NCBI RefSeq assembly: GCF_019670105.1
Contig: NZ_AP023032.1
Location: 2,536,972-2,600,971 of the forward strand
DNA from: Agarivorans albus
GTDB taxonomy: Bacteria > Pseudomonadota > Gammaproteobacteria > Enterobacterales > Celerinatantimonadaceae
DNA: 64,000 bases
Direction: 5' to 3'
Shown here: piece after piece, positions 1 to 64,000 of the stretch
How positions within the stretch are numbered: the first letter of the stretch is position 1
Layout of the letters: the number at the start of each line of letters is the position of its first letter
The notes under the pieces: generated by a model
What the model was told of the DNA's origin: nothing
What the model saw: the letters and a program-made list of their open reading frames with translations, nothing else
Databases searched by the model: none
Program-made: the position numbers and the translations under genes

Positions 1-666
1 AATGTTTAAACCACTAGTACCATTAATCGCTTGACGAATGCTCACCCTGTCCCACTCGGTATTGCGAAACTCTGGAAGGTATACGCTTATAGATCTATCT
101 ATATCAATCTTCCCTTCATCAATAAACTGAGCAAACACCATACTAATTGCTAAACTCGACAGCCCCATCCATACATGGTTTTGCGCGGCTTTCATTCCTG
201 GATAGAGCTCGAATACCACCTTACCAGCCTGAACAATAATTAAGCCTTGCACTCGGCTTTCCGGTAAAGAAACATAGTCGTTTAAACTACAAGTTTGGTT
301 TTTACCTATTACCTCGCCTATTAATGGGTTAATTGACCGAGCAAGTCGATGATTAGATTCCGCTGGATTCACAAACGAGGACGGCAAAAAACGATTTAAA
401 TACGAGTTATAAATAAGTGCGTCGTTGCCCCCCATAACAAATTGCTTAGGGCTAAAGTTTTTGTGGGCGTGACGAATTTGCTCAAGTGAAAATCCCTGCA
501 AGCTCGCTGATACAGGCAACAAAGGTTCTGCACCTTGATTAAGTATTTGCGCATACTTCTGTTCAATGTACCGAGCATCCGGTTGTTCAGCGATACGGAT
601 CGCCGTTGCCACTGCGCCAACGTTTGCCATTAAGGTGCCACGGGCAAGGCTCTGTTTAGTTTTCAT
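1..666 (-). CDS. Serine hydrolase (beta-lactamase/transpeptidase-fold) family protein, 3' end outside window
   Basis: The ATG at 666 opens a frame that runs off the window edge, giving 222 residues of the N-terminal part. The segment around residues 170-222 (VWMGLSSLAIS, then DEGKID, SVYLPEF, then INGTSGL) matches the catalytic-domain start of the beta-lactamase/6-aminohexanoate-dimer-hydrolase family, in which an S-x-x-K motif is normally followed by DEGKID and the T/S-SGL motif. Here the S-x-x-K position reads G-L-S-S, so both nucleophile and lysine appear to be lost. No signal peptide is obvious. The gene is divergent from a LysR-type regulator, a common arrangement for a regulator and its target. 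Substrate unknown; the missing C-terminus would carry further catalytic residues. The family call is reasonably firm, the activity is not. Confidence 0.6.
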   Translation of the reverse strand, partial: MKTKQSLARGTLMANVGAVATAIRIAEQPDARYIEQKYAQILNQGAEPLLPVSASLQGFSLEQIRHAHKNFSPKQFVMGGNDALIYNSYLNRFLPSSFVNPAESNHRLARSINPLIGEVIGKNQTCSLNDYVSLPESRVQGLIIVQAGKVVFELYPGMKAAQNHVWMGLSSLAISMVFAQFIDEGKIDIDRSISVYLPEFRNTEWDRVSIRQAINGTSGLNI

Positions 667-762
667 GGGATAGCTCTTTTAAAACGGTAGGTGTTTATAT
701 TGCTACCTAGAATAGTGCTATGCTTTGCTCAGTGATAATCGGACTTGAAGGATCAAATCCAC

Positions 763-1665
763 ATGCATTTTAGTCTGGAACAACTTGCAGCATTTGTAGC
801 GGTTTATGAAAAGGGCTCATTTAGTGAGGCAGCGGTTAAACTAAACAAACACAGAACCACCATTGGCCAAGTGATAACCAATCTAGAAGACCAACTGGCC
901 GTTGAGCTGTTTGAGCGAATCGGCAGAAGCGCTAAACCCACCAGTGAAGGGCAACTTTTATATAGCTACGCCAAGGTAACAATAGAGCAAGCTAAATCCT
1001 TTAACAAAATGGCACTTAGCCTATCTTACGGGCAATTAGAGTGCCTAAATATTGCCTATACAAGTCTAATTCCCAGTGATGTATTAGTGAGTATTCGTCA
1101 GCTTTTATTAGAAAAATACCCGGCAATGAAAGTTAACTTTCTAATTAAAACCAAAGAAGAGGTTAAAGCAGGGATCGAAGATGATTCAATACAACTGGGC
1201 TTTGTAAATGTAGATCAACGCACCCCTATTACGAGTTTCGATATTACCTTCCTTTGTTACCTTACTTTTGGTCTTTACACAGCTAAAAATAGCCCTCTGG
1301 CAGAATTACCAAACGACCAAATATTTGGTGCTTTAAAGACCAGCAAACAGCTGATACTAAAAGCTTATTTAGATGATGAAATCTCTCAAAAAATTCTATT
1401 GTCATCTAATTACGAAGTTATTGAAGACTTCTCGCTATTACTTAGCTTAGTTCAGCAAGGTGTGGGATGGTCATTATTACCAAGGGTCACAATTGAAGAC
1501 CTGGGCGATTTGTTACAACTACAAAAGCTTAACTTGAACGAAGTGAGAGATGATTTTCAGTTTCCTATTGCGCTTTGGGCACCGCGCTCTAAAGCGATAA
1601 TGGAAATAAAGAAAGATGTAGAGTCACTGGTTGTTGCGTACATTAACGAACGAAGAGCTAGATAA
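763..1665 (+). CDS. LysR-family transcriptional regulator
   Basis: A 300-residue protein with an N-terminal winged helix-turn-helix: FSLEQLAAFVAVYEKGSFSE followed by AAVKLNKHRTTIGQVITNLE. The rest is a LysR-type periplasmic-binding-like effector domain, of usual family length. The frame is open from a TTG at 745, but the ATG at 763 is preferred because AAGGA lies 10 nt upstream and the HTH then begins at the usual distance from the N-terminus. It is divergent from the serine-hydrolase-like gene with a 96-bp gap that must hold both promoters, so control of that neighbour is the natural guess. Effector unknown. Confidence 0.85.
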   Translation: MHFSLEQLAAFVAVYEKGSFSEAAVKLNKHRTTIGQVITNLEDQLAVELFERIGRSAKPTSEGQLLYSYAKVTIEQAKSFNKMALSLSYGQLECLNIAYTSLIPSDVLVSIRQLLLEKYPAMKVNFLIKTKEEVKAGIEDDSIQLGFVNVDQRTPITSFDITFLCYLTFGLYTAKNSPLAELPNDQIFGALKTSKQLILKAYLDDEISQKILLSSNYEVIEDFSLLLSLVQQGVGWSLLPRVTIEDLGDLLQLQKLNLNEVRDDFQFPIALWAPRSKAIMEIKKDVESLVVAYINERRAR

Positions 1666-1741
1666 CGAAAACAAGCTATCTGGTGGCAAGGGCGAAGCAA
1701 GATGAACTTGTCTTCGCCTCATATTAAGCAAGCGAGCACGA

Positions 1742-2914
1742 TTAGGGTAACTCTGTGTGCCACTGTTGCTTGTTAATTGCTTTCGTAAAACCGTAATGAT
1801 AAAGCGCCAACATATAGTCTTCATCAAACATTTTTTTACTCTTTTTCTTCTCAGTAAAGTTTGCAGTAACGTAGGTGAATTTGGTGTCAAAGTTAAACTT
1901 TTCACTAAAATATAAAATTCGATACAAATCACCACGATTTTGATTGAGGGTTAAGCTTTGAACGCTGCGCCCAAGCAACTCTACACCTCTGTCCTTCAAA
2001 TGTTGATAAGGTAGATCTAGTCGACCATTACGCACCACATATATATTTGGTAAGCTATCAATGCCTAAAGCCTGGGCTATGTTGTTGTAATCAAAACCTG
2101 CGGGGTCGGCAAACATTTGCGCACTAAGGCCGCCATCTACATGCATCTCTTCTAAACTTTCGCCACTAGCGTTTACTTCAATAAACTGCGGAGGAAAAAT
2201 GCCGGGTATAGATGAGCTAGCACTTAGCACTTGATGAATCAGCTGCTCCTTATTGGGATGATCACTTGCCGCAATTTGACCTAAGTTCCAAACAACTTGT
2301 CTACCAGAATCAAAATGAGTTGTACCTATAAACAAGCGCTTACCACTGTTATGTGTAGCAGCAATTTTCGCGATCATTTGCTCATCAAACGTTGCAGCAA
2401 TAAATTCGTTTAAGCCTTGCCCACTACTAACCCCGTCTTTAAATACCGCATTTAAATAATTGCGCTTCGCCAAAATGCGCTTATCACTAATACCTAACAT
2501 GATGTTTTTCATAGTGACAATGTCGTCGCCACCTACAAAGACAAATGGCGCAATAAGAGCTCCAGCACTTACCCCAGTGACCACAGCAAAATCAGGTAAG
2601 TTGCCGCTTTCATACATCCCATTAATAATGCCAGCACCATAGGCACCGTTTGCTCCCCCGCCAGATAAGGCAAGAATATTTAGCGAATTGGATGAGGTTC
2701 GTAATACTGTAGTATTTGCGTCTTTGTCATATAGGAAATTTGGTGCCTCATTGCCCCAAAAGCGCAAGGGTTCACTCAATGATTGCTCGGCTATTAACGC
2801 TACTTGTTGATAGTTTTTTTCGGTTACGCGTTTGTCTAGCTCATGATGCGAACTACAAGCACTTAACGCTAAAGTAGCCAAAACAATCTGTATTAAGGTT
2901 TTTGTATTAAACAT
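1742..2914 (-). CDS. Patatin-like phospholipase lipoprotein
   Basis: A 390-residue protein. Starting at the ATG at 2914 gives a lipoprotein signal ending LALSAC (Cys20). A longer frame from 2965 would bury this signal and overlap pdxY, so the shorter start is preferred. Patatin-family features are visible: the oxyanion-hole motif GGGANGAYG at about residues 85-93, the nucleophile elbow GVSAG with Ser116, and the DGG motif (HVDGGLSA) carrying the catalytic Asp. It should be a Ser-Asp dyad lipid acyl hydrolase anchored in the outer membrane or periplasmic face. The gene starts 10 nt after the pdxY stop, so the two are probably cotranscribed, though no functional link is evident. Confidence 0.85.
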   Translation of the reverse strand: MFNTKTLIQIVLATLALSACSSHHELDKRVTEKNYQQVALIAEQSLSEPLRFWGNEAPNFLYDKDANTTVLRTSSNSLNILALSGGGANGAYGAGIINGMYESGNLPDFAVVTGVSAGALIAPFVFVGGDDIVTMKNIMLGISDKRILAKRNYLNAVFKDGVSSGQGLNEFIAATFDEQMIAKIAATHNSGKRLFIGTTHFDSGRQVVWNLGQIAASDHPNKEQLIHQVLSASSSIPGIFPPQFIEVNASGESLEEMHVDGGLSAQMFADPAGFDYNNIAQALGIDSLPNIYVVRNGRLDLPYQHLKDRGVELLGRSVQSLTLNQNRGDLYRILYFSEKFNFDTKFTYVTANFTEKKKSKKMFDEDYMLALYHYGFTKAINKQQWHTELP

Positions 2915-2924
2915 CGTCTCTACC

Positions 2925-3782
2925 TCAAGCCACTTTTGACGCAGCAAAGCTGTGGCGAGGCTCACTTAGCTGATCTTGTGCATAAACAGTTTGCAGCTCC
3001 CACTCACCACATTGCCGAGTAGCCTCTAACACACCAAAACTCGCGTTGTTAGCATGCTCTAAAGCCATAGTGGGTGGCCAACCTTTCAATAAGCCTCCAG
3101 TAAATAGCGCCGAAATCAGATCGCCCACGCCCACAGGGGCTTTATCAAATTCTAAATTAGGGCGTTTAACCAAATAGCAGCCACTTGAATCAGCCATCAT
3201 CATGCAAAACTGCTGCTTTGATAAACTATGAAGATGTTTAACCAACACCACTTTAGGCCCTTTTGTTAAAGCCTTCTGACATGCCTCGATAGCTTCATTT
3301 AAGGTGGTTATTTCCATCCCTACAAAGCGGCTTAATTCAAATTGATTAGGCACTATCACATCTGCTTTTGGCATTACATGTTCAACCAAATACTCGCTAA
3401 TACCTTCTGCTAAAATACAGCCTTTATCAGGGTCACCCATAACAGGATCGCAAACGTATATCGCCTTTGGATTAACCCGTTTAACCATGTCTACGGCGGC
3501 AATTAATGAGGTTGCCTGAGCGGCATCGCCTAAATAGCCAGATACAATAGCTTGGCATTGTTGTAACTGCCCTATTGCATCAATTCCCTTCACTAAATCA
3601 GAGATGGCATCTGCCGGAAAGCATTGGCCAGTCCACCCTTGAGCATATTGCGTATGATTAGAAAACTGCACGGTATGAACGGGCCAAACTTCAAAACCCA
3701 TACGTTGCAGTGGAAACACCGCCGAGCTGTTTCCAGCATGGCCATAAACAACATGTGATTGAACAGAAATAATGCCTTTCAT
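2925..3782 (-). CDS. pdxY: Pyridoxal kinase PdxY
   Basis: 285 residues, matching PdxY length. The N-terminus ([20 protein letters not shown]) and the [17 protein letters not shown] stretch are diagnostic of PdxY/PdxK. The C-terminal [13 protein letters not shown] segment carries the ribokinase-fold GxGD catalytic Asp. It phosphorylates pyridoxal to PLP with ATP in the cytoplasm (vitamin B6 salvage). First gene of a probable two-gene unit with the patatin lipoprotein. PLP is the cofactor of the glutamate decarboxylase encoded 3 kb away, but nothing in the sequence ties their regulation. Confidence 0.95.
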
Positions 3783-4089
3783 GATGCGACTTCTCTACTT
3801 AGTTAAAATGGGAAGGCTATGACACCGCCTTAAACTGAACTGGAATACCCAGCCCTATATAGATACAGGCATATTATTAGAAGTGTTCGAGCAACGTTAA
3901 TCAGCATTGATGGATCAAGTCCTACCTATTCAATATAAGCCAGCAACTGGATGCCTTGTTTTAGCCAACACAAGTTACCGCACTAACGAAGTTGGCTTCT
4001 AGAGCATTTACGAGCTCACAAAGTTTTAATCCTAAGGAATAAGAGTTATGGAGTTATGGAGTGATGGATTCTGTGAAAAAGACTTAAGG
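3783..4089. other. Intergenic region, no gene found
   Basis: A 307-bp gap between pdxY and the unrecognised membrane-protein gene, both transcribed leftward. It should hold the pdxY promoter. A short direct repeat (agttatggag twice) lies near 4048. I see no convincing coding frame, RNA or strong terminator. Confidence 0.5.
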
Positions 4090-4740
4090 TCACCAAGTTA
4101 GTGGCTGTAATAATTCATACCAATAGTTACCTTGGCCAGGTAGAGGCTTAGGTAAGTAGCTAGCTTCAAATAACAATACTTGGTGGTTAAACCAAAACAA
4201 GCCAACTAATAAAGCAAGATACCCAAATCTCAAACTTATATTAGTTTTTTTGGAAAATGGTGAGCGTAGCAACGAGACTATTGGACCAAGATATACAGCA
4301 GCAAACCACGCGATAGAGCCTAGCGTAACAATGGCTAAGCGAAACATGGCTAGCTGGCTTTTATGCATTGGCGCTTGCATTGCGATAAGCGAAAATTGTT
4401 CAGTTAAAGGCATAAAAAAGCCGGTAATCGCGCTTGCTAGAGCTAGATACATCAGCAAATCACCCACTACGAATAACCAATGGTCGCAAGCTCCTAACTC
4501 GTCCATCGTTGATGAACCAATAAAACAAATCAACGAAATAACCGATAAAGCGAGTGCTACAAATAACGCCATATCAGCTCTGATATGGACACCGTTATTC
4601 ACGCCAGGCAGCGCAATGCCACCATCAATATTGAATAAGGTCGAAATTTGAAAAGATACAATAGCGATGATAAAGCCCACAATCGTTAGGCGGGCTCGCA
4701 TCACATTAATTGCAATACGTATACCTGTAGGTTGTGTCAT
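4090..4740 (-). CDS. Multipass membrane protein of unknown function
   Basis: 216 residues, not assigned to a family. Hydrophobic segments near residues 17-36, 58-78, 90-112, 133-155 and 172-190 suggest about five membrane spans. A polar loop sits between spans 1 and 2 (IDGGIALPGVNNGVHIRAD) and a tryptophan/proline-rich tail at the end. It lies downstream of the AspT/GadB pair but is separated from it by a strong terminator at 4768-4800, so it is probably a separate unit. No catalytic motif is visible. Confidence 0.6.
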   Translation of the reverse strand: MTQPTGIRIAINVMRARLTIVGFIIAIVSFQISTLFNIDGGIALPGVNNGVHIRADMALFVALALSVISLICFIGSSTMDELGACDHWLFVVGDLLMYLALASAITGFFMPLTEQFSLIAMQAPMHKSQLAMFRLAIVTLGSIAWFAAVYLGPIVSLLRSPFSKKTNISLRFGYLALLVGLFWFNHQVLLFEASYLPKPLPGQGNYWYELLQPLTW

Positions 4741-4767
4741 TAAAGGTACCTGTAGTCTTATGAATAA

Positions 4768-4800
4768 AAAGCCTTAATAGCAAGCTGCTATTAAGGCTTT
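4768..4800 (-). terminator. Rho-independent terminator of the aspT-like gene
   Basis: A perfect 15-bp inverted repeat (4768-4782 with 4786-4800, 3-nt loop). On the minus strand it is followed by a T-rich run (TTTTTATT). It lies 33 nt past the stop of the antiporter gene. Confidence 0.85.
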
Positions 4801-4833
4801 ACAAATGATAAGTGCATGCTTAATCGTTAAGGG

Positions 4834-6702
4834 TTATGAGAACACCATGGCCATGTAACCTAAGATCAAGACTATTGCAGAGGTAAGCGCATAGGGTACT
4901 GGGTAAGCTACGGCAGCAATACCACTTTGCGAAATGTCCTGAATACCATTTAGCGCAGGCGTACTATTTCGTCCTCCAGCACAAGCTCCAGCTAATATGA
5001 CCGGGTTCATCTTTCTAATGTAGTAACCGTAGAGCCAAGCTAAGAATGGTGGCACTAAAGCGCCTAACAAACCTAGTACTGCTATCCAAAGCACGATAGT
5101 ACCTTGGAATGAAGACATAATTTTAGGTCCAACTCCAGCAGCTAGAACCGCCACAAATAAGCTTAAACCAATGTCATTTAGGAAGGCTCTTGCCCCTTCA
5201 CTAGTTGGGCCACCAAAATCTGGATTACGCGTACGCAACCAAGACACTAAAATCCCCATCAACATACAGCCAGCAGAAGTACCTAATGCAAATGGAATTC
5301 CGCCAATTTCAACACTAGCATGGCCAATCACAAAACCAATAAATAAGGCTAATGACATAAATGATACTTCGGTATAAGCACTTTCAACTATTGGTGTAGC
5401 TTTAAGCGATTTAGCTGCTTGTTCTACACACCATGCAGGACCAGCAAGGCGTAATACATCGCCTTTTTCTACAATGGTTTTAGGAAGATGTGGTATTGCC
5501 ACACCAGCTCTAAACAACGACTTTAGATGTAAACCAAAACCAATCTTTCGGCCCATTTCTGCTAGCGTTTTTCCTGCAAACCTTGTTTTACCTACATGAA
5601 TATCCGCAACTTCAATATCTACCATTCTGGCGCGAGGTTCCGAGACTTCTTTACCAACTTTATCTTTGCCATTGAGTAATAGATTGTAATCGCCCAACAC
5701 ACCAACAATATCGCCTAACTGTATAGAAGGATCTTTTTCAGCATCAATCACTTCGTCACCGCGCACTACTTTTAGAATTGCTGCATGAGGATTCATTTTG
5801 AACAATTGGCTAACGGATTTGCCAACCAACTCTGCGTGTTCAACTTTATAAGAGCGGATCTGCTTATCGGTGAACCCTAAAATAGAAGTGCCTGCTGTAC
5901 CTGGTAGAGCACCACCATCTTCACCGCCACTAAATTCTTGTTCTGCTTTTTGGGCTTCAAGCACAGCATCTTTGCCAAACATCTTAGGTAAGTATTTAAT
6001 CAACAAAATAATGAATATTGAGGATAATACGTAGCTAATGGCATAGCCTGCAGCCATATTGGCACCTACCGTATCAGCTGTTACACCTTCAGGTAATTGG
6101 AAAGCTCCGCTAGTTACTGCTGATTGAGCCACACCCATTACAGCGGTCACTGTATAACTTCCCGAAATAATACCTGCTGCATAACCAGGCCCTAGGTCTA
6201 ACACTTTCACGCCAAAGAAAACGATTAAGAAGTTGGAGAAAACAACAATTAAACCAATAACTAAGAAGTCAACACCACCTCTTGCCAAGCCAGAAAAGAA
6301 CTGAGGACCAACTCGCATACCTAAGGCATACATAAACAGCATCAGAAAAATATCTTCTACTAAGCCTGGGATATCATAGGTAATCCCATAAAGTGCACTA
6401 GAGGCCAGAGCAATTAATATACCTGTGACCAAAGTGCCCGCCGTAGCACCTAAATTGATTCCTCCAACGGTAATTCGGCCAATGGGGTATCCAATCGCTA
6501 AGGTTAAAAACAGATAAGCAAAAGGGTTACTCGCTAAATAACTTAAAGCCCAAGCAATACCGCTGGAAGCCTCAGATTCAATTGTTGACGCATAAGCGTT
6601 ACCAACAAACAGAGTTAATAAAAAACATAAGCCCAGTATAAGGCTTAAAATGTATTTTGGAGGCGCAGCCAATACGCCCGCCAGTTTCGTTCGAACATTC
6701 AT
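4834..6702 (-). CDS. AspT-family (AAE) amino-acid antiporter
   Basis: 622 residues with the aspartate:alanine exchanger layout. A first membrane bundle spans about residues 55-245, two RCK_C/TrkA-C-type cytoplasmic domains about 285-440 (KVEHAELVGKSVSQLF; then VADIHVGKTRFAGKTLAEMG), and a second membrane bundle about 445-622. The duplicated glycine-rich AspT/YidE motifs are visible (GIISGSYTVTAVMG; CAGGRNSTPALNGI). The N-terminus has an extra hydrophobic segment ending NAYAS that resembles a signal sequence. The gene lies 84 nt downstream of gadB in the same direction and ends in a strong terminator, so the two form a unit. By analogy with GadB-GadC and with Asp/Ala decarboxylation cycles, I infer glutamate/GABA exchange; family knowledge alone would say aspartate/alanine. 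Confidence 0.85.
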   Translation of the reverse strand: MNVRTKLAGVLAAPPKYILSLILGLCFLLTLFVGNAYASTIESEASSGIAWALSYLASNPFAYLFLTLAIGYPIGRITVGGINLGATAGTLVTGILIALASSALYGITYDIPGLVEDIFLMLFMYALGMRVGPQFFSGLARGGVDFLVIGLIVVFSNFLIVFFGVKVLDLGPGYAAGIISGSYTVTAVMGVAQSAVTSGAFQLPEGVTADTVGANMAAGYAISYVLSSIFIILLIKYLPKMFGKDAVLEAQKAEQEFSGGEDGGALPGTAGTSILGFTDKQIRSYKVEHAELVGKSVSQLFKMNPHAAILKVVRGDEVIDAEKDPSIQLGDIVGVLGDYNLLLNGKDKVGKEVSEPRARMVDIEVADIHVGKTRFAGKTLAEMGRKIGFGLHLKSLFRAGVAIPHLPKTIVEKGDVLRLAGPAWCVEQAAKSLKATPIVESAYTEVSFMSLALFIGFVIGHASVEIGGIPFALGTSAGCMLMGILVSWLRTRNPDFGGPTSEGARAFLNDIGLSLFVAVLAAGVGPKIMSSFQGTIVLWIAVLGLLGALVPPFLAWLYGYYIRKMNPVILAGACAGGRNSTPALNGIQDISQSGIAAVAYPVPYALTSAIVLILGYMAMVFS

Positions 6703-6786
6703 AATTAGAAACCACCTTCATTTAAGACAAAATAGAAGAAGTAAGCACTACTTCTTCTATTCCACTACTTCATAATGTGCCGATAC

Positions 6787-8160
6787 TTAGCACTTGCCTG
6801 GCGACACTTTATGTAAGTCATGAAGTTTTGGAGGTGTAGCATTACCACCATGCTCTTCTAAATACTCGCAGGCCATTTCAATATCTTTGGCTAATATTTC
6901 CGCGGCATCGCGGTTTAAGTGAGGACGAACAACGATACGTAAACTGTTCACTTCCTGAGCATTGGCAGGCATAGAGTAAGCCGATAATATCCAGCCACGC
7001 TCACGTACTTTGTTTGAGATATCAAACTCGTTGTAGTTAGTCACTGATTCATCGAGTGTTAGCGCAACTACTGGTATCCGCTGGGTTTCATTCATCACTT
7101 TAAATTTACCGGTGGCTAACAAACGGTCACGCAAATACTCTGCATTTTCAACAGTTTGCTTCATGATGCGGGTGTAGCCATCTTTGCCTAAACGAATGAA
7201 GTTGTAGTATTGAGCCATAACCGTAGCAGAGCTCTTACTAAAGTTAAGCGTTGCTGTTGCGGCCTCGCCACCAAGGTAATTTACGTAGAAAACTAAATCT
7301 TCATTGAAAACGGCACGCTCACGAAAGATTACCCACCCTAGTCCTGGAGGCACTAAACCAAATTTATGGCCAGAGGCATTAATAGATTGCACTCGTGGCA
7401 AACGGAAATCCCATTCATATTCTGGATATAAGAAAGGATTAACAAAGCCACCAGAAGCCGCATCAATGTGCATTGGGATAGAAATACCTGTTTTTTCTTC
7501 GTAGGCATCTAACCAATCGTGAATAGCTTGAAAATCATCATCTTCACCGGTGAAAGTTTGACCAGCAATACCCACTACACAGATAGTGTTTTCATCAACG
7601 TACTCGTCAAGTTGCTCTGCAGTTAGTCGGTATTGACCAGGCTTTAAAGGAACAATACGAGGCTCTACATCGAAGTACTTAAGAAACTTTTTCCAAACAA
7701 TCTGAACGTTACCGCCAGTTACCATATTTGGTCTTGAGGCATCTTTACCTGCTTTTTCTCGAGCTTGGCGCCAGTTCCACTTGTGTGCTAATCCAGCCAA
7801 CATGCATGCTTCTGAAGAACCAATTGTTGCCGCTCCATAAGGTTCAACATCTTTAGGGCCATTCCATAAATCATGTAACCAATTAACACACTTTTCTTCA
7901 GTTGCTTTAGTGTGAGGATACATATCTGGATCTGCAAAGTTACGGAATGAACCGTCCTTAAAAATCTCAGCGGCTTCAGGCTCTACAAATGTAGTAACGA
8001 ATGATGACAAATTAAGCATTGGGTTTGCATCGGTCCAACATTCACTTTTAACTAAAGCTGCTGCAGCACGGGCTGCCATGCCTTGTTCAGGGAACTGCTG
8101 AGGAAGCTCAACATTAAATTGCTCGTAAGGGCTTAAGTCTGCGTGTTTATCGTGTGTCAT
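6787..8160 (-). CDS. gadB: Glutamate decarboxylase (PLP-dependent)
   Basis: 457 residues, close to E. coli GadA/B (466). The PLP-binding lysine sits in NASGHKFG (about Lys266). The HIDAASGGFVNPF motif provides the cofactor-contacting Asp, and LNLSSFVTTFVEPEA is the conserved N-terminal GAD stretch. The ATG at 8160 is chosen over an upstream in-frame start (8184) because AGGATATTCC lies just before it and the protein then begins MTHDKHADLSPYEQF. It converts glutamate to GABA, consuming a proton. The downstream AspT-family gene likely exchanges product for substrate. The E. coli C-terminal autoinhibitory HHT motif is not seen; this protein ends in KVSPGKC. Confidence 0.95.
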   Translation of the reverse strand: MTHDKHADLSPYEQFNVELPQQFPEQGMAARAAAALVKSECWTDANPMLNLSSFVTTFVEPEAAEIFKDGSFRNFADPDMYPHTKATEEKCVNWLHDLWNGPKDVEPYGAATIGSSEACMLAGLAHKWNWRQAREKAGKDASRPNMVTGGNVQIVWKKFLKYFDVEPRIVPLKPGQYRLTAEQLDEYVDENTICVVGIAGQTFTGEDDDFQAIHDWLDAYEEKTGISIPMHIDAASGGFVNPFLYPEYEWDFRLPRVQSINASGHKFGLVPPGLGWVIFRERAVFNEDLVFYVNYLGGEAATATLNFSKSSATVMAQYYNFIRLGKDGYTRIMKQTVENAEYLRDRLLATGKFKVMNETQRIPVVALTLDESVTNYNEFDISNKVRERGWILSAYSMPANAQEVNSLRIVVRPHLNRDAAEILAKDIEMACEYLEEHGGNATPPKLHDLHKVSPGKC

Positions 8161-8540
8161 GGAATATCCTAAATATGATAACAATTAAAATATGTAGAAC
8201 TCAGTTGTGTTGCTTAGCGCCAATTCAAAGTTATACGACGCTAAATAATCCATATGAGTAATACGCTTTGCGTGTAACTGGAGCCAATCATAAAGAGGAT
8301 TTAATAAACCTATTAATCAGGTTTGATGGATTGAATCATTCAAAAGAAGGAGGGAGGGAAGCAGCATTATAAAGTCGCACCAGATAATGAAACAGTAGAG
8401 GCGTCGATTCAAAAAGCGGTGTTCGCAATTAAAGAACAATGCTTCCAAATGGTAGTGTTACAAACGTGTTTTACAGCGATATCAATCAATGCCAATGAAC
8501 GATGTTGGATCGTTATCTTATTGTTTGCATTGGATATTAG
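8161..8540. other. Intergenic region upstream of gadB
   Basis: It should carry the gadB promoter. Visible items: a small inverted repeat AAACCT/AGGTTT (about 8307-8326), a purine tract (aaggagggaggg) near 8346, and AT-rich DNA close to the gadB start. No coding frame is convincing. The longer frames here are translations of or around the tRNA gene. Confidence 0.45.
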
Positions 8541-8570
8541 AAAAGAAAAAAGACGTCCTTGGACGTCTTT
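8541..8570 (-). terminator. Terminator of tRNA-Ser transcript
   Basis: Inverted repeat AAAGACGTCC/GGACGTCTTT (8549-8570), followed on the minus strand by a T-rich stretch. It lies 11 nt past the tRNA 3' end. Confidence 0.8.
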
Positions 8571-8581
8571 AAACTTGAAGA

Positions 8582-8669
8582 TGGCGGTGACGGAGAGATT
8601 CGAACTCTCGAAGGGTTGCCCCTTACACACTTTCCAGGCGTGCTCCTTCAGCCACTCGGACACGTCACC
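8582..8669 (-). tRNA. tRNA-Ser (anticodon GGA)
   Basis: Read on the minus strand, the acceptor GGTGACG pairs with the 3' CGTCACC, followed by discriminator G and an encoded CCA. The anticodon loop reads CTGGAAA with anticodon GGA, decoding UCC/UCU. The long variable arm (AAGGGGCAACCCTT) is typical of class II serine tRNA, and the T-loop reads GTTCGAATC. Length is 88 nt including CCA. A terminator follows directly. Confidence 0.97.
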
Positions 8670-8793
8670 TTATTTGATTTATTGCGCTTAGCAATAATGA
8701 GGCGCTAGATTACGGATCACTTATGTTTGGGTCAATAACTTTTTGGCCAAATACTGGCAACTGCCGAGTTCTTAAACAATTTTTGCTGACTCA

Positions 8794-8822
8794 AACAAAA
8801 AAAGAAGCCGAAGCTTCTTTTT
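8794..8822 (-). terminator. Terminator of glk
   Basis: AAAGAAGC/GCTTCTTT hairpin (8801-8820, 4-nt loop), followed on the minus strand by a run of Ts. It lies 20 nt past the glk stop. Confidence 0.8.
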
Positions 8823-8841
8823 CATTAAACAGCTGTTGGAC

Positions 8842-9807
8842 CTAGATACGGTAGCCGTTACTTTGACGTAAGTAAGCAGCTGCACCCTGCAAGCCAGGCT
8901 GTTCTTCAGTAATGATGTAAACAGGCACTTTTGCCACAAAATCTACAAAACGCCCTTTATCTTCAAAACGCTTGCGGAACTCACTGTTATTAAAGAAATC
9001 CATAAAGCGTGTAATGATACCGCCAGCAATGTATACGCCGCCGAAGGTAGACATGTTAAGCGCTAAGTTACCGCCAAACGAGCCTAAAGCACGGCAGAAC
9101 ACTTCCATTGCTTCTACACACACTGGACAGCTGCCGTCTAAGCCACGAGTAGTAACATCAGAGGGCTGGAAATCCTCTGCTGTTTTACCATGCATATCCA
9201 TTAGACCCTTGTATATGTTTACTAGACCTGGGCCGGAAAGTAGGCGCTCTGCCGAAACATGGCCAAGACGTTTTTGCAAAAAGGCTAAAACATGTGCTTC
9301 TTTTTCATCATTTGCGGCAAACTCTACGTGGCCGCCCTCACCCGGAATACATACATATTCGCTGTCGTGGTGAATTAAGTGGGCTACACCTAGACCTGTA
9401 CCAGGACCGTATACTGCGATTGGTGCGCCTGTTTTAGCTTCGCCACCGCCCACTTGGATTTTTTGCTCATCAGTCAATGTTGGGATCGACATAGCAATGC
9501 CAGTGTAATCATTAATTACGTGGAAACCTTCAAAGCCTAATTGTTCTTGTACTTCTTTCTTAGAGAAGGCCCAGCTGTGATTGGTCATCGCGATCCAATC
9601 TTTGTCAGTAGGACAAGCAATGGCAACACAAGCTTGAGTTACAGTCTCTTGCTGCTCTTTAAGGTACAGGGAAATCACATCAGCGATGCTTGGGTAGTCA
9701 GCACATAAATACTTTTTTAAACGCCCTATTTCACCTGTTTTAAGTTCAACAAGTGCTAAACGAATATTTGTACCACCTACGTCGGCAATTAAACCAAAAC
9801 CGGCCAT
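8842..9807 (-). CDS. glk: Glucokinase
   Basis: 321 residues, identical in length to E. coli Glk. The N-terminal phosphate-binding motif LIADVGGTNIRLAL, the glucose-binding VINDYTG with catalytic Asp, GPGTGLG, and the EGGHVEF region are all present. The ATG at 9807 follows AAGGAAAACAAA; an upstream in-frame start at 9858 lacks support and would add a non-homologous tail. It phosphorylates glucose with ATP in the cytoplasm. It is divergent from hexR, the regulator of central sugar catabolism in many marine gammaproteobacteria, so HexR control is likely. Confidence 0.95.
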   Translation of the reverse strand: MAGFGLIADVGGTNIRLALVELKTGEIGRLKKYLCADYPSIADVISLYLKEQQETVTQACVAIACPTDKDWIAMTNHSWAFSKKEVQEQLGFEGFHVINDYTGIAMSIPTLTDEQKIQVGGGEAKTGAPIAVYGPGTGLGVAHLIHHDSEYVCIPGEGGHVEFAANDEKEAHVLAFLQKRLGHVSAERLLSGPGLVNIYKGLMDMHGKTAEDFQPSDVTTRGLDGSCPVCVEAMEVFCRALGSFGGNLALNMSTFGGVYIAGGIITRFMDFFNNSEFRKRFEDKGRFVDFVAKVPVYIITEEQPGLQGAAAYLRQSNGYRI

Positions 9808-10049
9808 TTTGTTTTCCTTCATACCAAGTTCAAAAAATAGAAAAATATTATTACGCATCCTAACAAACTCAGATTAAGATGGCTGTACTATATTTATGTT
9901 GTCGAATTTTACCGCTTTTGTTCTGAAATTTCGTTAGTAAATTACTAATTGCATACTCATTTTCAAAGATATTAGACCTAGCTCAAACTATAAAATCCCT
10001 CTCTAGTCTATGATTGCTCATAATTCAGCTTGTTTTACTAAAGTGTCTG

Positions 10050-10064
10050 TGTAATTGTATGACA
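10050..10064 (+). promoter_or_regulatory. Candidate HexR operator in the glk-hexR intergenic region
   Basis: TGTAATTGTATGACA matches 12 of 15 positions of the TGTAATTAAATTACA-type HexR consensus. It sits directly upstream of a TATAAT (10065-10070) that would serve as the hexR -10 box, so binding would block that promoter. Consensus recalled from family knowledge, not searched. Confidence 0.5.
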
Positions 10065-10135
10065 TATAATTTTGTTGAAAAATTATTACATTTGACAACG
10101 TCGACATAACAAATGCGCTAAAAATAACGGATATT

Positions 10136-10984
10136 ATGAATACGCTTGAAAAAATTACTAAAAATTTAGAAAACTTCAGCAAATCAGAACGTAAGGTTGC
10201 TGAGGTAATTATCGCCTCCCCTCAAACGGCGATTCATTCAAGTATTGCTGCATTAGCAAAACTCGCTGACGTAAGTGAACCGACAGTAAACCGCTTTTGT
10301 CGGCGCTTAGACACTAAAGGTTTCCCAGACTTTAAATTGCACTTAGCTCAAAGCTTAGCTAACGGCACACCTTACGTTAACCGCCATGTTGACGAAGAAG
10401 ATGGCCCAGAAGCTTATACCTCTAAGATTTTCGAATCGTCTATGGCGAGCCTCGAAGCAGCAAAAAACAGTTTAGACCCTAATGCAGTAAATCGCGCTGT
10501 AGATTTATTGACCCAAGCCAAGAAAATCTCTTTCTTTGGTCTAGGCGCTTCTGCATCGGTTGCTCAAGACGCATTAAACAAGTTCTTCCGTTTTAATGTG
10601 CCGGTTAGTTACTTTGACGATGTAGTAATGATGCGCATGAGCTGCATTGTAGCTACCGAAGAAGATGTGATTATTTTGATTTCGCATACTGGCCGCACTA
10701 AAGCGATGATTGATATCGCGGTACTTGCTCAACAAAACGACTCAACAGTTATTGGCATTACCAGTAAAGACTCTCCGCTGGCTAAAGAATGTAACCTTGT
10801 ATTGTCTATGGATGTACCAGAAGACACAGACGTTTACATGCCTATGGCATCACGCATTGCGCAAATGGCACTGATTGACGTATTGGCTACCGGCTTTACC
10901 CTACGCCGAGGCGAAAAATTCCGAGAGAATCTACGTAAAGTAAAACAAAGCCTTAAAGACTCGCGCACTGATAAATCATTGTAA
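10136..10984 (+). CDS. hexR: HexR, RpiR-family regulator of sugar catabolism
   Basis: 282 residues. The N-terminal RpiR helix-turn-helix occupies about residues 1-77 (SSIAALAKLADVSEPTVNRF). A SIS sugar-phosphate-binding domain covers about 110-250 (FGLGASASVAQDA; LISHTGRTKAMIDIA). The sequence closely resembles HexR, whose effector is KDPG and which controls Entner-Doudoroff, gluconeogenic and glucose genes. It is divergent from glk with a HexR-like site in its own promoter, suggesting autoregulation. A terminator follows. Confidence 0.93.
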   Translation: MNTLEKITKNLENFSKSERKVAEVIIASPQTAIHSSIAALAKLADVSEPTVNRFCRRLDTKGFPDFKLHLAQSLANGTPYVNRHVDEEDGPEAYTSKIFESSMASLEAAKNSLDPNAVNRAVDLLTQAKKISFFGLGASASVAQDALNKFFRFNVPVSYFDDVVMMRMSCIVATEEDVIILISHTGRTKAMIDIAVLAQQNDSTVIGITSKDSPLAKECNLVLSMDVPEDTDVYMPMASRIAQMALIDVLATGFTLRRGEKFRENLRKVKQSLKDSRTDKSL

Positions 10985-10997
10985 AATATCTACTAAG

Positions 10998-11020
10998 AGC
11001 CAGCGAAAGCTGGCTTTTTT
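10998..11020 (+). terminator. Terminator of hexR
   Basis: AGCCAGC/GCTGGCT stem with GAAA tetraloop followed by TTTTT. It begins 13 nt after the hexR stop. Confidence 0.9.
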
Positions 11021-11254
11021 GTGCCTGTTTGTCAGCATTTGCACTTAACGCTCTCCAGCACCATTAGCGTTAAACAGTTCCGCACTAAGTATTCTATTAC
11101 CCGCTCGATACGTTAACTGCAGCATCCCTTATTAGTTGTGTTCAAACCACTAAACCTAGCGCGTAAAATACACAAGATAACTCTGATAACCACCTAAGTC
11201 TTACATCTACGCTATTAGACTTCTTTGAAGATTAACTGTTAGATATCAGGCAAT
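11021..11254. other. Gap between converging hexR and fadE
   Basis: Apart from the two flanking terminators this holds only an inverted repeat TTAACGCT/AGCGTTAA (about 11045-11073, 13-nt loop) without a T-run. I see no gene. Confidence 0.4.
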
Positions 11255-11283
11255 AAAAAAGGATGCTTAAAGCATCCTTTTTC
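11255..11283 (-). terminator. Terminator of fadE
   Basis: AAAGGATGCT/AGCATCCTTT hairpin with 3-nt loop, followed on the minus strand by a T-run. It lies 17 nt past the fadE stop. Confidence 0.9.
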
Positions 11284-11300
11284 TACAAACTGCTGTAACG

Positions 11301-13625
11301 CTAAGCTACGTTAACTTCTGACTCTATAGGTGCATTTTTCGCTTCTAATACACCAGGTTCAAAGTGATCAACTTGAATAGCTTGGTAACGCAACTTATCT
11401 GCTTCTAGCAAGTTACTTGCTTCTTCCTTAGAAAGAATGTCTTGCACTAGAGCTTTCTCAACAATCTCAGCTAGGGCAACTTTACGCGGTAACTGGCCGG
11501 CTTTTTGTGCCTTAGCAATTTTGCGCTCTAAAGGACGAACCTTATACATAGCTAAGAATGCTTGCTCAATAATCGCTACTGCGTCACCTTCACCGCCAGT
11601 AGTTACACACAAGTGACTTAAGCGTTCGCGTGCAGCTCCTGGCGTCATCATGGTTTCACAAATTTGATGACTTATTTGATCATCGGCCAACTTAAAGCGA
11701 TTGCCATAAGGGAAGACAACAGTTTTAAGCACACGGGCGACAACACGGTTTGAGAAGTTTTGGAAGAAGCCTTCAAAAGCAACGCCAATCTCATGCAAGT
11801 TACGCTCAACTGCCCACTTAACAAAAGGTAAGTCTTCTGCTGGACGGCCTTGATCTTCATAATGCTTTAAGGTGGCAGAAGCTAGATAAAGATTACTTAA
11901 CACATCACCTAAACGGGCAGAGATACGCTCTTTACGTTTAAGATCGCCACCTAGAATTAGCATAGACATATCGGCACATAGCGCTAATCCGCGGCTCATT
12001 CTGGTTAACTGGCGATAATAAACCGCAGTGTCGCCCGATACTGGGCTTGAGTTAAACGCAGCACCAGTTAAACCTTGGAATAAACTACCCGCAAAGTTGC
12101 CAACACCAAAACCAATGTGTTTTAGAAGCAAACTATCAAATTCTGCCAAACCTGCTTCTTCATCAGGATTTGCCGCAGCCTGTAGCTCTTTAAGTACATA
12201 TGGATGACAACGAGTTGCACCTTGACCAAAGATCATCAAGTTACGGGTTAGAATATTTGCGCCTTCTACAGTAATTGCTACAGGTACACCATTATAAGCG
12301 TGGCCAAGATAGTTCATGGCACCTAACTGAATCGCACGGCCAGAGTGAATATCCATGGCGTCGTCTAATACTGTACGCGCCATTTCGGTCATGTGATATT
12401 TAGCAATAGCGGTAACGATGGCTGGGCTTTGATCTAAATCTAAAGCGCCTGCAGTTAAACGACGAGCCGCTTCTAGTTGGTAAGTCATGCCACCTATTCG
12501 AGCAAGCGCTTCTTCGACCCCTTCAAAACGACCAATTGATAAGCCAAATTGCTTACGAACGTAAGCGTATGCACTGGTTGTACGCGAGCTCATATGGCCC
12601 ACAGCGGTGCCAAGGGCCGGCAAAGAAATACCGCGACCAGCAGATAAACATTCAACCAACATACGCCAGCCTTTACCCGCGTAATCAGCGCCACCGATAA
12701 TCCAATCTAGCGGGATAAATACATCTTCACCAAAAGTTGGGCCGTTCATAAACGCTAAGCCCAGTGGGAAGTGGCGATCACCAGTGCGAACACCAGGGTG
12801 GTCGGCAGGAATAAGCGCACAAGTAATACCTAACTCTTCTTGATCACCTAACAATCCTTCAGGGTCATAAAGCTTAAACGCCAAACCCACTACTGTAGCC
12901 ACCGGTGCTAAGGTAATGTAACGCTTGTTCCAGTTTAAACGAATACCAACCACTTCTTCGCCGTTAAACTCACCTTTACAAATTATGCCTTTATCGGGAA
13001 TTGCGCCGGCGTCAGAGCCAGCTTCAGGGCCAGTTAACGCGAAACAAGGAACATGAGTACCGTCAGCTAATCCTGGCAACCAATGATCTTTTTGCTCTTG
13101 AGTACCATAGTGAAGCAACAACTCACCAGGGCCCAAGGAGTTAGGAACCATTACAGTTACAGCCGCAGACAAACTGCGAGTAGCGATGGTACTTACGATG
13201 GTTGAGTTGGCGATGGCCGAGAACTCTCTGCCACCGTAAGATTTAGGAATAATAAGTGCGAAGAAACCTTCGGCTTTTAAGTAGTCCCATACTTGCTGTG
13301 GTAGATCACGTTGATTTTGCACAATATCAAAGTCATCCAGCATGTCTAAAAGCGTGGCCACTTGAACATCCATAAAGGCTTGTTCGTCTTCACTTAAAGT
13401 AGCTTTTGGGTAATTGTGCAGTTTGTTCCAATCTGGCTTGCCGCCAAACAATTCGCCATCCCACCATACAGAACCGGCTTCCATCGCTTCTTTCTCGGTT
13501 TGAGATAAGGGAGGAAGAATTTTCTTAAACACTTTAAAAGCAGGTCGAGTTACCAGCTTTTTACGCGTATCGGGTATGCACAACAGCACCACCACGGCGG
13601 TTATTAACATTAACAAAATAGTCAT
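11301..13625 (-). CDS. fadE: Acyl-CoA dehydrogenase FadE
   Basis: 774 residues, the long gammaproteobacterial FadE type with a C-terminal DUF1974 extension (E. coli 814). The N-terminus is a hydrophobic anchor (about residues 1-17). The acyl-CoA dehydrogenase core includes FALTGPEAGSDAG (FAD/substrate region) and VEGANILTRNL. The ATG at 13625 follows AAGGATTTGACC; a TTG two codons earlier is possible but less likely. It catalyses the first step of fatty acid beta-oxidation, at the inner membrane. It is 40 nt downstream of a PsrA-like TetR repressor in the same direction, which probably represses it in the absence of long-chain acyl-CoA. Confidence 0.95.
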   Translation of the reverse strand: MTILLMLITAVVVLLCIPDTRKKLVTRPAFKVFKKILPPLSQTEKEAMEAGSVWWDGELFGGKPDWNKLHNYPKATLSEDEQAFMDVQVATLLDMLDDFDIVQNQRDLPQQVWDYLKAEGFFALIIPKSYGGREFSAIANSTIVSTIATRSLSAAVTVMVPNSLGPGELLLHYGTQEQKDHWLPGLADGTHVPCFALTGPEAGSDAGAIPDKGIICKGEFNGEEVVGIRLNWNKRYITLAPVATVVGLAFKLYDPEGLLGDQEELGITCALIPADHPGVRTGDRHFPLGLAFMNGPTFGEDVFIPLDWIIGGADYAGKGWRMLVECLSAGRGISLPALGTAVGHMSSRTTSAYAYVRKQFGLSIGRFEGVEEALARIGGMTYQLEAARRLTAGALDLDQSPAIVTAIAKYHMTEMARTVLDDAMDIHSGRAIQLGAMNYLGHAYNGVPVAITVEGANILTRNLMIFGQGATRCHPYVLKELQAAANPDEEAGLAEFDSLLLKHIGFGVGNFAGSLFQGLTGAAFNSSPVSGDTAVYYRQLTRMSRGLALCADMSMLILGGDLKRKERISARLGDVLSNLYLASATLKHYEDQGRPAEDLPFVKWAVERNLHEIGVAFEGFFQNFSNRVVARVLKTVVFPYGNRFKLADDQISHQICETMMTPGAARERLSHLCVTTGGEGDAVAIIEQAFLAMYKVRPLERKIAKAQKAGQLPRKVALAEIVEKALVQDILSKEEASNLLEADKLRYQAIQVDHFEPGVLEAKNAPIESEVNVA

Positions 13626-13665
13626 GGTCAAATCCTTATTTCACGTACTTTATAGTTTTTATTGT

Positions 13666-14292
13666 TTAGGTTGGCGCACCCACACCGGCTGCCAAATAGG
13701 GGATTACTTTTCTGATTAATCCTTCGGTATTTAAATCTTCATTAAAGTCGGCGCTGGCAATATCTTTTAGGGCTGTGCTCGATGCCATGGTGAACACCAC
13801 TGTTCCTAAGGTGAAATGCAAACGCCAAAATATATCGCTATCAGATAACTCTGGATAAGCTAATCTCACCGCTTCTTGAAAACGGCTGAGTACTTCTCCA
13901 AAGTGATGAGTAATAAATTTACGTAGGTGCCCTTGGCTGTCGGTATACCCTCGTCCTAATAATAGTAGGAACATTGCGGTACCGTGTTTCTTCACTTGGT
14001 TCATTTCAAGCAAGGGGTCAATAAACGAAGAGAACACTTGGTCCAGATTAGGCGGTCTATCACCTTCTATATGTTCTAACATCGCTTTGTCTACCAAGGG
14101 CATAAATTGCTCTAGGTAGCGCATAAGAACGGCTTGGATAAGTTCTTTTTTAGAACCAAAATGGTAATTTACCGAGGCAAGATTAACCTCAGCATGAGAA
14201 GTAATTAACCTCAACGAGGTATCGGCAAATCCTCGTTCAGCGAATAAACGTTCAGCTGCATCGAGGATCTTACTTTTAGTTCCTTGTCTCAC
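13666..14292 (-). CDS. psrA: PsrA-like TetR-family fatty-acid-responsive repressor
   Basis: 208 residues. The N-terminal TetR HTH (ILDAAERLFAERGFADTSLR, then LASVNYHFGSKKELIQAVL) is very like PsrA of Pseudomonas and Shewanella; the rest is an all-helical ligand domain. The start is GTG at 14292, supported by AAGGTG about 7 nt upstream; no ATG fits. It sits directly upstream of fadE. PsrA represses beta-oxidation genes and is released by long-chain fatty acids, consistent with this context. A candidate operator lies just before the start, implying autorepression. The symbol rests on similarity and context. Confidence 0.8.
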   Translation of the reverse strand: MRQGTKSKILDAAERLFAERGFADTSLRLITSHAEVNLASVNYHFGSKKELIQAVLMRYLEQFMPLVDKAMLEHIEGDRPPNLDQVFSSFIDPLLEMNQVKKHGTAMFLLLLGRGYTDSQGHLRKFITHHFGEVLSRFQEAVRLAYPELSDSDIFWRLHFTLGTVVFTMASSTALKDIASADFNEDLNTEGLIRKVIPYLAAGVGAPT

Positions 14293-14310
14293 TATGACAC
14301 CTTAAAAATA

Positions 14311-14322
14311 AAACACCTGTTT
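14311..14322 (-). promoter_or_regulatory. Candidate PsrA operator
   Basis: AAACACCTGTTT, i.e. AAAC-N4-GTTT, fits the (C/G)AAAC-N2-4-GTTT(G/C) form recalled for PsrA except at the outer bases. It is 18 nt upstream of the GTG start, where binding would cover the transcription start region of the psrA-fadE unit. Confidence 0.45.
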
Positions 14323-14498
14323 AAAATCTACGTTTAAGGCCTTCAGATGTCAATCATTCGCTAGGCATAATTTGCGGGTGAAACTAAAAACGAGAACTGA
14401 ACTCGGATTTTTTTAAGAAAAAAATGAAGATTTTTGAAACTTTCTCGAAAACGCTGGGTCTTAATCTATGCCACTGCAATTAAATACTTAAATTGAAC

Positions 14499-14530
14499 GC
14501 CCAGCGCCCCCTGTAGCTGGGCTTTTTTTT
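14499..14530 (+). terminator. Orphan plus-strand intrinsic terminator
   Basis: GCCCAGC/GCTGGGC stem (14499-14505 with 14516-14522) followed by eight Ts on the plus strand. Both flanking genes are on the minus strand and transcribed leftward, so no known transcript would use it. It may end a small RNA originating in 14330-14498. Confidence 0.7.
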
Positions 14531-14539
14531 GCCTGCTAT

Positions 14540-15142
14540 TTACAACGCATCTTTAACACTTAAATAAGCAAATACACGGTTTACCGCGTAATCCACTCCT
14601 TCTGGTTTAATGGCTATTTGGCGGCGCCCCATTTCGTCGGTTTCAACTTGGGCGAAGGCTTGCAGACTTACTTGCCACATTTTGTAATTAGACTGGGCGG
14701 TATACAAACTCATCATTAAGGTGGCACGTTGAAAGTCTTGGTTGCCGTCATCCGCCAATCCTGGCGATACCCCAAACAAAGTCATCAATTGTTCATCACT
14801 TAATTTTTGACTGGTAGGCAATGCAAAAGCCATCCAGTAATCGCAGCTATCATCAGCTTGAGATAAATAGTGGATACCTAAGTCTTCAAATTTTTGAGCA
14901 AAGGCTTCATGAAACGCATCATAAGCATGCACATCGGAGCGTTGGGGGTTTCGCAGGGCTTCTTCTAGCAATGGATGACCACATACTGTTTGTTGCTTAA
15001 ACACAGTAAAACCGGGCTCTGCACTGACAATAATGGTATCGCGATATTGTTGTTCTTTGCGCTGAGCTTGCTCTTCTTCAACTACCGTTGTGCAGGCGCT
15101 AGCCAAAAGTGTCAAGGCGCTAGCCAAGATAAGCTGTTTCAT
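14540..15142 (-). CDS. Putative lipoprotein of unknown function
   Basis: 200 residues. The N-terminus MKQLILASALTLLASACTT is a lipoprotein signal with the modified cysteine at residue 17. A charged linker (about 20-35) precedes a domain with a Cys pair (CGHP near 54; DSCDYW near 103) that could be disulfide-linked. The periodic FAQVETDEMGRRQIAIKP strand resembles DUF4136-type lipoproteins, but I am not sure of that family. Monocistronic, with a long promoter region shared with the divergent bufferin operon. Confidence 0.7.
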   Translation of the reverse strand: MKQLILASALTLLASACTTVVEEEQAQRKEQQYRDTIIVSAEPGFTVFKQQTVCGHPLLEEALRNPQRSDVHAYDAFHEAFAQKFEDLGIHYLSQADDSCDYWMAFALPTSQKLSDEQLMTLFGVSPGLADDGNQDFQRATLMMSLYTAQSNYKMWQVSLQAFAQVETDEMGRRQIAIKPEGVDYAVNRVFAYLSVKDAL

Positions 15143-15638
15143 AAATTCAACCTGTTAAAACAATGTATTGATATAATTAACTAATTTGTAGAAAAAAGCA
15201 CGTAACTGTTACAAGCGCTGTTGTAGACAAGCCACATACCAAGAAGTTTCCTTAAGCTGATAACAATATGCAGCCTAGAGTTCGTTTAAAACATAGCAGC
15301 ATAATTTTCGACAGTAACTTAAGGGTAAATCTTAGTTAGTTTTGGTAAGTCTCTCGCTAGTGACTAGCGAGCTAATTTTACATAGCTGCAACCTAATCTT
15401 TCACTAAAAAAATCAAAAAAATAAATAACTTTTTTAAAGCTAACAAAATCAAGACCTAAGCCGCGCCATGCCTAGCACTAACAAAAAGCCACTTAATATA
15501 AAATTGTAAAAACCTTTGCTCTATTGTTGATATTTTTTCACAACTCACGAAATTTTTTCTTTAGTAATGCGGTTTCCTTAGCTACAACTAAGTGAACAAG
15601 TTGTACTTAACACGACACAATTTGATAAAGGAAATATT
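15143..15638. other. Divergent regulatory region between lipoprotein gene and bufferin operon
   Basis: A 496-bp AT-rich gap without a coding frame. It holds the promoters of both flanking units and a perfect 8-bp inverted repeat at 15353-15371. AAAGGAAATATT just before 15639 is the bufA ribosome-binding site. I could not identify a metal-regulator box or sigma-factor motif with confidence. Confidence 0.5.
15353..15371. repeat. Perfect inverted repeat upstream of bufferin operon
   Basis: CTCGCTAG-TGA-CTAGCGAG, an 8-bp perfect palindrome, 268 nt upstream of bufA. It is followed by CTAATTTTA, so it is a weak terminator at best; it may instead be a protein-binding site. Confidence 0.5.
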
Positions 15639-15893
15639 ATGAAAGGTTCAAACATTGCAATCGCTACAGCAGTAACTGGTTTAATCGCATTGGGTACTCT
15701 TACCGCTACTCCAGCTGTTGCTGCAGGTAAAGAGAAATGTTACGGCGTAGCCAAAGCGGGCAAGAATGACTGTGCTACCAAAAATAGCTCATGTGCCGGC
15801 ACAGCTACAGCTGACAACCAATCAGACGCTTTTGTTGTATTACCAAAAGGCTTATGTGACAAACTAGCTGGTGGTAGCAAACAATCTAGCTAA
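15639..15893 (+). CDS. bufA: Bufferin precursor peptide (DUF2282 family)
   Basis: 84 residues. A cleavable signal peptide covers residues 1-29 (cleavage about VAA/GK). The mature part has exactly four cysteines in the DUF2282 pattern KCYGVAKAGKNDC, then SSCAG and GLCDKLAGG. Bufferins are RiPP-type peptides whose cysteines are modified by the partner DUF692 enzyme, then exported to the periplasm where they bind copper. The gene heads an operon with DUF692, DUF2063 and DoxX genes, the canonical order. RBS AAAGGA lies 8 nt upstream. A hairpin separates it from bufB, probably helping higher expression of the precursor. Confidence 0.92.
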   Translation: MKGSNIAIATAVTGLIALGTLTATPAVAAGKEKCYGVAKAGKNDCATKNSSCAGTATADNQSDAFVVLPKGLCDKLAGGSKQSS

Positions 15894-15900
15894 TTTGTAA

Positions 15901-15930
15901 CTGCCGAACCAGCTAAACTTGGTTCGGCAG
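15901..15930 (+). promoter_or_regulatory. Intercistronic hairpin between bufA and bufB
   Basis: CTGCCGAACCA/TGGTTCGGCAG, a perfect 11-bp stem with 8-nt loop, beginning 7 nt after the bufA stop and followed by a C-rich, not T-rich, tract. It could stabilise the bufA mRNA 3' end or attenuate transcription into bufBCD. Confidence 0.7.
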
Positions 15931-15963
15931 CCTCCCTACCCCCTCGCTTAAACGAACACCACT

Positions 15964-16806
15964 ATGACAAAAAAACAATACGGGCTTGGTTTACGCTCAG
16001 CTTATGCAGAACAATTGCTAAACAAACACCAGCAATTGGATTGGCTAGAGATACACGCTGAGAACTACTTCAACCCTCACTCATACGATTATCATCTACT
16101 TAAGCAAATAGCTGAGCACAGTCCTATTAGTGTGCACGGGGTTGGTTTGTCGCTAGGGTCCTTCGATGCATTAAGCAAAACACATTTAGAGAAACTAAAA
16201 GCATTAATTGATGATGTTAATCCTTTTATCGTCTCTGAGCATTTAAGCTGGAGCAGCATTAACGGGCGCTTTTATAACGACCTACTGCCCCTACCTTACA
16301 CGGAAGAGTGCTTACAGGTTTTTATAGAACACGTTAACCAAGCACAAGACTTTTTAGGCCGACAACTGCTTATCGAAAATCCTTCGGCGTATTTGGCCTA
16401 TCATGAAAGCCACATTCATGAGCCGGAGTTTTTGAACCGGTTGGTTGAAGCAACTGGCTGCGGTTTGCTGTTAGACATTAACAATGTTTATGTCAGTGGC
16501 CATAACCTAGGTTGGGATAACCAAGAATACTTAGAGACACTAAACCTAGCTGCAGTTAAAGAGATCCACTTAGCGGGTTATACCGAAAAACAACTCGACA
16601 ACAAAACAGTACTTATTGACAGCCACAACCAAAAAGTTAGTGAGCCAGTATGGCAACTGTATCGCCAATTTCAGCAATACTATGCCAATAGCATCCCCAC
16701 CCTTATTGAATGGGACAGCGATTTTCCATCCTTAGAGGTGCTCATTGAAGAAGTGGCGCAAGCTAAACATATTGATCTTGCTATAAGCGAGGTGAACTGT
16801 GCTTAA
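15964..16806 (+). CDS. bufB: Bufferin maturase, DUF692 multinuclear iron enzyme
   Basis: 280 residues, typical DUF692 (MbnB-like TIM barrel). Conserved ligand motifs are visible: EIHAENYF, SVHGVGLSLG, VSEHLSW, LIENPSAY, LLLDINNVYVS, EIHLAGY, LIDSHN and PTLIEWD. In the methanobactin and bufferin pathways this enzyme, with a DUF2063 partner, oxidatively converts precursor cysteines. It is immediately followed by bufC with an 8-nt overlap. No good Shine-Dalgarno is visible before the ATG (the preceding bases are C/A-rich), so translation may be weak compared with bufA. Confidence 0.92.
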   Translation: MTKKQYGLGLRSAYAEQLLNKHQQLDWLEIHAENYFNPHSYDYHLLKQIAEHSPISVHGVGLSLGSFDALSKTHLEKLKALIDDVNPFIVSEHLSWSSINGRFYNDLLPLPYTEECLQVFIEHVNQAQDFLGRQLLIENPSAYLAYHESHIHEPEFLNRLVEATGCGLLLDINNVYVSGHNLGWDNQEYLETLNLAAVKEIHLAGYTEKQLDNKTVLIDSHNQKVSEPVWQLYRQFQQYYANSIPTLIEWDSDFPSLEVLIEEVAQAKHIDLAISEVNCA

Positions 16807-17578
16807 ACAACTACAACAAGAGTTTTCTCGCTCACTAAATCAAACAGATACCAGCCTTGAATCTCGCTTAGCCAAAATCGCATTAAGCGCTGAGGAGTCG
16901 ATACAAATCTACCAAAATAACTATGTGCTAAGCCTTAGCGAAGCTTTGAGTGCCAGTTACCCAACAGTGCAAAAGCTAGTGGGTGAAGAGTACTTTAAGT
17001 TTGTCGCTAAAAACTTCATTTTACAGCATGGTCATAATCAAGGTGACCTCAACCTCTTTGGCTTAGGTTTTAATAAGTTCTTACAACAACAAGACGCACT
17101 ATCTACCCTACCCTATTTAGCAGATATCGCGCTGCTAGATTGGCAAATTGAACAGACGGCTGGCCAAGCATTTACAAACCAGCTTTTCACTGTAGAAGTT
17201 CTCCAATCGATACCAGCAGAGCAATTAGGTGATGCTGTGCTGCACCTGGCGCCTCATCAGTCTTTACTCGCTAGCCAATACCCTGTTTTTTCTATCTACC
17301 AAATGGTTCAAGCAAACCAAGTTGAAGCCATCGAGTTAGATGAACAAGATTTTGTACTATTTACTAAGCAAGCTGATTTTGAAGTTCAGCTAGAGCAAAT
17401 ATCCCCGCTTAGTTATGCGTTTCTTAGCCATTGCCAGCAACTACGTCCATTAGGTGAGTTGCCTCAACACTGTTTGGCAGAGTTAGAAACCCTCCTTGGC
17501 GAATCTATTCAATTACAACGTTTATCCCATTTTAGTTTTGCATCAGAGATAGGAGAGTCAAATGATGCCACTTTATAA
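16799..17578 (+). CDS. bufC: Bufferin maturation partner, DUF2063 family
   Basis: 259 residues. The N-terminal DUF2063 helical domain (about residues 1-95; IQIYQNNYVLSLSEALSASYP) binds the precursor leader in the MbnC/BufC family. The remainder is a less conserved alpha/beta domain. The start is GTG overlapping the bufB stop by 8 nt, a translational-coupling arrangement. It works as the obligate partner of the DUF692 enzyme. Confidence 0.9.
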   Translation: MLKQLQQEFSRSLNQTDTSLESRLAKIALSAEESIQIYQNNYVLSLSEALSASYPTVQKLVGEEYFKFVAKNFILQHGHNQGDLNLFGLGFNKFLQQQDALSTLPYLADIALLDWQIEQTAGQAFTNQLFTVEVLQSIPAEQLGDAVLHLAPHQSLLASQYPVFSIYQMVQANQVEAIELDEQDFVLFTKQADFEVQLEQISPLSYAFLSHCQQLRPLGELPQHCLAELETLLGESIQLQRLSHFSFASEIGESNDATL

Positions 17579-18017
17579 TATCTACCTAAAAGCCGTAGAG
17601 ATGATGCAGTTTCTGCTTATCCCTTTATTACTCACGTTTACTCGAATATGGGTAGCCATTGTATTTTTCCGCTCAGGTTATTTAAAACTTACCAGCTGGG
17701 ATTCAACGCTTTATCTGTTTGAACTTGAGTACCAAGTGCCAATTTTACCGTGGGAGCTAGCAGCCTATCTAGGAACTGCAGCCGAGCTAATTTTGCCGGT
17801 ATTTCTGGTACTTGGCTTGTTTACCCGTATTTTTGCTTTGAAATTGTTCTTCTTTAATATCATCGCTGTCGTGTCATACCCAGTGCTTTGGCCCGGTGGT
17901 TTTTACGACCACCAGCTATGGGGCTTAATGATACTAATTAATGTTATTTGGGGAGCGGGCCCATTTTCTGCCGATTACCTGTTAAACAAAAAAATGGCAC
18001 AAAAAAAAGCGGCTTAA
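17562..18017 (+). CDS. DoxX-family membrane protein of the bufferin operon
   Basis: 151 residues with four hydrophobic spans (about 15-35, 62-85, 88-110, 117-135) and the DoxX hallmarks FRSGYLKL and LGLFTRIFAL. It overlaps the 3' end of bufC by 17 nt with AGGAG upstream, so it is translationally coupled. DoxX-like proteins (BufD) are a regular fourth member of bufferin operons. A redox or quinone-linked role is assumed but not shown. Confidence 0.85.
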   Translation: MMPLYNIYLKAVEMMQFLLIPLLLTFTRIWVAIVFFRSGYLKLTSWDSTLYLFELEYQVPILPWELAAYLGTAAELILPVFLVLGLFTRIFALKLFFFNIIAVVSYPVLWPGGFYDHQLWGLMILINVIWGAGPFSADYLLNKKMAQKKAA

Positions 18018-18025
18018 GCCGCTTT
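18006..18025. terminator. Shared terminator between bufferin operon and fumarase gene
   Basis: AAAGCGGCTTAAGCCGCTTT palindrome covering the doxX stop codon. On the minus strand it is followed by eight Ts, so it best terminates fumarase transcription. On the plus strand the run is weaker (TTTCATT). Confidence 0.7.
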
Positions 18026-18099
18026 CATTAGGGTTTGTTGATCTTCCGAGCTGATTATTGCGGTGATAAATCAACAGACCCTAAGCAAAACTAAATATA

Positions 18100-19626
18100 T
18101 TACTTGCTTAGTTTTGCATCTAGTTCTTCAATTTTAGCCTTCCAAATTGCTGGTCCCTGCTGGTGAGCAGAGTTACCGTCGGCATCAACTGCTACAGTAA
18201 CTGGCATATCTTCTACTTCAAACTCATAGATGGCTTCCATGCCTAAATCTTCGAAAGCCACTACCTTGGCATTCTTAATCGCTTTAGATACTAAGTAAGC
18301 AGCACCGCCTACCGCCATTAAATAAACCGACTGATGTTTAGCAATAGAATCCACCGTTGCAGGGCCACGTTCCGCTTTACCAATCATGCCCATTAAACCC
18401 GTTTCTTCGAGCATCATGTCTGTGAATTTGTCCATACGGGTAGACGTTGTAGGACCCGCTGGACCAACTGCTTCGTCTCGTACTGCATCTACCGGACCTA
18501 CGTAGTAAATAAATCGACCATTAAAATCTACGCCATTAGGGAATGGTTTACCCTGCTCTAGGTATTCTTTAATGCGCTTATGGGCAGCATCGCGACCAGT
18601 AAGAATTTTACCGTTAAGCAATACAGTTTCACCCATTTTCCAGGTGGCTACTTCTTCTTTCGTCACTTTATTTACATCTACCCGGCGAACATTATCACCG
18701 ACATCCCAAGTGATCTCTGGCCAGTCTTCAAGCTTAGGTGGCGTTAATACCGCTGGGCCGCTGCCATCTAAATGAAAATGCGCATGACGTGTTGCTGCAC
18801 AATTGGGGATCATTACAACCGGTTTAGAAGCCGCGTGAGTTGGGCAAGATTTTACTTTTACATCAAGCACCGTCGTTAAACCGCCAAGGCCCTGAGCACC
18901 TATACCCAGTTTGTTAATGCCGTCCATCAACTCTAAACGTAGTTCTTCGTCGGCATTTTCTGCGCCTTTAGCGATGAGGTCTTGAATATCAACCGGATCC
19001 ATTAGCGATTCTTTAGCCATTACTGCTGCTTTTTCTGCAGTGCCGCCAATACCAATGCCTACCATGCCCGGTGGACACCAACCAGCACCCATTGTTGGTA
19101 AGGTTTTTAGAACCCACTCTGCAACAGAATCAGATGGATTTAGCATTACCATCTTAGATTTGTTTTCACTGCCGCCACCTTTGGCCGCGACCATAATCTC
19201 AACTTTGTCACCTGCTACTAAGTCTATGTGGACTACCGCGGGAGTATTGTCTTTAGTGTTTTTACGTGCGCCGTTAGGGTCAGCAACAATAGAAGCACGT
19301 AAAGGGTTATCTGGGTTGGTATAAGCTCTACGAACCCCTTCATCAACCATTTCTTGAACTGTGAGATCACTGTCCCATTGAACATTCATCCCTACTTTTA
19401 CAAACGCAGTGATAATGCCGGTATCCTGACAGATAGGACGCAAACCTTGAGCACACATGCGTGAGTTAATTAAGATTTGGGCGATGGCATCTTTGGCAGC
19501 AATACTCTGTTCTTTTTCGTACGCTTCCGCCATTGCGGTGACAAAATCGAGGGGATGGTAGTAAGAAATGAATTGCAGCGATTCTGCGACACTGTCAATA
19601 AAGTCCTGTTTACGGATGATGGTCAT
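18100..19626 (-). CDS. Class I (4Fe-4S) fumarate hydratase
   Basis: 508 residues, the single-chain class I fumarase length (FumA/FumB type, slightly shorter). The N-terminal alpha part contains LRPICQDTGI with a cluster cysteine, and NTPAVVHIDLVAGDKVEIMVAAKGGGSENK. The C-terminal beta part has AGPTTSTRMDKF. It interconverts fumarate and malate in the TCA cycle and is oxygen-sensitive through its Fe-S cluster. Monocistronic and convergent with the bufferin operon. Symbol not assigned because fumA and fumB cannot be told apart here. Confidence 0.93.
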   Translation of the reverse strand: MTIIRKQDFIDSVAESLQFISYYHPLDFVTAMAEAYEKEQSIAAKDAIAQILINSRMCAQGLRPICQDTGIITAFVKVGMNVQWDSDLTVQEMVDEGVRRAYTNPDNPLRASIVADPNGARKNTKDNTPAVVHIDLVAGDKVEIMVAAKGGGSENKSKMVMLNPSDSVAEWVLKTLPTMGAGWCPPGMVGIGIGGTAEKAAVMAKESLMDPVDIQDLIAKGAENADEELRLELMDGINKLGIGAQGLGGLTTVLDVKVKSCPTHAASKPVVMIPNCAATRHAHFHLDGSGPAVLTPPKLEDWPEITWDVGDNVRRVDVNKVTKEEVATWKMGETVLLNGKILTGRDAAHKRIKEYLEQGKPFPNGVDFNGRFIYYVGPVDAVRDEAVGPAGPTTSTRMDKFTDMMLEETGLMGMIGKAERGPATVDSIAKHQSVYLMAVGGAAYLVSKAIKNAKVVAFEDLGMEAIYEFEVEDMPVTVAVDADGNSAHQQGPAIWKAKIEELDAKLSK

Positions 19627-19832
19627 AAAGTCTCCACGTTTCCTTATTATTGCCTTTTATTATCAACAGCTTTTATCGAGGCTGTTGCTACGGCTGTTAG
19701 GGTTGTTGTCGTTATCCTTCAGCGCCTATGATACCCTTGCGTCACAAAGCCTGCTATAACCTAAAGCTAAGTTTTTACAATTTATCTACATCTTCAATTC
19801 CGAATAGTGAATGGTCACGCAAAACTACCTAT

Positions 19833-21203
19833 ATGATTGTTAGTAAATCTTTTTCTATTTCTCCAGTACAACTCTTCGAGCAACTAGCACAGCAAGACTG
19901 GTGTTGTTTTTTACAATCGGCTGCCGACTCTCACGAGAATAACCAGTTTGATATTTTAGTCGCCGATCCTATCGCCACTATTTCCTATAGCGATGGCACA
20001 TCCAAAGTTAGGGTTGGCGAGCAGCACTACCAAAGCGAACAAGCACCCTTTGAGTTACTTGAGTCTTTGCGCAAGCAACTGTTCCCCGAAGAGCAAGCCA
20101 GCACTCCAGTATTTCCCTTTGAAGGTGGTGCCTTAGGCTTGTGGTCCTATGATTTAGGAAGAAGCTTAGAAGTTTTACCAGAGCGCTTAGCCAAAGATTT
20201 AAGCACTCCAGATATGGCAGTAGGCTTTTATGATTGGGCGCTTATTTTTGATCATCACACAAAAAGCACAACACTAATTCAATGGCATGAGATTGGCGAC
20301 GAAGAAACTGCCCTTGAACGTTTAAAGCAGCGTGAACTTTGGCTAAGCATTCAAACAAGCCAAGAGTTACCTAAGTTTGAACTAACCAGCGCCTGGCAAA
20401 GTAATATGAACCAAGCGGCCTACCATGACAAATTTGAACAAGTACAAGAGTATTTGTTGAGTGGTGATTGCTACCAAATCAACCTGGCGCAGCGTTTTAG
20501 TGCAAGCTACCAAGGAACAGAAGCCGAAGCTTACCAGCGCCTTATTGCAGCCAACCAAGCGCCTTTCTCCGCATTTATGCGTTTACCCAGCAGTTGTATT
20601 CTTAGCGTTTCTCCAGAGCGCTTTATTAGCTTAAAAAATGGTGAAATAGAAACTAAACCAATTAAAGGTACTCGCCCAAGAAGTACGAATAAGCAGCATG
20701 ATCAACAGCTGGCCGACGAGTTACTTAGTGCCGAGAAAGATCAAGCCGAAAATCTCATGATTGTTGATTTGCTGCGTAACGATATTGGCCGAGTCGCGAG
20801 CCCTGGCTCAGTAGAAGTCCCCAAACTATTTGCCATCGAATCTTTCCCCGCGGTGCATCACTTGGTGAGCACAATCCGCGCAACACTTGCTCCGAACTAC
20901 TCTGCAGAACAGTTATTAGCAGCTTGTTTTCCTGGAGGTTCGATAACCGGAGCTCCTAAAATTCGAGCGATGCAAATTATTGAGGAGCTTGAAGAGAGCC
21001 GCCGCAGCGCTTATTGTGGTGCTATTGGTTATATATCAAGTAGTGGTGATATGGATACCAATATCACCATTCGCACCTTAGTGTGCGAAAATCAAAAAAT
21101 ATACAGTTGGGCTGGTGGCGGTGTTGTCACAGATTCCAAAGTTGACGCCGAATATCAAGAAACCTTCGATAAATTAAGTCGAATTCTTCCTGTGCTCGAA
21201 TAA
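19833..21203 (+). CDS. pabB: Aminodeoxychorismate synthase component I
   Basis: 456 residues (E. coli 453). The chorismate-binding core has DCYQINLAQRF, IKGTRPRS, ENLMIVDLLRNDIGR and FPGGSITGAPKIRAMQIIEELE. The frame is open from 19728, but the ATG at 19833 gives the normal N-terminus, with FDILVADPIATI at the expected distance. The Shine-Dalgarno is weak. With glutamine amidotransferase PabA it makes 4-amino-4-deoxychorismate for folate. A Nudix gene follows 19 nt later, the same pabB-yeaB(nudL) order as in E. coli. Confidence 0.93.
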   Translation: MIVSKSFSISPVQLFEQLAQQDWCCFLQSAADSHENNQFDILVADPIATISYSDGTSKVRVGEQHYQSEQAPFELLESLRKQLFPEEQASTPVFPFEGGALGLWSYDLGRSLEVLPERLAKDLSTPDMAVGFYDWALIFDHHTKSTTLIQWHEIGDEETALERLKQRELWLSIQTSQELPKFELTSAWQSNMNQAAYHDKFEQVQEYLLSGDCYQINLAQRFSASYQGTEAEAYQRLIAANQAPFSAFMRLPSSCILSVSPERFISLKNGEIETKPIKGTRPRSTNKQHDQQLADELLSAEKDQAENLMIVDLLRNDIGRVASPGSVEVPKLFAIESFPAVHHLVSTIRATLAPNYSAEQLLAACFPGGSITGAPKIRAMQIIEELEESRRSAYCGAIGYISSSGDMDTNITIRTLVCENQKIYSWAGGGVVTDSKVDAEYQETFDKLSRILPVLE

Positions 21204-21222
21204 CCTAAGTTGGAGAAAACCG

Positions 21223-21795
21223 TTGTCCCAAAAAGAAACCACACATTTTTTACAACGCTTTCTCCTGCAACTCGCTAAACAAGATTCGCCTCGCAGCGCT
21301 AAACATGCCGCTGCAGTGCTGTTACCAATTATTGTTCAACCAGGGCAAGCAGAACAAATAGTGCTCACTCAACGCAGCGCTCATCTGCGCCACCACCCAT
21401 CACAAATTAGTTTACCCGGCGGCAAACACGATCCCGAAGATATTAACCTTAGCCACACCGCGCTTAGGGAAACCTACGAAGAAATTGGCGTTCATCCCAC
21501 CGCATTTACTATTCATGGCCAATTACCAAAACAAACCACAGTAAGTAATTTTTCGGTACGCCCTTTTATAGCCACCACCAACCAAGCGTTGTCGTTTAAA
21601 CTTAACTACGATGAAGTGGCTCAGGTTATGGTATTGCCGCTACAGCCCTTTTTACGACTAGATAATTACCACGGCTATTCCTTCAAACGCAGAGGAAAGC
21701 TCGAAAAAGTGTACTTTATAGAAGTAGAAAAACATGTGATATGGGGAGCCACCGCTAAAATATTGCGTGATTTCGCTTCTCATTGTTGCAGATAA
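21223..21795 (+). CDS. nudL: Nudix hydrolase, CoA pyrophosphatase type (NudL)
   Basis: 190 residues (E. coli NudL 192). The Nudix box runs GGKHDPEDINL...ALRETYEEIG. The upstream LRHHPSQISLPGG is the UPF0035/CoA-binding signature of the CoA pyrophosphatase subfamily. The start is TTG at 21223 with GGAG 7 nt upstream; no better ATG exists. It hydrolyses CoA to phosphopantetheine and 3',5'-ADP. Cotranscribed with pabB. Confidence 0.9.
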   Translation: MSQKETTHFLQRFLLQLAKQDSPRSAKHAAAVLLPIIVQPGQAEQIVLTQRSAHLRHHPSQISLPGGKHDPEDINLSHTALRETYEEIGVHPTAFTIHGQLPKQTTVSNFSVRPFIATTNQALSFKLNYDEVAQVMVLPLQPFLRLDNYHGYSFKRRGKLEKVYFIEVEKHVIWGATAKILRDFASHCCR

Positions 21796-21861
21796 CTAAA
21801 TATACTTATAATCTCAGAATTAACAACTTAGTGGCTTAAGCAGCTTTAGCTAGGATTAAAC

Positions 21862-23220
21862 ATGGTAAGTATATTTGACCTATTCTCAATAGGTATTGGG
21901 CCTTCCAGCTCTCACACAGTTGGGCCAATGAAAGCAGCTAAGCTGTTTGCAGAGCGTTTAGACAGCAACGCTGAGCTAAATCGAGTTGATCACATTAAAG
22001 TAGAACTGTTTGGTTCATTAGGTGCAACAGGCAAAGGCCATGGCACAGGCAAGGCCGTTATTTTGGGCTTGTTGGGTGAGTCGCCCGAGTTAGTGGATGT
22101 TGATACCGTTGATCAGATGCTGCTAAAAGTTGAGCAAACCGAAGAGTTGTCGCTGTTAGCTAAGAAGACCATTAACTTCGCTAAAACAGGTGCCATTGTA
22201 TTTCATCGTCGTAAGCAGCTACCAGCCCACAGCAATGCCTTAAGTTTTCATGCCTACCTAGACAATGGCAAAAGCATCTCGGCCACCTATTACTCTATAG
22301 GCGGCGGTTACATTGTCGAAGAAGGCCAAGAAAACGATACGTCGAGTCACAATTACCCCTATCCCTTCGAGAACGCCGAGAGCTTATTACAACGCTGCAA
22401 AGAGAGCGGCAAAAGCATTGCGGCCGTGGTCTCGGCTAATGAGCAAGTTCACTGTTCCACCCGAACCATTAGCCAATACACCCAACAAATTTGGCTTACA
22501 ATGCAAGCATGTGTAAAACGCGGCATTAGTGAAGAAGGCATATTACCGGGCGGCTTAAAACTGGCTAGACGGGCACCAACTTTAAATCGGCAGTTAGCTT
22601 CGCAGCGCAACTTAAGCTCAGATCCTTTAAATGTGATGGATTGGGTAAACCTGTATGCATTAGCTGTTAGTGAAGAAAATGCTGGCGGCGGCCGCGTAGT
22701 TACTGCACCAACCAACGGCGCCGCGGGTATTATCCCTGCGGTATTGCACTACTACCACAATCACGTTCAAGAGCTTGATCAAGATTCAATCAATCAGTTT
22801 TTTCTAACCGCTACTGCCATTGGGTCTTTATACAAAACCAACGCGTCTATATCTGGTGCTGAGGTTGGCTGCCAAGGCGAAGTGGGCGTAGCCTGCTCGA
22901 TGGCTGCAGCAGGCTTGGTGGCAATATTTGGTGGTAACCCCGAACAAATTGAAAACGCCGCCGAAATTGGCATCGAGCACAACCTTGGCTTAACCTGCGA
23001 TCCCATCGGCGGTTTGGTGCAAGTTCCTTGCATTGAGCGTAATGCCATGGGCGCGCTTAAAGCGATAAATGCCGCACGATTGGCATTAAGAGGCAGTGGT
23101 GAGCACAAAGTTTCTTTAGATAAAGCCATCAAAACCATGTGGGAAACTGGCTGCGATATGAAGAGCAAATATAAAGAAACTGCTCGTGGTGGCTTAGCAG
23201 TAAACATTATCGAATGTTAA
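21862..23220 (+). CDS. sdaA: L-serine dehydratase (4Fe-4S, monofunctional)
   Basis: 452 residues, single-chain SdaA type. The N-terminus FSIGIGPSSSHTVGPMKAA is diagnostic of the beta domain. The alpha domain has the Fe-S cysteines in GCQGEVGVACSMAAAGL and LTCDPIGGLVQVPCIERN, plus AGGGRVVTAPTNGAAGIIP. It deaminates serine to pyruvate in the cytoplasm. Followed by a MITE-like repeat rather than a gene on the same strand. Confidence 0.95.
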   Translation: MVSIFDLFSIGIGPSSSHTVGPMKAAKLFAERLDSNAELNRVDHIKVELFGSLGATGKGHGTGKAVILGLLGESPELVDVDTVDQMLLKVEQTEELSLLAKKTINFAKTGAIVFHRRKQLPAHSNALSFHAYLDNGKSISATYYSIGGGYIVEEGQENDTSSHNYPYPFENAESLLQRCKESGKSIAAVVSANEQVHCSTRTISQYTQQIWLTMQACVKRGISEEGILPGGLKLARRAPTLNRQLASQRNLSSDPLNVMDWVNLYALAVSEENAGGGRVVTAPTNGAAGIIPAVLHYYHNHVQELDQDSINQFFLTATAIGSLYKTNASISGAEVGCQGEVGVACSMAAAGLVAIFGGNPEQIENAAEIGIEHNLGLTCDPIGGLVQVPCIERNAMGALKAINAARLALRGSGEHKVSLDKAIKTMWETGCDMKSKYKETARGGLAVNIIEC

Positions 23221-23249
23221 TACACAGCTAAGTGTAAATATGCTGTTAT

Positions 23250-23516
23250 TAGGGGCTGTTTATCTTTCGCGGTTAAATTTTGTTCGCGATAAAATCGCTT
23301 TAGGCGCGGCAAAGAGTGTGTAGCCTAGCATTCTAGGTAAACACACCTAAAGAAAGCATAAAGCGATTTTAGCCGAACCCTTTGGGCAGCCTCTGTGGCT
23401 TATGTCTACTGCGTTATCAGCTTCTCATGTAGGCTCGCTACACATCAAAGCTTCTGCCTTGTATAAATCAGCCACAAACTGCTGCAAAAATCAGCTCGAA
23501 AGATATACAGCCCCTA
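23250..23516. repeat. MITE-like non-coding element
   Basis: A 267-bp element bounded by 20-bp imperfect terminal inverted repeats (23250-23269 TAGGGGCTGT...; 23497-23516 ...ACAGCCCCTA, one mismatch). An internal long inverted repeat AAAATCGCTTTA/TAAAGCGATTTT (23291-23302, 23359-23370) encloses a smaller CCTAG/CTAGG pair. It contains no coding frame. No clear target-site duplication is visible. This is the make-up of a miniature inverted-repeat element or structured palindromic repeat family; other copies elsewhere in the genome would be expected. Confidence 0.75.
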
Positions 23517-23639
23517 GATCTATCTCTTTGTTTTAGTAATAGTTAAGTGCAATCCACTTAAAATACCTATAACATTTAACCAACATTTACGGCCTGCACG
23601 ACGCAGGCCGCTTGCATTCTTACAAATGGATTTGAAACT

Positions 23640-25751
23640 ATGCTAAAACAGCTCCTGTCTGGGCTACTTTTGCTCGTCTTAAAAATCGTCTTACTGCCTT
23701 TTAAGCTAATTATTAAGGCCACCACCCGCTTGTTAAATTGGGTTTGGGGTTTAGTAAAAGCAATTTGGCAGGTTTGGCTAGCATTAGGACCACGTTGGTT
23801 ACGCTATTCTTTTCTCGGCATTGCCTTGATCACAGCCGGATATCTAGGGCTAAAAGCTTTCCTCAAACCCAACTTAACCATAGAGACGGTGAACCAAGTT
23901 CACTACCTCAACAAAGGTTGGACAGACGAGCAACGCGAGCGTTTTTACTTTACCCCACAAGGTACCGAGCTATTAGGGCTAGAGTATGATTGGTTCATCA
24001 ACCTAGAGCTGCCGCTTTCCAAAGATTTATTAACCAGCCCCGACAATATGCGCGGCTGGGGCTTTATTGTAACCCCTGGCCAGCAGCCTACCACTTTAAA
24101 CCCTGGCAACCTTCCAGTAGGTTTAGGTCGGCACATTGACCCTAAATCCGGTAAAGAGCGCTTAGATCTTACCTGTGCCATGTGTCATACCGGTGAGCTT
24201 CACTACCAAGGTAACGCGCTGCGCATCGATGGTGGTCAGGCAGTGCAAAGCATTTCTAACGCCAAACGTGGCGAGTTTATTACTACCCTCGCCGCCTCTG
24301 TAGTCGCAACCCTCATTAATCCAAGTAAATGGAGCCGTTTTGCTGACCGCGTTGCAGGACAAGATCCTGCACAGCGTAAGCAACTACGCAAACAAATTTG
24401 GGGCTTCTTGGGTAATATTAAGCAATTTGTATCGGGCGCTGGTGCTCCTAAGCTCTACCCTGTTGAAGAAGGCCGCGGCCGAACAGACGCAGTAGGCCGA
24501 ATAGCTAATGTAGTATTTGGCTACGACCTCGACGAACCTGCTAACTACCGTGTCGCTAATGCACCGGTTAGCTATCCCTTCCTTTGGGATATCTGGCGTT
24601 TCGATTGGGTGCAATACACTGGTTTTACCAACCAAGCAATGGCACGGAATGTCGGTGAAAGCCTAGGCGTATTGGCGCCAATCAAACTAGTGAATGAAGA
24701 AGGTGAATTATTAACTAGCGAAGAGTTTGGTGAATCAGTCATTGATTTAGCTGGCATGCACTGCGTTGAAGGCACCTTACGCTCACTAGAGCCGCCGCGC
24801 TGGCCAGAAGCTATTCTAGGAAACATCGATACCCAGCTGGCCACCCAAGGTAAAGACTTATTCCTAGACCAATGTCAGGCTTGTCATGGACCGCATAAAG
24901 TCCAACCCTACCAATGGAAAGTAGCCAGCAAACCTGGCGAAAATCCAGACAAGCAAATAGATGTAAACTGGCAATGGGATATGGACGGAGACATTACTTT
25001 TGTTGGCCAACAAGCGGTCCGCGAAGATTGGCGCGAAGTAATTTGGGCAATGCCTTGGGTTAAAACCTCGGTGATTGGCACTGACCCTACCGCTGCAGAT
25101 AACTACATGGATCACCGCTACGATGGTAGCAAAATTATTCCAGGCTCGGCCCCGGTAAATGCTGGCGATGGCTTACAAATACTGCTTAATCGTTTAGTGC
25201 CAAAACTTTACCAAGACAATAACATCGATAAAGCCTTGATTGCTGACTACGATGGTTTAAATGTACCTTTTAGAATCGCCAATATGCGAGCCTATAAACC
25301 GCGCCCATTACATGGTGTGTGGGCTACCCCACCATTCTTACATAATGGTTCAGTGCCTACTTTGTACCACCTGTTATCGCCACTTCGTGAGCGACCAAAG
25401 CAATTTTATATTGGTAATCGTGAGTACAACCCAGACCATCTAGGTTTTATTACCGAACAACGCCCAGGTAGTTTTAAACACGATACCAGTATTAAGGGCA
25501 ACGGTAACCAAGGGCATCTATTCACTGATGTTGATATGCCGGGCCGAATCGGTCGTTTGCTTAGCATGCAGGAGCGTGCCGCTTTATTAGAATACTTGAA
25601 AGTAATGGGCAACCCAGAATTTAGCGACAAGCTTGGTGGAGACCCACTTGATTGGTCTAAATACACTCAAGCGCCACAGTTTGGCTCTGAACAGCAAGCT
25701 TGTTTAGACAGCTTTAACGCCGCGAAAAACAATCCAGCAAAGGTGCACTAA
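23640..25751 (+). CDS. Membrane-anchored di-heme cytochrome, RoxA/peroxidase-like
   Basis: 703 residues. The N-terminal hydrophobic region (about 1-75) has a likely membrane anchor at 55-72. There are two c-type heme sites: CAMCH (Cys179-His183) and CQACH (Cys412-His416). The spacing, the large size, and motifs such as PLHGVWATPPFLHNGSVPTLYHLL resemble the di-heme cytochrome c peroxidase/RoxA-like group. RoxA proper cleaves polyisoprene oxidatively, but activity cannot be assigned from sequence. The next gene, a catalase-fold protein, begins 1 nt after the stop, so the two surely act together in the periplasm. Confidence 0.85.
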   Translation: MLKQLLSGLLLLVLKIVLLPFKLIIKATTRLLNWVWGLVKAIWQVWLALGPRWLRYSFLGIALITAGYLGLKAFLKPNLTIETVNQVHYLNKGWTDEQRERFYFTPQGTELLGLEYDWFINLELPLSKDLLTSPDNMRGWGFIVTPGQQPTTLNPGNLPVGLGRHIDPKSGKERLDLTCAMCHTGELHYQGNALRIDGGQAVQSISNAKRGEFITTLAASVVATLINPSKWSRFADRVAGQDPAQRKQLRKQIWGFLGNIKQFVSGAGAPKLYPVEEGRGRTDAVGRIANVVFGYDLDEPANYRVANAPVSYPFLWDIWRFDWVQYTGFTNQAMARNVGESLGVLAPIKLVNEEGELLTSEEFGESVIDLAGMHCVEGTLRSLEPPRWPEAILGNIDTQLATQGKDLFLDQCQACHGPHKVQPYQWKVASKPGENPDKQIDVNWQWDMDGDITFVGQQAVREDWREVIWAMPWVKTSVIGTDPTAADNYMDHRYDGSKIIPGSAPVNAGDGLQILLNRLVPKLYQDNNIDKALIADYDGLNVPFRIANMRAYKPRPLHGVWATPPFLHNGSVPTLYHLLSPLRERPKQFYIGNREYNPDHLGFITEQRPGSFKHDTSIKGNGNQGHLFTDVDMPGRIGRLLSMQERAALLEYLKVMGNPEFSDKLGGDPLDWSKYTQAPQFGSEQQACLDSFNAAKNNPAKVH

Positions 25752-25752
25752 G

Positions 25753-26985
25753 ATGAAAAAACTATTTACTAAATCACCTTTAGCCCTTTGTTTGCTTGGT
25801 TTAAGCTTTAGTGCTGCTAATGCTAATGACTTATATAAAGAAATGGGCATCACCAAGCCCGAGCAAGAAGCCATTATGTCGGCGATTAACTCGGCGCGCG
25901 AAATATCTAAACGTGCAGAGCAATACAACGGTTTGCCTTACCGAAGGGACGCACATGCCAAAGCAACCGGTTGTGCTAGAGCTACTTTCTCGGTAAATCC
26001 AGACATTCCAGAGCGTTTTAAAGCTGGGCTGTTTGCGCAAGAAAATCAGCAATATAAAGCTTGGATCCGTTTCTCCAATGGCGACATGCTAGTACAAGCT
26101 GATAGTAAAGGCGACGCGCGAGGAATGGCGGTAAAAGTAATGAACGTACCAGGTAAAGCCATTGCCCCTGAGTTAGGCGAGAGTCATAACCAAGATTTCA
26201 TTATGACCAATACGCCGGCATTTTTTAACCGCAACATTTTTGATTACGCAGACGACATGACTTACTTGGCGAAGTTTCAACGCACCAAGTGGTTTATTAG
26301 CTTGTTTCCACCACGTTTGCACCCCAAACAGTTTTACCGGGCGATTCAAACCGTGTCATCGGTTATCAATACGCCACTTGAAGCACAGTATTTTTCTATG
26401 CTGCCCTACCGTTTAGGCAACAGCACCATTAAGTTTTCTACTAAACCTTGTGCCGGAATGACCTTCCCTAGCAAGGTAGATAAATCAGATCCTGATTATT
26501 TAAGCAATCAATTAGAAACTCAATTAGCAAACGGCGGAGCATGTTTTGAGTTTATGGTACAAGAAAAACTGCCGGGCTATTACATGCCGGTAGACGATGC
26601 TACCGCTATTTGGTCTGAGCAAGCCTCGCCATTCATTAGCATTGCAACTATTAACATTCCTCCGCAGCATTTATATAGCGAGCAGCAACAGCAATTTTGT
26701 GAAAATATATCGATGAATCCGTGGCGAGCAGTAGAAGGCTGGGAACCCTTAAGCAGCTTAAACAAAGCCCGACGTGTTGTTTATCAAGCGGTATCTAAAT
26801 ACCGTCATCAGCAAAACAAAGCAGCAACCCCAGAACCCAACTCATGGTGCTTAGCCAGCGAAGGAGAAGTTTGCGACCCAAACCAGGGTTTGGTTGTGAG
26901 CAAACCCACTTGGCCATTGCCCCGCTGTTTTGATGGTTACGCTAAACCCATTGATGGTGAAAGCTTAAACAGCAACTGTAAATAA
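25753..26985 (+). CDS. Periplasmic catalase-family heme protein
   Basis: 410 residues. A signal peptide ends about SAANA (residue 24). The catalase-fold signature is seen in RRDAHAKATGCARATF with the distal His68, FKAGLFAQENQQYKAWIRFSN, and KGDARGMAVKVMN. The usual proximal R-x-x-x-Y heme-tyrosine motif of true catalases is not obvious, so this belongs with the catalase-related (SrpA/allene-oxide-synthase-like) proteins rather than KatE. Six cysteines in the C-terminal half suggest disulfides. RBS AAGGTG lies within the end of the cytochrome gene. Possible role: handling organic or lipid peroxides with the di-heme partner. Confidence 0.8.
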   Translation: MKKLFTKSPLALCLLGLSFSAANANDLYKEMGITKPEQEAIMSAINSAREISKRAEQYNGLPYRRDAHAKATGCARATFSVNPDIPERFKAGLFAQENQQYKAWIRFSNGDMLVQADSKGDARGMAVKVMNVPGKAIAPELGESHNQDFIMTNTPAFFNRNIFDYADDMTYLAKFQRTKWFISLFPPRLHPKQFYRAIQTVSSVINTPLEAQYFSMLPYRLGNSTIKFSTKPCAGMTFPSKVDKSDPDYLSNQLETQLANGGACFEFMVQEKLPGYYMPVDDATAIWSEQASPFISIATINIPPQHLYSEQQQQFCENISMNPWRAVEGWEPLSSLNKARRVVYQAVSKYRHQQNKAATPEPNSWCLASEGEVCDPNQGLVVSKPTWPLPRCFDGYAKPIDGESLNSNCK

Positions 26986-26989
26986 AACA

Positions 26990-27016
26990 AAAACCACGCT
27001 AAGCGTGGTTTTTTAT
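26990..27016. terminator. Bidirectional terminator between catalase-like and DUF1835 genes
   Basis: AAACCACGC-TAA-GCGTGGTTT with T-run on the plus strand and a matching A-run on the left for the minus strand. It serves both converging units. Confidence 0.88.
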
Positions 27017-27036
27017 TGCCGCTCTTTACCTCGCTA

Positions 27037-28146
27037 TTACTGCTTCACTATCTGGCCTTGCTTGTGGTCCCAGCACCAATAATTATCTTGGCTAATGTTA
27101 ACCCCGCCTCGCCAAAAATTTAGCTGAGAAGAAAGCTCTTTAAGCATTGCGCCCTCAAGCGCCTTAAGCCCTGCATCGGTGACAGTGTAACTAGCATCCA
27201 TGCTCCAGTGTTTGTCATCCTTGTTGTCAATTTTTACACAAGGAGGAGTTAACAGAGACAAACAGTAAAGCTCTTTGCTTAACCAAGCATCCCCAAGAAA
27301 AGGCGCATCTTCTAAGGTTTGCAAGTTTACAAATAGTCGCCCAAGCTTTATCTCAGAGTCTTCCATAATTTGTTGATAACGCAGATCCGCAACGAACTCT
27401 TCTTCACCCTGATATTGAGATTGCTGACGAAGATTACTCTGCAAAATAGGCAACTCTTGCATTGGTTTAGCCAAAGACTCAAGAATGTGCAATTGCGTAA
27501 GACTTAACCCCTTATCTAGCCAAGGATACTCTTGGGCAAAACGCAGCAAAGCATTCGCCATAAATGGTAGTGGTGATAATGGTTCGAGGAGTAAATGATT
27601 GAGTTGCTCAGGGGTGTTGGCTGCGAGTGCCAGCCATACCCTTTTGCCTAGTTCTAATTGCTCAACACTAAGCGTTTGTCTGTTTGGATAAAGTGCTTCA
27701 AGCTGGCTAATCGAAAGGTTTCCTAGGCCATGGAAATAATCAAGATCTGGATGCTCACCAATACAAATAATTCGAAATTGCTTGGTTAGTTCGGGATGTT
27801 TGGCTAAATGAAATAAACATTCAGCTAACTGCAATTGATCATAGAGATCGTGTTCAAACCACAACACAACCTCTTTGTAATGGCTTAGCTTATCTAAAAC
27901 AGCTTGGCGCTGAACAAAATCATCCAAGATCTGCTGTTCACTGATCTCCATTGCAGGCAAAGGGCTAGGCAAACTTATTGTTTCATGAATGAAACTAGCG
28001 CGAGCTTTTAGATAAGCTTGCCCTTCTACAGCAACAATTGGCCCGTCATGCAATACGTCTCGCCAACACAGTATCTCACCTTGGACAATACTTGATTGCT
28101 TAAGCATGTCTCCAACGCTATCGCCGTTGGTAATGTGTAATTGCAT
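27037..28146 (-). CDS. DUF1835 domain-containing protein
   Basis: 369 residues. The N-terminal MQLHITNGDSVGDMLKQSSI with ILCWRDVLHDGP is the DUF1835 signature, and VLWFEHDLYDQLQLAE follows at about residue 94. The C-terminal half is a helical DUF3658-like region with YTVTDAGLKALEGA, resembling a small winged-helix segment. Function not established for the family. The start at 28146 is 61 nt from the end of the MscS-fusion operon, same strand; it may be a distal cotranscribed gene, but nothing ties its function. Confidence 0.8.
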   Translation of the reverse strand: MQLHITNGDSVGDMLKQSSIVQGEILCWRDVLHDGPIVAVEGQAYLKARASFIHETISLPSPLPAMEISEQQILDDFVQRQAVLDKLSHYKEVVLWFEHDLYDQLQLAECLFHLAKHPELTKQFRIICIGEHPDLDYFHGLGNLSISQLEALYPNRQTLSVEQLELGKRVWLALAANTPEQLNHLLLEPLSPLPFMANALLRFAQEYPWLDKGLSLTQLHILESLAKPMQELPILQSNLRQQSQYQGEEEFVADLRYQQIMEDSEIKLGRLFVNLQTLEDAPFLGDAWLSKELYCLSLLTPPCVKIDNKDDKHWSMDASYTVTDAGLKALEGAMLKELSSQLNFWRGGVNISQDNYWCWDHKQGQIVKQ

Positions 28147-28207
28147 CAGCTGTTCCCTCGTTGAGTTTGCCTCAGCTTAACAAACTTCTATAAGGGAACA
28201 AACGCCA

Positions 28208-31051
28208 CTATGCATCATTAAGTAACGGGGTTTCCAACTCTGGTTCTATTACCTCAAGTTCCTGCTTAATTTCAGCATCTAAACGCCAAATAGCTTGCCA
28301 AACTAAATCGGTAGTTGTAGCGGTGTCATCTACCCCATGCACCAGCTTTATTTGATAATCCACATTGTCAGAGCCTATGCTAGCTACATCAATATAAACC
28401 CGATTAACGGCGTCAATAGCCATAAGGGCGGCTTCTATCCGCGGGATCACCTGCAAGGGTTCTAACTGTTTATTTACTGAGGCAGAAAAACCACCTGTCA
28501 CAATCTGTCCACTGCTACTCACATTGTTTAAATTGGCGTTTGCCAAAGTATTGTTCGGGATAGAATAGAGGGTATTGTCAGCCGTTTTTACCTTAGTAGT
28601 ACGCCAGTTCATGTCTATCACTTCGCCTACAATTGGCCCACCATAGCCACCTAGACTAATCCAATCTCCAAGCTTAAACGGCTTCTCCAAGCTAATAGCA
28701 ATGCCCGAGAAAATATTCACAAGGTTTGATTGCAAAGCTAAGCCCAGGATCATTGCCACCAAGCCAGACGTTGCTAATAGGCTGGTTAGCTCTCGTTGGT
28801 ATACAAAAGAGAGAATCGCAAATATCGCTCCTATGTATGCTAAGCCACGAGTTAAGTGGCGCATAATTCGTGGAACTTGGCGGCCACTGCGCTTTTCTAT
28901 GGGGTCCCAAAGCAACACATCAATTAACAAAGCTAAGGTCGAGGCCAACAGTAGCCACCACAATACGTCGAAACAATTGCTAGCAAACAGCTGATTAGTA
29001 TTAGGATAAGCTTGCGCTAACCAATCTAAAAACAAGGGCTCAGCGGAAGCTATAAACAAGGCGTATAAAAGCTTGTTACCTAAGCCATAAGCTCTAGATA
29101 GCTGACCCAGTATCTTAAAGTCTAAAACCAATGCGTAAAGTAACCACGCCAATACACTGCTATAAAAGATTATCTGCTGCCATTGTGCGGGAATACGCCC
29201 CCTTAGGCTTAATACATTTTCTTGTACTGGCGTTAGAGAATTAAACCGAGAAAACTCCACAGCTTGTCTGTCTGAATGTAAATACTTGGGATCACCTAAA
29301 CTGCGTTTACGTAAGGTATCTTGAAAAGACAAAGTGCTGCCTTGGCGCCACTGGCTGGTGTCAAATTGAACCTTATGCTGGTTGGTTTGGTTTTTATGTA
29401 GGCTGGTTTGGCCGAGCCCAACAATATCTGATACATAAATAAGCTCACTTCTTGGCAGCGTAGTATGCCTAAAACTTACGCCCAGTTGGTATTCTCCAAA
29501 GGCTGCTCTACCGGGTTTTGCATCTGCTAGAAAAGTGCCTTCCACCTGATAAAGCTGGTAAGTACTTTGGCTTGTAAAATTAGACTCTATTGGTTCTTGT
29601 AAGCCCAAATCACCTACCGAGTTCAAAAACACGATGTCTTCGGCTTTTACCCCAGGTGTGCTTCTAAACCAAAGTTTAAATTTAGCTTTGAAGGTCATAT
29701 CTATGGTGGAAAACTCGCTAATGTTTTGCATTTCAATGCCGGTATACACCACATCAGTTCGGCGCACCGCAAGGTTTTCGTCATTAACATCTTGCAGCTG
29801 AATCGGCGCAGAAACAAAAGCCCCGCCACTAAACAAGCCCACTTGCATAGGGCGTAATACGTTGCCTTGCGAGTCAAAATACAAAGAGTGGGTTAAACCC
29901 TGAACAGCATTATTGGGTGAATCAAAACCAGTTAAGTGATTTTTTATCGCTGCTCTTTGGCTAGCTATATTAAGCTGGCTAAACTCATCGGCCCCGCCTG
30001 CTTCACCGCTTGCTGCATCTATTGCGGCCGATACGATAGTTGCTGCATCATAATATGCGGCCGAAACACCACTAGGCTCATAACCAAAACCTTTATGAAA
30101 GCTTTGATAAAAAAGTTGAGTTGATTCGCTGGCTACATCAAACAAGATAGGACTAACGGCGAACACCCCATTAGTATAATAACCAGATACTTCTCTCTCT
30201 TGGCTTCGATGTTTAAAACGCTCGGGGAAACTTTGCTTACCAATAGAAGAACTGCCAATAAACAGCCAATTTGGATGTTGCTGCTTTAAATGGCTAACTA
30301 GCGTTTCACCTTCTACATCATGCACCGCTAAGAACACTGCTCCGGTGTGGCCAAACTCACTAATTTTTTGGCTTATTAGCTCGGCTTGTTTAGCGATGTC
30401 TCTTTTTAAATCCACCCCTAAACTCAGCGTTTGAATCGCTAGCAGTTCAGCTCTATTAAGAAAAGAATCTGCTAACGACTCGCCAAATTTATCTTGGCTA
30501 TAGATTAATACCGCTTTGTCTTTAGCTAGGCTTGCAACGTAGTCGGCAACAAACTTACCTTGTAAATGGTTATCTGGAATAACCCTAAAAGCCCAGTCAT
30601 TATTCTGGGTGATCTCAGTTGCGGTGGCTGAGCCCCCAACCATGGGTAAACCAGCACGTTGGTAAATACTGGCGGCCTTAATCGAGGTAGCCGATGCTCG
30701 GTGCCCTAATACGGCAACTACATTGTTAGTTGCAGCTAACTGCTTCGCAATTAGCTGTGCTTTGCTTTTGTCATTAGCATCATCGTATTGCTGAACAACA
30801 ATGGCTACTTGGTTATCTTGCCGCTGGCTATTATGGAGATCAGCATAAAGTTGAGCACCGTGAACCATTGATAAACCTTTGTCGGCTTCATTGCCCGACA
30901 TTGGCCCAACCACCGCCAGTATTACACTATTTGTTCCACTGTCGCTTATCCACCGCTGCAAGTGCTCATAACTAGTAACTAAGGCGCTTGCGACAACACA
31001 TAAACAAGCAAGCGCAAGTATGCGTCTACGTAAATTCCATCTAATAGCCAA
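28208..31051 (-). CDS. Periplasmic-binding-receptor / MscS channel fusion
   Basis: 947 residues in several parts. A signal anchor occupies about 8-25. A type-1 periplasmic binding domain of the branched-chain amino-acid family covers about 42-420 (VILAVVGPMSGNEADKG; GHRASATSIKAA; FIGSSSIGKQSFPERF). A beta-rich segment at about 432-545 (VVYTGIEMQNISEFSTIDMTF, KLWFRS, GTFLAD, FGEYQLGVSFRH) has the look of the extracellular domain of pentameric ligand-gated channels. Membrane spans follow at about 627-645, 660-680, 693-714 and 733-752. The MscS pore helix and beta domain lie at 755-860 (TSGLVAMILGLALQSNLVNIFSG; PFKLGDWISL). The start is TTG at 31051 with AGGAAG 7-8 nt upstream. It is last in a four-gene operon. 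I infer a ligand-gated MscS-type channel; the middle-domain call is pattern-based. Confidence 0.8.
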   Translation of the reverse strand: MAIRWNLRRRILALACLCVVASALVTSYEHLQRWISDSGTNSVILAVVGPMSGNEADKGLSMVHGAQLYADLHNSQRQDNQVAIVVQQYDDANDKSKAQLIAKQLAATNNVVAVLGHRASATSIKAASIYQRAGLPMVGGSATATEITQNNDWAFRVIPDNHLQGKFVADYVASLAKDKAVLIYSQDKFGESLADSFLNRAELLAIQTLSLGVDLKRDIAKQAELISQKISEFGHTGAVFLAVHDVEGETLVSHLKQQHPNWLFIGSSSIGKQSFPERFKHRSQEREVSGYYTNGVFAVSPILFDVASESTQLFYQSFHKGFGYEPSGVSAAYYDAATIVSAAIDAASGEAGGADEFSQLNIASQRAAIKNHLTGFDSPNNAVQGLTHSLYFDSQGNVLRPMQVGLFSGGAFVSAPIQLQDVNDENLAVRRTDVVYTGIEMQNISEFSTIDMTFKAKFKLWFRSTPGVKAEDIVFLNSVGDLGLQEPIESNFTSQSTYQLYQVEGTFLADAKPGRAAFGEYQLGVSFRHTTLPRSELIYVSDIVGLGQTSLHKNQTNQHKVQFDTSQWRQGSTLSFQDTLRKRSLGDPKYLHSDRQAVEFSRFNSLTPVQENVLSLRGRIPAQWQQIIFYSSVLAWLLYALVLDFKILGQLSRAYGLGNKLLYALFIASAEPLFLDWLAQAYPNTNQLFASNCFDVLWWLLLASTLALLIDVLLWDPIEKRSGRQVPRIMRHLTRGLAYIGAIFAILSFVYQRELTSLLATSGLVAMILGLALQSNLVNIFSGIAISLEKPFKLGDWISLGGYGGPIVGEVIDMNWRTTKVKTADNTLYSIPNNTLANANLNNVSSSGQIVTGGFSASVNKQLEPLQVIPRIEAALMAIDAVNRVYIDVASIGSDNVDYQIKLVHGVDDTATTTDLVWQAIWRLDAEIKQELEVIEPELETPLLNDA

Positions 31052-31071
31052 AACAGTCTTCCTTAACGGTT

Positions 31072-32109
31072 TTATTCAAAGTAGTTATTGGTGGCGCGGG
31101 CAAAAGCTTCTAGTACTTTTGGCACTTTGATATCGCGAGCTTCAAGTGCTTGATGACGCAGAGCTACCACGTATTGTTTCGATATAGCCACTGGCATCTG
31201 TGACAAACTAGCGGGATCTTCCACTAAGCGAATAGCCCGCTCGAAAGCTATCTCTCCCTGCTCAAAGGGTGAAGCTCCAATTGAGAGCATGACCCCGTCT
31301 TCAGAGTTAAATGCATTGATACCAACAATCGGTAGCGTTGAATTTGCTTCGGTCCATTGCGCCACTTCTTCAGCAGAGGCAAAGCTTTCGCTACCGTCAC
31401 TAAACAGTTTACGGTAGCCGCCAACTAGCAAAAATTGGTACTTGCCGTTAAGTGATAGAACAGCTTGCTTCCACTGTTCGAAGGTTTTAACCCCAAGGTG
31501 CCCTTGGTATTCAAGTGGCGCCCACTCTTGCCTTGCTAGGTAACCCGCATCAAGCTTGGCCGAAGTTGAACTATCGGAGAGGTAAACAACACTCCCTTTC
31601 AAGCTGCCAAGTCTAGGCTGGCTTTCTACCAATAACCTTAATACTTCTTTAATTGCCGACACCGATTTACGTTCGAGTATGCCTGTCACATTGTCAGCAT
31701 CCTGATAACCATAGGCTTCAAGCTCAGCATTTACCCCGGCAAACACAATCTGAATCGCTTCGTTGCCAATATAGTCGGTAGCAACTAAGCGCTGAGCATC
31801 GTCATCAATAACCAGTAATACATTGGGTTGGTAGTTATCGACTACCCGTTTAGCAACCGTTGCAGCGCGTTTCTTAGCGGCTTCGCTAGATTGATTTTTG
31901 GTATTCATGTAGTGATAGCGAATATCAACATTCATGTGGGCGCGCTTGGCTCTGTCTATGCCTTGGTTAACTGTGCGAGTCCAGGCATAGTCGGTTTCGT
32001 AGCTATGCAGAATGAGGATTCTTGGCCTTGAAGCCCCCTCCACGACTATCACTCCGATAGTAGCAACGAGAAAGCTCAGCATAATGACGCTTAACAGTAA
32101 CTTTTTCAT
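31072..32109 (-). CDS. Periplasmic substrate-binding protein, ABC-sugar-binding-like
   Basis: 345 residues. The signal peptide covers about 1-26 (MKKLLLSVIMLSFLVATIGVIVV). The mature part is a two-lobe type-1 binding fold: RILILHSYETDYAWTRTVNQGI, PNVLLVIDDDAQRLVATDYIGN, VVYLSDSSTSAKLD, TLPIVGINAFNSEDGVMLSIGAS. It resembles PF04392-type binding proteins. The ATG at 32109 overlaps the preceding stop as TAATG, so it is translationally coupled. No ABC permease or ATPase is nearby, which suggests it feeds ligand to the SLC13-like transporter or the receptor channel rather than an ABC importer. Confidence 0.8.
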   Translation of the reverse strand: MKKLLLSVIMLSFLVATIGVIVVEGASRPRILILHSYETDYAWTRTVNQGIDRAKRAHMNVDIRYHYMNTKNQSSEAAKKRAATVAKRVVDNYQPNVLLVIDDDAQRLVATDYIGNEAIQIVFAGVNAELEAYGYQDADNVTGILERKSVSAIKEVLRLLVESQPRLGSLKGSVVYLSDSSTSAKLDAGYLARQEWAPLEYQGHLGVKTFEQWKQAVLSLNGKYQFLLVGGYRKLFSDGSESFASAEEVAQWTEANSTLPIVGINAFNSEDGVMLSIGASPFEQGEIAFERAIRLVEDPASLSQMPVAISKQYVVALRHQALEARDIKVPKVLEAFARATNNYFE

Positions 32110-33956
32110 TATATAAGCCCCATGCTTTGCCAATAAGGAATGCTGAGATAAACCGCTACAAGTTTGAACAGGTATATCAGTACATTCATTTTCATCAACT
32201 TGGCTTCATCATTACTCACAATGCCGGTGGTTAAACTTAAAAACTGCATGTAATAAGAAGCCTGGAACGGCCAAAAGAAGCTTTCTGAAAGGAACAATAT
32301 TAGGAAACCAATCACCCAAGGATTCACCCCCACTTCTATGGAAGCAGGAATAAGTAAGGTAGCTAGAATAATCACCGTTGCATTGATTGGCAGTATTAAA
32401 CGAATAAGACTCACGATAACAGCCAACAACACCACAAACAGTGCCAAGCTTTCTTGCATGTAAGCAGCCAACCAATAGATTTTCCCAGTAAGCCAAGTAT
32501 CTAGCTCTACTTGATGAATAATGTCGACCACACCAATTAGCGAGCCTAAGAACACAAGAAAGCTCCAATCAATTTTAGTTCTAAACTGGTTGGGATCTAA
32601 AAAACCAAACATCATCAAATAGAACAGAATGGCTAAGGCAACCCAAGCAACTTCGATACGGTGAATATTGGCAAATAACAGAGCCGATATAAGCACGATT
32701 AGACCAAGAATTGACGACCACTCGGCAGGGTTTAGCGAACCAAGGGTTTTAAGCTGCTGCAGGCTTGTAGTTTTTGGCAGCTTTAGACTTTGTTTATTGC
32801 GATAAACCCAGCACAAAGAAACAGCGTACAGCGCTAACAGCACCATGCCACAAACCAATGCCGCAAGTAGCCAATCTAGCCATTGGAAATACTGCTGAAC
32901 TTGCTGTGGCAACATGCCTAATACGATAAAGTTTACCGACTTACTACTAACAAAAATTGGCGACAGTAAGCTTGCGCCAAATAGCAGGCTGGCCTTTAAC
33001 CTCGGTCCCTCTTGCTCACGCGCTTCTTTACTCGCCCCACTCAACAAATCTTTTAAGAACGGCGCAACAATGGTTACCCTACCATTAACGGTAGGCACAA
33101 CCGGTGTAAGCAATGCGCCAACACTAAAAAAGCTGATGTTATACCAAATTTTGGAAGCAGGACCGATTAACAGTAGATGCAACAACATACGATAACTTAA
33201 ACCCGATGAGCGGATTACCGCGCTCAAGCCAAGTATGCTCAAAGCCATAAAAAAGCTGTTGCTCGAGAAGCCGGAAAACGCCGATTCACTGGTGGTAATT
33301 CCCAGCAATACAGCACTTAATACAGCAAATAACCCAGGCACATAATCTGGTAGTAAACGAAAGATCCACATTACCGAACATATGCCAAGGATTGACGCAA
33401 AGTAGATTGCATCTTGATGCAATGGTTGCTGGCTAAGTATTAAGCCCCAATAAATCATTAAAGGGGTTATTATCGCAAACAACCAACCAATGATCTGGCG
33501 ATAGCCCACTTCAATGTCATGTTTAGGGCTTAAGTCGACTTCAATATGCGTTTGCCCCGCAAGGCGAGAGTGGAAGCTGTCGAGCAATGATTGTTTAAAA
33601 CTACTGTAGGCTTCTAGAGTAAGTATCGCCGCCAAGGGTAAAACCACCAGCTCGGCACTCTCTACTACCTCAATATCGTAGATGTAACTGCGCATACCTA
33701 GTGCCGACTCTTCGCCGAAGAATCCGCTAATAGGCCCTTTAACCTGATCTTTATTGGTGGTTTGTAGCTCACCTTCTAGTAAGTAATATAGGTTGTTCGC
33801 GTCTTCTCCCGAGCGGCAAACAACCTCACCAGGCGCTAATTTCACAACTGTAATATTTGCTAACAGTCGAGCGAGGTCTTCTTTCTGGCAGCCAGAAAAA
33901 GCGGGGTTACTTTTTAAAAACTGACTTAAAACTTGTAGCTTTTCCGGCATAATCAT
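32109..33956 (-). CDS. Cyclic-nucleotide-domain / SLC13-type anion transporter fusion
   Basis: 615 residues. An N-terminal cNMP-binding domain covers about 1-135 (PGEVVCRSGEDANNLYYLLEGEL; GFFGEESALG). It is followed by about 11 membrane spans of the SLC13/DASS (citrate-transporter-like) superfamily; VPTVNGRVTIVAPFL and LPINATVIILATLLIP occupy the two substrate/sodium loop positions. The ATG at 33956 overlaps the lipoprotein stop as ATGA. In the cNMP domain the phosphate-cassette arginine is not clear (GEESALGMRSYIY), so ligand binding is uncertain. The fusion suggests transport gated by an intracellular signal. Second in the operon. Confidence 0.82.
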   Translation of the reverse strand: MIMPEKLQVLSQFLKSNPAFSGCQKEDLARLLANITVVKLAPGEVVCRSGEDANNLYYLLEGELQTTNKDQVKGPISGFFGEESALGMRSYIYDIEVVESAELVVLPLAAILTLEAYSSFKQSLLDSFHSRLAGQTHIEVDLSPKHDIEVGYRQIIGWLFAIITPLMIYWGLILSQQPLHQDAIYFASILGICSVMWIFRLLPDYVPGLFAVLSAVLLGITTSESAFSGFSSNSFFMALSILGLSAVIRSSGLSYRMLLHLLLIGPASKIWYNISFFSVGALLTPVVPTVNGRVTIVAPFLKDLLSGASKEAREQEGPRLKASLLFGASLLSPIFVSSKSVNFIVLGMLPQQVQQYFQWLDWLLAALVCGMVLLALYAVSLCWVYRNKQSLKLPKTTSLQQLKTLGSLNPAEWSSILGLIVLISALLFANIHRIEVAWVALAILFYLMMFGFLDPNQFRTKIDWSFLVFLGSLIGVVDIIHQVELDTWLTGKIYWLAAYMQESLALFVVLLAVIVSLIRLILPINATVIILATLLIPASIEVGVNPWVIGFLILFLSESFFWPFQASYYMQFLSLTTGIVSNDEAKLMKMNVLIYLFKLVAVYLSIPYWQSMGLI

Positions 33957-34699
33957 CGGCAATACTGCTCCGTTGGGATAACAGCATGTACCTGATACTC
34001 TGCCCCCGGCGCAATAATGTATTCACTAGCACCTTGTTTAGATTGAGGGTTTCCCCAGTCGTAGGTGTAACCTAAGCCTGTCCATGGAACACCTGCAGAC
34101 TCTCGAAAACTCTTGAAGTATAAAGCTTGATAGAAGCCCGGATAATCGTTAATCCCCTTCACCTCATTGGCTATTTGGCTGGCATCTAGCTTACAACTCT
34201 GGTCGTCAATTTCAGGGTCGACACAAGGCCTAAATAGGTCTTCTGGCGCAACATACAACTCTACAAAAGCATTGTAATCCCAGCTTGGGTCTAAACCTAG
34301 GTATTGCTTTAAACGCAGCTCAAGATCGCTTTGCGAAACGGTTTTATTATCAGACAGGTACTGACTGCAGAACTGCTGAAGTTGCGGAGCAAGGCTCACC
34401 CATATTGGATAATTTGGATTAGTAGAACTGTGGGTATTTGGCAAAACAAATTTGTCGATGGCACCCTGGCTTTTCCAAGTGAGTACCAGCAGTTTGTCGC
34501 CTTGTTCATTCCATTGCAGCAGTTCGTTGTTAGCATTTACGGCAAACAAATTAGTGCTAACATCTTCAGGTTGAGGAAATGCAGCCTGCTTAACTGCTAA
34601 ATCGTAGGCGGAGTTAGGTTGCTCGAGTGATTGGCTACAACCTGTCATAAGGCATACAGATAAGGTGCAAGCAAGTGCAGAAAAAGTGAATTGATTCAA
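33953..34699 (-). CDS. Lipoprotein of unknown function, first gene of channel operon
   Basis: 248 residues. Lipoprotein signal with LMTGC (Cys21). No known family recognised. Visible features: VLTWKSQGAIDKFVLPN, PIWVSLAPQLQQFC, an FRPCVDPEIDDQSC Cys pair likely to form a disulfide, and a C-terminal PWTGLGYTYDWGNP stretch rich in aromatics. The start is TTG at 34699 preceded by AAGGACATATT. It overlaps the transporter gene by ATGA, so it is an integral operon member. Probably a periplasmic accessory to the binding protein and channel. Confidence 0.7.
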   Translation of the reverse strand: MNQFTFSALACTLSVCLMTGCSQSLEQPNSAYDLAVKQAAFPQPEDVSTNLFAVNANNELLQWNEQGDKLLVLTWKSQGAIDKFVLPNTHSSTNPNYPIWVSLAPQLQQFCSQYLSDNKTVSQSDLELRLKQYLGLDPSWDYNAFVELYVAPEDLFRPCVDPEIDDQSCKLDASQIANEVKGINDYPGFYQALYFKSFRESAGVPWTGLGYTYDWGNPQSKQGASEYIIAPGAEYQVHAVIPTEQYCR

Positions 34700-35040
34700 A
34701 ATATGTCCTTGTTTGAAAGCGGCAAATCCTTTGCCTTATAACCAAAAGCGAGATAACGCTTAAGGCTTAGCTCTTAACCAGCAATAGTTGCTAATTACTT
34801 GTTAATAACAATAAATTAGCTTTGGTAAGATTATATTGCTAATAGGAATATCACAAACATCAATAAAATACTGCTTTAAGGCTATTTTTTGTAAAGGCAA
34901 GCTGTATCGCCACATGAACACCCAGATAGGCAGTTTAGCATTTTCATAACAAGGCCTTGTTTAAAGATTAAACTGGTTATACCAATATGATATAAAAGTA
35001 TGGATGTTTGATAGAAATTAAACCTAGGAGGACTTGAAAA
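34700..35040. other. Divergent promoter region
   Basis: A 341-bp AT-rich gap between the channel operon and the GFA gene. It contains a strong TAGGAGGA ribosome-binding site for the GFA gene and several AT-rich -10-like stretches (e.g. GATATAAAAGTA near 34990). I see no small gene. Confidence 0.45.
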
Positions 35041-35445
35041 ATGAGTAACATCAACGGAAGTTGCCTATGTGAAGCTGTGCGGTTTGAAGCCCAAGACAAG
35101 TTTCAGCAATTTCATCTCTGTCATTGCGATCAGTGTAAGAAAATGTCCGGTAGCGCACATGTGTCAAACCTATTTATTAGGCCGGAATTTTTCAAGTGGC
35201 TGGCTGGTGAAAACCTGGTCGCTAGGTACGATGTTCCTAAGCGGAGCATAACTAATGCTTTTTGTAAGCAGTGTGGTAGTGCAGTGCCCTATTTATCGAG
35301 TACTAAGCAGTGGGTAATTGTGCCGGCTGGCGGCCTAAACAATTGCCCTAGTTTAAAACCGCAAGACCATATTTTTACCAACGAGAAAGCTGAATGGTAC
35401 AAAGATATTGAAGAAATAGCTCAGTATCCTCATTTTCCAGATTAA
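35041..35445 (+). CDS. GFA/CENP-V family zinc-binding protein
   Basis: 134 residues with the glutathione-dependent formaldehyde-activating (GFA) fold cysteines: GSCLCEAVRF (C-x-C), HLCHCDQCKKMSG, and FCKQCGSAVPYL. These bind structural and catalytic zinc. Substrate unknown; most family members do not act on formaldehyde. Its stop overlaps that of the converging diguanylate cyclase gene. Confidence 0.88.
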   Translation: MSNINGSCLCEAVRFEAQDKFQQFHLCHCDQCKKMSGSAHVSNLFIRPEFFKWLAGENLVARYDVPKRSITNAFCKQCGSAVPYLSSTKQWVIVPAGGLNNCPSLKPQDHIFTNEKAEWYKDIEEIAQYPHFPD

Positions 35446-37262
35446 GCTACGTTTGCCACGACGGCTTTATTACGTCCACTGTCTTTAGCTTCGTATAAAG
35501 CGTGGTCGGCTAAACTCATCAACTGCTCTATATTTTCTTCTGATTGCATCAACGCAATACCAATGCTGGTGGTAAAACGTATTTGTACGACACCGGTATT
35601 CACATAAATCCGTTCAACTGCCGAGCGTAAACGCTCTGCAGTATCTAAATCGGCATATAAGGCTAAGCCAAATTCTTCGCCACCCAAACGCCCTAATACA
35701 TCACCATCACGAATTTCACTTTCTAAGGTATTGGCAAACTTCTTCAAAGCCTTATCACCAGCAGCATGGCCATGGTTATCGTTAATTTTCTTAAAGTGGT
35801 CAATATCGAACATCAACATGGTCATGGGGTGAGACCGGTTACGACAACTATCAAACATCGCTTCGGCCTTCGCCATAAAGCTACGTCGATTGTTTATGCC
35901 TGTTAGTGGATCGGTGCGAGCTTCACGCTCTGCCTCAGACTTAGCAACTTCAAGTGCATGAGTACGCTCAGACACCAATATTTCTAATTCTTGTTTAGCG
36001 CGCTCAAGTTGGCTGCGATAGCGCAGTTCGGCCTGCTCTTTTAGACGGCGTAATCTAAACAGGTGAATCCCCATGGCAACCATGATCACCATCATTTCAC
36101 TGTATGAGGCTACAACCGGCCAGTAGTAAGTTACAAAGGTATGTTCAACAAGGCCTAAATCACGTAAGGCTTGGCTAAATAAACCCACAATTAGTACTGT
36201 CCAGCCTAGGGTGTAAACAGCGGACTCTCTAGAGCCTTGGTACCAACGAATCAAACTGGCTATCGCTAACATCGGGTATAGCAATAAAGCAATGGTAATA
36301 AGCACCACTGAGAATACGGTTTCTCTGGTTAGTGCCGCTACGGCAAGTAAAGCCGCGTTTAAGATCATAAAGCGTAAAACATAATCTAAACGAGGCGTAT
36401 TCACTTTTGTTTGCAGGAATATGCGGGCAAAAATAACACCAGTCATTATCGACATTGCCCCAGTTAGGGACATGTAACTCCAATGGAAGTCTTCACGAAT
36501 GAAGAACATGTGCGTAAAGCCTAATATGGTGGGCCATGTCGCCAATTTGGTAGCCGCATAGACAAAATACGCGTAATAGGTTTTATCATTGGTGGCAATT
36601 CCGGTCACCAAGGAAATAATCGACATTAAGGCCAGACCGCCTACCAGAAAGGCAATACTGCCTAGCTCGATGCTCTGCACATAGTGCATTTTGTCTGGCT
36701 GCCAAATCCTTAAATCTGGGAATACAAAACCCTTTTCGTCAGAGCCAAAGCGAAAGTAAAACTGATGGGTTTCACCAGCTGCTAACTCTACCGGCACTAC
36801 AAATCGTTGGTGACTGACTAAGCGCTCTGAAAAAGAATTATTTAAAGCGAGATCGGCAATTTCTAAAAAACTGGGATCGTTGGTATTACGTTGATAAGCA
36901 TTTAAGTAGATGAGTTGGTGGTCAACGTATTCTAAATTTAGAGTAATCGGTTTATCGCTATCATTGTGCAGATAGAAAACGCTCCAAAACGCTCCTGGCT
37001 GTAAACCCGTGGAACCTTTACTCGGTAGTCTGGAGAACTTATCTAAACGATAAGCAGCGATAGCATCAGCTAGATCAGCCTTGCCTTCTATATCGTGCCA
37101 TACCTGAAAATGCTCACCCAGCCTTACACCATCTTCTAAACCATTTACGTGCAACGCACTTAAGCTCTCAGCTTGAGCAACAGAGAGAGTACAAACAGAA
37201 AACAAAACCAAGGCCAAAGCGAGTTGAGTTTTGCCTAAACAGCGCAAAAAATAATTAATCAT
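35442..37262 (-). CDS. Diguanylate cyclase with 7TMR-DISM sensor
   Basis: 606 residues. The signal peptide ends VAQA (about 30). A periplasmic 7TMR-DISM extracellular domain covers about 32-180. Seven membrane segments span about 185-395, then a coiled coil (LRRLKEQAELRYRSQLERAK) leads into a GGDEF domain with GGEEF at about 527-531. The I-site RDGD lies five residues before it, so product inhibition is probably kept. It makes c-di-GMP from GTP in response to an unknown periplasmic ligand. The ATG at 37262 is chosen because it gives the signal peptide directly; the open frame extends to 37352. Confidence 0.9.
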   Translation of the reverse strand: MINYFLRCLGKTQLALALVLFSVCTLSVAQAESLSALHVNGLEDGVRLGEHFQVWHDIEGKADLADAIAAYRLDKFSRLPSKGSTGLQPGAFWSVFYLHNDSDKPITLNLEYVDHQLIYLNAYQRNTNDPSFLEIADLALNNSFSERLVSHQRFVVPVELAAGETHQFYFRFGSDEKGFVFPDLRIWQPDKMHYVQSIELGSIAFLVGGLALMSIISLVTGIATNDKTYYAYFVYAATKLATWPTILGFTHMFFIREDFHWSYMSLTGAMSIMTGVIFARIFLQTKVNTPRLDYVLRFMILNAALLAVAALTRETVFSVVLITIALLLYPMLAIASLIRWYQGSRESAVYTLGWTVLIVGLFSQALRDLGLVEHTFVTYYWPVVASYSEMMVIMVAMGIHLFRLRRLKEQAELRYRSQLERAKQELEILVSERTHALEVAKSEAEREARTDPLTGINNRRSFMAKAEAMFDSCRNRSHPMTMLMFDIDHFKKINDNHGHAAGDKALKKFANTLESEIRDGDVLGRLGGEEFGLALYADLDTAERLRSAVERIYVNTGVVQIRFTTSIGIALMQSEENIEQLMSLADHALYEAKDSGRNKAVVANVA

Positions 37263-37551
37263 GATGGTTTTACGTAGGCCGCCTTTCCTTGCGATATCGG
37301 AGTAGTTGTTAAATCTAATGTTCGTACAGCCCTGTAACAAAACATTAACCACTTATTAGAAGCTTAAAGATAAACACTAAGGAAGTCTACGAATCTACCT
37401 CTAATTAGTGAATTATCATCAAGTTGAGTACTAATTGTTACAATTTATCTGGCATTGCTGACCAAGAGCACTACTAACTGCACTCGCGCCAGAAGGGCTT
37501 ATAAATCACAATTATAGTTAATTTTATTAACAATGGCTGGGGATACGGCAA
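37263..37551. other. Intergenic region upstream of diguanylate cyclase gene
   Basis: It holds the cyclase promoter and the cysB 3' end. AT-rich, no coding frame or conserved RNA recognised. Confidence 0.4.
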
Positions 37552-37578
37552 ACAAAAAAGCAGCCATCTGGCTGCTTT
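37552..37578 (-). terminator. Terminator of cysB
   Basis: AAAGCAGCC/GGCTGCTTT stem with ATCT loop, followed on the minus strand by TTTTTTG. It lies 12 nt past the cysB stop. Confidence 0.9.
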
Positions 37579-37589
37579 AGGAGGAACAA

Positions 37590-38615
<1,026 letters not shown>

Positions 38616-38714
38616 CTATCCGGTTAGCGAGTTCTTATTACATTTTTTCATAAGTATATAATCAATTACAGAGATATTGAAACGTCTTTATAACAGATAT
38701 TTACTAAGCGCTAA

Positions 38715-41213
38715 TCAGTTCAAATTTCTCACCAATTGTGCAGAGTTTTGTTTTAACAAACGCAAGGTTGCTCCTGCGCCCATTAAGGCGACTAACAGGG
38801 TGCCTAACAACGGCCCAAGTACCCACAACCCTAGGTTAATGGAAGCGCCGATATCAAACACAAACACTTGCAATAGTACCAAAATAGTTTGGGCAGCACT
38901 GGCTGCAATAAATCCGGCTAAAAAGCCGAGTATTACGAACTCATAGATCACCGCATTACGCAGTAGCTTTGCGCTCGCGCCTAAGGTTCTCAGTATCACC
39001 GTTTGCCGTCTACGTTCTTCCAAAGAGCTTTGTACTTGTGCATATAACACTAAGCTGCTGGCAAGTACCACTACTACTAGCACAAGTCTGAGTGCTAACG
39101 CGACCTGATCAACCACCTGAGACAGTTGTTCAATCAAGGCTTTAACATTAATTAATACTAAGGTTGGAAAACGCGCCATGGTTTGCGCCATCCAAGCGGC
39201 TTTATCTTCGGGCAGATTAAACGACGTTAAGTAGCCAGTCGGAAAGTCTTGCAAAATATCGGGGCTCAGCAATACGTAAAAATTAGGCTGCATGGTATTC
39301 CAATCGATACTGCGTAAGCTTGTTACGGTAACCGTAAAACGACTGGCACCAATCATAAATTCAAGAGTGTCGTTAAGCTTAATATCTAAGCGTTCGGCAA
39401 ACTCTTCATCTACCGAAGCCTCACCAGTACTACCAGCTGTAAGCCATTCACCTGCTACCAGCTCATTACGATAAGGCAGCTCCAATACACTGCTTAAATT
39501 AAGTTCGCGACCAGCTCCTCGGCGTCGTGAAGAAGTCTTCTCTGAGTACTCCCCTTCTCGTTCTTGACTAACTGCTTCTTGGTTGATGGCAACCAGCCGA
39601 CCTCGTAGCATTGGGAACATGGTGGTGAGTTCAACACTTTCATCGGCAAAACGAGAAGCTAGCTCAGGCTTCTGCTGCTCGGAAATGTTATACATGAAGT
39701 GATTAGGCGCGCCTTCTGGAAGCTGTTGCTGCCACTCACTAATCAAATCTTGTTGGATAACCCAAACAACCAGAGCTAACTTGATCGCTACAGTAAAGCC
39801 AATAAGCTGAACCCTATTTTTCTTAGCTCTTTTATAAAGAGACGAAATCGCAATCTTCAAACTAAGGCTTTTCAGCTTCTCTGCTTGCTTCTTACTGCCC
39901 CAGAGCAGCAATTGGCTCACAACCAACAACAGTGCCACCGCAATCAAGCCTACACCGAGCAAAATTGCACTCAAGGTAAATGAACCGCTATAAAGTAACA
40001 GTAATGCAAATACACTCACTAGCATCCACAAGGCAATCCATATTGGATTCACCACCGCATCATCACTATTGCGGCGAATTACTCGCATAGGTGCAATGTT
40101 AAATAGCTGAGACAGTGTTGGTAGCGTAAACGCAACCCCACAAATCAAACCACTGCCTGCAGCCATTAAGTAGGGCGCAGCGCCAGCACTGGGTAAATCA
40201 ATATTGAGTAGCTTTTCAACATAATGGGTCACTGGCCATTGCACCAACGTGGCCAAAGCAATACCCAATACAATCGACACCAATACCACGGTAAACAGGT
40301 GTCCCAGATAAATGGTTCTGATCTGTGGCTTACTGGCGCCAAGCACTTTAAACATTGCAACGGTGTCGTAGTGACGTTGGCAATATAAGCGACTGGCTAC
40401 AGCAATCGCTGCGCTGGCAAGCAAAATTCCGATAAGACCAGCTAATAACAAAAATTGCTGCGCCCTTTGCAAAGCTCCCGCTAAAGGAGAGTTGCCACTA
40501 CGTACCGTTACTAAGCGTTGGTTATCGGCAAGCTGCGGTGTTACCCAATTTTCGAAGGCATCTAGCTGGCTTTTGTCCCCAGCAAACATATAACGATAAC
40601 CTAAGCGACTGCCAGGCTGCACAACTTCTGTTTGTGCAACATCGTTAATGTTAATGATCACTCGAGGAGCTGTCATAAATACACTAAAGGGCGCATCAGG
40701 TTCGGTAACGATACGACCAGTCACTCGAAATTCTGCTTCGCCAATTTCGATTAGGTCGCCAATATCTATATCAAGTTGATAGAACAAACGTTCTCCAATC
40801 CAAGCCTCACCCTGAGGAATGCCCTTGGCGGACTCATTTGTTAAGCCATTTTTTTCTCGGCTTATTCTTAAACGCCCCTTAAGGGGATAGTCTTGGGATA
40901 CAGATTTAACACTGGCGAGTACTAAGTTTTCGTTGCCATAAACCATGGAGGGAAACAACAACTGTTCAGCATAATCAAGCTGTAAAGACTCAGCTTGAAC
41001 AGCCAAAGGTAAGTCAACGGGATGAGCACTGCGAACCACTCGGTCAGCCGCAATAAAGTCACCACTTTTGTTAAAGATGGCCTGCTCCATTCGGTCTGTT
41101 ATGCTGGTAAACAACCACACCGAACTCACCGCCAGCACAATGGCGGCAGAAATAATGGTTAACTCACCGCGCTTTAGCTCAGCCTTAAATAAACGCCAAA
41201 TTAAACTCTTCAT
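38715..41213 (-). CDS. ybbP: ABC transporter permease of YbbP family
   Basis: 832 residues (E. coli YbbP 804). FtsX/MacB-like topology: one N-terminal span (about 17-37), a large periplasmic domain, four spans between about 255 and 435, a second periplasmic domain (about 490-700), and three C-terminal spans about 705-820. It starts 10 nt after the ATPase gene stop. Together with YbbA it forms a putative lipid or lipophilic-substrate exporter conserved beside the esterase gene tesA in many gammaproteobacteria. Substrate unproven. Confidence 0.88.
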   Translation of the reverse strand: MKSLIWRLFKAELKRGELTIISAAIVLAVSSVWLFTSITDRMEQAIFNKSGDFIAADRVVRSAHPVDLPLAVQAESLQLDYAEQLLFPSMVYGNENLVLASVKSVSQDYPLKGRLRISREKNGLTNESAKGIPQGEAWIGERLFYQLDIDIGDLIEIGEAEFRVTGRIVTEPDAPFSVFMTAPRVIININDVAQTEVVQPGSRLGYRYMFAGDKSQLDAFENWVTPQLADNQRLVTVRSGNSPLAGALQRAQQFLLLAGLIGILLASAAIAVASRLYCQRHYDTVAMFKVLGASKPQIRTIYLGHLFTVVLVSIVLGIALATLVQWPVTHYVEKLLNIDLPSAGAAPYLMAAGSGLICGVAFTLPTLSQLFNIAPMRVIRRNSDDAVVNPIWIALWMLVSVFALLLLYSGSFTLSAILLGVGLIAVALLLVVSQLLLWGSKKQAEKLKSLSLKIAISSLYKRAKKNRVQLIGFTVAIKLALVVWVIQQDLISEWQQQLPEGAPNHFMYNISEQQKPELASRFADESVELTTMFPMLRGRLVAINQEAVSQEREGEYSEKTSSRRRGAGRELNLSSVLELPYRNELVAGEWLTAGSTGEASVDEEFAERLDIKLNDTLEFMIGASRFTVTVTSLRSIDWNTMQPNFYVLLSPDILQDFPTGYLTSFNLPEDKAAWMAQTMARFPTLVLINVKALIEQLSQVVDQVALALRLVLVVVVLASSLVLYAQVQSSLEERRRQTVILRTLGASAKLLRNAVIYEFVILGFLAGFIAASAAQTILVLLQVFVFDIGASINLGLWVLGPLLGTLLVALMGAGATLRLLKQNSAQLVRNLN

Positions 41214-41223
41214 CCTTGGCTCC

Positions 41224-41922
41224 TTAAGACTGAATAATACGACCAGCTTGTAATGTGATTTGTCTCAAGCAACGTGCCGCCAGTTTTTGCTCGTGAGTTA
41301 CCAGTACCAAAGTGGTGCCTGCCTGTTGGTTTAGCTCAAACAGCAGGTCTTCAATGATTTGGCCGTTATTATTGTCTAAGTTTGCCGAAGGCTCATCGGC
41401 AAACAACACTTTAGGCTGACAAATAAACGCCCGCGCAATAGCTACTCTTTGCTGTTCGCCACCGGATAGCTGATTTGGATAATGATCGTGACGTTCAGCC
41501 AAACCCACTTTAGCCAGCCACTGTTCTGCGAGTTCTTTAGCATTAGGTAAACCCTTAAGCTCCGCAGGTAACATTACGTTTTCTAGCGCAGTTAGTGCAG
41601 GCACCAACAAAAACTGCTGAAAAATAAAGCCTACATTGTCGCGACGTAAACTGGCGCGTTGCTCTTCATCAAGCGCAGCTAAGTTCTTTGAACAAAGCTC
41701 CACACTGCCCTCACTGGCACTGTCTAAGCCGGCTAGAATACTCAACAAAGTGGTTTTACCTGAGCCAGAGGCTCCAACAATCGCTAGGGATTCGCCCTGT
41801 TGCACAGTTAAATCAATATCATTCAGCAGATTTAAATTTCCACCCGGAGTTGCAACATGATGATTGAGTCCGCTGGCGTTTATGATTATGTTAGACGCTG
41901 AATCTGAATTAGCTGTTGGCAT
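41224..41922 (-). CDS. ybbA: ABC transporter ATP-binding protein YbbA
   Basis: 232 residues from the ATG at 41922. Walker A GASGSGKTT, signature LSGGEQQRVAI, Walker B VLFADEPSANLD, and H-loop VTHE are all intact. The frame opens at a TTG (41937), but the ATG start aligns with E. coli YbbA. Divergent from tesA, with the two ATGs 17 nt apart, so each promoter must lie within the other gene's coding region. Partner of the YbbP permease. Confidence 0.9.
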   Translation of the reverse strand: MPTANSDSASNIIINASGLNHHVATPGGNLNLLNDIDLTVQQGESLAIVGASGSGKTTLLSILAGLDSASEGSVELCSKNLAALDEEQRASLRRDNVGFIFQQFLLVPALTALENVMLPAELKGLPNAKELAEQWLAKVGLAERHDHYPNQLSGGEQQRVAIARAFICQPKVLFADEPSANLDNNNGQIIEDLLFELNQQAGTTLVLVTHEQKLAARCLRQITLQAGRIIQS

Positions 41923-41939
41923 ATAGTAGGTGCTCAAAA

Positions 41940-42584
41940 ATGATGGTTAGACACAAAAATAAAGTTTTAACGCTAGTTACACTATCTGTTTTACTCTTTT
42001 TTACATTGAGTTCAAAGGCTTTTGCCAATACCAAGTCGATTCTTATCCTAGGTGACAGTTTAAGTGCTGGATATGGCATGCCAATAGAACAGGCTTGGGT
42101 TTCATTAACCCAGCAATACTACAACGAAACAGACCAAGCTATCGATCTCATTAATGCCAGTATAAGTGGCGAAACTACAGCAGGTGGTTTAAGGCGATTA
42201 CCTTCGTTGATTCAACAGCATAAGATCGACTGGTTATTGATTGAACTAGGCGGTAACGATGGTTTACAAGGCCACCCTACTTCCAACATTGAAAACAATC
42301 TAAACGCAATTATTGCCTTGGCTAAACAAAACGACATCAAGATTGCGTTGATGCAAATTCGTATCCCACCTAATTACGGCAAACGCTATCGCCAAGCTTT
42401 TGAGGGTTTGTACCCCAAAATTGCCAAACAGCAACAGATTAACTATCTACCGTTTTTTATTGAAGAAATAGCCACAAACTCGTCACTGATGCAAAACGAT
42501 GGAATACATCCTAACCAACAAGCTCAACCGCTTATCAGTCAGAAAATGAGGGAACAACTAAAGGAGTTGGTGAACGCCGGTTAG
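41940..42584 (+). CDS. tesA: Periplasmic esterase/thioesterase I/lysophospholipase L1
   Basis: 214 residues. The signal peptide ends SKAFA. SGNH hydrolase blocks are visible: LGDSLSAGYG (catalytic Ser), SISGETTAGG (Gly), GGNDG (Asn) and DGIHPN (Asp/His). The ATG at 41940 follows AGGTGCTCAAAA; the next codon is also ATG. It hydrolyses acyl esters, thioesters and lysophospholipids in the periplasm. Its stop overlaps zapC convergently by 4 nt. Confidence 0.93.
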   Translation: MMVRHKNKVLTLVTLSVLLFFTLSSKAFANTKSILILGDSLSAGYGMPIEQAWVSLTQQYYNETDQAIDLINASISGETTAGGLRRLPSLIQQHKIDWLLIELGGNDGLQGHPTSNIENNLNAIIALAKQNDIKIALMQIRIPPNYGKRYRQAFEGLYPKIAKQQQINYLPFFIEEIATNSSLMQNDGIHPNQQAQPLISQKMREQLKELVNAG

Positions 42585-43132
42585 CCGGTTTGGGCAAAGC
42601 CGTTAGCGTTTTGTAATAGCTGAGAAAGCGGAACAACCCGATCTTGCATAACTTTTATGGCTTCGAATTGGCTTAGCGATTTTCGCTTATCCAGTACTAA
42701 ACCACCTTCAATCGTCATCAAGGTGTAAGTTTGCTCACTCACCTCTACCACCACGCAACGCGCTTGAGCGTTTTCGGTTTGCAATACTGCTAGCTCGCCG
42801 ATTTGTAAGAGGTTTTGATGAGTGCCAGCATTACTAGTAAAAAACCAGCTTTGCGGCATTAAAGGTTTTAAGAATTGAGCTGAAGCAACAGCATTTAGAC
42901 AAATCTGCACTTTAATCGGATCTGACCAATTAAAGGGTTCTAACTGCTCGAGAAATTGATAATAGAGCTGAGTGTGCTCGGTAGTAAACGGACCATCTTC
43001 TTGAGCATGTTGAACACAACGCTTTTTACACAACTTAGACACAAACAGCATATTTTCACCTAACTCAAGAGTCATTACTCCCTTGTTAGTATCAAATACC
43101 CAGTGCCATTGTTTATTAGGTTGAATTAACAT
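42581..43132 (-). CDS. zapC: Cell division protein ZapC
   Basis: 183 residues (E. coli 180). ZapC-like pattern: LIQPNKQWHWVFDTNKGVMTLEL, MLFVSKLCKKR, FLKPLMPQSWFF and AIKVMQDRVVPL. It lies directly downstream of pyrD, the same neighbour as in E. coli. It binds and bundles FtsZ at the septum. Confidence 0.88.
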   Translation of the reverse strand: MLIQPNKQWHWVFDTNKGVMTLELGENMLFVSKLCKKRCVQHAQEDGPFTTEHTQLYYQFLEQLEPFNWSDPIKVQICLNAVASAQFLKPLMPQSWFFTSNAGTHQNLLQIGELAVLQTENAQARCVVVEVSEQTYTLMTIEGGLVLDKRKSLSQFEAIKVMQDRVVPLSQLLQNANGFAQTG

Positions 43133-43222
43133 TGCTAAAAAGAAAAACTGTCCATGTTGAGTTCACTTAATAAACAAATGTACTACGAGAACTCAACAAA
43201 GACAAATTAAATTAATTAAAAT

Positions 43223-44233
43223 TTATACAGCCTTGGCTATTTGTTTAATTAATTCTGGGCCTTTATAAATAAAGCCACTATATATTTGAACTAATTTTGC
43301 GCCAGCATCCATTTTTTCTTTAGCGGCCATTGCTGAATCAATTCCGCCAACCCCGATAATTGGGATCTCAGATTTTAAGTAATGATCTAATTTTCTAATA
43401 ACTTCAGTGGACTTTAATTGCAAAGGACGCCCACTTAAGCCACCAGCTTCACTAGCGTGGTTCATCCCTTCTACCATTGAGCGCTCTAGCGTTGTATTAG
43501 TAGCAATTACACCATCGAGCTTATATTTTAATAAAGAGTCACTAATTTGTTCTATTTCAGCTTCTGATAAATCTGGCGCTATTTTGATCAATAAAGGAAC
43601 ATGTTTATTATATTGCTGAGAAAGTTGATCTTTACGTTCAGTTAGATCCTTTAATAGATCTTCTAACGCTTCACCATATTGAAGTGTACGTAAACCAGGA
43701 GTATTTGGGCTAGAAATATTAACAGCAATATAAGAAGCATGTGGAAACGCTTTATTCATGCCTATTAAATAATCATCTTTACCCTTCTCTACCGGAGTAT
43801 CAAAGTTTTTACCAATGTTGATCCCAAGGATCCCTTTATATTGGCTTTGCTCAACATTATTAATTAAATTGTCGATCCCTAAGTTATTAAAACCCATTCG
43901 GTTAATAATACCTTCGGCATCTAATACTCGGAAAATTCTTGGTTTATCGTTACCAGATTGCGGACGCGGTGTAACAGTACCAACTTCTACAAAACCAAAA
44001 CCCATAGCATCAAAGGCTTGAATACACTCACCATTTTTATCCAACCCTGCCGCTAAACCAACTGGATTAGGGAAAGTTAAGCCCATCAACTCTACCGGAT
44101 TAGGCGCGATATTCTGGCGGTAAACACGATCTAATAAAGTTCCACCGGTGCGTTTGAACATCTCAATAGTAAGATCGTGTGCGCGTTCTGGATCAAGTTG
44201 AAAGATAAGTTTTCGAGCAAGTGGGTAATACAT
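43223..44233 (-). CDS. pyrD: Dihydroorotate dehydrogenase (quinone), class 2
   Basis: 336 residues, same length as E. coli PyrD. The N-terminal membrane-association helix ([21 protein letters not shown]), FMN-binding [22 protein letters not shown] with catalytic Ser, and IGVGGIDS are present. Fourth step of UMP synthesis, coupled to the quinone pool at the inner membrane. The last gene of the window, pyrC, encodes the preceding step. Confidence 0.96.
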
Positions 44234-44252
44234 TTGAACTCCTAGTATAAGA

Positions 44253-44278
44253 CCCCCGAAGATGCAGGGCTTCGGGGG
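44253..44278. terminator. Hairpin between NAD-GDH and pyrD genes
   Basis: CCCCCGAAG/CTTCGGGGG, a strong 9-bp GC-rich stem with 8-nt loop in the 57-bp gap. The following T-content is modest on the minus strand (TCTTATACT), so termination may be partial. Confidence 0.65.
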
Positions 44279-44290
44279 CAGTATTTTATA

Positions 44291-47200
44291 CTAATTTACG
44301 GAGCAGTTTAAATTTAATAGGTTCAATTCCCTCAATAAAACCGAAAATTTTGCAAACTCGTGGGTATTTCCGGTCTTAAAGTCAGCTAACATATGATTCC
44401 AGCGGTCTAACAAAGGCTCGTGGGCTGCTAACCAATCATCTAAGGGATCATTGCTTTCCATTTTACTGGCCCATTTCAATGCACTTACCGTTAACTGACG
44501 CTGTTGCCAATCAAGATCCTCTCTAAAGGAAGATCGAGCTAGTGCCTGCCAATGGTTATCAACACTTTGTAGGTTGATTTGATCCAAGAACCAATGCAAA
44601 CCAATGTTAGTCCCTAAGTTAAAGTACAGCTTAGCTACCGCTACAATATCTTGTTCGGCTTGCTCTGCTACTTCAGTTAAGTCTAACACTGAGTAAAGCG
44701 AGTTCATTTTAGCCATTGCACAAGCGATTTCTGCCGGTACTTGCTGGTCTTGCAGCTGTTTAGACTCATCGTTAACCAGCTTAACTTCTTCAGCGGCTAA
44801 TACATCCATAAGGTTCTTTTGCAGCTGTAAATAGCTAGGCTGATAGCGTTCTATTTGTTGAGCAATGCCCAGTGAGCGGTCACGCAAGGTTAAGAAACGA
44901 CGAGTCGCACGGCGAATAATGCGGCGCAAATTATCCATCATTTTCAGCTGTAGCTGAGCACTGATTTTGTTATCTAAGCCTTCAATTTTTTCGTACAGTT
45001 CCCACACACCAAACACTTCGCAGGCTGTGACATAGCAGTTACAAATCTCAGCTGGGGTCGCTCCTGTTTCTTCAACTAAACGGGTAACAAAATTAAAGCC
45101 TACATCGTCAACCACTTTGTTCGCTAAACGAGTTGCCACAATTTCTTGTTTTAAAGGATGTTGATGCATCTCGGCTACGTAGCGTTGCTGCAACAGCAAT
45201 GGGAAGGACGTGATGAGTGTTTGACTTAAATAGGGATCTTCCGTCACCTCTTCAACATTAAACCACTCTTTAAGTACCATCTTACCGTAAGCCACTAACA
45301 CCGCTAACTCGGGACGCGTTAAACCTTGGCCATTAGATTGGCGCTCTATTAGCTCTTCGTCGCTAGGCAAAAACTCTAGGTTTCTATCAAGCAGATTGTC
45401 ACGCTCTAGTGCATGCATAAAGCGGATAACTTCTTTAACGGTAGCTGCGCCTAATTGCTCAGAAATACTAATAGACTGGCCCTGACGATAAGCGTTATCT
45501 AATACAATCTCGCTGACGTTCTCGGTCATGTCCACCAGTAGTTTGTTGCGTTGCTTCTCGGTTAAATCACCATTGCTGACTAAGCCATTTAGTAAGATTT
45601 TGATGTTAACTTCGTTATCTGAGCAATCTACGCCACCCACATTGTCAGTAAAGTCAGTATTTATTCGACCACCGTTAGATGCGATTTCAATTCGCCCTAA
45701 TTGGGTGATACCCAAGTTACCACCCTCACCTACAATTTTGGCACCAAGCTGCTTACCGTTAACTCGTACCGCGTCGTTAGCTCTATCACCAACTTCTGAG
45801 TCAGACTCTGAGCTTGCTTTAACGTATGTGCCAATCCCACCGTTCCAGAATAAGTCTACAGACGAGCACAAAATGAGCTTGATAAGCGCGTTAGGTGTAA
45901 CACTCTTCTCTTTTGTATTTAGCAGTTTTTGAATTTGAGGTGTAAGCGAAATTGACTTAGCGCTACGAAGGAAAATACCACCACCTTCACTAATTAAGCT
46001 CTTATCGTAATCTGCCCAAGAAGAACGAGGTAGCTCAAACAAGCGCTTACGTTCTTTGTAAGAAGAGGCAGAATCAGGAGTTGGGTCAATGATAATGTGC
46101 ATGTGGTTAAATGCTGCCACCAGGCAGGTATGCTCGGATAACAACATACCATTACCAAACACATCGCCAGCCATGTCGCCCACAGCCACACAGGTAAAGT
46201 CTGTAGTTTGGCAATCGATACCTATTTCACGGAAATGACGCTTAACCGACTCCCAAGCACCACGTGCGGTAATGCCCATGCCTTTATGGTCGTATCCATT
46301 GCTGCCGCCGGAAGCAAAAGCATCACCCATCCAAAATTGATATTCTTCACTCAGCTTATTGGCAATATCTGAGAAAGTAGCAGTACCCTTATCTGCAGCT
46401 ACAACCAAATAAGGGTCATCTTCATCACGACGAACCACTTGCTTCGGCGGAACAATCTCACCTTTTACGTTGTTGTCGGTAATGTCGAGTAAACCGCGAA
46501 TAAAGGTGCGGTAACACTCTTTACCCTCTTCCAACCACGCATCTCGATCACTTGGGCTTGGCAGACGTTTACATACAAACCCACCTTTTGCTCCAACTGG
46601 CACGATTACCGTATTTTTAACTTGCTGAGCTTTTACTAAGCCAAGTACCTCGGTTCTAAAATCTTCTCGTCGATCTGACCAACGCAAACCTCCGCGTGCC
46701 ACTTTGCCGCCCCGTAAATGCACCCCCTCTACCCGTGGAGAGTAAACAAAAATCTCAAACATAGGCACCGGTTGTGGCATGTCTGATATTGCACTCGGGT
46801 TCATTTTGAAAGAGATATAATCTTTTACCTGCTTATCTTGATTTAGCTGGTAGAAGTTAGTTCTTAAGGTGGCCTTAATCATCTCTAAGTAGCGACGTAT
46901 AATTCGATCGTCATCAAGGTTTTCTACTGCGTCTAACAGCGAAATTAATTTAGCTTCAATCTTCTCTTCTGTTTTATCTGAGCGTTTAAGACTTGGATTA
47001 AAACGACGACGGAATAGCTCTAACAGCAGAACCGATATATCTGGGTAGCTAGCAAAAGTTTCTTCAATGTAACTTTGACTAAAGTTGCTACCAATTTGGC
47101 GCATGTATTTTGCGTAAGCACGCAACAACGCAACATCTCGACCAGACGCCTGTGCAGCTAAGACTAAACGGTTAAAGCCATCATCTTCCAAACTACCAGA

Positions 47201-49123
47201 CCAAATTTGTGCTAAAGCTTGCTGGAAGTTATCGCGATTCTTTTCAATATCCAGCTCTTTAGAAGCTACAAAGGTCATAGCGAAATCGAGCAGCCAATAT
47301 ACTTTTCCATCGCTGGTGGTCAATCGATAAGGCGTTTCACCTATTACTCGTAACCCCATGTTCTCTAACATGGGTAAAATATCAGACAGGTGCAAAGGCT
47401 CATTTAGGTGAAACAGCTTTAAACGAACGTGGTTGCTATCGATGTTTTCTTCCTGAGGTCGATAGAACAGCATGCCTAACTGGTTTTCATCATCAAGATC
47501 TTCAAACTGAATAATATCGGCTACCGCTGAGCCCGGTAATACATTCTCTTTATAAGAACGAGGAAAAGCAGTTTGATATTTATTACTAAGCTGAATGGCC
47601 CGCTCTTCGCCAAAATTAGAAACAAGTGAATCTACTAAGCGGTCTTCCCAGGTTCTTGCGGCTTCAATAAGATTGGTTTGTAGGTCGCTCAAGTCAAACT
47701 CCTGATCGTTATTTTCTACACGCACCAAGTAATGGGTTCGCGCCATTGAACCTTCGGTGAAGTAAGTTGAGAACTCCACGTCTTCCTTAGACTTAAAATG
47801 CTCCTTAAGAATTTGCTGGCTATGGATCCGCAAAGCAGTGTTGTAGCGCTCTTTTGTGGTATACACCAAGCAAGAATAAAAGCGTCCGTATATATCCTTA
47901 CGTACAAACAACTTCACCAAATCACGTTCTTGGATTTGCTCTACGCCTAAACCAATGTTGAGTAACTCTTCTTCGGTGGCCTGAATAAGCTCATCACGGG
48001 GATAAGTTTCCATGATGTTTAGTAAAGATTTATAAGCGTGAGAGCCGGCAGGAAGATCTGAATTAACCATTATCTTCGCTAGCTTTTGGTTAATCAGAGG
48101 AATCTCTAGAGCACTACGGTTGTAGATAGAAGAGGCATACAAACCAATGAAACGGTGCTCACCAATCACTTTGCCACTTTTGTCAAAAACTTTAACCCCA
48201 ACATGGTCAATATAGGCTGGTCTATGAACCCTTGATTTGTGGTTGCTCTTATTTAACACCAAGGGGACTTGGTTGGTGGCTAAATCTCGCCCTGCGGTGG
48301 TGTAAGACGACAATGAGACAACTTGGCTGGTTACGTATTCTCGGTACAATCCTAAACTGCCAGTTTCATCAGGTATTAGCTGCAAATCGCCTTTTACTTG
48401 TTTAAGTGAATAGTGTCGATAGCCCATTAAGGTAAAGTTGTTATCCGACATCCAAGACAAAAAAGCGGTACTTTGGGCCAAAGATTGATCGTCTTTTGCG
48501 CCATTGCTATTAGCTAACTCATCCGCCACCGACTTTAACTTTTCGAGCATCGGTTGCCAGTCATTCACCACTACGTTAACTTCATCCAATACAGTGTTAA
48601 GTTCTTTATTTAGGCGTCGTAAGGCTTTTTCATCACTCTGGCGGTCGATCTCAATCATGAATACTGTTTGATTGCCAAGCTGGGCATGCTCTACATCATG
48701 AACGGCCGTCACTTTGTTATTATCATCTCGATCTAAGCGCATCGGTTGATGCATTAACAAGTGAGTATTAATGCCACTACGCCCTAAAGCCATGCGGATG
48801 GAGTCAACCAGAAACGGCGAATCTGGCACCACTATCTCGATAATTGTATGGCTAGATTGCCAACCATGGCGGCTCAGTTCGGGGTTATAAACCTTAATGT
48901 GGCGTTCGCAGGTTGAAGTATGATTAAGGGCATTCCAAAGCCCTACTCCTACTCCATATAAATCACTGTCGCTGCGATTGGCTAAATCATCACTGCCCAT
49001 GCCTGAAAACAGTCGTGAGAGAAACTCTTCGGCCAAGGGAGCAGCCGTTTTATCCAGTTTTTGATTGACGATTTGATAGACTTTTTTAAGCAGTACGGAG
49101 GCATGTTGCTGCGCTCTTGTCAT
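44291..49123 (-). CDS. NAD-specific glutamate dehydrogenase, large (GDH2/180-kDa type)
   Basis: 1610 residues, the 180-kDa class. The regulatory N-terminal ACT-like region covers about 1-700. The catalytic core spans about 780-1240, with RGGKVARGGLRWSDRREDFRTE, VPVGAKGGFVCK, VAVGDMAGDVFGNGML and IVGEGGNLGITQLGR. A helical C-terminal region follows. It oxidatively deaminates glutamate to 2-oxoglutarate for catabolism. RBS AAGGAATGCGTT precedes the ATG. Monocistronic. Confidence 0.95.
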   Translation of the reverse strand: MTRAQQHASVLLKKVYQIVNQKLDKTAAPLAEEFLSRLFSGMGSDDLANRSDSDLYGVGVGLWNALNHTSTCERHIKVYNPELSRHGWQSSHTIIEIVVPDSPFLVDSIRMALGRSGINTHLLMHQPMRLDRDDNNKVTAVHDVEHAQLGNQTVFMIEIDRQSDEKALRRLNKELNTVLDEVNVVVNDWQPMLEKLKSVADELANSNGAKDDQSLAQSTAFLSWMSDNNFTLMGYRHYSLKQVKGDLQLIPDETGSLGLYREYVTSQVVSLSSYTTAGRDLATNQVPLVLNKSNHKSRVHRPAYIDHVGVKVFDKSGKVIGEHRFIGLYASSIYNRSALEIPLINQKLAKIMVNSDLPAGSHAYKSLLNIMETYPRDELIQATEEELLNIGLGVEQIQERDLVKLFVRKDIYGRFYSCLVYTTKERYNTALRIHSQQILKEHFKSKEDVEFSTYFTEGSMARTHYLVRVENNDQEFDLSDLQTNLIEAARTWEDRLVDSLVSNFGEERAIQLSNKYQTAFPRSYKENVLPGSAVADIIQFEDLDDENQLGMLFYRPQEENIDSNHVRLKLFHLNEPLHLSDILPMLENMGLRVIGETPYRLTTSDGKVYWLLDFAMTFVASKELDIEKNRDNFQQALAQIWSGSLEDDGFNRLVLAAQASGRDVALLRAYAKYMRQIGSNFSQSYIEETFASYPDISVLLLELFRRRFNPSLKRSDKTEEKIEAKLISLLDAVENLDDDRIIRRYLEMIKATLRTNFYQLNQDKQVKDYISFKMNPSAISDMPQPVPMFEIFVYSPRVEGVHLRGGKVARGGLRWSDRREDFRTEVLGLVKAQQVKNTVIVPVGAKGGFVCKRLPSPSDRDAWLEEGKECYRTFIRGLLDITDNNVKGEIVPPKQVVRRDEDDPYLVVAADKGTATFSDIANKLSEEYQFWMGDAFASGGSNGYDHKGMGITARGAWESVKRHFREIGIDCQTTDFTCVAVGDMAGDVFGNGMLLSEHTCLVAAFNHMHIIIDPTPDSASSYKERKRLFELPRSSWADYDKSLISEGGGIFLRSAKSISLTPQIQKLLNTKEKSVTPNALIKLILCSSVDLFWNGGIGTYVKASSESDSEVGDRANDAVRVNGKQLGAKIVGEGGNLGITQLGRIEIASNGGRINTDFTDNVGGVDCSDNEVNIKILLNGLVSNGDLTEKQRNKLLVDMTENVSEIVLDNAYRQGQSISISEQLGAATVKEVIRFMHALERDNLLDRNLEFLPSDEELIERQSNGQGLTRPELAVLVAYGKMVLKEWFNVEEVTEDPYLSQTLITSFPLLLQQRYVAEMHQHPLKQEIVATRLANKVVDDVGFNFVTRLVEETGATPAEICNCYVTACEVFGVWELYEKIEGLDNKISAQLQLKMMDNLRRIIRRATRRFLTLRDRSLGIAQQIERYQPSYLQLQKNLMDVLAAEEVKLVNDESKQLQDQQVPAEIACAMAKMNSLYSVLDLTEVAEQAEQDIVAVAKLYFNLGTNIGLHWFLDQINLQSVDNHWQALARSSFREDLDWQQRQLTVSALKWASKMESNDPLDDWLAAHEPLLDRWNHMLADFKTGNTHEFAKFSVLLRELNLLNLNCSVN

Positions 49124-49282
49124 AACGCATTCCTTATCCTAGTAGAGTAATATTATTATTGTGTAAAACAATGGCTTATTGTTTATTTCAGTGTAGTTGG
49201 CTTTAGAAAATAATCGACAAAACAACCACTTTCACCTTACAAACAATTAAACCACGTTTTTACATATTTACAACATAGATGA

Positions 49283-49501
49283 CTAGACTTTTTGAAGTGA
49301 CAGAAATTTATTGTTGCTGTCAGTAGACAGGACAAAACGACCATTTATTCCGCTTCGGTCTAAAAAAGGCAAAAAGCGCAAAGCAGGGATCTGAATGCGC
49401 ATACCATTGCTATCTGTAGCAATAATAGAGCGGGCTGTTCCTCGGTATACCCGCTCAAACTCCTGATAAGAAATGTGAATATTAAAAAAGTACTGCTTCA
49501 T
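49283..49501 (-). CDS. DUF2835 family small protein
   Basis: 72 residues. FNIHISYQEFERVYRG followed by VIATDSNGMRIQIPA-type text (here SIIATDSNGMRIQIPALRFLP), then GINGRFVL, is the DUF2835 pattern of small cytoplasmic proteins found next to pepN. It starts 13 nt after the pepN stop on the same strand, so it is cotranscribed. Function unknown. Confidence 0.85.
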   Translation of the reverse strand: MKQYFFNIHISYQEFERVYRGTARSIIATDSNGMRIQIPALRFLPFLDRSGINGRFVLSTDSNNKFLSLQKV

Positions 49502-49514
49502 TGCTCGATTGCAC

Positions 49515-52139
49515 TTAGGCCTTAAGTTGTTGCAAGCCGTTTGTTACCTTTTCAAATAGATCTTTACTGAGGTCTTCCAGCTCAGCTAAGCGCTGCAACT
49601 GCTCAATAATGAGCGCTTTACGCTCATCATCCAATTTAACTGTTTGGATCAGCGGGGTAATCAAACGCGATGCAACTTGCGGGTTTTGAGTATTTAGTAC
49701 ACACAAGATATCGGTTAAGTAGCGATAACCAGAACCGTCTTTTGCGTGAAAGTGACGCGCATTGTTGTTAGCGAAACTACCAATTAAAGAGCGTACTCGG
49801 TTAGGGTTTTCCATACTAAAACTGGGGTGTTCCGCCAAGGCTTTTACCCTGGCTAAACTGCCCTCTTTGGCATAACTGGCTTCTAAAGCAAACCACTTAT
49901 CCATCACTAAGCCATCATGTTGCCAGTTTTGCTCGTAGTCTTTAAACATTGCATCTCGCTGCTGAATACCGGCATTGTTAGCAGCCGACATAGCAGCCAA
50001 TTTATTAGTCATGGTTGGGCTATCGAAATAGGCCGCTGCAACTAACTCTGGCTGAGTATGCGCCACATATTGTAAACATGCGGCACGTAGCGAGCGCAAA
50101 TTAATATCATCATGGGCCAAGCTCTGTTTATCGGCTTTTGCACAAGCTTGCTCTAAGGCTGCAAATTGCTCAGGCAATGCGACAGCTAAACTATAAATGA
50201 AAAAGTCTCGAGCTTGAGCAATTGCATCAATATCTACTTGGGCAAAACCATCAGCAATTTCATTCTCACCACTAATGGTAAGTAGCTCTGCCAATAAACC
50301 TTTATCAATTGAGGTATCTTCTAATAGCAGCTTAAAGGTATTAATAATCGCCTCTTCTAGCTGCAAATTGTTACCTGCTTGAACTTGTTCTACGGCTTGT
50401 TTCATCCACGCGCTAACTAGCTTTTGCATGCCGTCCCAGCGCGCAAAAGTATTGCTGGCATGATTGATAATTAGCAGCAGTTGGTCTGTGCTGTATTCCA
50501 TATCTAGTTTTACAGGGGCTGAGAACTCTTGCAGCATTACCAATGTAGGTTGCTCACTAATGCCTTCAAAGTGCCAGGTTTGTTGCTGCTGAGTAAGCTC
50601 TAATACTGAAGAAACAGCTTGCCCATTCGAGTTAAGCGCTAAAGCTTCGCCATTGCTGCTTAACAACTCTACAGACACTGGAATATGCAATGCTTGTTTC
50701 TCGCTTTGTTCAGCGGTAGCTGGTGTATGCTGGTGAATGGTTAAGCTGTACTGTTGTTTAGCTTCATTGTATTCACTTTGAACTTTAAGCACCGGTGTGC
50801 CTGACTGACTGTACCAGCGCTTGAACAGGCTTAAATCTTTGCCGCTAGCATCTTGCATCGCATTCACAAAATCATCGCAAGTTACCGCTTGGCCATCGTG
50901 GCGCTCCACGTAGGTTTTCATACCCGCTTGAAAACCCTCTTCGCCTAGCAAGGTATGCAGCATACGAATCACTTCCGAGCCTTTTTCATACACTGTTAAG
51001 GTGTAAAAGTTATTCATCTCAATCACCTTATCTGGGCGAATGGGATGCGCCATAGGCCCTGCATCTTCGGCAAATTGATGACTGCGTAATATACGAACAT
51101 TCTTAATTCGATTTACTGCTCGCGAGCCTAAATCAGAACTAAATTCTTGGTCGCGAAAAACCGTTAAACCTTCTTTTAACGATAACTGAAACCAATCACG
51201 ACAAGTAATACGGTTGCCGGTCCAGTTATGGAAGTACTCATGACCAATTACCGCTTCAATGCCTAAAAAGTCGTTGTCTGTGGCACTCTGTTTATTAGCC
51301 AGAACATATTTAGAGTTAAATACGTTTAGGCCTTTGTTTTCCATTGCGCCCATGTTGAAGAAATCGACGGCAACAATCATATAGATATCAAGGTCGTACT
51401 CTAAGCCAAAGCGCGCTTCATCCCAACGCATTGCCGCTTTTAGCGATGCCATCGCGTGTTCGGTACGATCTAAATTGCCTTTATCAACAAATAACTCCAA
51501 CGCAATAGTTCTACCCGATTGGGTAACAAAACTATCTTCTAACAAGTCAAAATCACCAGCAACCAAAGCAAATAAATAGCTTGGTTTAGGGAATGGGTCT
51601 TGCCAGCTTACCCAGTGTTTACCACCGGCTAACTCGCCTTGATCAATCTTGTTACCATTCGATAGCAAAAACGGATATTGGGCTTTATCGGCAATAATTT
51701 TAGTGCTGTAAGTAGCCAACACGTCCGGTCGGTCTAAAAAGTAGGTGATTCGGCGAAAGCCCTCTGCTTCACACTGAGTACAAAAAGCATCACCCGATTG
51801 ATACAAACCTTCAAAGGCTTTATTTTCTTTAGGGTTAACTCGAGTCACTACTTCTAACTCAAAACGCGCTGGCAATTCACTAATAACTAACTGCCCTTCA
51901 CTCACTTGATAAGCATCATGAGTTTGCTGATTAACTTTAATACTCAGCAGCTCCAGTTTTTCACCATCAAGCACTAGGTCGGTAATGTCATTTGTCTGCC
52001 TAACCACCGTTGATACAGCGATAACTTTGGTAGCACTAGGATCTAAATCGAACTCTAAGGCAACACTTTCGATAGTGTAATCAGGCGCTTTATAATCTGA
52101 ACGGTACTTGGCTGTAGGTTGAGCTGATGAGTCGGCCAT
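49515..52139 (-). CDS. pepN: Aminopeptidase N
   Basis: 874 residues (E. coli 870). The M1 exopeptidase motif GAMENKGLN and the zinc motif HEYFHNWTGNR (HExxH-x18-E) are intact, with the expected C-terminal helical domain. RBS AGGAAGTGTC lies before the ATG. Broad-specificity cytoplasmic aminopeptidase. Cotranscribed with the DUF2835 gene. Confidence 0.96.
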   Translation of the reverse strand: MADSSAQPTAKYRSDYKAPDYTIESVALEFDLDPSATKVIAVSTVVRQTNDITDLVLDGEKLELLSIKVNQQTHDAYQVSEGQLVISELPARFELEVVTRVNPKENKAFEGLYQSGDAFCTQCEAEGFRRITYFLDRPDVLATYSTKIIADKAQYPFLLSNGNKIDQGELAGGKHWVSWQDPFPKPSYLFALVAGDFDLLEDSFVTQSGRTIALELFVDKGNLDRTEHAMASLKAAMRWDEARFGLEYDLDIYMIVAVDFFNMGAMENKGLNVFNSKYVLANKQSATDNDFLGIEAVIGHEYFHNWTGNRITCRDWFQLSLKEGLTVFRDQEFSSDLGSRAVNRIKNVRILRSHQFAEDAGPMAHPIRPDKVIEMNNFYTLTVYEKGSEVIRMLHTLLGEEGFQAGMKTYVERHDGQAVTCDDFVNAMQDASGKDLSLFKRWYSQSGTPVLKVQSEYNEAKQQYSLTIHQHTPATAEQSEKQALHIPVSVELLSSNGEALALNSNGQAVSSVLELTQQQQTWHFEGISEQPTLVMLQEFSAPVKLDMEYSTDQLLLIINHASNTFARWDGMQKLVSAWMKQAVEQVQAGNNLQLEEAIINTFKLLLEDTSIDKGLLAELLTISGENEIADGFAQVDIDAIAQARDFFIYSLAVALPEQFAALEQACAKADKQSLAHDDINLRSLRAACLQYVAHTQPELVAAAYFDSPTMTNKLAAMSAANNAGIQQRDAMFKDYEQNWQHDGLVMDKWFALEASYAKEGSLARVKALAEHPSFSMENPNRVRSLIGSFANNNARHFHAKDGSGYRYLTDILCVLNTQNPQVASRLITPLIQTVKLDDERKALIIEQLQRLAELEDLSKDLFEKVTNGLQQLKA

Positions 52140-52237
52140 GACACTTCCTTATTTGAGAAAAGAGAAAATCTTGTAAGCAGATTTTATTGTAAAAGATAAT
52201 AGTATGCGCAGCTAACGCTTTGTTGCTGCTTTAAAAA

Positions 52238-52265
52238 CAAAAAAGCCGGCCTAAGCCGGCTTTTT
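52238..52265 (-). terminator. Terminator of NSS transporter gene
   Basis: AAAGCCGGC-CTAA-GCCGGCTTT followed on the minus strand by a T-run, 14 nt past the stop. Confidence 0.92.
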
Positions 52266-52278
52266 AGATACGTTCAGC

Positions 52279-53658
52279 TTAAAAAGACAATAAGCCAATC
52301 GCATTTAAGAAAACTACCGCAATGGCAATTGGTGAGATAAAGCGAACGCTCTTCGAGAACATTTGGAAGGCTTGGCTCTCTAAGCCCATGCCTTGCTTCA
52401 CTTTGTCAGCTTGAACAATCCAGCCAACAAATACAGAAATAAACAAGCCGCCTAAAGGCAGTAGAATATTAGCAGTAATGTAATCTAAAACTTCGAAGAA
52501 GTTTTTACCCATTGGGCTTTCTTCAAACTGGAAGATTTCCCAGCCAGCAAATGAGCCAATAGTGCCTAAGCTTAATAGCCAAACCGCACTACCAGAAACA
52601 ACCGCAGCAACGTTACGGCGGAAACCTTTACGCTCAACTAAGTAAGCAGAAGTTGATTCAAGCAACGCCAAGGCTGAAGTAAAGGCAGCAACGGTTACCA
52701 TTACGAAGAATACTGTAGAGATCACGCCACCTAGTGGCATAGTTCCAAAGGCAATTGGCAATGATACAAACAGTAAACCAGGACCTGCGCTTGGCTCAAT
52801 ACCGTTGGCAAATACAATTGGGTAAATAGCTAAACCAGCCATTAGCGCCACAACGGTATCGGCAATTGCGATGTAAATAGAGGTTTTAGCAATTGAAGCA
52901 CCTTCCGGAAGGTAAGCGCCATAAACCATCATAATCCCTGACGACAAACTCAAGGTGAAGAATGCATGACCCAGTGCCATAAGCACGCCATTAATTGTCA
53001 GCTTCGAGAAGTCTGGGCTGAACATAAAGCTAACTGCAGCGCCAAAATCACCGGTTACTGCTGCATAAATCATAATGATGGTTAGCAATACAAACAGTGC
53101 AGGCATTAGTAAAGTAACAATGCGCTCTAAACCTTTGGTTACGCCTTTAGCTAAAACAACTACAGTGCCCACAATTACCAAAGTAGCCCATAAAACAAGC
53201 TGCTTGGGATCAGAGGTTAATGCGTCGAATAAAGCGCCAATTTGTTTTGCGTCACCCGCTGCAGCGCTAATATCGCCACCCGCAGATTTGAATACATACG
53301 CAACTGCCCAACCAGCAATAACGATGTAAAAGCTTAATACCAAAAAGCCCGCTAATACGCCCATGCCACCAATAAATGCCCAGTTCTTAGAACGACCATT
53401 TTCTATAGCAACTTTAGCGACCGCGTTGGCAGGAGTAGAACGACCTTGTTTACCTAAGTAAACCTCGGCCATCATCACTGGGATACCAATGAATAAAATA
53501 CAAAGAAGATAGACAAGAACAAAGGCACCACCGCCGTTCTCACCCATAATATAAGGGAATTTCCAAATGTTACCGAGGCCTACAGCTGCGCCGGTGGCAG
53601 CCAAAATGTAAGCAAAGTTACTTGACCAGCGATTACTCACCGAAGTGTTATTACTCAT
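52279..53658 (-). CDS. Sodium:neurotransmitter symporter (NSS/SNF) family transporter
   Basis: 459 residues with about 11-12 membrane spans. The family signature is GAAVGLGNIWKFPYIMGENGGGAFVLVY, holding the unwound TM1 sodium/substrate site. The LeuT-type bacterial family imports amino acids with sodium. The ATG at 53658 is preferred over 53697 because AAGAGAAAATC lies before it and the N-terminus then matches bacterial homologues. Substrate cannot be told. Monocistronic. Confidence 0.9.
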   Translation of the reverse strand: MSNNTSVSNRWSSNFAYILAATGAAVGLGNIWKFPYIMGENGGGAFVLVYLLCILFIGIPVMMAEVYLGKQGRSTPANAVAKVAIENGRSKNWAFIGGMGVLAGFLVLSFYIVIAGWAVAYVFKSAGGDISAAAGDAKQIGALFDALTSDPKQLVLWATLVIVGTVVVLAKGVTKGLERIVTLLMPALFVLLTIIMIYAAVTGDFGAAVSFMFSPDFSKLTINGVLMALGHAFFTLSLSSGIMMVYGAYLPEGASIAKTSIYIAIADTVVALMAGLAIYPIVFANGIEPSAGPGLLFVSLPIAFGTMPLGGVISTVFFVMVTVAAFTSALALLESTSAYLVERKGFRRNVAAVVSGSAVWLLSLGTIGSFAGWEIFQFEESPMGKNFFEVLDYITANILLPLGGLFISVFVGWIVQADKVKQGMGLESQAFQMFSKSVRFISPIAIAVVFLNAIGLLSF

Positions 53659-53856
53659 GATTTTCTCTTTTATATTGTGTTTGCTAATTGCGTCCATGAT
53701 TTTAGGGCGCCAATATAAGCATAAACAAAGGGAAAATTACAGCCAAAATGAATCTTTATGCTGAAATTATGCGGTCTGTCGGCACAAGCAATCTACAAAT
53801 AGTTCAACAACAAGTTAATCCACCTGAATAGTCATTCTGAACTATTGCATTAAACA

Positions 53857-55233
53857 TCAATTAAACGCTTGCCACTGTTGCTCTAACCATTCCTTTTCAT
53901 AGCGTAGTATGGGATGTAAGGTTTGTCTTTTCTTTACTGCAGTTGCTTCTTGTTCGTTTAAAGAAACCCCATTTGCCATCAATACAAATGGCCTTAACTG
54001 ATCACCTTTTTCGATAAAGCCAACTAAGTTGACTACCCCATTTACATAACCACTTTTAGCCAGCACCTGCGCCTTTAAAGGCGCACGAGTCAAACTACGA
54101 CGATATTTTAAGGTGCCGGTTTGTCCAGCAATAGGTAGGCGTTTAATTAAGGCTTGTAACTGTGGATCTGATTGCCAAAGCTGCATGACCTGATACAGCA
54201 GGTTTGCACTAATCAGGTTCTCTCTAGATAAACCTGAACCATCGCGAATTTGTGCGCGGCTTAAATCAAGCCCCAAAGCGTTTAATTGTTCAACTACAAC
54301 TTTACTGGCTTGCTGATATGTACCAGCGCGCTGTTGCTCTCTGGCTAAAGTTTTAAATACGCTATCTGCCGTCAAGTTGTCGGATTCAACCAGCATATAC
54401 TCTAATAACTCAAGTAACGGCGCAGAGAGGTGATTAACGCTCTCAGAATAAGGACTAAGTTGCTGCTGGTACGAAATATTGCCTTTAAAGCTTAAGCCCG
54501 CTCTCGCCAAGCTTCGCTTTAACTTCGTTGAAAAATAACGCTGTTCATCGTTAATCGAAAAACGTAATGGCATCATGCTGCTATTCGCCTTTATACAACC
54601 TTGCAGCGAATACTGGTTATGATCACCCACACGCAGATTTTGCTCACAATCGGGATGATTTTGGCTCACAGTAATAATTTGATTGTCGATGTTGAGTAGA
54701 CGGGAATCACTAATATGTAGACGGCTTAACTGCCCTACCTTGCCCGGCTTTAAATTACCGTTAATACAGTTGTTATCAATATTTAGAGAGCTAGCTGGCG
54801 CAGCAAAACAAATACCGATGTCATTCCATACTTGCCCTTGGCTTCGGTTATGGCCTGTAAACTCGCTGTCATCAACTTGAATAGACGCGACTTTAGAACC
54901 AAAACGTGTTTTAGCTTTATTCAGCAGTGCAACTAAATCTTGGCTGGTAAAACTCGGATCGCCGCGCATGTGTAAGCGAAGATGCATGCCTTTATCACTG
55001 GGTTTAATGCTCAACTTAGTGGTATAGCGGTAATCTTTACCTAGTTGCTTAAGGGCAACGGTTGCGGTTACTACTTTAAGAGTGCTGGCGGGAGTTAACA
55101 GTAAATCAGCATGTTGTGAGCTATCAGGGCTAACAAAACTGATCAAGGCACCAGGTGGCTCAACGATCGCATGGACAAAAAAGGGTGTAAGAACAATAGA
55201 AAGGAAAGCTGAAAATCTAACAATAGCCCGCAT
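53857..55233 (-). CDS. dacB: D-alanyl-D-alanine carboxypeptidase/endopeptidase (PBP4)
   Basis: 458 residues. Signal peptide ends about FVHA. Class C PBP motifs: S-x-x-K in TPASTLK, SDN in VESDNLTADS, and K-S-G in LAKSGYVNG. A long insertion between S-x-x-K and SDN is typical of PBP4. It trims and cleaves peptidoglycan cross-links in the periplasm. The ATG at 55233 is preferred over an upstream TTG. Confidence 0.92.
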   Translation of the reverse strand: MRAIVRFSAFLSIVLTPFFVHAIVEPPGALISFVSPDSSQHADLLLTPASTLKVVTATVALKQLGKDYRYTTKLSIKPSDKGMHLRLHMRGDPSFTSQDLVALLNKAKTRFGSKVASIQVDDSEFTGHNRSQGQVWNDIGICFAAPASSLNIDNNCINGNLKPGKVGQLSRLHISDSRLLNIDNQIITVSQNHPDCEQNLRVGDHNQYSLQGCIKANSSMMPLRFSINDEQRYFSTKLKRSLARAGLSFKGNISYQQQLSPYSESVNHLSAPLLELLEYMLVESDNLTADSVFKTLAREQQRAGTYQQASKVVVEQLNALGLDLSRAQIRDGSGLSRENLISANLLYQVMQLWQSDPQLQALIKRLPIAGQTGTLKYRRSLTRAPLKAQVLAKSGYVNGVVNLVGFIEKGDQLRPFVLMANGVSLNEQEATAVKKRQTLHPILRYEKEWLEQQWQAFN

Positions 55234-55270
55234 AGTTGCCAAACTCTAATAAACAATATGCCGAGTATAT

Positions 55271-55299
55271 AAAAAAAGGTGAACCTAAGTTCACCTTTT
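55271..55299 (-). terminator. Terminator of deaD
   Basis: AAAAGGTGAAC-CTAA-GTTCACCTTTT with T-run on the minus strand. It lies between the deaD stop (55319) and the dacB start. Confidence 0.9.
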
Positions 55300-55318
55300 C
55301 TTTTGCTAAGTTAATCGC

Positions 55319-57034
55319 TTACTGAGCAATTAACTCTAAGCGCATCGCACGTTGGCGAACAAAGCTGCGTTTTAAGTGATTAAATGTCTTTTCAGGCATT
55401 CCACTTGGTAGCTCAACCGTTGAGTAGCTATCAAACAACTTAACACTACCAATGTAATCACTGCTAATGTTTGCTTCGTTAGCAATAGCACCAACAATAT
55501 GCTTAGTTTGCACACCGTGTTCTTTACCTGCATCAACACGGTAAGTATTCATTTCCACGTCTGCAGTACGGCGTTTGCGTTTAGCACCGCCTTCACCACG
55601 TTCGTTGCGCTCACCACGTTGACCGCGATGGTTGCGCTCGCCACGCTCACCGCGTTGGCCTCGGTGACCACGTTCTTTATCTTTGCTAAAGCGAGCTGAG
55701 CGAGGCTCTGGATCAGCAGGCAATTTGAACGGACGCGCAGTTTGCGCTTGGAACAACAACGCAGTAGCGAGTTCAAGTTCGCTCATGCCTAGGTTGGTCG
55801 CAAGTTCAGATGCAATGCTTTGGTAATCTTCAAGCTTGGCATTTTCTACCGCTGCAGCCAGCTTGTCTTGGAAGCTAGAAACGCGCTTCTTCTCGATTTC
55901 TTCACGAGTAGGTAGCTGCATTTGCTCAATTTTATGACGAGTTACACGTTCAATATTGCGTAACAAACGTTGCTCGCGGTAACCAACAAACATGACTGCT
56001 TTACCACTACGTCCAGCACGACCAGTACGGCCAATACGGTGAACATAGGCTTCTGCATCGTAAGGAATGTCAAAGTTAACCACTAAGCCAATACGTTCTA
56101 CATCTAAGCCACGTGCAGCAACATCGGTAGCTACAACAATGTCTAACTTGCCAGATTTTAAGCGTGTAATGGTACGCTCACGCATGCTTTGGTTCATATC
56201 ACCGTTTAATGCGGCAACACTAAAGCCTTTTGCTTCTAGGCGTTCTGCAATATCGGTGGTAGACGTTTTAGTTCGAGCAAAAATAATTGAAGCGCTATCA
56301 CAGTTAACTTCTAGAATGCGGGCCAACGCTTCTATCTTGTTTAAACCAGCAACATGCCAGTAGAACTGATCAATATTTGATACTGTTTGAGTCTTAGCCG
56401 CAATTTTTACTTCTTTTGGCTCAGACATGTAATTTTTGGTGATGTTTTTGATTGCCGGCGGCATAGTTGCCGAGAACAACGCTGTTTGGCGCTGCTTAGG
56501 CATATCACGCATAATGCGTTCTACATCGTCAATAAAGCCCATACGAAGCATTTCGTCAGCTTCGTCTAATACTAAGGCTTTAAGTTGATCTAGTTTCAAC
56601 TTACCGCGATCTAGGTGGTCGATAGTACGACCAGGAGTACCTACAACAATTTGCGGGCCACGACGTAGCTCTTTAATTTGCTGGCCGTAATCTGCACCGC
56701 CATAAATAGCCAATACACGTAAACCAGGAATATTGCGGCTAAAGTCTTTAATTGCATCAGCAACTTGGTTTGCTAGCTCACGCGTTGGTGCAAGAACCAA
56801 CATTTGAGGAGCATTAAGCTTTGGATCAAGTTTGGCAATTAAAGGAAGAGAAAACGCGGCCGTTTTACCGGTGCCAGTTTGTGCCAAGCCAAGTACATCA
56901 TGTCCTTCCAGCAGTAACGGAATGGTCTTTTCCTGAATCGGAGACGGCGTCTCAAATCCAATCTCGGAAATAGCGTTTAAAATCGTTTCAGGTAGAGCGA
57001 ATTGCTCAAAACTTGAACTGCTGGATTCTGTCAT
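55319..57034 (-). CDS. deaD: DEAD-box RNA helicase DeaD/CsdA
   Basis: 571 residues. Helicase motifs: Q-motif FETPSPIQ, Walker A AQTGTGKT, VLDEADEML, FSATMPP, and HRIGRTGRAGR. An RNA-binding DbpA/CsdA-type domain lies at about 490-565 (YRVDAGKEHGVQTKHIVGAI), preceded by an Arg/Gly/Glu-rich low-complexity stretch at about 445-480. The repeated GHRGQRGER/NHRGQRGER units there are an internal near-repeat. Cold-shock and ribosome-assembly helicase. Shorter than E. coli CsdA (629) because the C-terminal tail is missing. Confidence 0.93.
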   Translation of the reverse strand: MTESSSSSFEQFALPETILNAISEIGFETPSPIQEKTIPLLLEGHDVLGLAQTGTGKTAAFSLPLIAKLDPKLNAPQMLVLAPTRELANQVADAIKDFSRNIPGLRVLAIYGGADYGQQIKELRRGPQIVVGTPGRTIDHLDRGKLKLDQLKALVLDEADEMLRMGFIDDVERIMRDMPKQRQTALFSATMPPAIKNITKNYMSEPKEVKIAAKTQTVSNIDQFYWHVAGLNKIEALARILEVNCDSASIIFARTKTSTTDIAERLEAKGFSVAALNGDMNQSMRERTITRLKSGKLDIVVATDVAARGLDVERIGLVVNFDIPYDAEAYVHRIGRTGRAGRSGKAVMFVGYREQRLLRNIERVTRHKIEQMQLPTREEIEKKRVSSFQDKLAAAVENAKLEDYQSIASELATNLGMSELELATALLFQAQTARPFKLPADPEPRSARFSKDKERGHRGQRGERGERNHRGQRGERNERGEGGAKRKRRTADVEMNTYRVDAGKEHGVQTKHIVGAIANEANISSDYIGSVKLFDSYSTVELPSGMPEKTFNHLKRSFVRQRAMRLELIAQ

Positions 57035-57144
57035 ATTTGGCCCACAATTATTTAAAGGATGCGCACTATACGCTTTTGATCACAAAAAGTCTCATTGATT
57101 TTAGCTTTTTATAGAAAAACATTGACCATCTTGATATGGACCAA

Positions 57145-57170
57145 TAAAAAACCGCTCTAGTGAGCGGTTT
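57145..57170 (-). terminator. Terminator of grxD
   Basis: AAACCGCTC-TAGT-GAGCGGTTT followed on the minus strand by TTTTTATTG. It lies 27 nt past the grxD stop. Confidence 0.9.
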
Positions 57171-57196
57171 ATTTTCTTTAAGTATAGAAGAAATTT

Positions 57197-57535
57197 CTAT
57201 TCTGCTTCAGGCGCTGGGTGCTTAGCTGCAGTTTCTTTAATTAAAGGTTGTAGTTCACCGCTGCGGAACATCTCCATTACGATGTCACAGCCACCGATTA
57301 ACTCACCTTCAACCCATAGTTGTGGGAAGGTTGGCCAATCTGCGTAGTTTGGTAGCTCAGCGCGAATGTCTGGATTTTGTAGAATATCTACATAAGCAAA
57401 GCGCTCACCACACTGCATTACAGCTTCTACTGTTTGGGCAGAGAAACCACAGCTTGGGAATTTAGGCGAACCTTTCATGTAAAGTAGAATTGGGTTTTCA
57501 GCGATTTGCTGTTTGATTTTTTCAATCGTTTCCAT
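57197..57535 (-). CDS. grxD: Monothiol glutaredoxin GrxD
   Basis: 112 residues (E. coli 115). CGFS active site at 29-32 in PKFPSCGFS, with the conserved WPTFPQLWVEGELIGGCDI. The ATG at 57535, with GAGAAG upstream, matches family N-termini; the frame stays open to 57616. It carries and delivers Fe-S clusters in the cytoplasm with BolA partners. Divergent from sodB. Confidence 0.95.
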   Translation of the reverse strand: METIEKIKQQIAENPILLYMKGSPKFPSCGFSAQTVEAVMQCGERFAYVDILQNPDIRAELPNYADWPTFPQLWVEGELIGGCDIVMEMFRSGELQPLIKETAAKHPAPEAE

Positions 57536-57747
57536 TTTAAACTTCTCTAATTTTTGCACTAAGTCTATTCTAGGTGTTGGGCGTATCCTAGCAACAATAG
57601 TTGCCAATTTCACCACTTTGCTCTAGATCAATTTTTTTTAGTATTTTTGCTTTGCGTGATAAAGCACTAGTGCTAAACTCTTTTGTAAAGTTTTTACTAT
57701 ATAAAAGATTGCGCTAATAAAGCCAATTATTACAAGGAGAGAAACAC

Positions 57748-58329
57748 ATGGCATTTACATTACCTGAATTACCATACGCACAAGACGCACTTGAGCCACA
57801 CATCTCAGCTGAGACTTTGTCTTTCCACTACAGTAAGCACCACAATACCTACGTAGTAAAACTAAACGGTTTAATTGAAGGCACTGACCTAGCAGAAAAA
57901 AGTTTAGAAGAGATTGTTAAGTCTTCTACTGGTGGCGTATTTAACAACGCAGCCCAAGTTTGGAACCACACCTTCTACTGGAACTGTTTAGCGCCAAATG
58001 CTGGTGGCCAACCAACTGGTGCTCTAGCAGCAGCTATCGATGCAAGCTTCGGTTCTTTTGAAGAGTTCAAAGCTAAATTCACCGACAGCGCTATTAACAA
58101 CTTTGGATCTAGCTGGACTTGGTTAGTTAAAAACGCTGACGGTAGCCTAGCCATTGTTAACACTAGCAACGCTGCTACCCCACTTACAGACGAAGGCGTA
58201 ACTCCGCTTCTTACCTGTGACCTATGGGAACACGCTTACTACATTGATTACCGCAATGTTCGCCCTGATTACCTAAATGCTTTCTGGGCATTAGTAAACT
58301 GGGAATTTGCTTCAGCTAACTTTGCGTAA
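57748..58329 (+). CDS. sodB: Iron superoxide dismutase
   Basis: 193 residues, same as E. coli SodB. Metal ligands visible: His27 (LSFHYSKHH), the His in [10 protein letters not shown] (about 74), and Asp/His in [12 protein letters not shown] (about 157/161). AAGGAG lies upstream of the ATG. It dismutates superoxide in the cytoplasm. A strong terminator follows. Confidence 0.96.
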
Positions 58330-58344
58330 AAGCTAGCGATGTAA

Positions 58345-58370
58345 AAAGGGCGCTTAATGCGCCCTTTTTT
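58345..58370 (+). terminator. Terminator of sodB
   Basis: AAAGGGCGC-TTAAT-GCGCCCTTT followed by Ts, 15 nt past the sodB stop. Confidence 0.92.
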
Positions 58371-58375
58371 ATGCT

Positions 58376-58675
58376 TTATGTTTCCTTGCTATCGCTATGA
58401 CCTAAGTCCATCTCGGGTGCAATTTTGTCCCTTACCCGCTGCTTAAGAATTTTTGCCTCTGGAAATCCATTGTCGGCCTTTCGACACCAAATTAATTCAC
58501 CATCCAGATAAATCTGAAAACGCCCACTTGAAGCAGGTTTAAGTGCGACTTCCGATAACTCTTGCGAGAAGGTTGTTAATAGCTCTTGGCTAAGCCAGGA
58601 AGCCCTTAATAACCACCCACATAAACTGCAGTAATATATTTCAACTTTGGGTAACACTGGGTCTTGCTGTTCCAC
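58376..58675 (-). CDS. Rdx-family (SelT/SelW/SelH-like) redox protein
   Basis: 99 residues. The start is GTG at 58675 with AAGGAAG upstream inside the hrpA 3' end. The CSLCGWLLRASWLSQELLTTF motif is the Rdx signature, with a Cys-x-x-Cys in place of the selenocysteine of animal SelW. Thioredoxin-like fold, function undefined. It begins 5 nt after the hrpA stop and is therefore cotranscribed; it converges on sodB. Confidence 0.88.
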   Translation of the reverse strand: MEQQDPVLPKVEIYYCSLCGWLLRASWLSQELLTTFSQELSEVALKPASSGRFQIYLDGELIWCRKADNGFPEAKILKQRVRDKIAPEMDLGHSDSKET

Positions 58676-58680
58676 TACCG

Positions 58681-61600
58681 TTACTTCCTTTTTTGCAATT
58701 CACTAATATGATTAAGTACCCGCTTCAATGATACTGGATATTTAGTACCTAATTGCTGGGCAAACAAAGACACCCTTAGCTCTTCAATCATCCAGCGCAG
58801 TTCTTGCCCTTCTTGGCTATAAACTGGCAACGCCAACTCTTGGTAACGCTCGGCAGCAGTTTCGATTTGTTGTAGCGCCAATCTATCTTTATGAGAATCG
58901 ATGGCTAGTTTTTCTAAGCGTCGCTCAATGGCTTTTAAGTAACGTTGTAAATCACTTAAACGCTGCAGCCCCACTTCACGAACAAAACCTTTATGCACCA
59001 ACGCATTTAGCTGTGCTTTAATATCGGCATGTGCCAATACTCTGTCGAAACCTACTTTACCTTTTAGCTGTTTGTTTATTTGGTAATGCAAGCTCAATAT
59101 TTGCTCCACTAACACAACCGCTTCTAAGGTTTCTGTACCCAGCTCTGCGCGAACTTTGTCACACAAGGCTTGAAATGCTTCAGCAGTGTTAACACTTTCA
59201 AGCTGAGAGTACTTGTCGATCACCGCTAAACAACAGTCATCGAGCAATACATCCACGCGGCCAAAGGGATTAAAGTACAAACCTAATTTGGCTTTATTCG
59301 GTAAGTGCTGCTGCAAGTAACTTAAAGGTGAAGGAATATTTAGCTGCAACAATTTGCTTAAGCCGCGAGTTTGGCTCCAACCCGCTTCTTCTTGCTTATC
59401 AAACAGCTTAAGTGCAACTGTTTTACCTTCATCCACCAAGGCTGGATAAGCGGTAATTTGATATCCTTGGCGCTGCTCCTCAATAAGCTCAGGCAACTCA
59501 CCAAAACTCCACTCGGTAACTTTCGCTTGCTCAGCAAAAGAGCTTGGGGCAATTTCTGCAATGCTCTGCTCTACCTGATCTTGTAACTTTTCTTGCAAAC
59601 TTTGATAAGAGCGGCCTTGCGCAACCACTTTGCCTTGGTCGTTAATCACTTTGAAATTAACTTTAAGGTGATCGGCCACCGAATCTAGATTCCAAGCATC
59701 TTCAGGTATCTTTACTCCGGTCATTCTTAGCAGTTGTTTAGTCAGTACCTCTAACAAATTGCCCTCTGCATGCGGCACTGCTTGAACAAAGGCCTGCACA
59801 TAGTTTGGAACCGGCACAAAATTGCGGCGAATAGGTTTAGGCAAGGATTTAATCAAGGCACTAATAAGTTCTTCGCGAAACGCTGGAATTTGCCATTCAA
59901 ACCGAGTGAAATCTAATTGATTCAACAGCGCTAAAGGAATATGAGCACTTACGCCGTCGTCACTTTGGCCCGGTTCAAACACATAGCTTAAAGCAACAGA
60001 AACCTGTTCAAACTGCCACTGATCAGGATACTGCTTTTCAGTGACATGGCTTGCGTCATGCTGATAAAGCATTTGCTTAGAAAAGCTCAGTAAATCGGCC
60101 TGCTTGTTACTGGCCTCTTTCCACCAGCGATTAAAATGACTAGCCGAAACAATACCTTCTGGCAAACGCTCTGCATAAAAGTCATAGAGTACTTGGTCAT
60201 CAACTCGCACATCTCGGCGACGTTGCTTTTGCTCTAAGGCTTCAGCATCATCAAGCAATAGCTGGTTTTGTTTGAAAAAAGCATGTTTTGCTGGCCACAG
60301 CCCCTCTACTAAAGCAGAGCGGATAAATACCTCGCGGGCAACCACAGGATCAATTTTCCCATAGTTAACCAAGCGTTTGTTTACTAGCGCTACGCCGTAT
60401 AAACGAACACTCTCGTAAGCCATTACAGCTTGCTGCTTAGTAGACCAATGAGGTTCGCTGTAAGACTTTTTAATTAAATGCCCTGCTTGATTTTCTAACC
60501 AAGCTGGCTGAATTTTAGCTACGCCTCTAGCAAATAGGCGGGATGTTTCAACGAGCTCGGCCGCAACCACCCATTTAGGTGGCTTTTTAGCCTGACTTGA
60601 GCCAGGGAACACCACAAAGCGTGCATTCCGCGCGCCTAAAAATTCTCGTTCTTTGTCTTTAAAGCCCAAGTGGCTCAGCAAGCCAGCGGTTATTGCTTGG
60701 TGAATAGCATCGTAGTTAGCTTCGTTTTGATTAACCGTGTAATCCAATTCTTTAACTACAGTAGATAACTGAAAAACCAAATCCTGCCATTCGCGAATGC
60801 GCATATAAGCCAAAAACTCTTGCTTACATTGTTTTCTAAACTGATTGCCTGATAAGGCTTTTTGTTGCTCTTGCAAATAACGCCAAAGCAACAAATAGCT
60901 GGAGAAGTCTGAGTCTTTGTCGACAAAGCGAGCATGCTTTTGGTCAGCCGCTTGCTTACGATCATTGGGCCGCTCACGCGGATCTTGAATAGATAGCGCG
61001 GCACATATCACCATCATCTCTTGCACACAATCAAACTGCTTAGCGGCGACCATCATTCTGGCTAAACGCGGGTCGATAGGAAACTTAATCACCTCGCGGC
61101 CTAAATTGCTTAGGCTAGGTTTGCCATGTTGCTGCTTTAGTGCTCCAATTTCTTCTAGCAGATTTAAGCCGTCTTTAATATTTCGCTGATCGGGCATATC
61201 AATAAACGGGAAGTCTTCTAACTTACCTAGCCTTAATCCCAGCATCTGCAAAATAACTGAGGCCAAGTTAGTACGCAAAATTTCAGGATCGGTAAACTCT
61301 GCGCGCCCTTCAAAGTCTTCTTCACTATACAAGCGAATACAAATACCTTCGGCAACACGCCCACAACGACCTTTACGTTGATTAGCACTAGCTTGAGAAA
61401 TCGCCTCAATCGGTAAACGCTGTACCTTAGAGCGATAGCTGTAACGGCTAATCCGTGCTGTACCTGGGTCGATAACATAGCGAATACCAGGTACGGTTAA
61501 GCTGGTTTCGGCAACGTTAGTAGCTAGAACGATACGCCGGCCACGATGAGATGAAAAAATCTTGTTTTGCTCGGCATTAGATAAACGCGAGTATAGTGGC

Positions 61601-62541
61601 AACACCTCGGTATCACGCAGTTGGCGCTTTTGCAGATAGTCGGTAGCGTCACGAATCTCTCGCTCACCGTTCATAAAAATAAGAATGTCGCCGGGCTTTT
61701 CTCGATACAACTCATCTACAGCATCGGCTAAGCCTTCCAGTATATCTTTGGTTTGCTCGCCTTCGTTTAGCGGCCTGTAACGTGTTTCTACCGGATAAGT
61801 ACGTCCAGAAACTTCAATAACAGGTGCATCATTAAAGTGTTTAGAAAAACGTTGAGGATCGATGGTAGCGGAAGTAATGATGACCTTTAAATCGGGTCGC
61901 TTTGGCAATAGCTGCTTAAGTACACCTAAAATAAAATCGATGTTTAAGCTGCGCTCGTGGGCTTCATCGATAATCAATACTTCATACTGCGATAAAAACC
62001 GATCTTGCTGCATCTCTGCCAACAACATGCCATCGGTCATCAGTTTGATTAGGCTGTCATTCTTAATTTGATCGTTAAAGCGGATTTTGTAACCCACTAA
62101 TTCACCAACCGGAGTGTTGAGTTCTTCAGCAATTCTCGCTGCCACACTACGCGCAGCCAATCGACGAGGCTGGGTATGGCCAATGAAACCGCGGCTACCT
62201 AAACCTAGTTCTAAACATATTTTAGGTATTTGGGTGGTTTTACCCGAGCCAGTTTCGCCTGCAATGATAACCACTTGGTTATCGCGAACAGCTTCGTAAA
62301 TTGTTTGCTTTTGTTCGGCTACCGGTAGGTGTTGAGGATATTCGATACTTGGAATTGAGGCTCGTCTGCGGCCGCTAAGCTCACTTGAGCGCTCAAGTGC
62401 TTGAGTGAACTTGAGTAACTGTGAGCTGTTGTTTTTTACATCATCTGCATTTAGCTTGCTAAGCTGGCGCTGAAGCCTAAAGCGGTCTTTAGCCAATGCC
62501 TGTGATATTTGTTGTTTGTAATTTGAGAGAGCCGACTGCAA
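58681..62541 (-). CDS. hrpA: ATP-dependent RNA helicase HrpA
   Basis: 1286 residues (E. coli 1300). Motifs: Walker A GETGSGKTTQ (about 94-103), DEAH in LIIDEAHERS, SAT, and QRKGRCGRVAEG. A long C-terminal region includes an OB-fold and HrpA-specific DUF3418. The start is TTG at 62541; no ATG fits the family N-terminus, and the only SD-like GAGG lies in the terminator hairpin of the upstream CBS gene. It unwinds RNA and is implicated in rescue of stalled ribosomes. Confidence 0.93.
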   Translation of the reverse strand: MQSALSNYKQQISQALAKDRFRLQRQLSKLNADDVKNNSSQLLKFTQALERSSELSGRRRASIPSIEYPQHLPVAEQKQTIYEAVRDNQVVIIAGETGSGKTTQIPKICLELGLGSRGFIGHTQPRRLAARSVAARIAEELNTPVGELVGYKIRFNDQIKNDSLIKLMTDGMLLAEMQQDRFLSQYEVLIIDEAHERSLNIDFILGVLKQLLPKRPDLKVIITSATIDPQRFSKHFNDAPVIEVSGRTYPVETRYRPLNEGEQTKDILEGLADAVDELYREKPGDILIFMNGEREIRDATDYLQKRQLRDTEVLPLYSRLSNAEQNKIFSSHRGRRIVLATNVAETSLTVPGIRYVIDPGTARISRYSYRSKVQRLPIEAISQASANQRKGRCGRVAEGICIRLYSEEDFEGRAEFTDPEILRTNLASVILQMLGLRLGKLEDFPFIDMPDQRNIKDGLNLLEEIGALKQQHGKPSLSNLGREVIKFPIDPRLARMMVAAKQFDCVQEMMVICAALSIQDPRERPNDRKQAADQKHARFVDKDSDFSSYLLLWRYLQEQQKALSGNQFRKQCKQEFLAYMRIREWQDLVFQLSTVVKELDYTVNQNEANYDAIHQAITAGLLSHLGFKDKEREFLGARNARFVVFPGSSQAKKPPKWVVAAELVETSRLFARGVAKIQPAWLENQAGHLIKKSYSEPHWSTKQQAVMAYESVRLYGVALVNKRLVNYGKIDPVVAREVFIRSALVEGLWPAKHAFFKQNQLLLDDAEALEQKQRRRDVRVDDQVLYDFYAERLPEGIVSASHFNRWWKEASNKQADLLSFSKQMLYQHDASHVTEKQYPDQWQFEQVSVALSYVFEPGQSDDGVSAHIPLALLNQLDFTRFEWQIPAFREELISALIKSLPKPIRRNFVPVPNYVQAFVQAVPHAEGNLLEVLTKQLLRMTGVKIPEDAWNLDSVADHLKVNFKVINDQGKVVAQGRSYQSLQEKLQDQVEQSIAEIAPSSFAEQAKVTEWSFGELPELIEEQRQGYQITAYPALVDEGKTVALKLFDKQEEAGWSQTRGLSKLLQLNIPSPLSYLQQHLPNKAKLGLYFNPFGRVDVLLDDCCLAVIDKYSQLESVNTAEAFQALCDKVRAELGTETLEAVVLVEQILSLHYQINKQLKGKVGFDRVLAHADIKAQLNALVHKGFVREVGLQRLSDLQRYLKAIERRLEKLAIDSHKDRLALQQIETAAERYQELALPVYSQEGQELRWMIEELRVSLFAQQLGTKYPVSLKRVLNHISELQKRK

Positions 62542-62545
62542 GAAA

Positions 62546-62571
62546 AAAGCCTCGTAGGTTGCGTACGAGGC
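62546..62571 (-). terminator. Terminator of CBS gene, abutting hrpA start
   Basis: GCCTCGTA/TACGAGGC stem (62549-62556 with 62564-62571) followed on the minus strand by TTTTTTC, which ends 4 nt before the hrpA TTG. The hrpA ribosome-binding site is inside the stem. Confidence 0.8.
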
Positions 62572-62605
62572 GCAAATGCTATCAACAATCCTTAAGAAAA
62601 CAAGT

Positions 62606-63025
62606 CTAACTCACCTGCTTATAGCAACTATGTAGATGTTTATCGATGCCAGCTAGGACCTCTTCACGAGTAATTAGGCCCAGTAGCTTGCCCTGCTCAA
62701 TGACCGGATACATTTTAGGTTTTTGCATTAACATGCTTTGGGCAAGTTCTAAAATACTGGTTTCGGGGCCAACGCTTAGCACATCACTGCGCATTAAATC
62801 TTCCACTAACGAGACCGTTTCACAATGATATGTAGCTTCAAGCAAACTCTTTAAGCAGTCTTGCTCGGAGATCCAACCGATAACGTGCTTTTGTTCATTA
62901 ATCACCGGAGCACCTAGTTGTTTATGCTCTAGCAAGCTATGTACAACTTCTGCGATGGGTTGTTTTGCGGTAAAGCAAACCGGGCGCATTAACATGTAAT
63001 CGCGCACTTTGAGGTTCTCGGGCAT
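62606..63025 (-). CDS. CBS-domain protein (tandem CBS pair)
   Basis: 139 residues consisting of two CBS motifs: about 8-62 (VRDYMLMRPVCFTAKQPIAEVVHSLLEH, GAPVINEQKHVIGWISEQDCL) and about 73-130 (VEDLMRSDVLSVGPETSILELA, MYPVIEQGKLLGLITREEVL). A stand-alone Bateman module, probably adenine-nucleotide binding; target unknown. First in the unit leading to hrpA, separated by a terminator. Confidence 0.88.
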   Translation of the reverse strand: MPENLKVRDYMLMRPVCFTAKQPIAEVVHSLLEHKQLGAPVINEQKHVIGWISEQDCLKSLLEATYHCETVSLVEDLMRSDVLSVGPETSILELAQSMLMQKPKMYPVIEQGKLLGLITREEVLAGIDKHLHSCYKQVS

Positions 63026-63125
63026 AACCTTTACTCCTGCTAGTTGCCTTACTGTTAGCTTAGTTGGCGTAGTCGAATTACTCCAGCTAGCACATACAAG
63101 CTGGCATTTAAGCTATCAATGGCAA

Positions 63126-63145
63126 ATTTCACCCATTTGGGTAAT
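63126..63145 (+). promoter_or_regulatory. Conserved box upstream of sRNA unit 1
   Basis: ATTTCACCCATTTGGGTAAT with palindromic core ACCCA-TT-TGGGT. It lies 35 nt before the RNA unit 1 hairpin. The same box precedes units 2 and 3 at the same distance, while the intervening spacer is not conserved. Likely activator or repressor site. Confidence 0.7.
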
Positions 63146-63180
63146 GGTGAGAATAATGGCCGAGGAGTAGTATTTATATC

Positions 63181-63286
63181 GACTGAGCTGCTAACTCAGT
63201 CATCGCGTTTAGTTACCTATTGCTGTGTACATCTTTACACAAATTTATGCAGGCCCTTTGTTATCCAATGCAAAGGGTCTTTTTTT
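63181..63286 (+). ncRNA. Candidate small RNA, unit 1 of three
   Basis: About 106 nt. A 5' hairpin GACTGAG-CTGCTAA-CTCAGTC is followed by a conserved unpaired stretch (GCGTTTAGTTACCTATTGC). A second hairpin TGTGTA/TACACA comes next, then an intrinsic terminator GCCCTTTG/CAAAGGGT with T7. A TAGTATTTAT -10-like element ends just before the hairpin. No coding frame is conserved between units. Not matched to any sRNA family I know. Confidence 0.75.
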
Positions 63287-63323
63287 GTCTTCAATTTCAT
63301 AAGCTTGGGTGAAATAAGTAGCT

Positions 63324-63343
63324 AATTCACCCATTTGGGGAAT
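63324..63343 (+). promoter_or_regulatory. Conserved box upstream of sRNA unit 2
   Basis: TTCACCCATTTGGGGAAT, one base different from the other boxes in the palindrome arm. Exactly 35 nt before unit 2. Confidence 0.7.
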
Positions 63344-63378
63344 GGAGAGAGAGCGAGTTCAAAGATAGTATTTAACAC

Positions 63379-63483
63379 GACTGAGTTGCTAACTTAGTCA
63401 CGCGTTTAGTTACCTATTGCTGTGTACAACCTTTACACAAATTTTACGCAAGCCCTTTTACTTATGTAAAAGGGCTTTTTTTT
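63379..63483 (+). ncRNA. Candidate small RNA, unit 2 of three
   Basis: About 105 nt with the same architecture: 5' hairpin GACTGAG-TTGCTAA-CTTAGTC (one G-U pair), the conserved segment GCGTTTAGTTACCTATTGC, hairpin TGTGTA/TACACA with a different loop, and terminator AGCCCTTTTAC/GTAAAAGGGCT with T8. The terminator stem differs from unit 1 in sequence but keeps pairing. Confidence 0.75.
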
Positions 63484-63547
63484 GCTTTGTTAAACAGTGA
63501 GGAGTATGCAAGGCATTAAAATATATGGGAAATTTATTAACTTTTAA

Positions 63548-63567
63548 ATTTCACCCATTTGGGTAAT
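63548..63567 (+). promoter_or_regulatory. Conserved box upstream of sRNA unit 3
   Basis: Identical to the unit 1 box over all 20 positions and again 35 nt before the unit. Confidence 0.7.
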
Positions 63568-63602
63568 AGCCTGATTGGTCCAGCGTGGTTATTATTTATC
63601 TC

Positions 63603-63703
63603 GACTGAGTCGCTAACTTAGTCACGCGTTTAGTTACCTATTGCTGTGTAAACATTACACGATTATGCAAGCCCTTTGCTCTAGAGCAAAGGGCTCTTTT
63701 TTT
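63603..63703 (+). ncRNA. Candidate small RNA, unit 3 of three
   Basis: About 101 nt: 5' hairpin GACTGAG-TCGCTAA-CTTAGTC, the conserved segment, hairpin GTGTAA/TTACAC with shortened loop, and terminator GCCCTTTGCT-CTAG-AGCAAAGGGC with T-run. Its end lies 3 nt from the stop of the convergent pyrC gene. Confidence 0.75.
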
Positions 63704-63705
63704 GC

Positions 63706-64000
63706 CTATTTAACTTGCCAGTTTAAAGTTTCGTTAGCAAAGAATGGCACTAAGTTTTCACCATCAACTTTTACCGAACCAGGCACCTGCCAAGCTTCTT
63801 TGGTCAAAGTAATCGTATCAGTGTTTCTTGGTAGGCCATAAAAATCTGGGCCATTAAAGCTAGCAAAGGCTTCAAGTTTATCCAATATACCTAGTTGCTC
63901 AAAAATTTCGGCATACAATTCAATGGCGGCAGGTGCGCTGTAACAACCCGCACATCCACAGGCACTTTCTTTAGCCCCTTGAACATGAGGAGCCGAATCC
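63706..64000 (-). CDS. pyrC: Dihydroorotase (C-terminal part)
   Basis: About 97 residues of the C-terminus, continuing past the window edge. The reading [23 protein letters not shown] at the edge is the conserved active-site region of class II (E. coli-type) PyrC, and [11 protein letters not shown] with the C-terminal [12 protein letters not shown] is also typical. Zinc enzyme of pyrimidine synthesis (carbamoyl-aspartate to dihydroorotate). Confidence 0.95.

Follow-up and report, generated by a model that had tools for sequence, protein, structure and literature searches.

A central problem in receptor biophysics is how the extracellular domain (ECD) of a pentameric ligand-gated ion channel (pLGIC) acts on its pore; the domain is pictured as a pentamer that sits on a four-helix pore of its own. 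YnaI and MscS open under membrane tension; YnaI follows a plan of five transmembrane (TM) helices and has no periplasmic receptor. The bCNG channels consist of an MscS pore with a C-terminal cyclic-nucleotide domain, and we know of no bCNG that carries a periplasmic binding protein (PBP) domain or a pLGIC ECD. The ionotropic and metabotropic glutamate receptors place a PBP-type clamshell over a different pore or a 7TM effector and contain no pLGIC ECD.

Fusions of a type I PBP (PBP-I) domain to pLGICs have already been published: the ART-LGICs of Magnetospirillum magnetotacticum and Bradyrhizobium japonicum are described in a part of the paper by Tasneem et al. (PMC549065). A section of a second paper concerns DeCLIC, a pLGIC with a periplasmic N-terminal domain (NTD), and likens the NTD lobes to calcium-binding regulatory domains (PMC12664993). 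Here we describe a bacterial protein that resembles the PBP-I-carrying pLGICs (PBP-pLGICs) in having an N-terminal PBP-I domain followed by an ECD. It differs from those found here, which have a Pro-loop, a pre-M1 arginine, and a four-helix pore, in that these coupling residues are lost and the pore is of the MscS type; it likewise differs from DeCLIC, the pore of which is a pLGIC pore. Searches of an open-access library, judged by titles and the openings of abstracts, listed no paper that describes a pLGIC ECD joined to an MscS channel.

Architecture of the Agarivorans protein

The gene lies in the window, the whole 64,000-nucleotide stretch of Agarivorans albus DNA that was analyzed; the host genome is a single contig of 4.79 Mb. 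It occupies exactly 28208–31051 on the minus strand, with a TTG start at 31051 and the stop at 28208, and encodes 947 amino acids, in agreement with the limits and length given by the initial annotation. The encoded protein consists of an N-terminal anchor, a PBP-I domain, a pLGIC-type ECD, five TM helices, and an MscS pore with its cytosolic domain, and all coordinates given for these parts refer to the minus strand.

Hydropathy and a helix in the predicted model mark residues 7–31 (30959–31033) as a signal anchor or signal peptide, and the PBP-I domain follows at residues ∼42–415 (29807–30928). The initial annotation had placed a PBP domain and an MscS pore in one protein, and the Pfam scan recovered both above cut-off: Peripla_BP_6 (PF13458) at residues 45–379 (E = 4.5e-22) and MS_channel_2nd (PF00924) at residues 779–845 (E = 5.4e-18). 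The PDB kin of the PBP-I domain are the Leu/Ile/Val-binding proteins and mGluR, and Foldseek matched its fold to a leucine-bound PBP at E = 9.3e-22. Ser-120 and Thr-143 align with Ser-79 and Thr-102 of the leucine-binding protein, which we take to be ligand contacts in that protein; among the relatives, Ser-120 is replaced by Leu in L020 and L021, and Thr-143 by Asn, Val, or Asp in L016, L017, L020, and L021.

The ECD, at residues ∼430–613 (29213–29764), leads into four TM helices at residues ∼622–751 (28799–29188), which were placed by the model and by hydropathy and can be aligned with YnaI from about residue 673. The MscS pore helix TM3 follows at residues ∼755–789 (28685–28789), and the β domain and cytosolic α/β part at residues ∼790–935 (28247–28684) were delimited by Pfam and the model. 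In its pore helix, its β domain, and its five TM helices the protein is like YnaI and the MscS superfamily; the best PDB kin of the pore are YnaI and MscS, and the entries of the pore kin have seven chains. In the alignment, Met-767 and Leu-771 stand at the positions of YnaI Leu-154 and Met-158, presumably the gate residues of YnaI, and these positions are hydrophobic in the Agarivorans protein and in most of nine other aligned hybrids. Hydrophobic stretches at residues ∼625–651, 661–679, 691–719, 732–751, and 754–786, together with the Lys + Arg counts of the loops (three in 640–660, none in 676–692, and five in 712–732), point to a periplasmic PBP and ECD and a cytoplasmic MscS cage, as in the YnaI plan. 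The full-length predicted model is only fair, with a mean pLDDT of 77, a pTM of 0.63, and several TM blocks at 45–60.

The gene is intact in five of seven Agarivorans genomes. Purifying selection acts on all parts of the hybrid channel: against the two nearest congeners, dN/dS was 0.044–0.045 for the PBP domain, 0.018–0.024 for the ECD, and 0.016–0.023 for the TM and MscS part, while synonymous sites were near or past saturation in the comparison with two farther congeners. Elsewhere in the same genome (L014, 365000–375000), an MscS-like gene lies close to genes for a branched-chain amino-acid-type PBP and an apparent ABC transporter; this separate-gene echo of the fused parts is probably due to chance.

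Distribution and gene neighborhood

Of 369 genomes screened in the class, 10 matched a profile built from four congeners (A2), the source genome included. The matched proteins fell into two groups. Those of the first group (L016–L021, L025, L026, and L023, the last without a PBP domain) continue into MscS, and seven of these nine also carry a C-terminal cNMP domain. Those of the second, L022 (E = 6e-21), L024 (1e-14), and L027 (1e-16), continue into a short four-helix domain and carry a Y-P-[FVL]-D-x-Q loop. Because the ECD + M1 profile of the second group (A6) matches GLIC constructs, at E ∼2e-6 to 4e-6 through two stretches that are each weak alone and one of which lies over M1, we read these proteins as PBP-pLGICs; the pLGIC membrane model PF02932 scored them at 12.6–27.1 bits, below its cut-off of 28.1. 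With E values of up to 10 allowed, A6 retrieved 135 PDB sequences; the best 60 of the 135 were pLGICs, nearly all GLIC. PF02932 matched seven of the eight PBP-pLGICs scanned, all below cut-off, and gave no match to L095.

At the level of the order, a search with the middle and first TM region matched six of 295 genomes, five of them Agarivorans; the sixth match (L013), a weak fragment with internal stops, was left out. The GTDB species genomes (84,980 species) were then scanned with a narrow ECD alignment (A9), a broader one (A8) having been rejected for its variability, and this yielded 52 distinct related loci. Because MscS-type members supplied the patterns for the scan, these loci are skewed toward that type and give no ratio of hybrids to PBP-pLGICs. 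Profiles built here detected MscS in 51 of the 52, a PBP domain in 50, PBP, ECD, and MscS together in 50, and a cNMP domain in 25; the exceptions were L051, without a PBP domain, and L068, cut by a contig end. The profile for the pLGIC pore (TM4) matched none of the 52 loci and scored 38–55 bits on nine PBP-pLGICs outside its training set. The record titles of the loci name Thiomargarita, Thioploca, Parabeggiatoa, Halobeggiatoa, Desulfamplus, Desulfonema, and Agarivorans, as well as Magnetospirillum and other Rhodospirillales, Acetobacteraceae, and Magnetococcales.

When 299 genomes of the phylum were searched with the profile of the PBP-pLGICs, 41 matched, again including the source genome. 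The 29 loci taken from it comprised 17 with an MscS pore, nine with a pLGIC pore, and two cut before any pore; L112, in which the open reading frame picked had no domain match, was dropped. Three loci classed as cut (L068, L108, and L116) entered neither the motif counts nor the trees. The resulting 78 hybrid rows include genes seen through two collections and represent 73 distinct ECD sequences. A C-terminal cNMP domain is present in 33 of the 78 rows, which in this respect are like the bCNG channels; the Pfam scan found no such domain in the Agarivorans protein, which is unlike them.

Several observations accompany this survey. Beggiatoa-type sulfur bacteria and some others have several hybrid or PBP-ECD copies per genome, as with L043 and L049 on one contig (QNEL01000070.1) and in G470, G326, and G759. 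L023 and L051, which combine an ECD, MscS, and a cNMP domain with no PBP domain detected, are natural PBP-less versions. L080 comes from a record titled Mesoflavibacter (Bacteroidota), which is a mislabelled or mixed metagenome-assembled genome or a case of transfer; because its protein groups tightly with those of Rhodospirillales, we claim no membership of the Bacteroidota. In Magnetospirillum moscoviense and Pacificispira spongiicola, a very long open reading frame lies directly upstream of the hybrid on the same strand (L069, 169–4620, 1483 residues; L079, 77–4546, 1489 residues).

In the window, the channel is the last of four genes on the minus strand. It is preceded by genes for a lipoprotein-like protein of a family without a Pfam match (33953–34699), a DASS/SLC13-type transporter with an N-terminal cNMP-binding domain (32109–33962), and a stand-alone substrate-binding protein (SBP; 31072–32133), and the run is joined by overlaps except for the 20 bases between the SBP and channel genes. 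Pfam found no match in this SBP, and its counterpart in Desulfamplus matches PF04392 (ABC_sub_bind). Transporter and SBP genes also adjoin the channel in L086 and, in another gene order, in four Desulfamplus loci from another phylum (L058, L061, L066, and L064, in which the SBP is cut). With tblastn, no transporter-SBP pair was found in the other 47 of the 52 loci; 25 of the 52 span less than 12 kb. Five of seven congeners have both transporter and channel, and the other two gave no match to either. At four of 11 SBP loci the pair occurs with no part of the channel found within the 3.7–4.0 kb available. The pair is thus not an obligate partner of the channel.

A DASS-type transporter beside a stand-alone ABC_sub_bind-type binding protein is seen in the window (31072–33962, minus strand), in L058, L061, L064, and L066, and in L127–L130; the transporters of the window, L086, and L058 carry a cNMP-binding domain at the N terminus. 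The pair is possibly a binding-protein-dependent secondary transporter. On the plus strand of the window (23640–26985), a gene for a RoxA-like cytochrome c is directly followed by a catalase-like gene.

Middle domain and origin of the hybrid

The initial annotation had recognized a β-rich segment between the PBP domain and the membrane and had set its limits at residues 432–545. The segment exists, but the model strands and the profile alignment make it longer, extending to about residue 613. From the strand spacing, the annotation had guessed at a pLGIC ECD, with PBP-carrying pLGICs as its relatives, and both proposals were borne out. A profile of MscS-type ECDs alone matched the ECDs of PBP-pLGICs in hhalign with a probability of 99.9% (E = 8e-38) and those of canonical bacterial pLGICs with 93.6% (E = 2e-7), whereas ten control comparisons gave at most 0.9%. 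With the full-length model, the 50 fold-search matches listed were PBP-I proteins, PBP-I-built sensors, and class C receptors; as this search was silent on the ECD, the domain was modelled alone. An AlphaFold model of the ECD, with no pLGIC in its alignment, retrieved pLGICs and acetylcholine-binding proteins, which answers the concern that the segment might model as an unrelated fold. Nearly every match listed among the PDB kin of the ECD has five chains per entry.

Direct detection gave nothing: Pfam found no match in the middle stretch of the Agarivorans protein, where Neur_chan_LBD does not see the segment, and the MscS-type ECD profile retrieved no PDB sequence up to E = 10. The case therefore stands on profile-profile, transitive (through intermediate sequences), and structural links. 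Eight ECD residues (Trp-461, Phe-462, Arg-463, Asn-477, Phe-507, Asp-542, Trp-568, and Gly-586) are identical in all 78 hybrid rows. With respect to membership of the pLGICs, the homologous β-sandwich ECD is present and the four-helix pore, the Pro-loop Pro and Asp, and the pre-M1 arginine are absent. We regard the architecture and the homology of its ECD to pLGICs as virtually certain.

Hybrids and PBP-pLGICs align over both the PBP domain and the ECD. In a tree of both domains from 81 proteins, without duplicates and rows shorter than 380 residues, the 69 hybrids lay on one side of a branch with an SH-aLRT of 96. A rooted ECD tree of 44 rows was built from 26 hand-picked hybrids of the 78, 12 PBP-pLGICs, and six canonical pLGICs as the outgroup; in it the hybrids formed a clade (100/99) inside the PBP-pLGICs, the nesting branches being weak (87/45 to 92/75). 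The row nearest to the Agarivorans protein in the trees was L086, from Agarivorans sp. Toyoura001.

Residues through which the ECD of a pLGIC is coupled to its pore have been lost from the hybrids. At the Pro-loop position, which reads Y-P-F-D-x-Q in PBP-pLGICs, the Agarivorans protein has AAFGEY (residues 516–521, 29489–29506). All 12 PBP-pLGIC rows have both the Pro and the Asp; none of the 73 distinct hybrid rows has both, and 13 of these keep the Pro alone and four the Asp alone. At the pre-M1 position the Agarivorans protein has Glu-611 (29219–29221), and the arginine found in 12 of 12 PBP-pLGIC rows is kept in two of the 73 hybrid rows. The acidic-basic pair at these two places is described, in a passage of the ART-LGIC paper, as universal and probably involved in gating (PMC549065).

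A constrained receptor half that has lost its contacts with the old pore is what replacement of the pore predicts. The ancestor would have been a PBP-pLGIC, from which the periplasmic half, a PBP-I clamshell with a Cys-loop-receptor-type ECD, would have been inherited, and its four-helix pore would have been replaced once by an MscS-type five-helix pore. One such swap is the simplest history, and we consider a single pore swap from a PBP-pLGIC highly probable.

Candidate mechanism and competing explanations

In the mechanism that we propose, a small molecule, probably amino-acid-like, would close the PBP domain, the ECD would relay this movement to the helix at residues 622–642, and the MscS pore would open or close in answer, making the protein a chemically gated or tuned channel for solutes or ions in the inner membrane. 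As in the glutamate receptors, to whose metabotropic members the PBP-I domain is kin, a PBP-type clamshell would then govern a membrane signal. We infer that a ligand probably controls the pore.

Some alternatives concern the architecture itself. An unrelated β-sandwich that merely resembles pLGIC ECDs would agree with the lack of a direct sequence match in the PDB or Pfam, but this reading is very improbable in view of the profile-profile comparison with its controls, the fold search, and the tree, and because PBP and ECD together align with proteins that retain the four-helix pore. It is harder still to credit that recombination or misassembly joined unrelated genes, given that the same architecture recurs in five of seven congeners and, across many assemblies, in 50 of the 52 loci.

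Other alternatives accept the architecture and differ on function. The protein may be a tension-gated osmotic valve, with the PBP-ECD part, and the cNMP domain where there is one, only shifting the threshold. The nearest PDB kin of the pore and the retained hydrophobic gate positions are in keeping with such a valve, and we hold it to be a real possibility that falls short of being probable, since a valve would hardly need so large a receptor in the periplasm, kept under strong purifying selection, and the same genome has other MscS-like genes. It is also conceivable, if unlikely, that the ECD serves only as a passive spacer, with the PBP domain delivering a solute to an MscS pore that acts as a regulated exporter or importer with no allosteric signal passing through the ECD. 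Loss of the Pro-loop and pre-M1 coupling residues would suit a spacer, as would the transporter and second binding protein in the gene neighborhood; the eight invariant ECD residues argue against it, as does an ECD dN/dS (0.018–0.024) no laxer than that of the PBP domain or the pore. Taken as a whole, the best explanation, and in our view a likely one, is a natural chimera of two ion-channel superfamilies that is chemically gated or tuned.

The occurrence of the same hybrid in many other bacteria suggests that it represents a new type of channel under chemical control. Our judgment is evenly balanced on the fuller proposal that these proteins are an undescribed, widespread ligand-gated class in which a ring of Cys-loop-receptor ECDs sits on a seven-fold MscS pore, the ECDs either forming a heptamer themselves or meeting the pore in a five-to-seven symmetry mismatch, and a new coupling interface replaces the Pro-loop.

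In the hybrid, evolution seems to have run a swap experiment, joining the same sensor to a pore that is unrelated and differs in symmetry, and removing the classical coupling residues. It makes testable which movements are inherent in the ECD and which hinge on the pore, and it offers a natural template for MscS channels with chemical gating. With PBP, ECD, and cNMP domains arranged around one pore, it adds to the known arrangements by which bacteria link receptors to channels.
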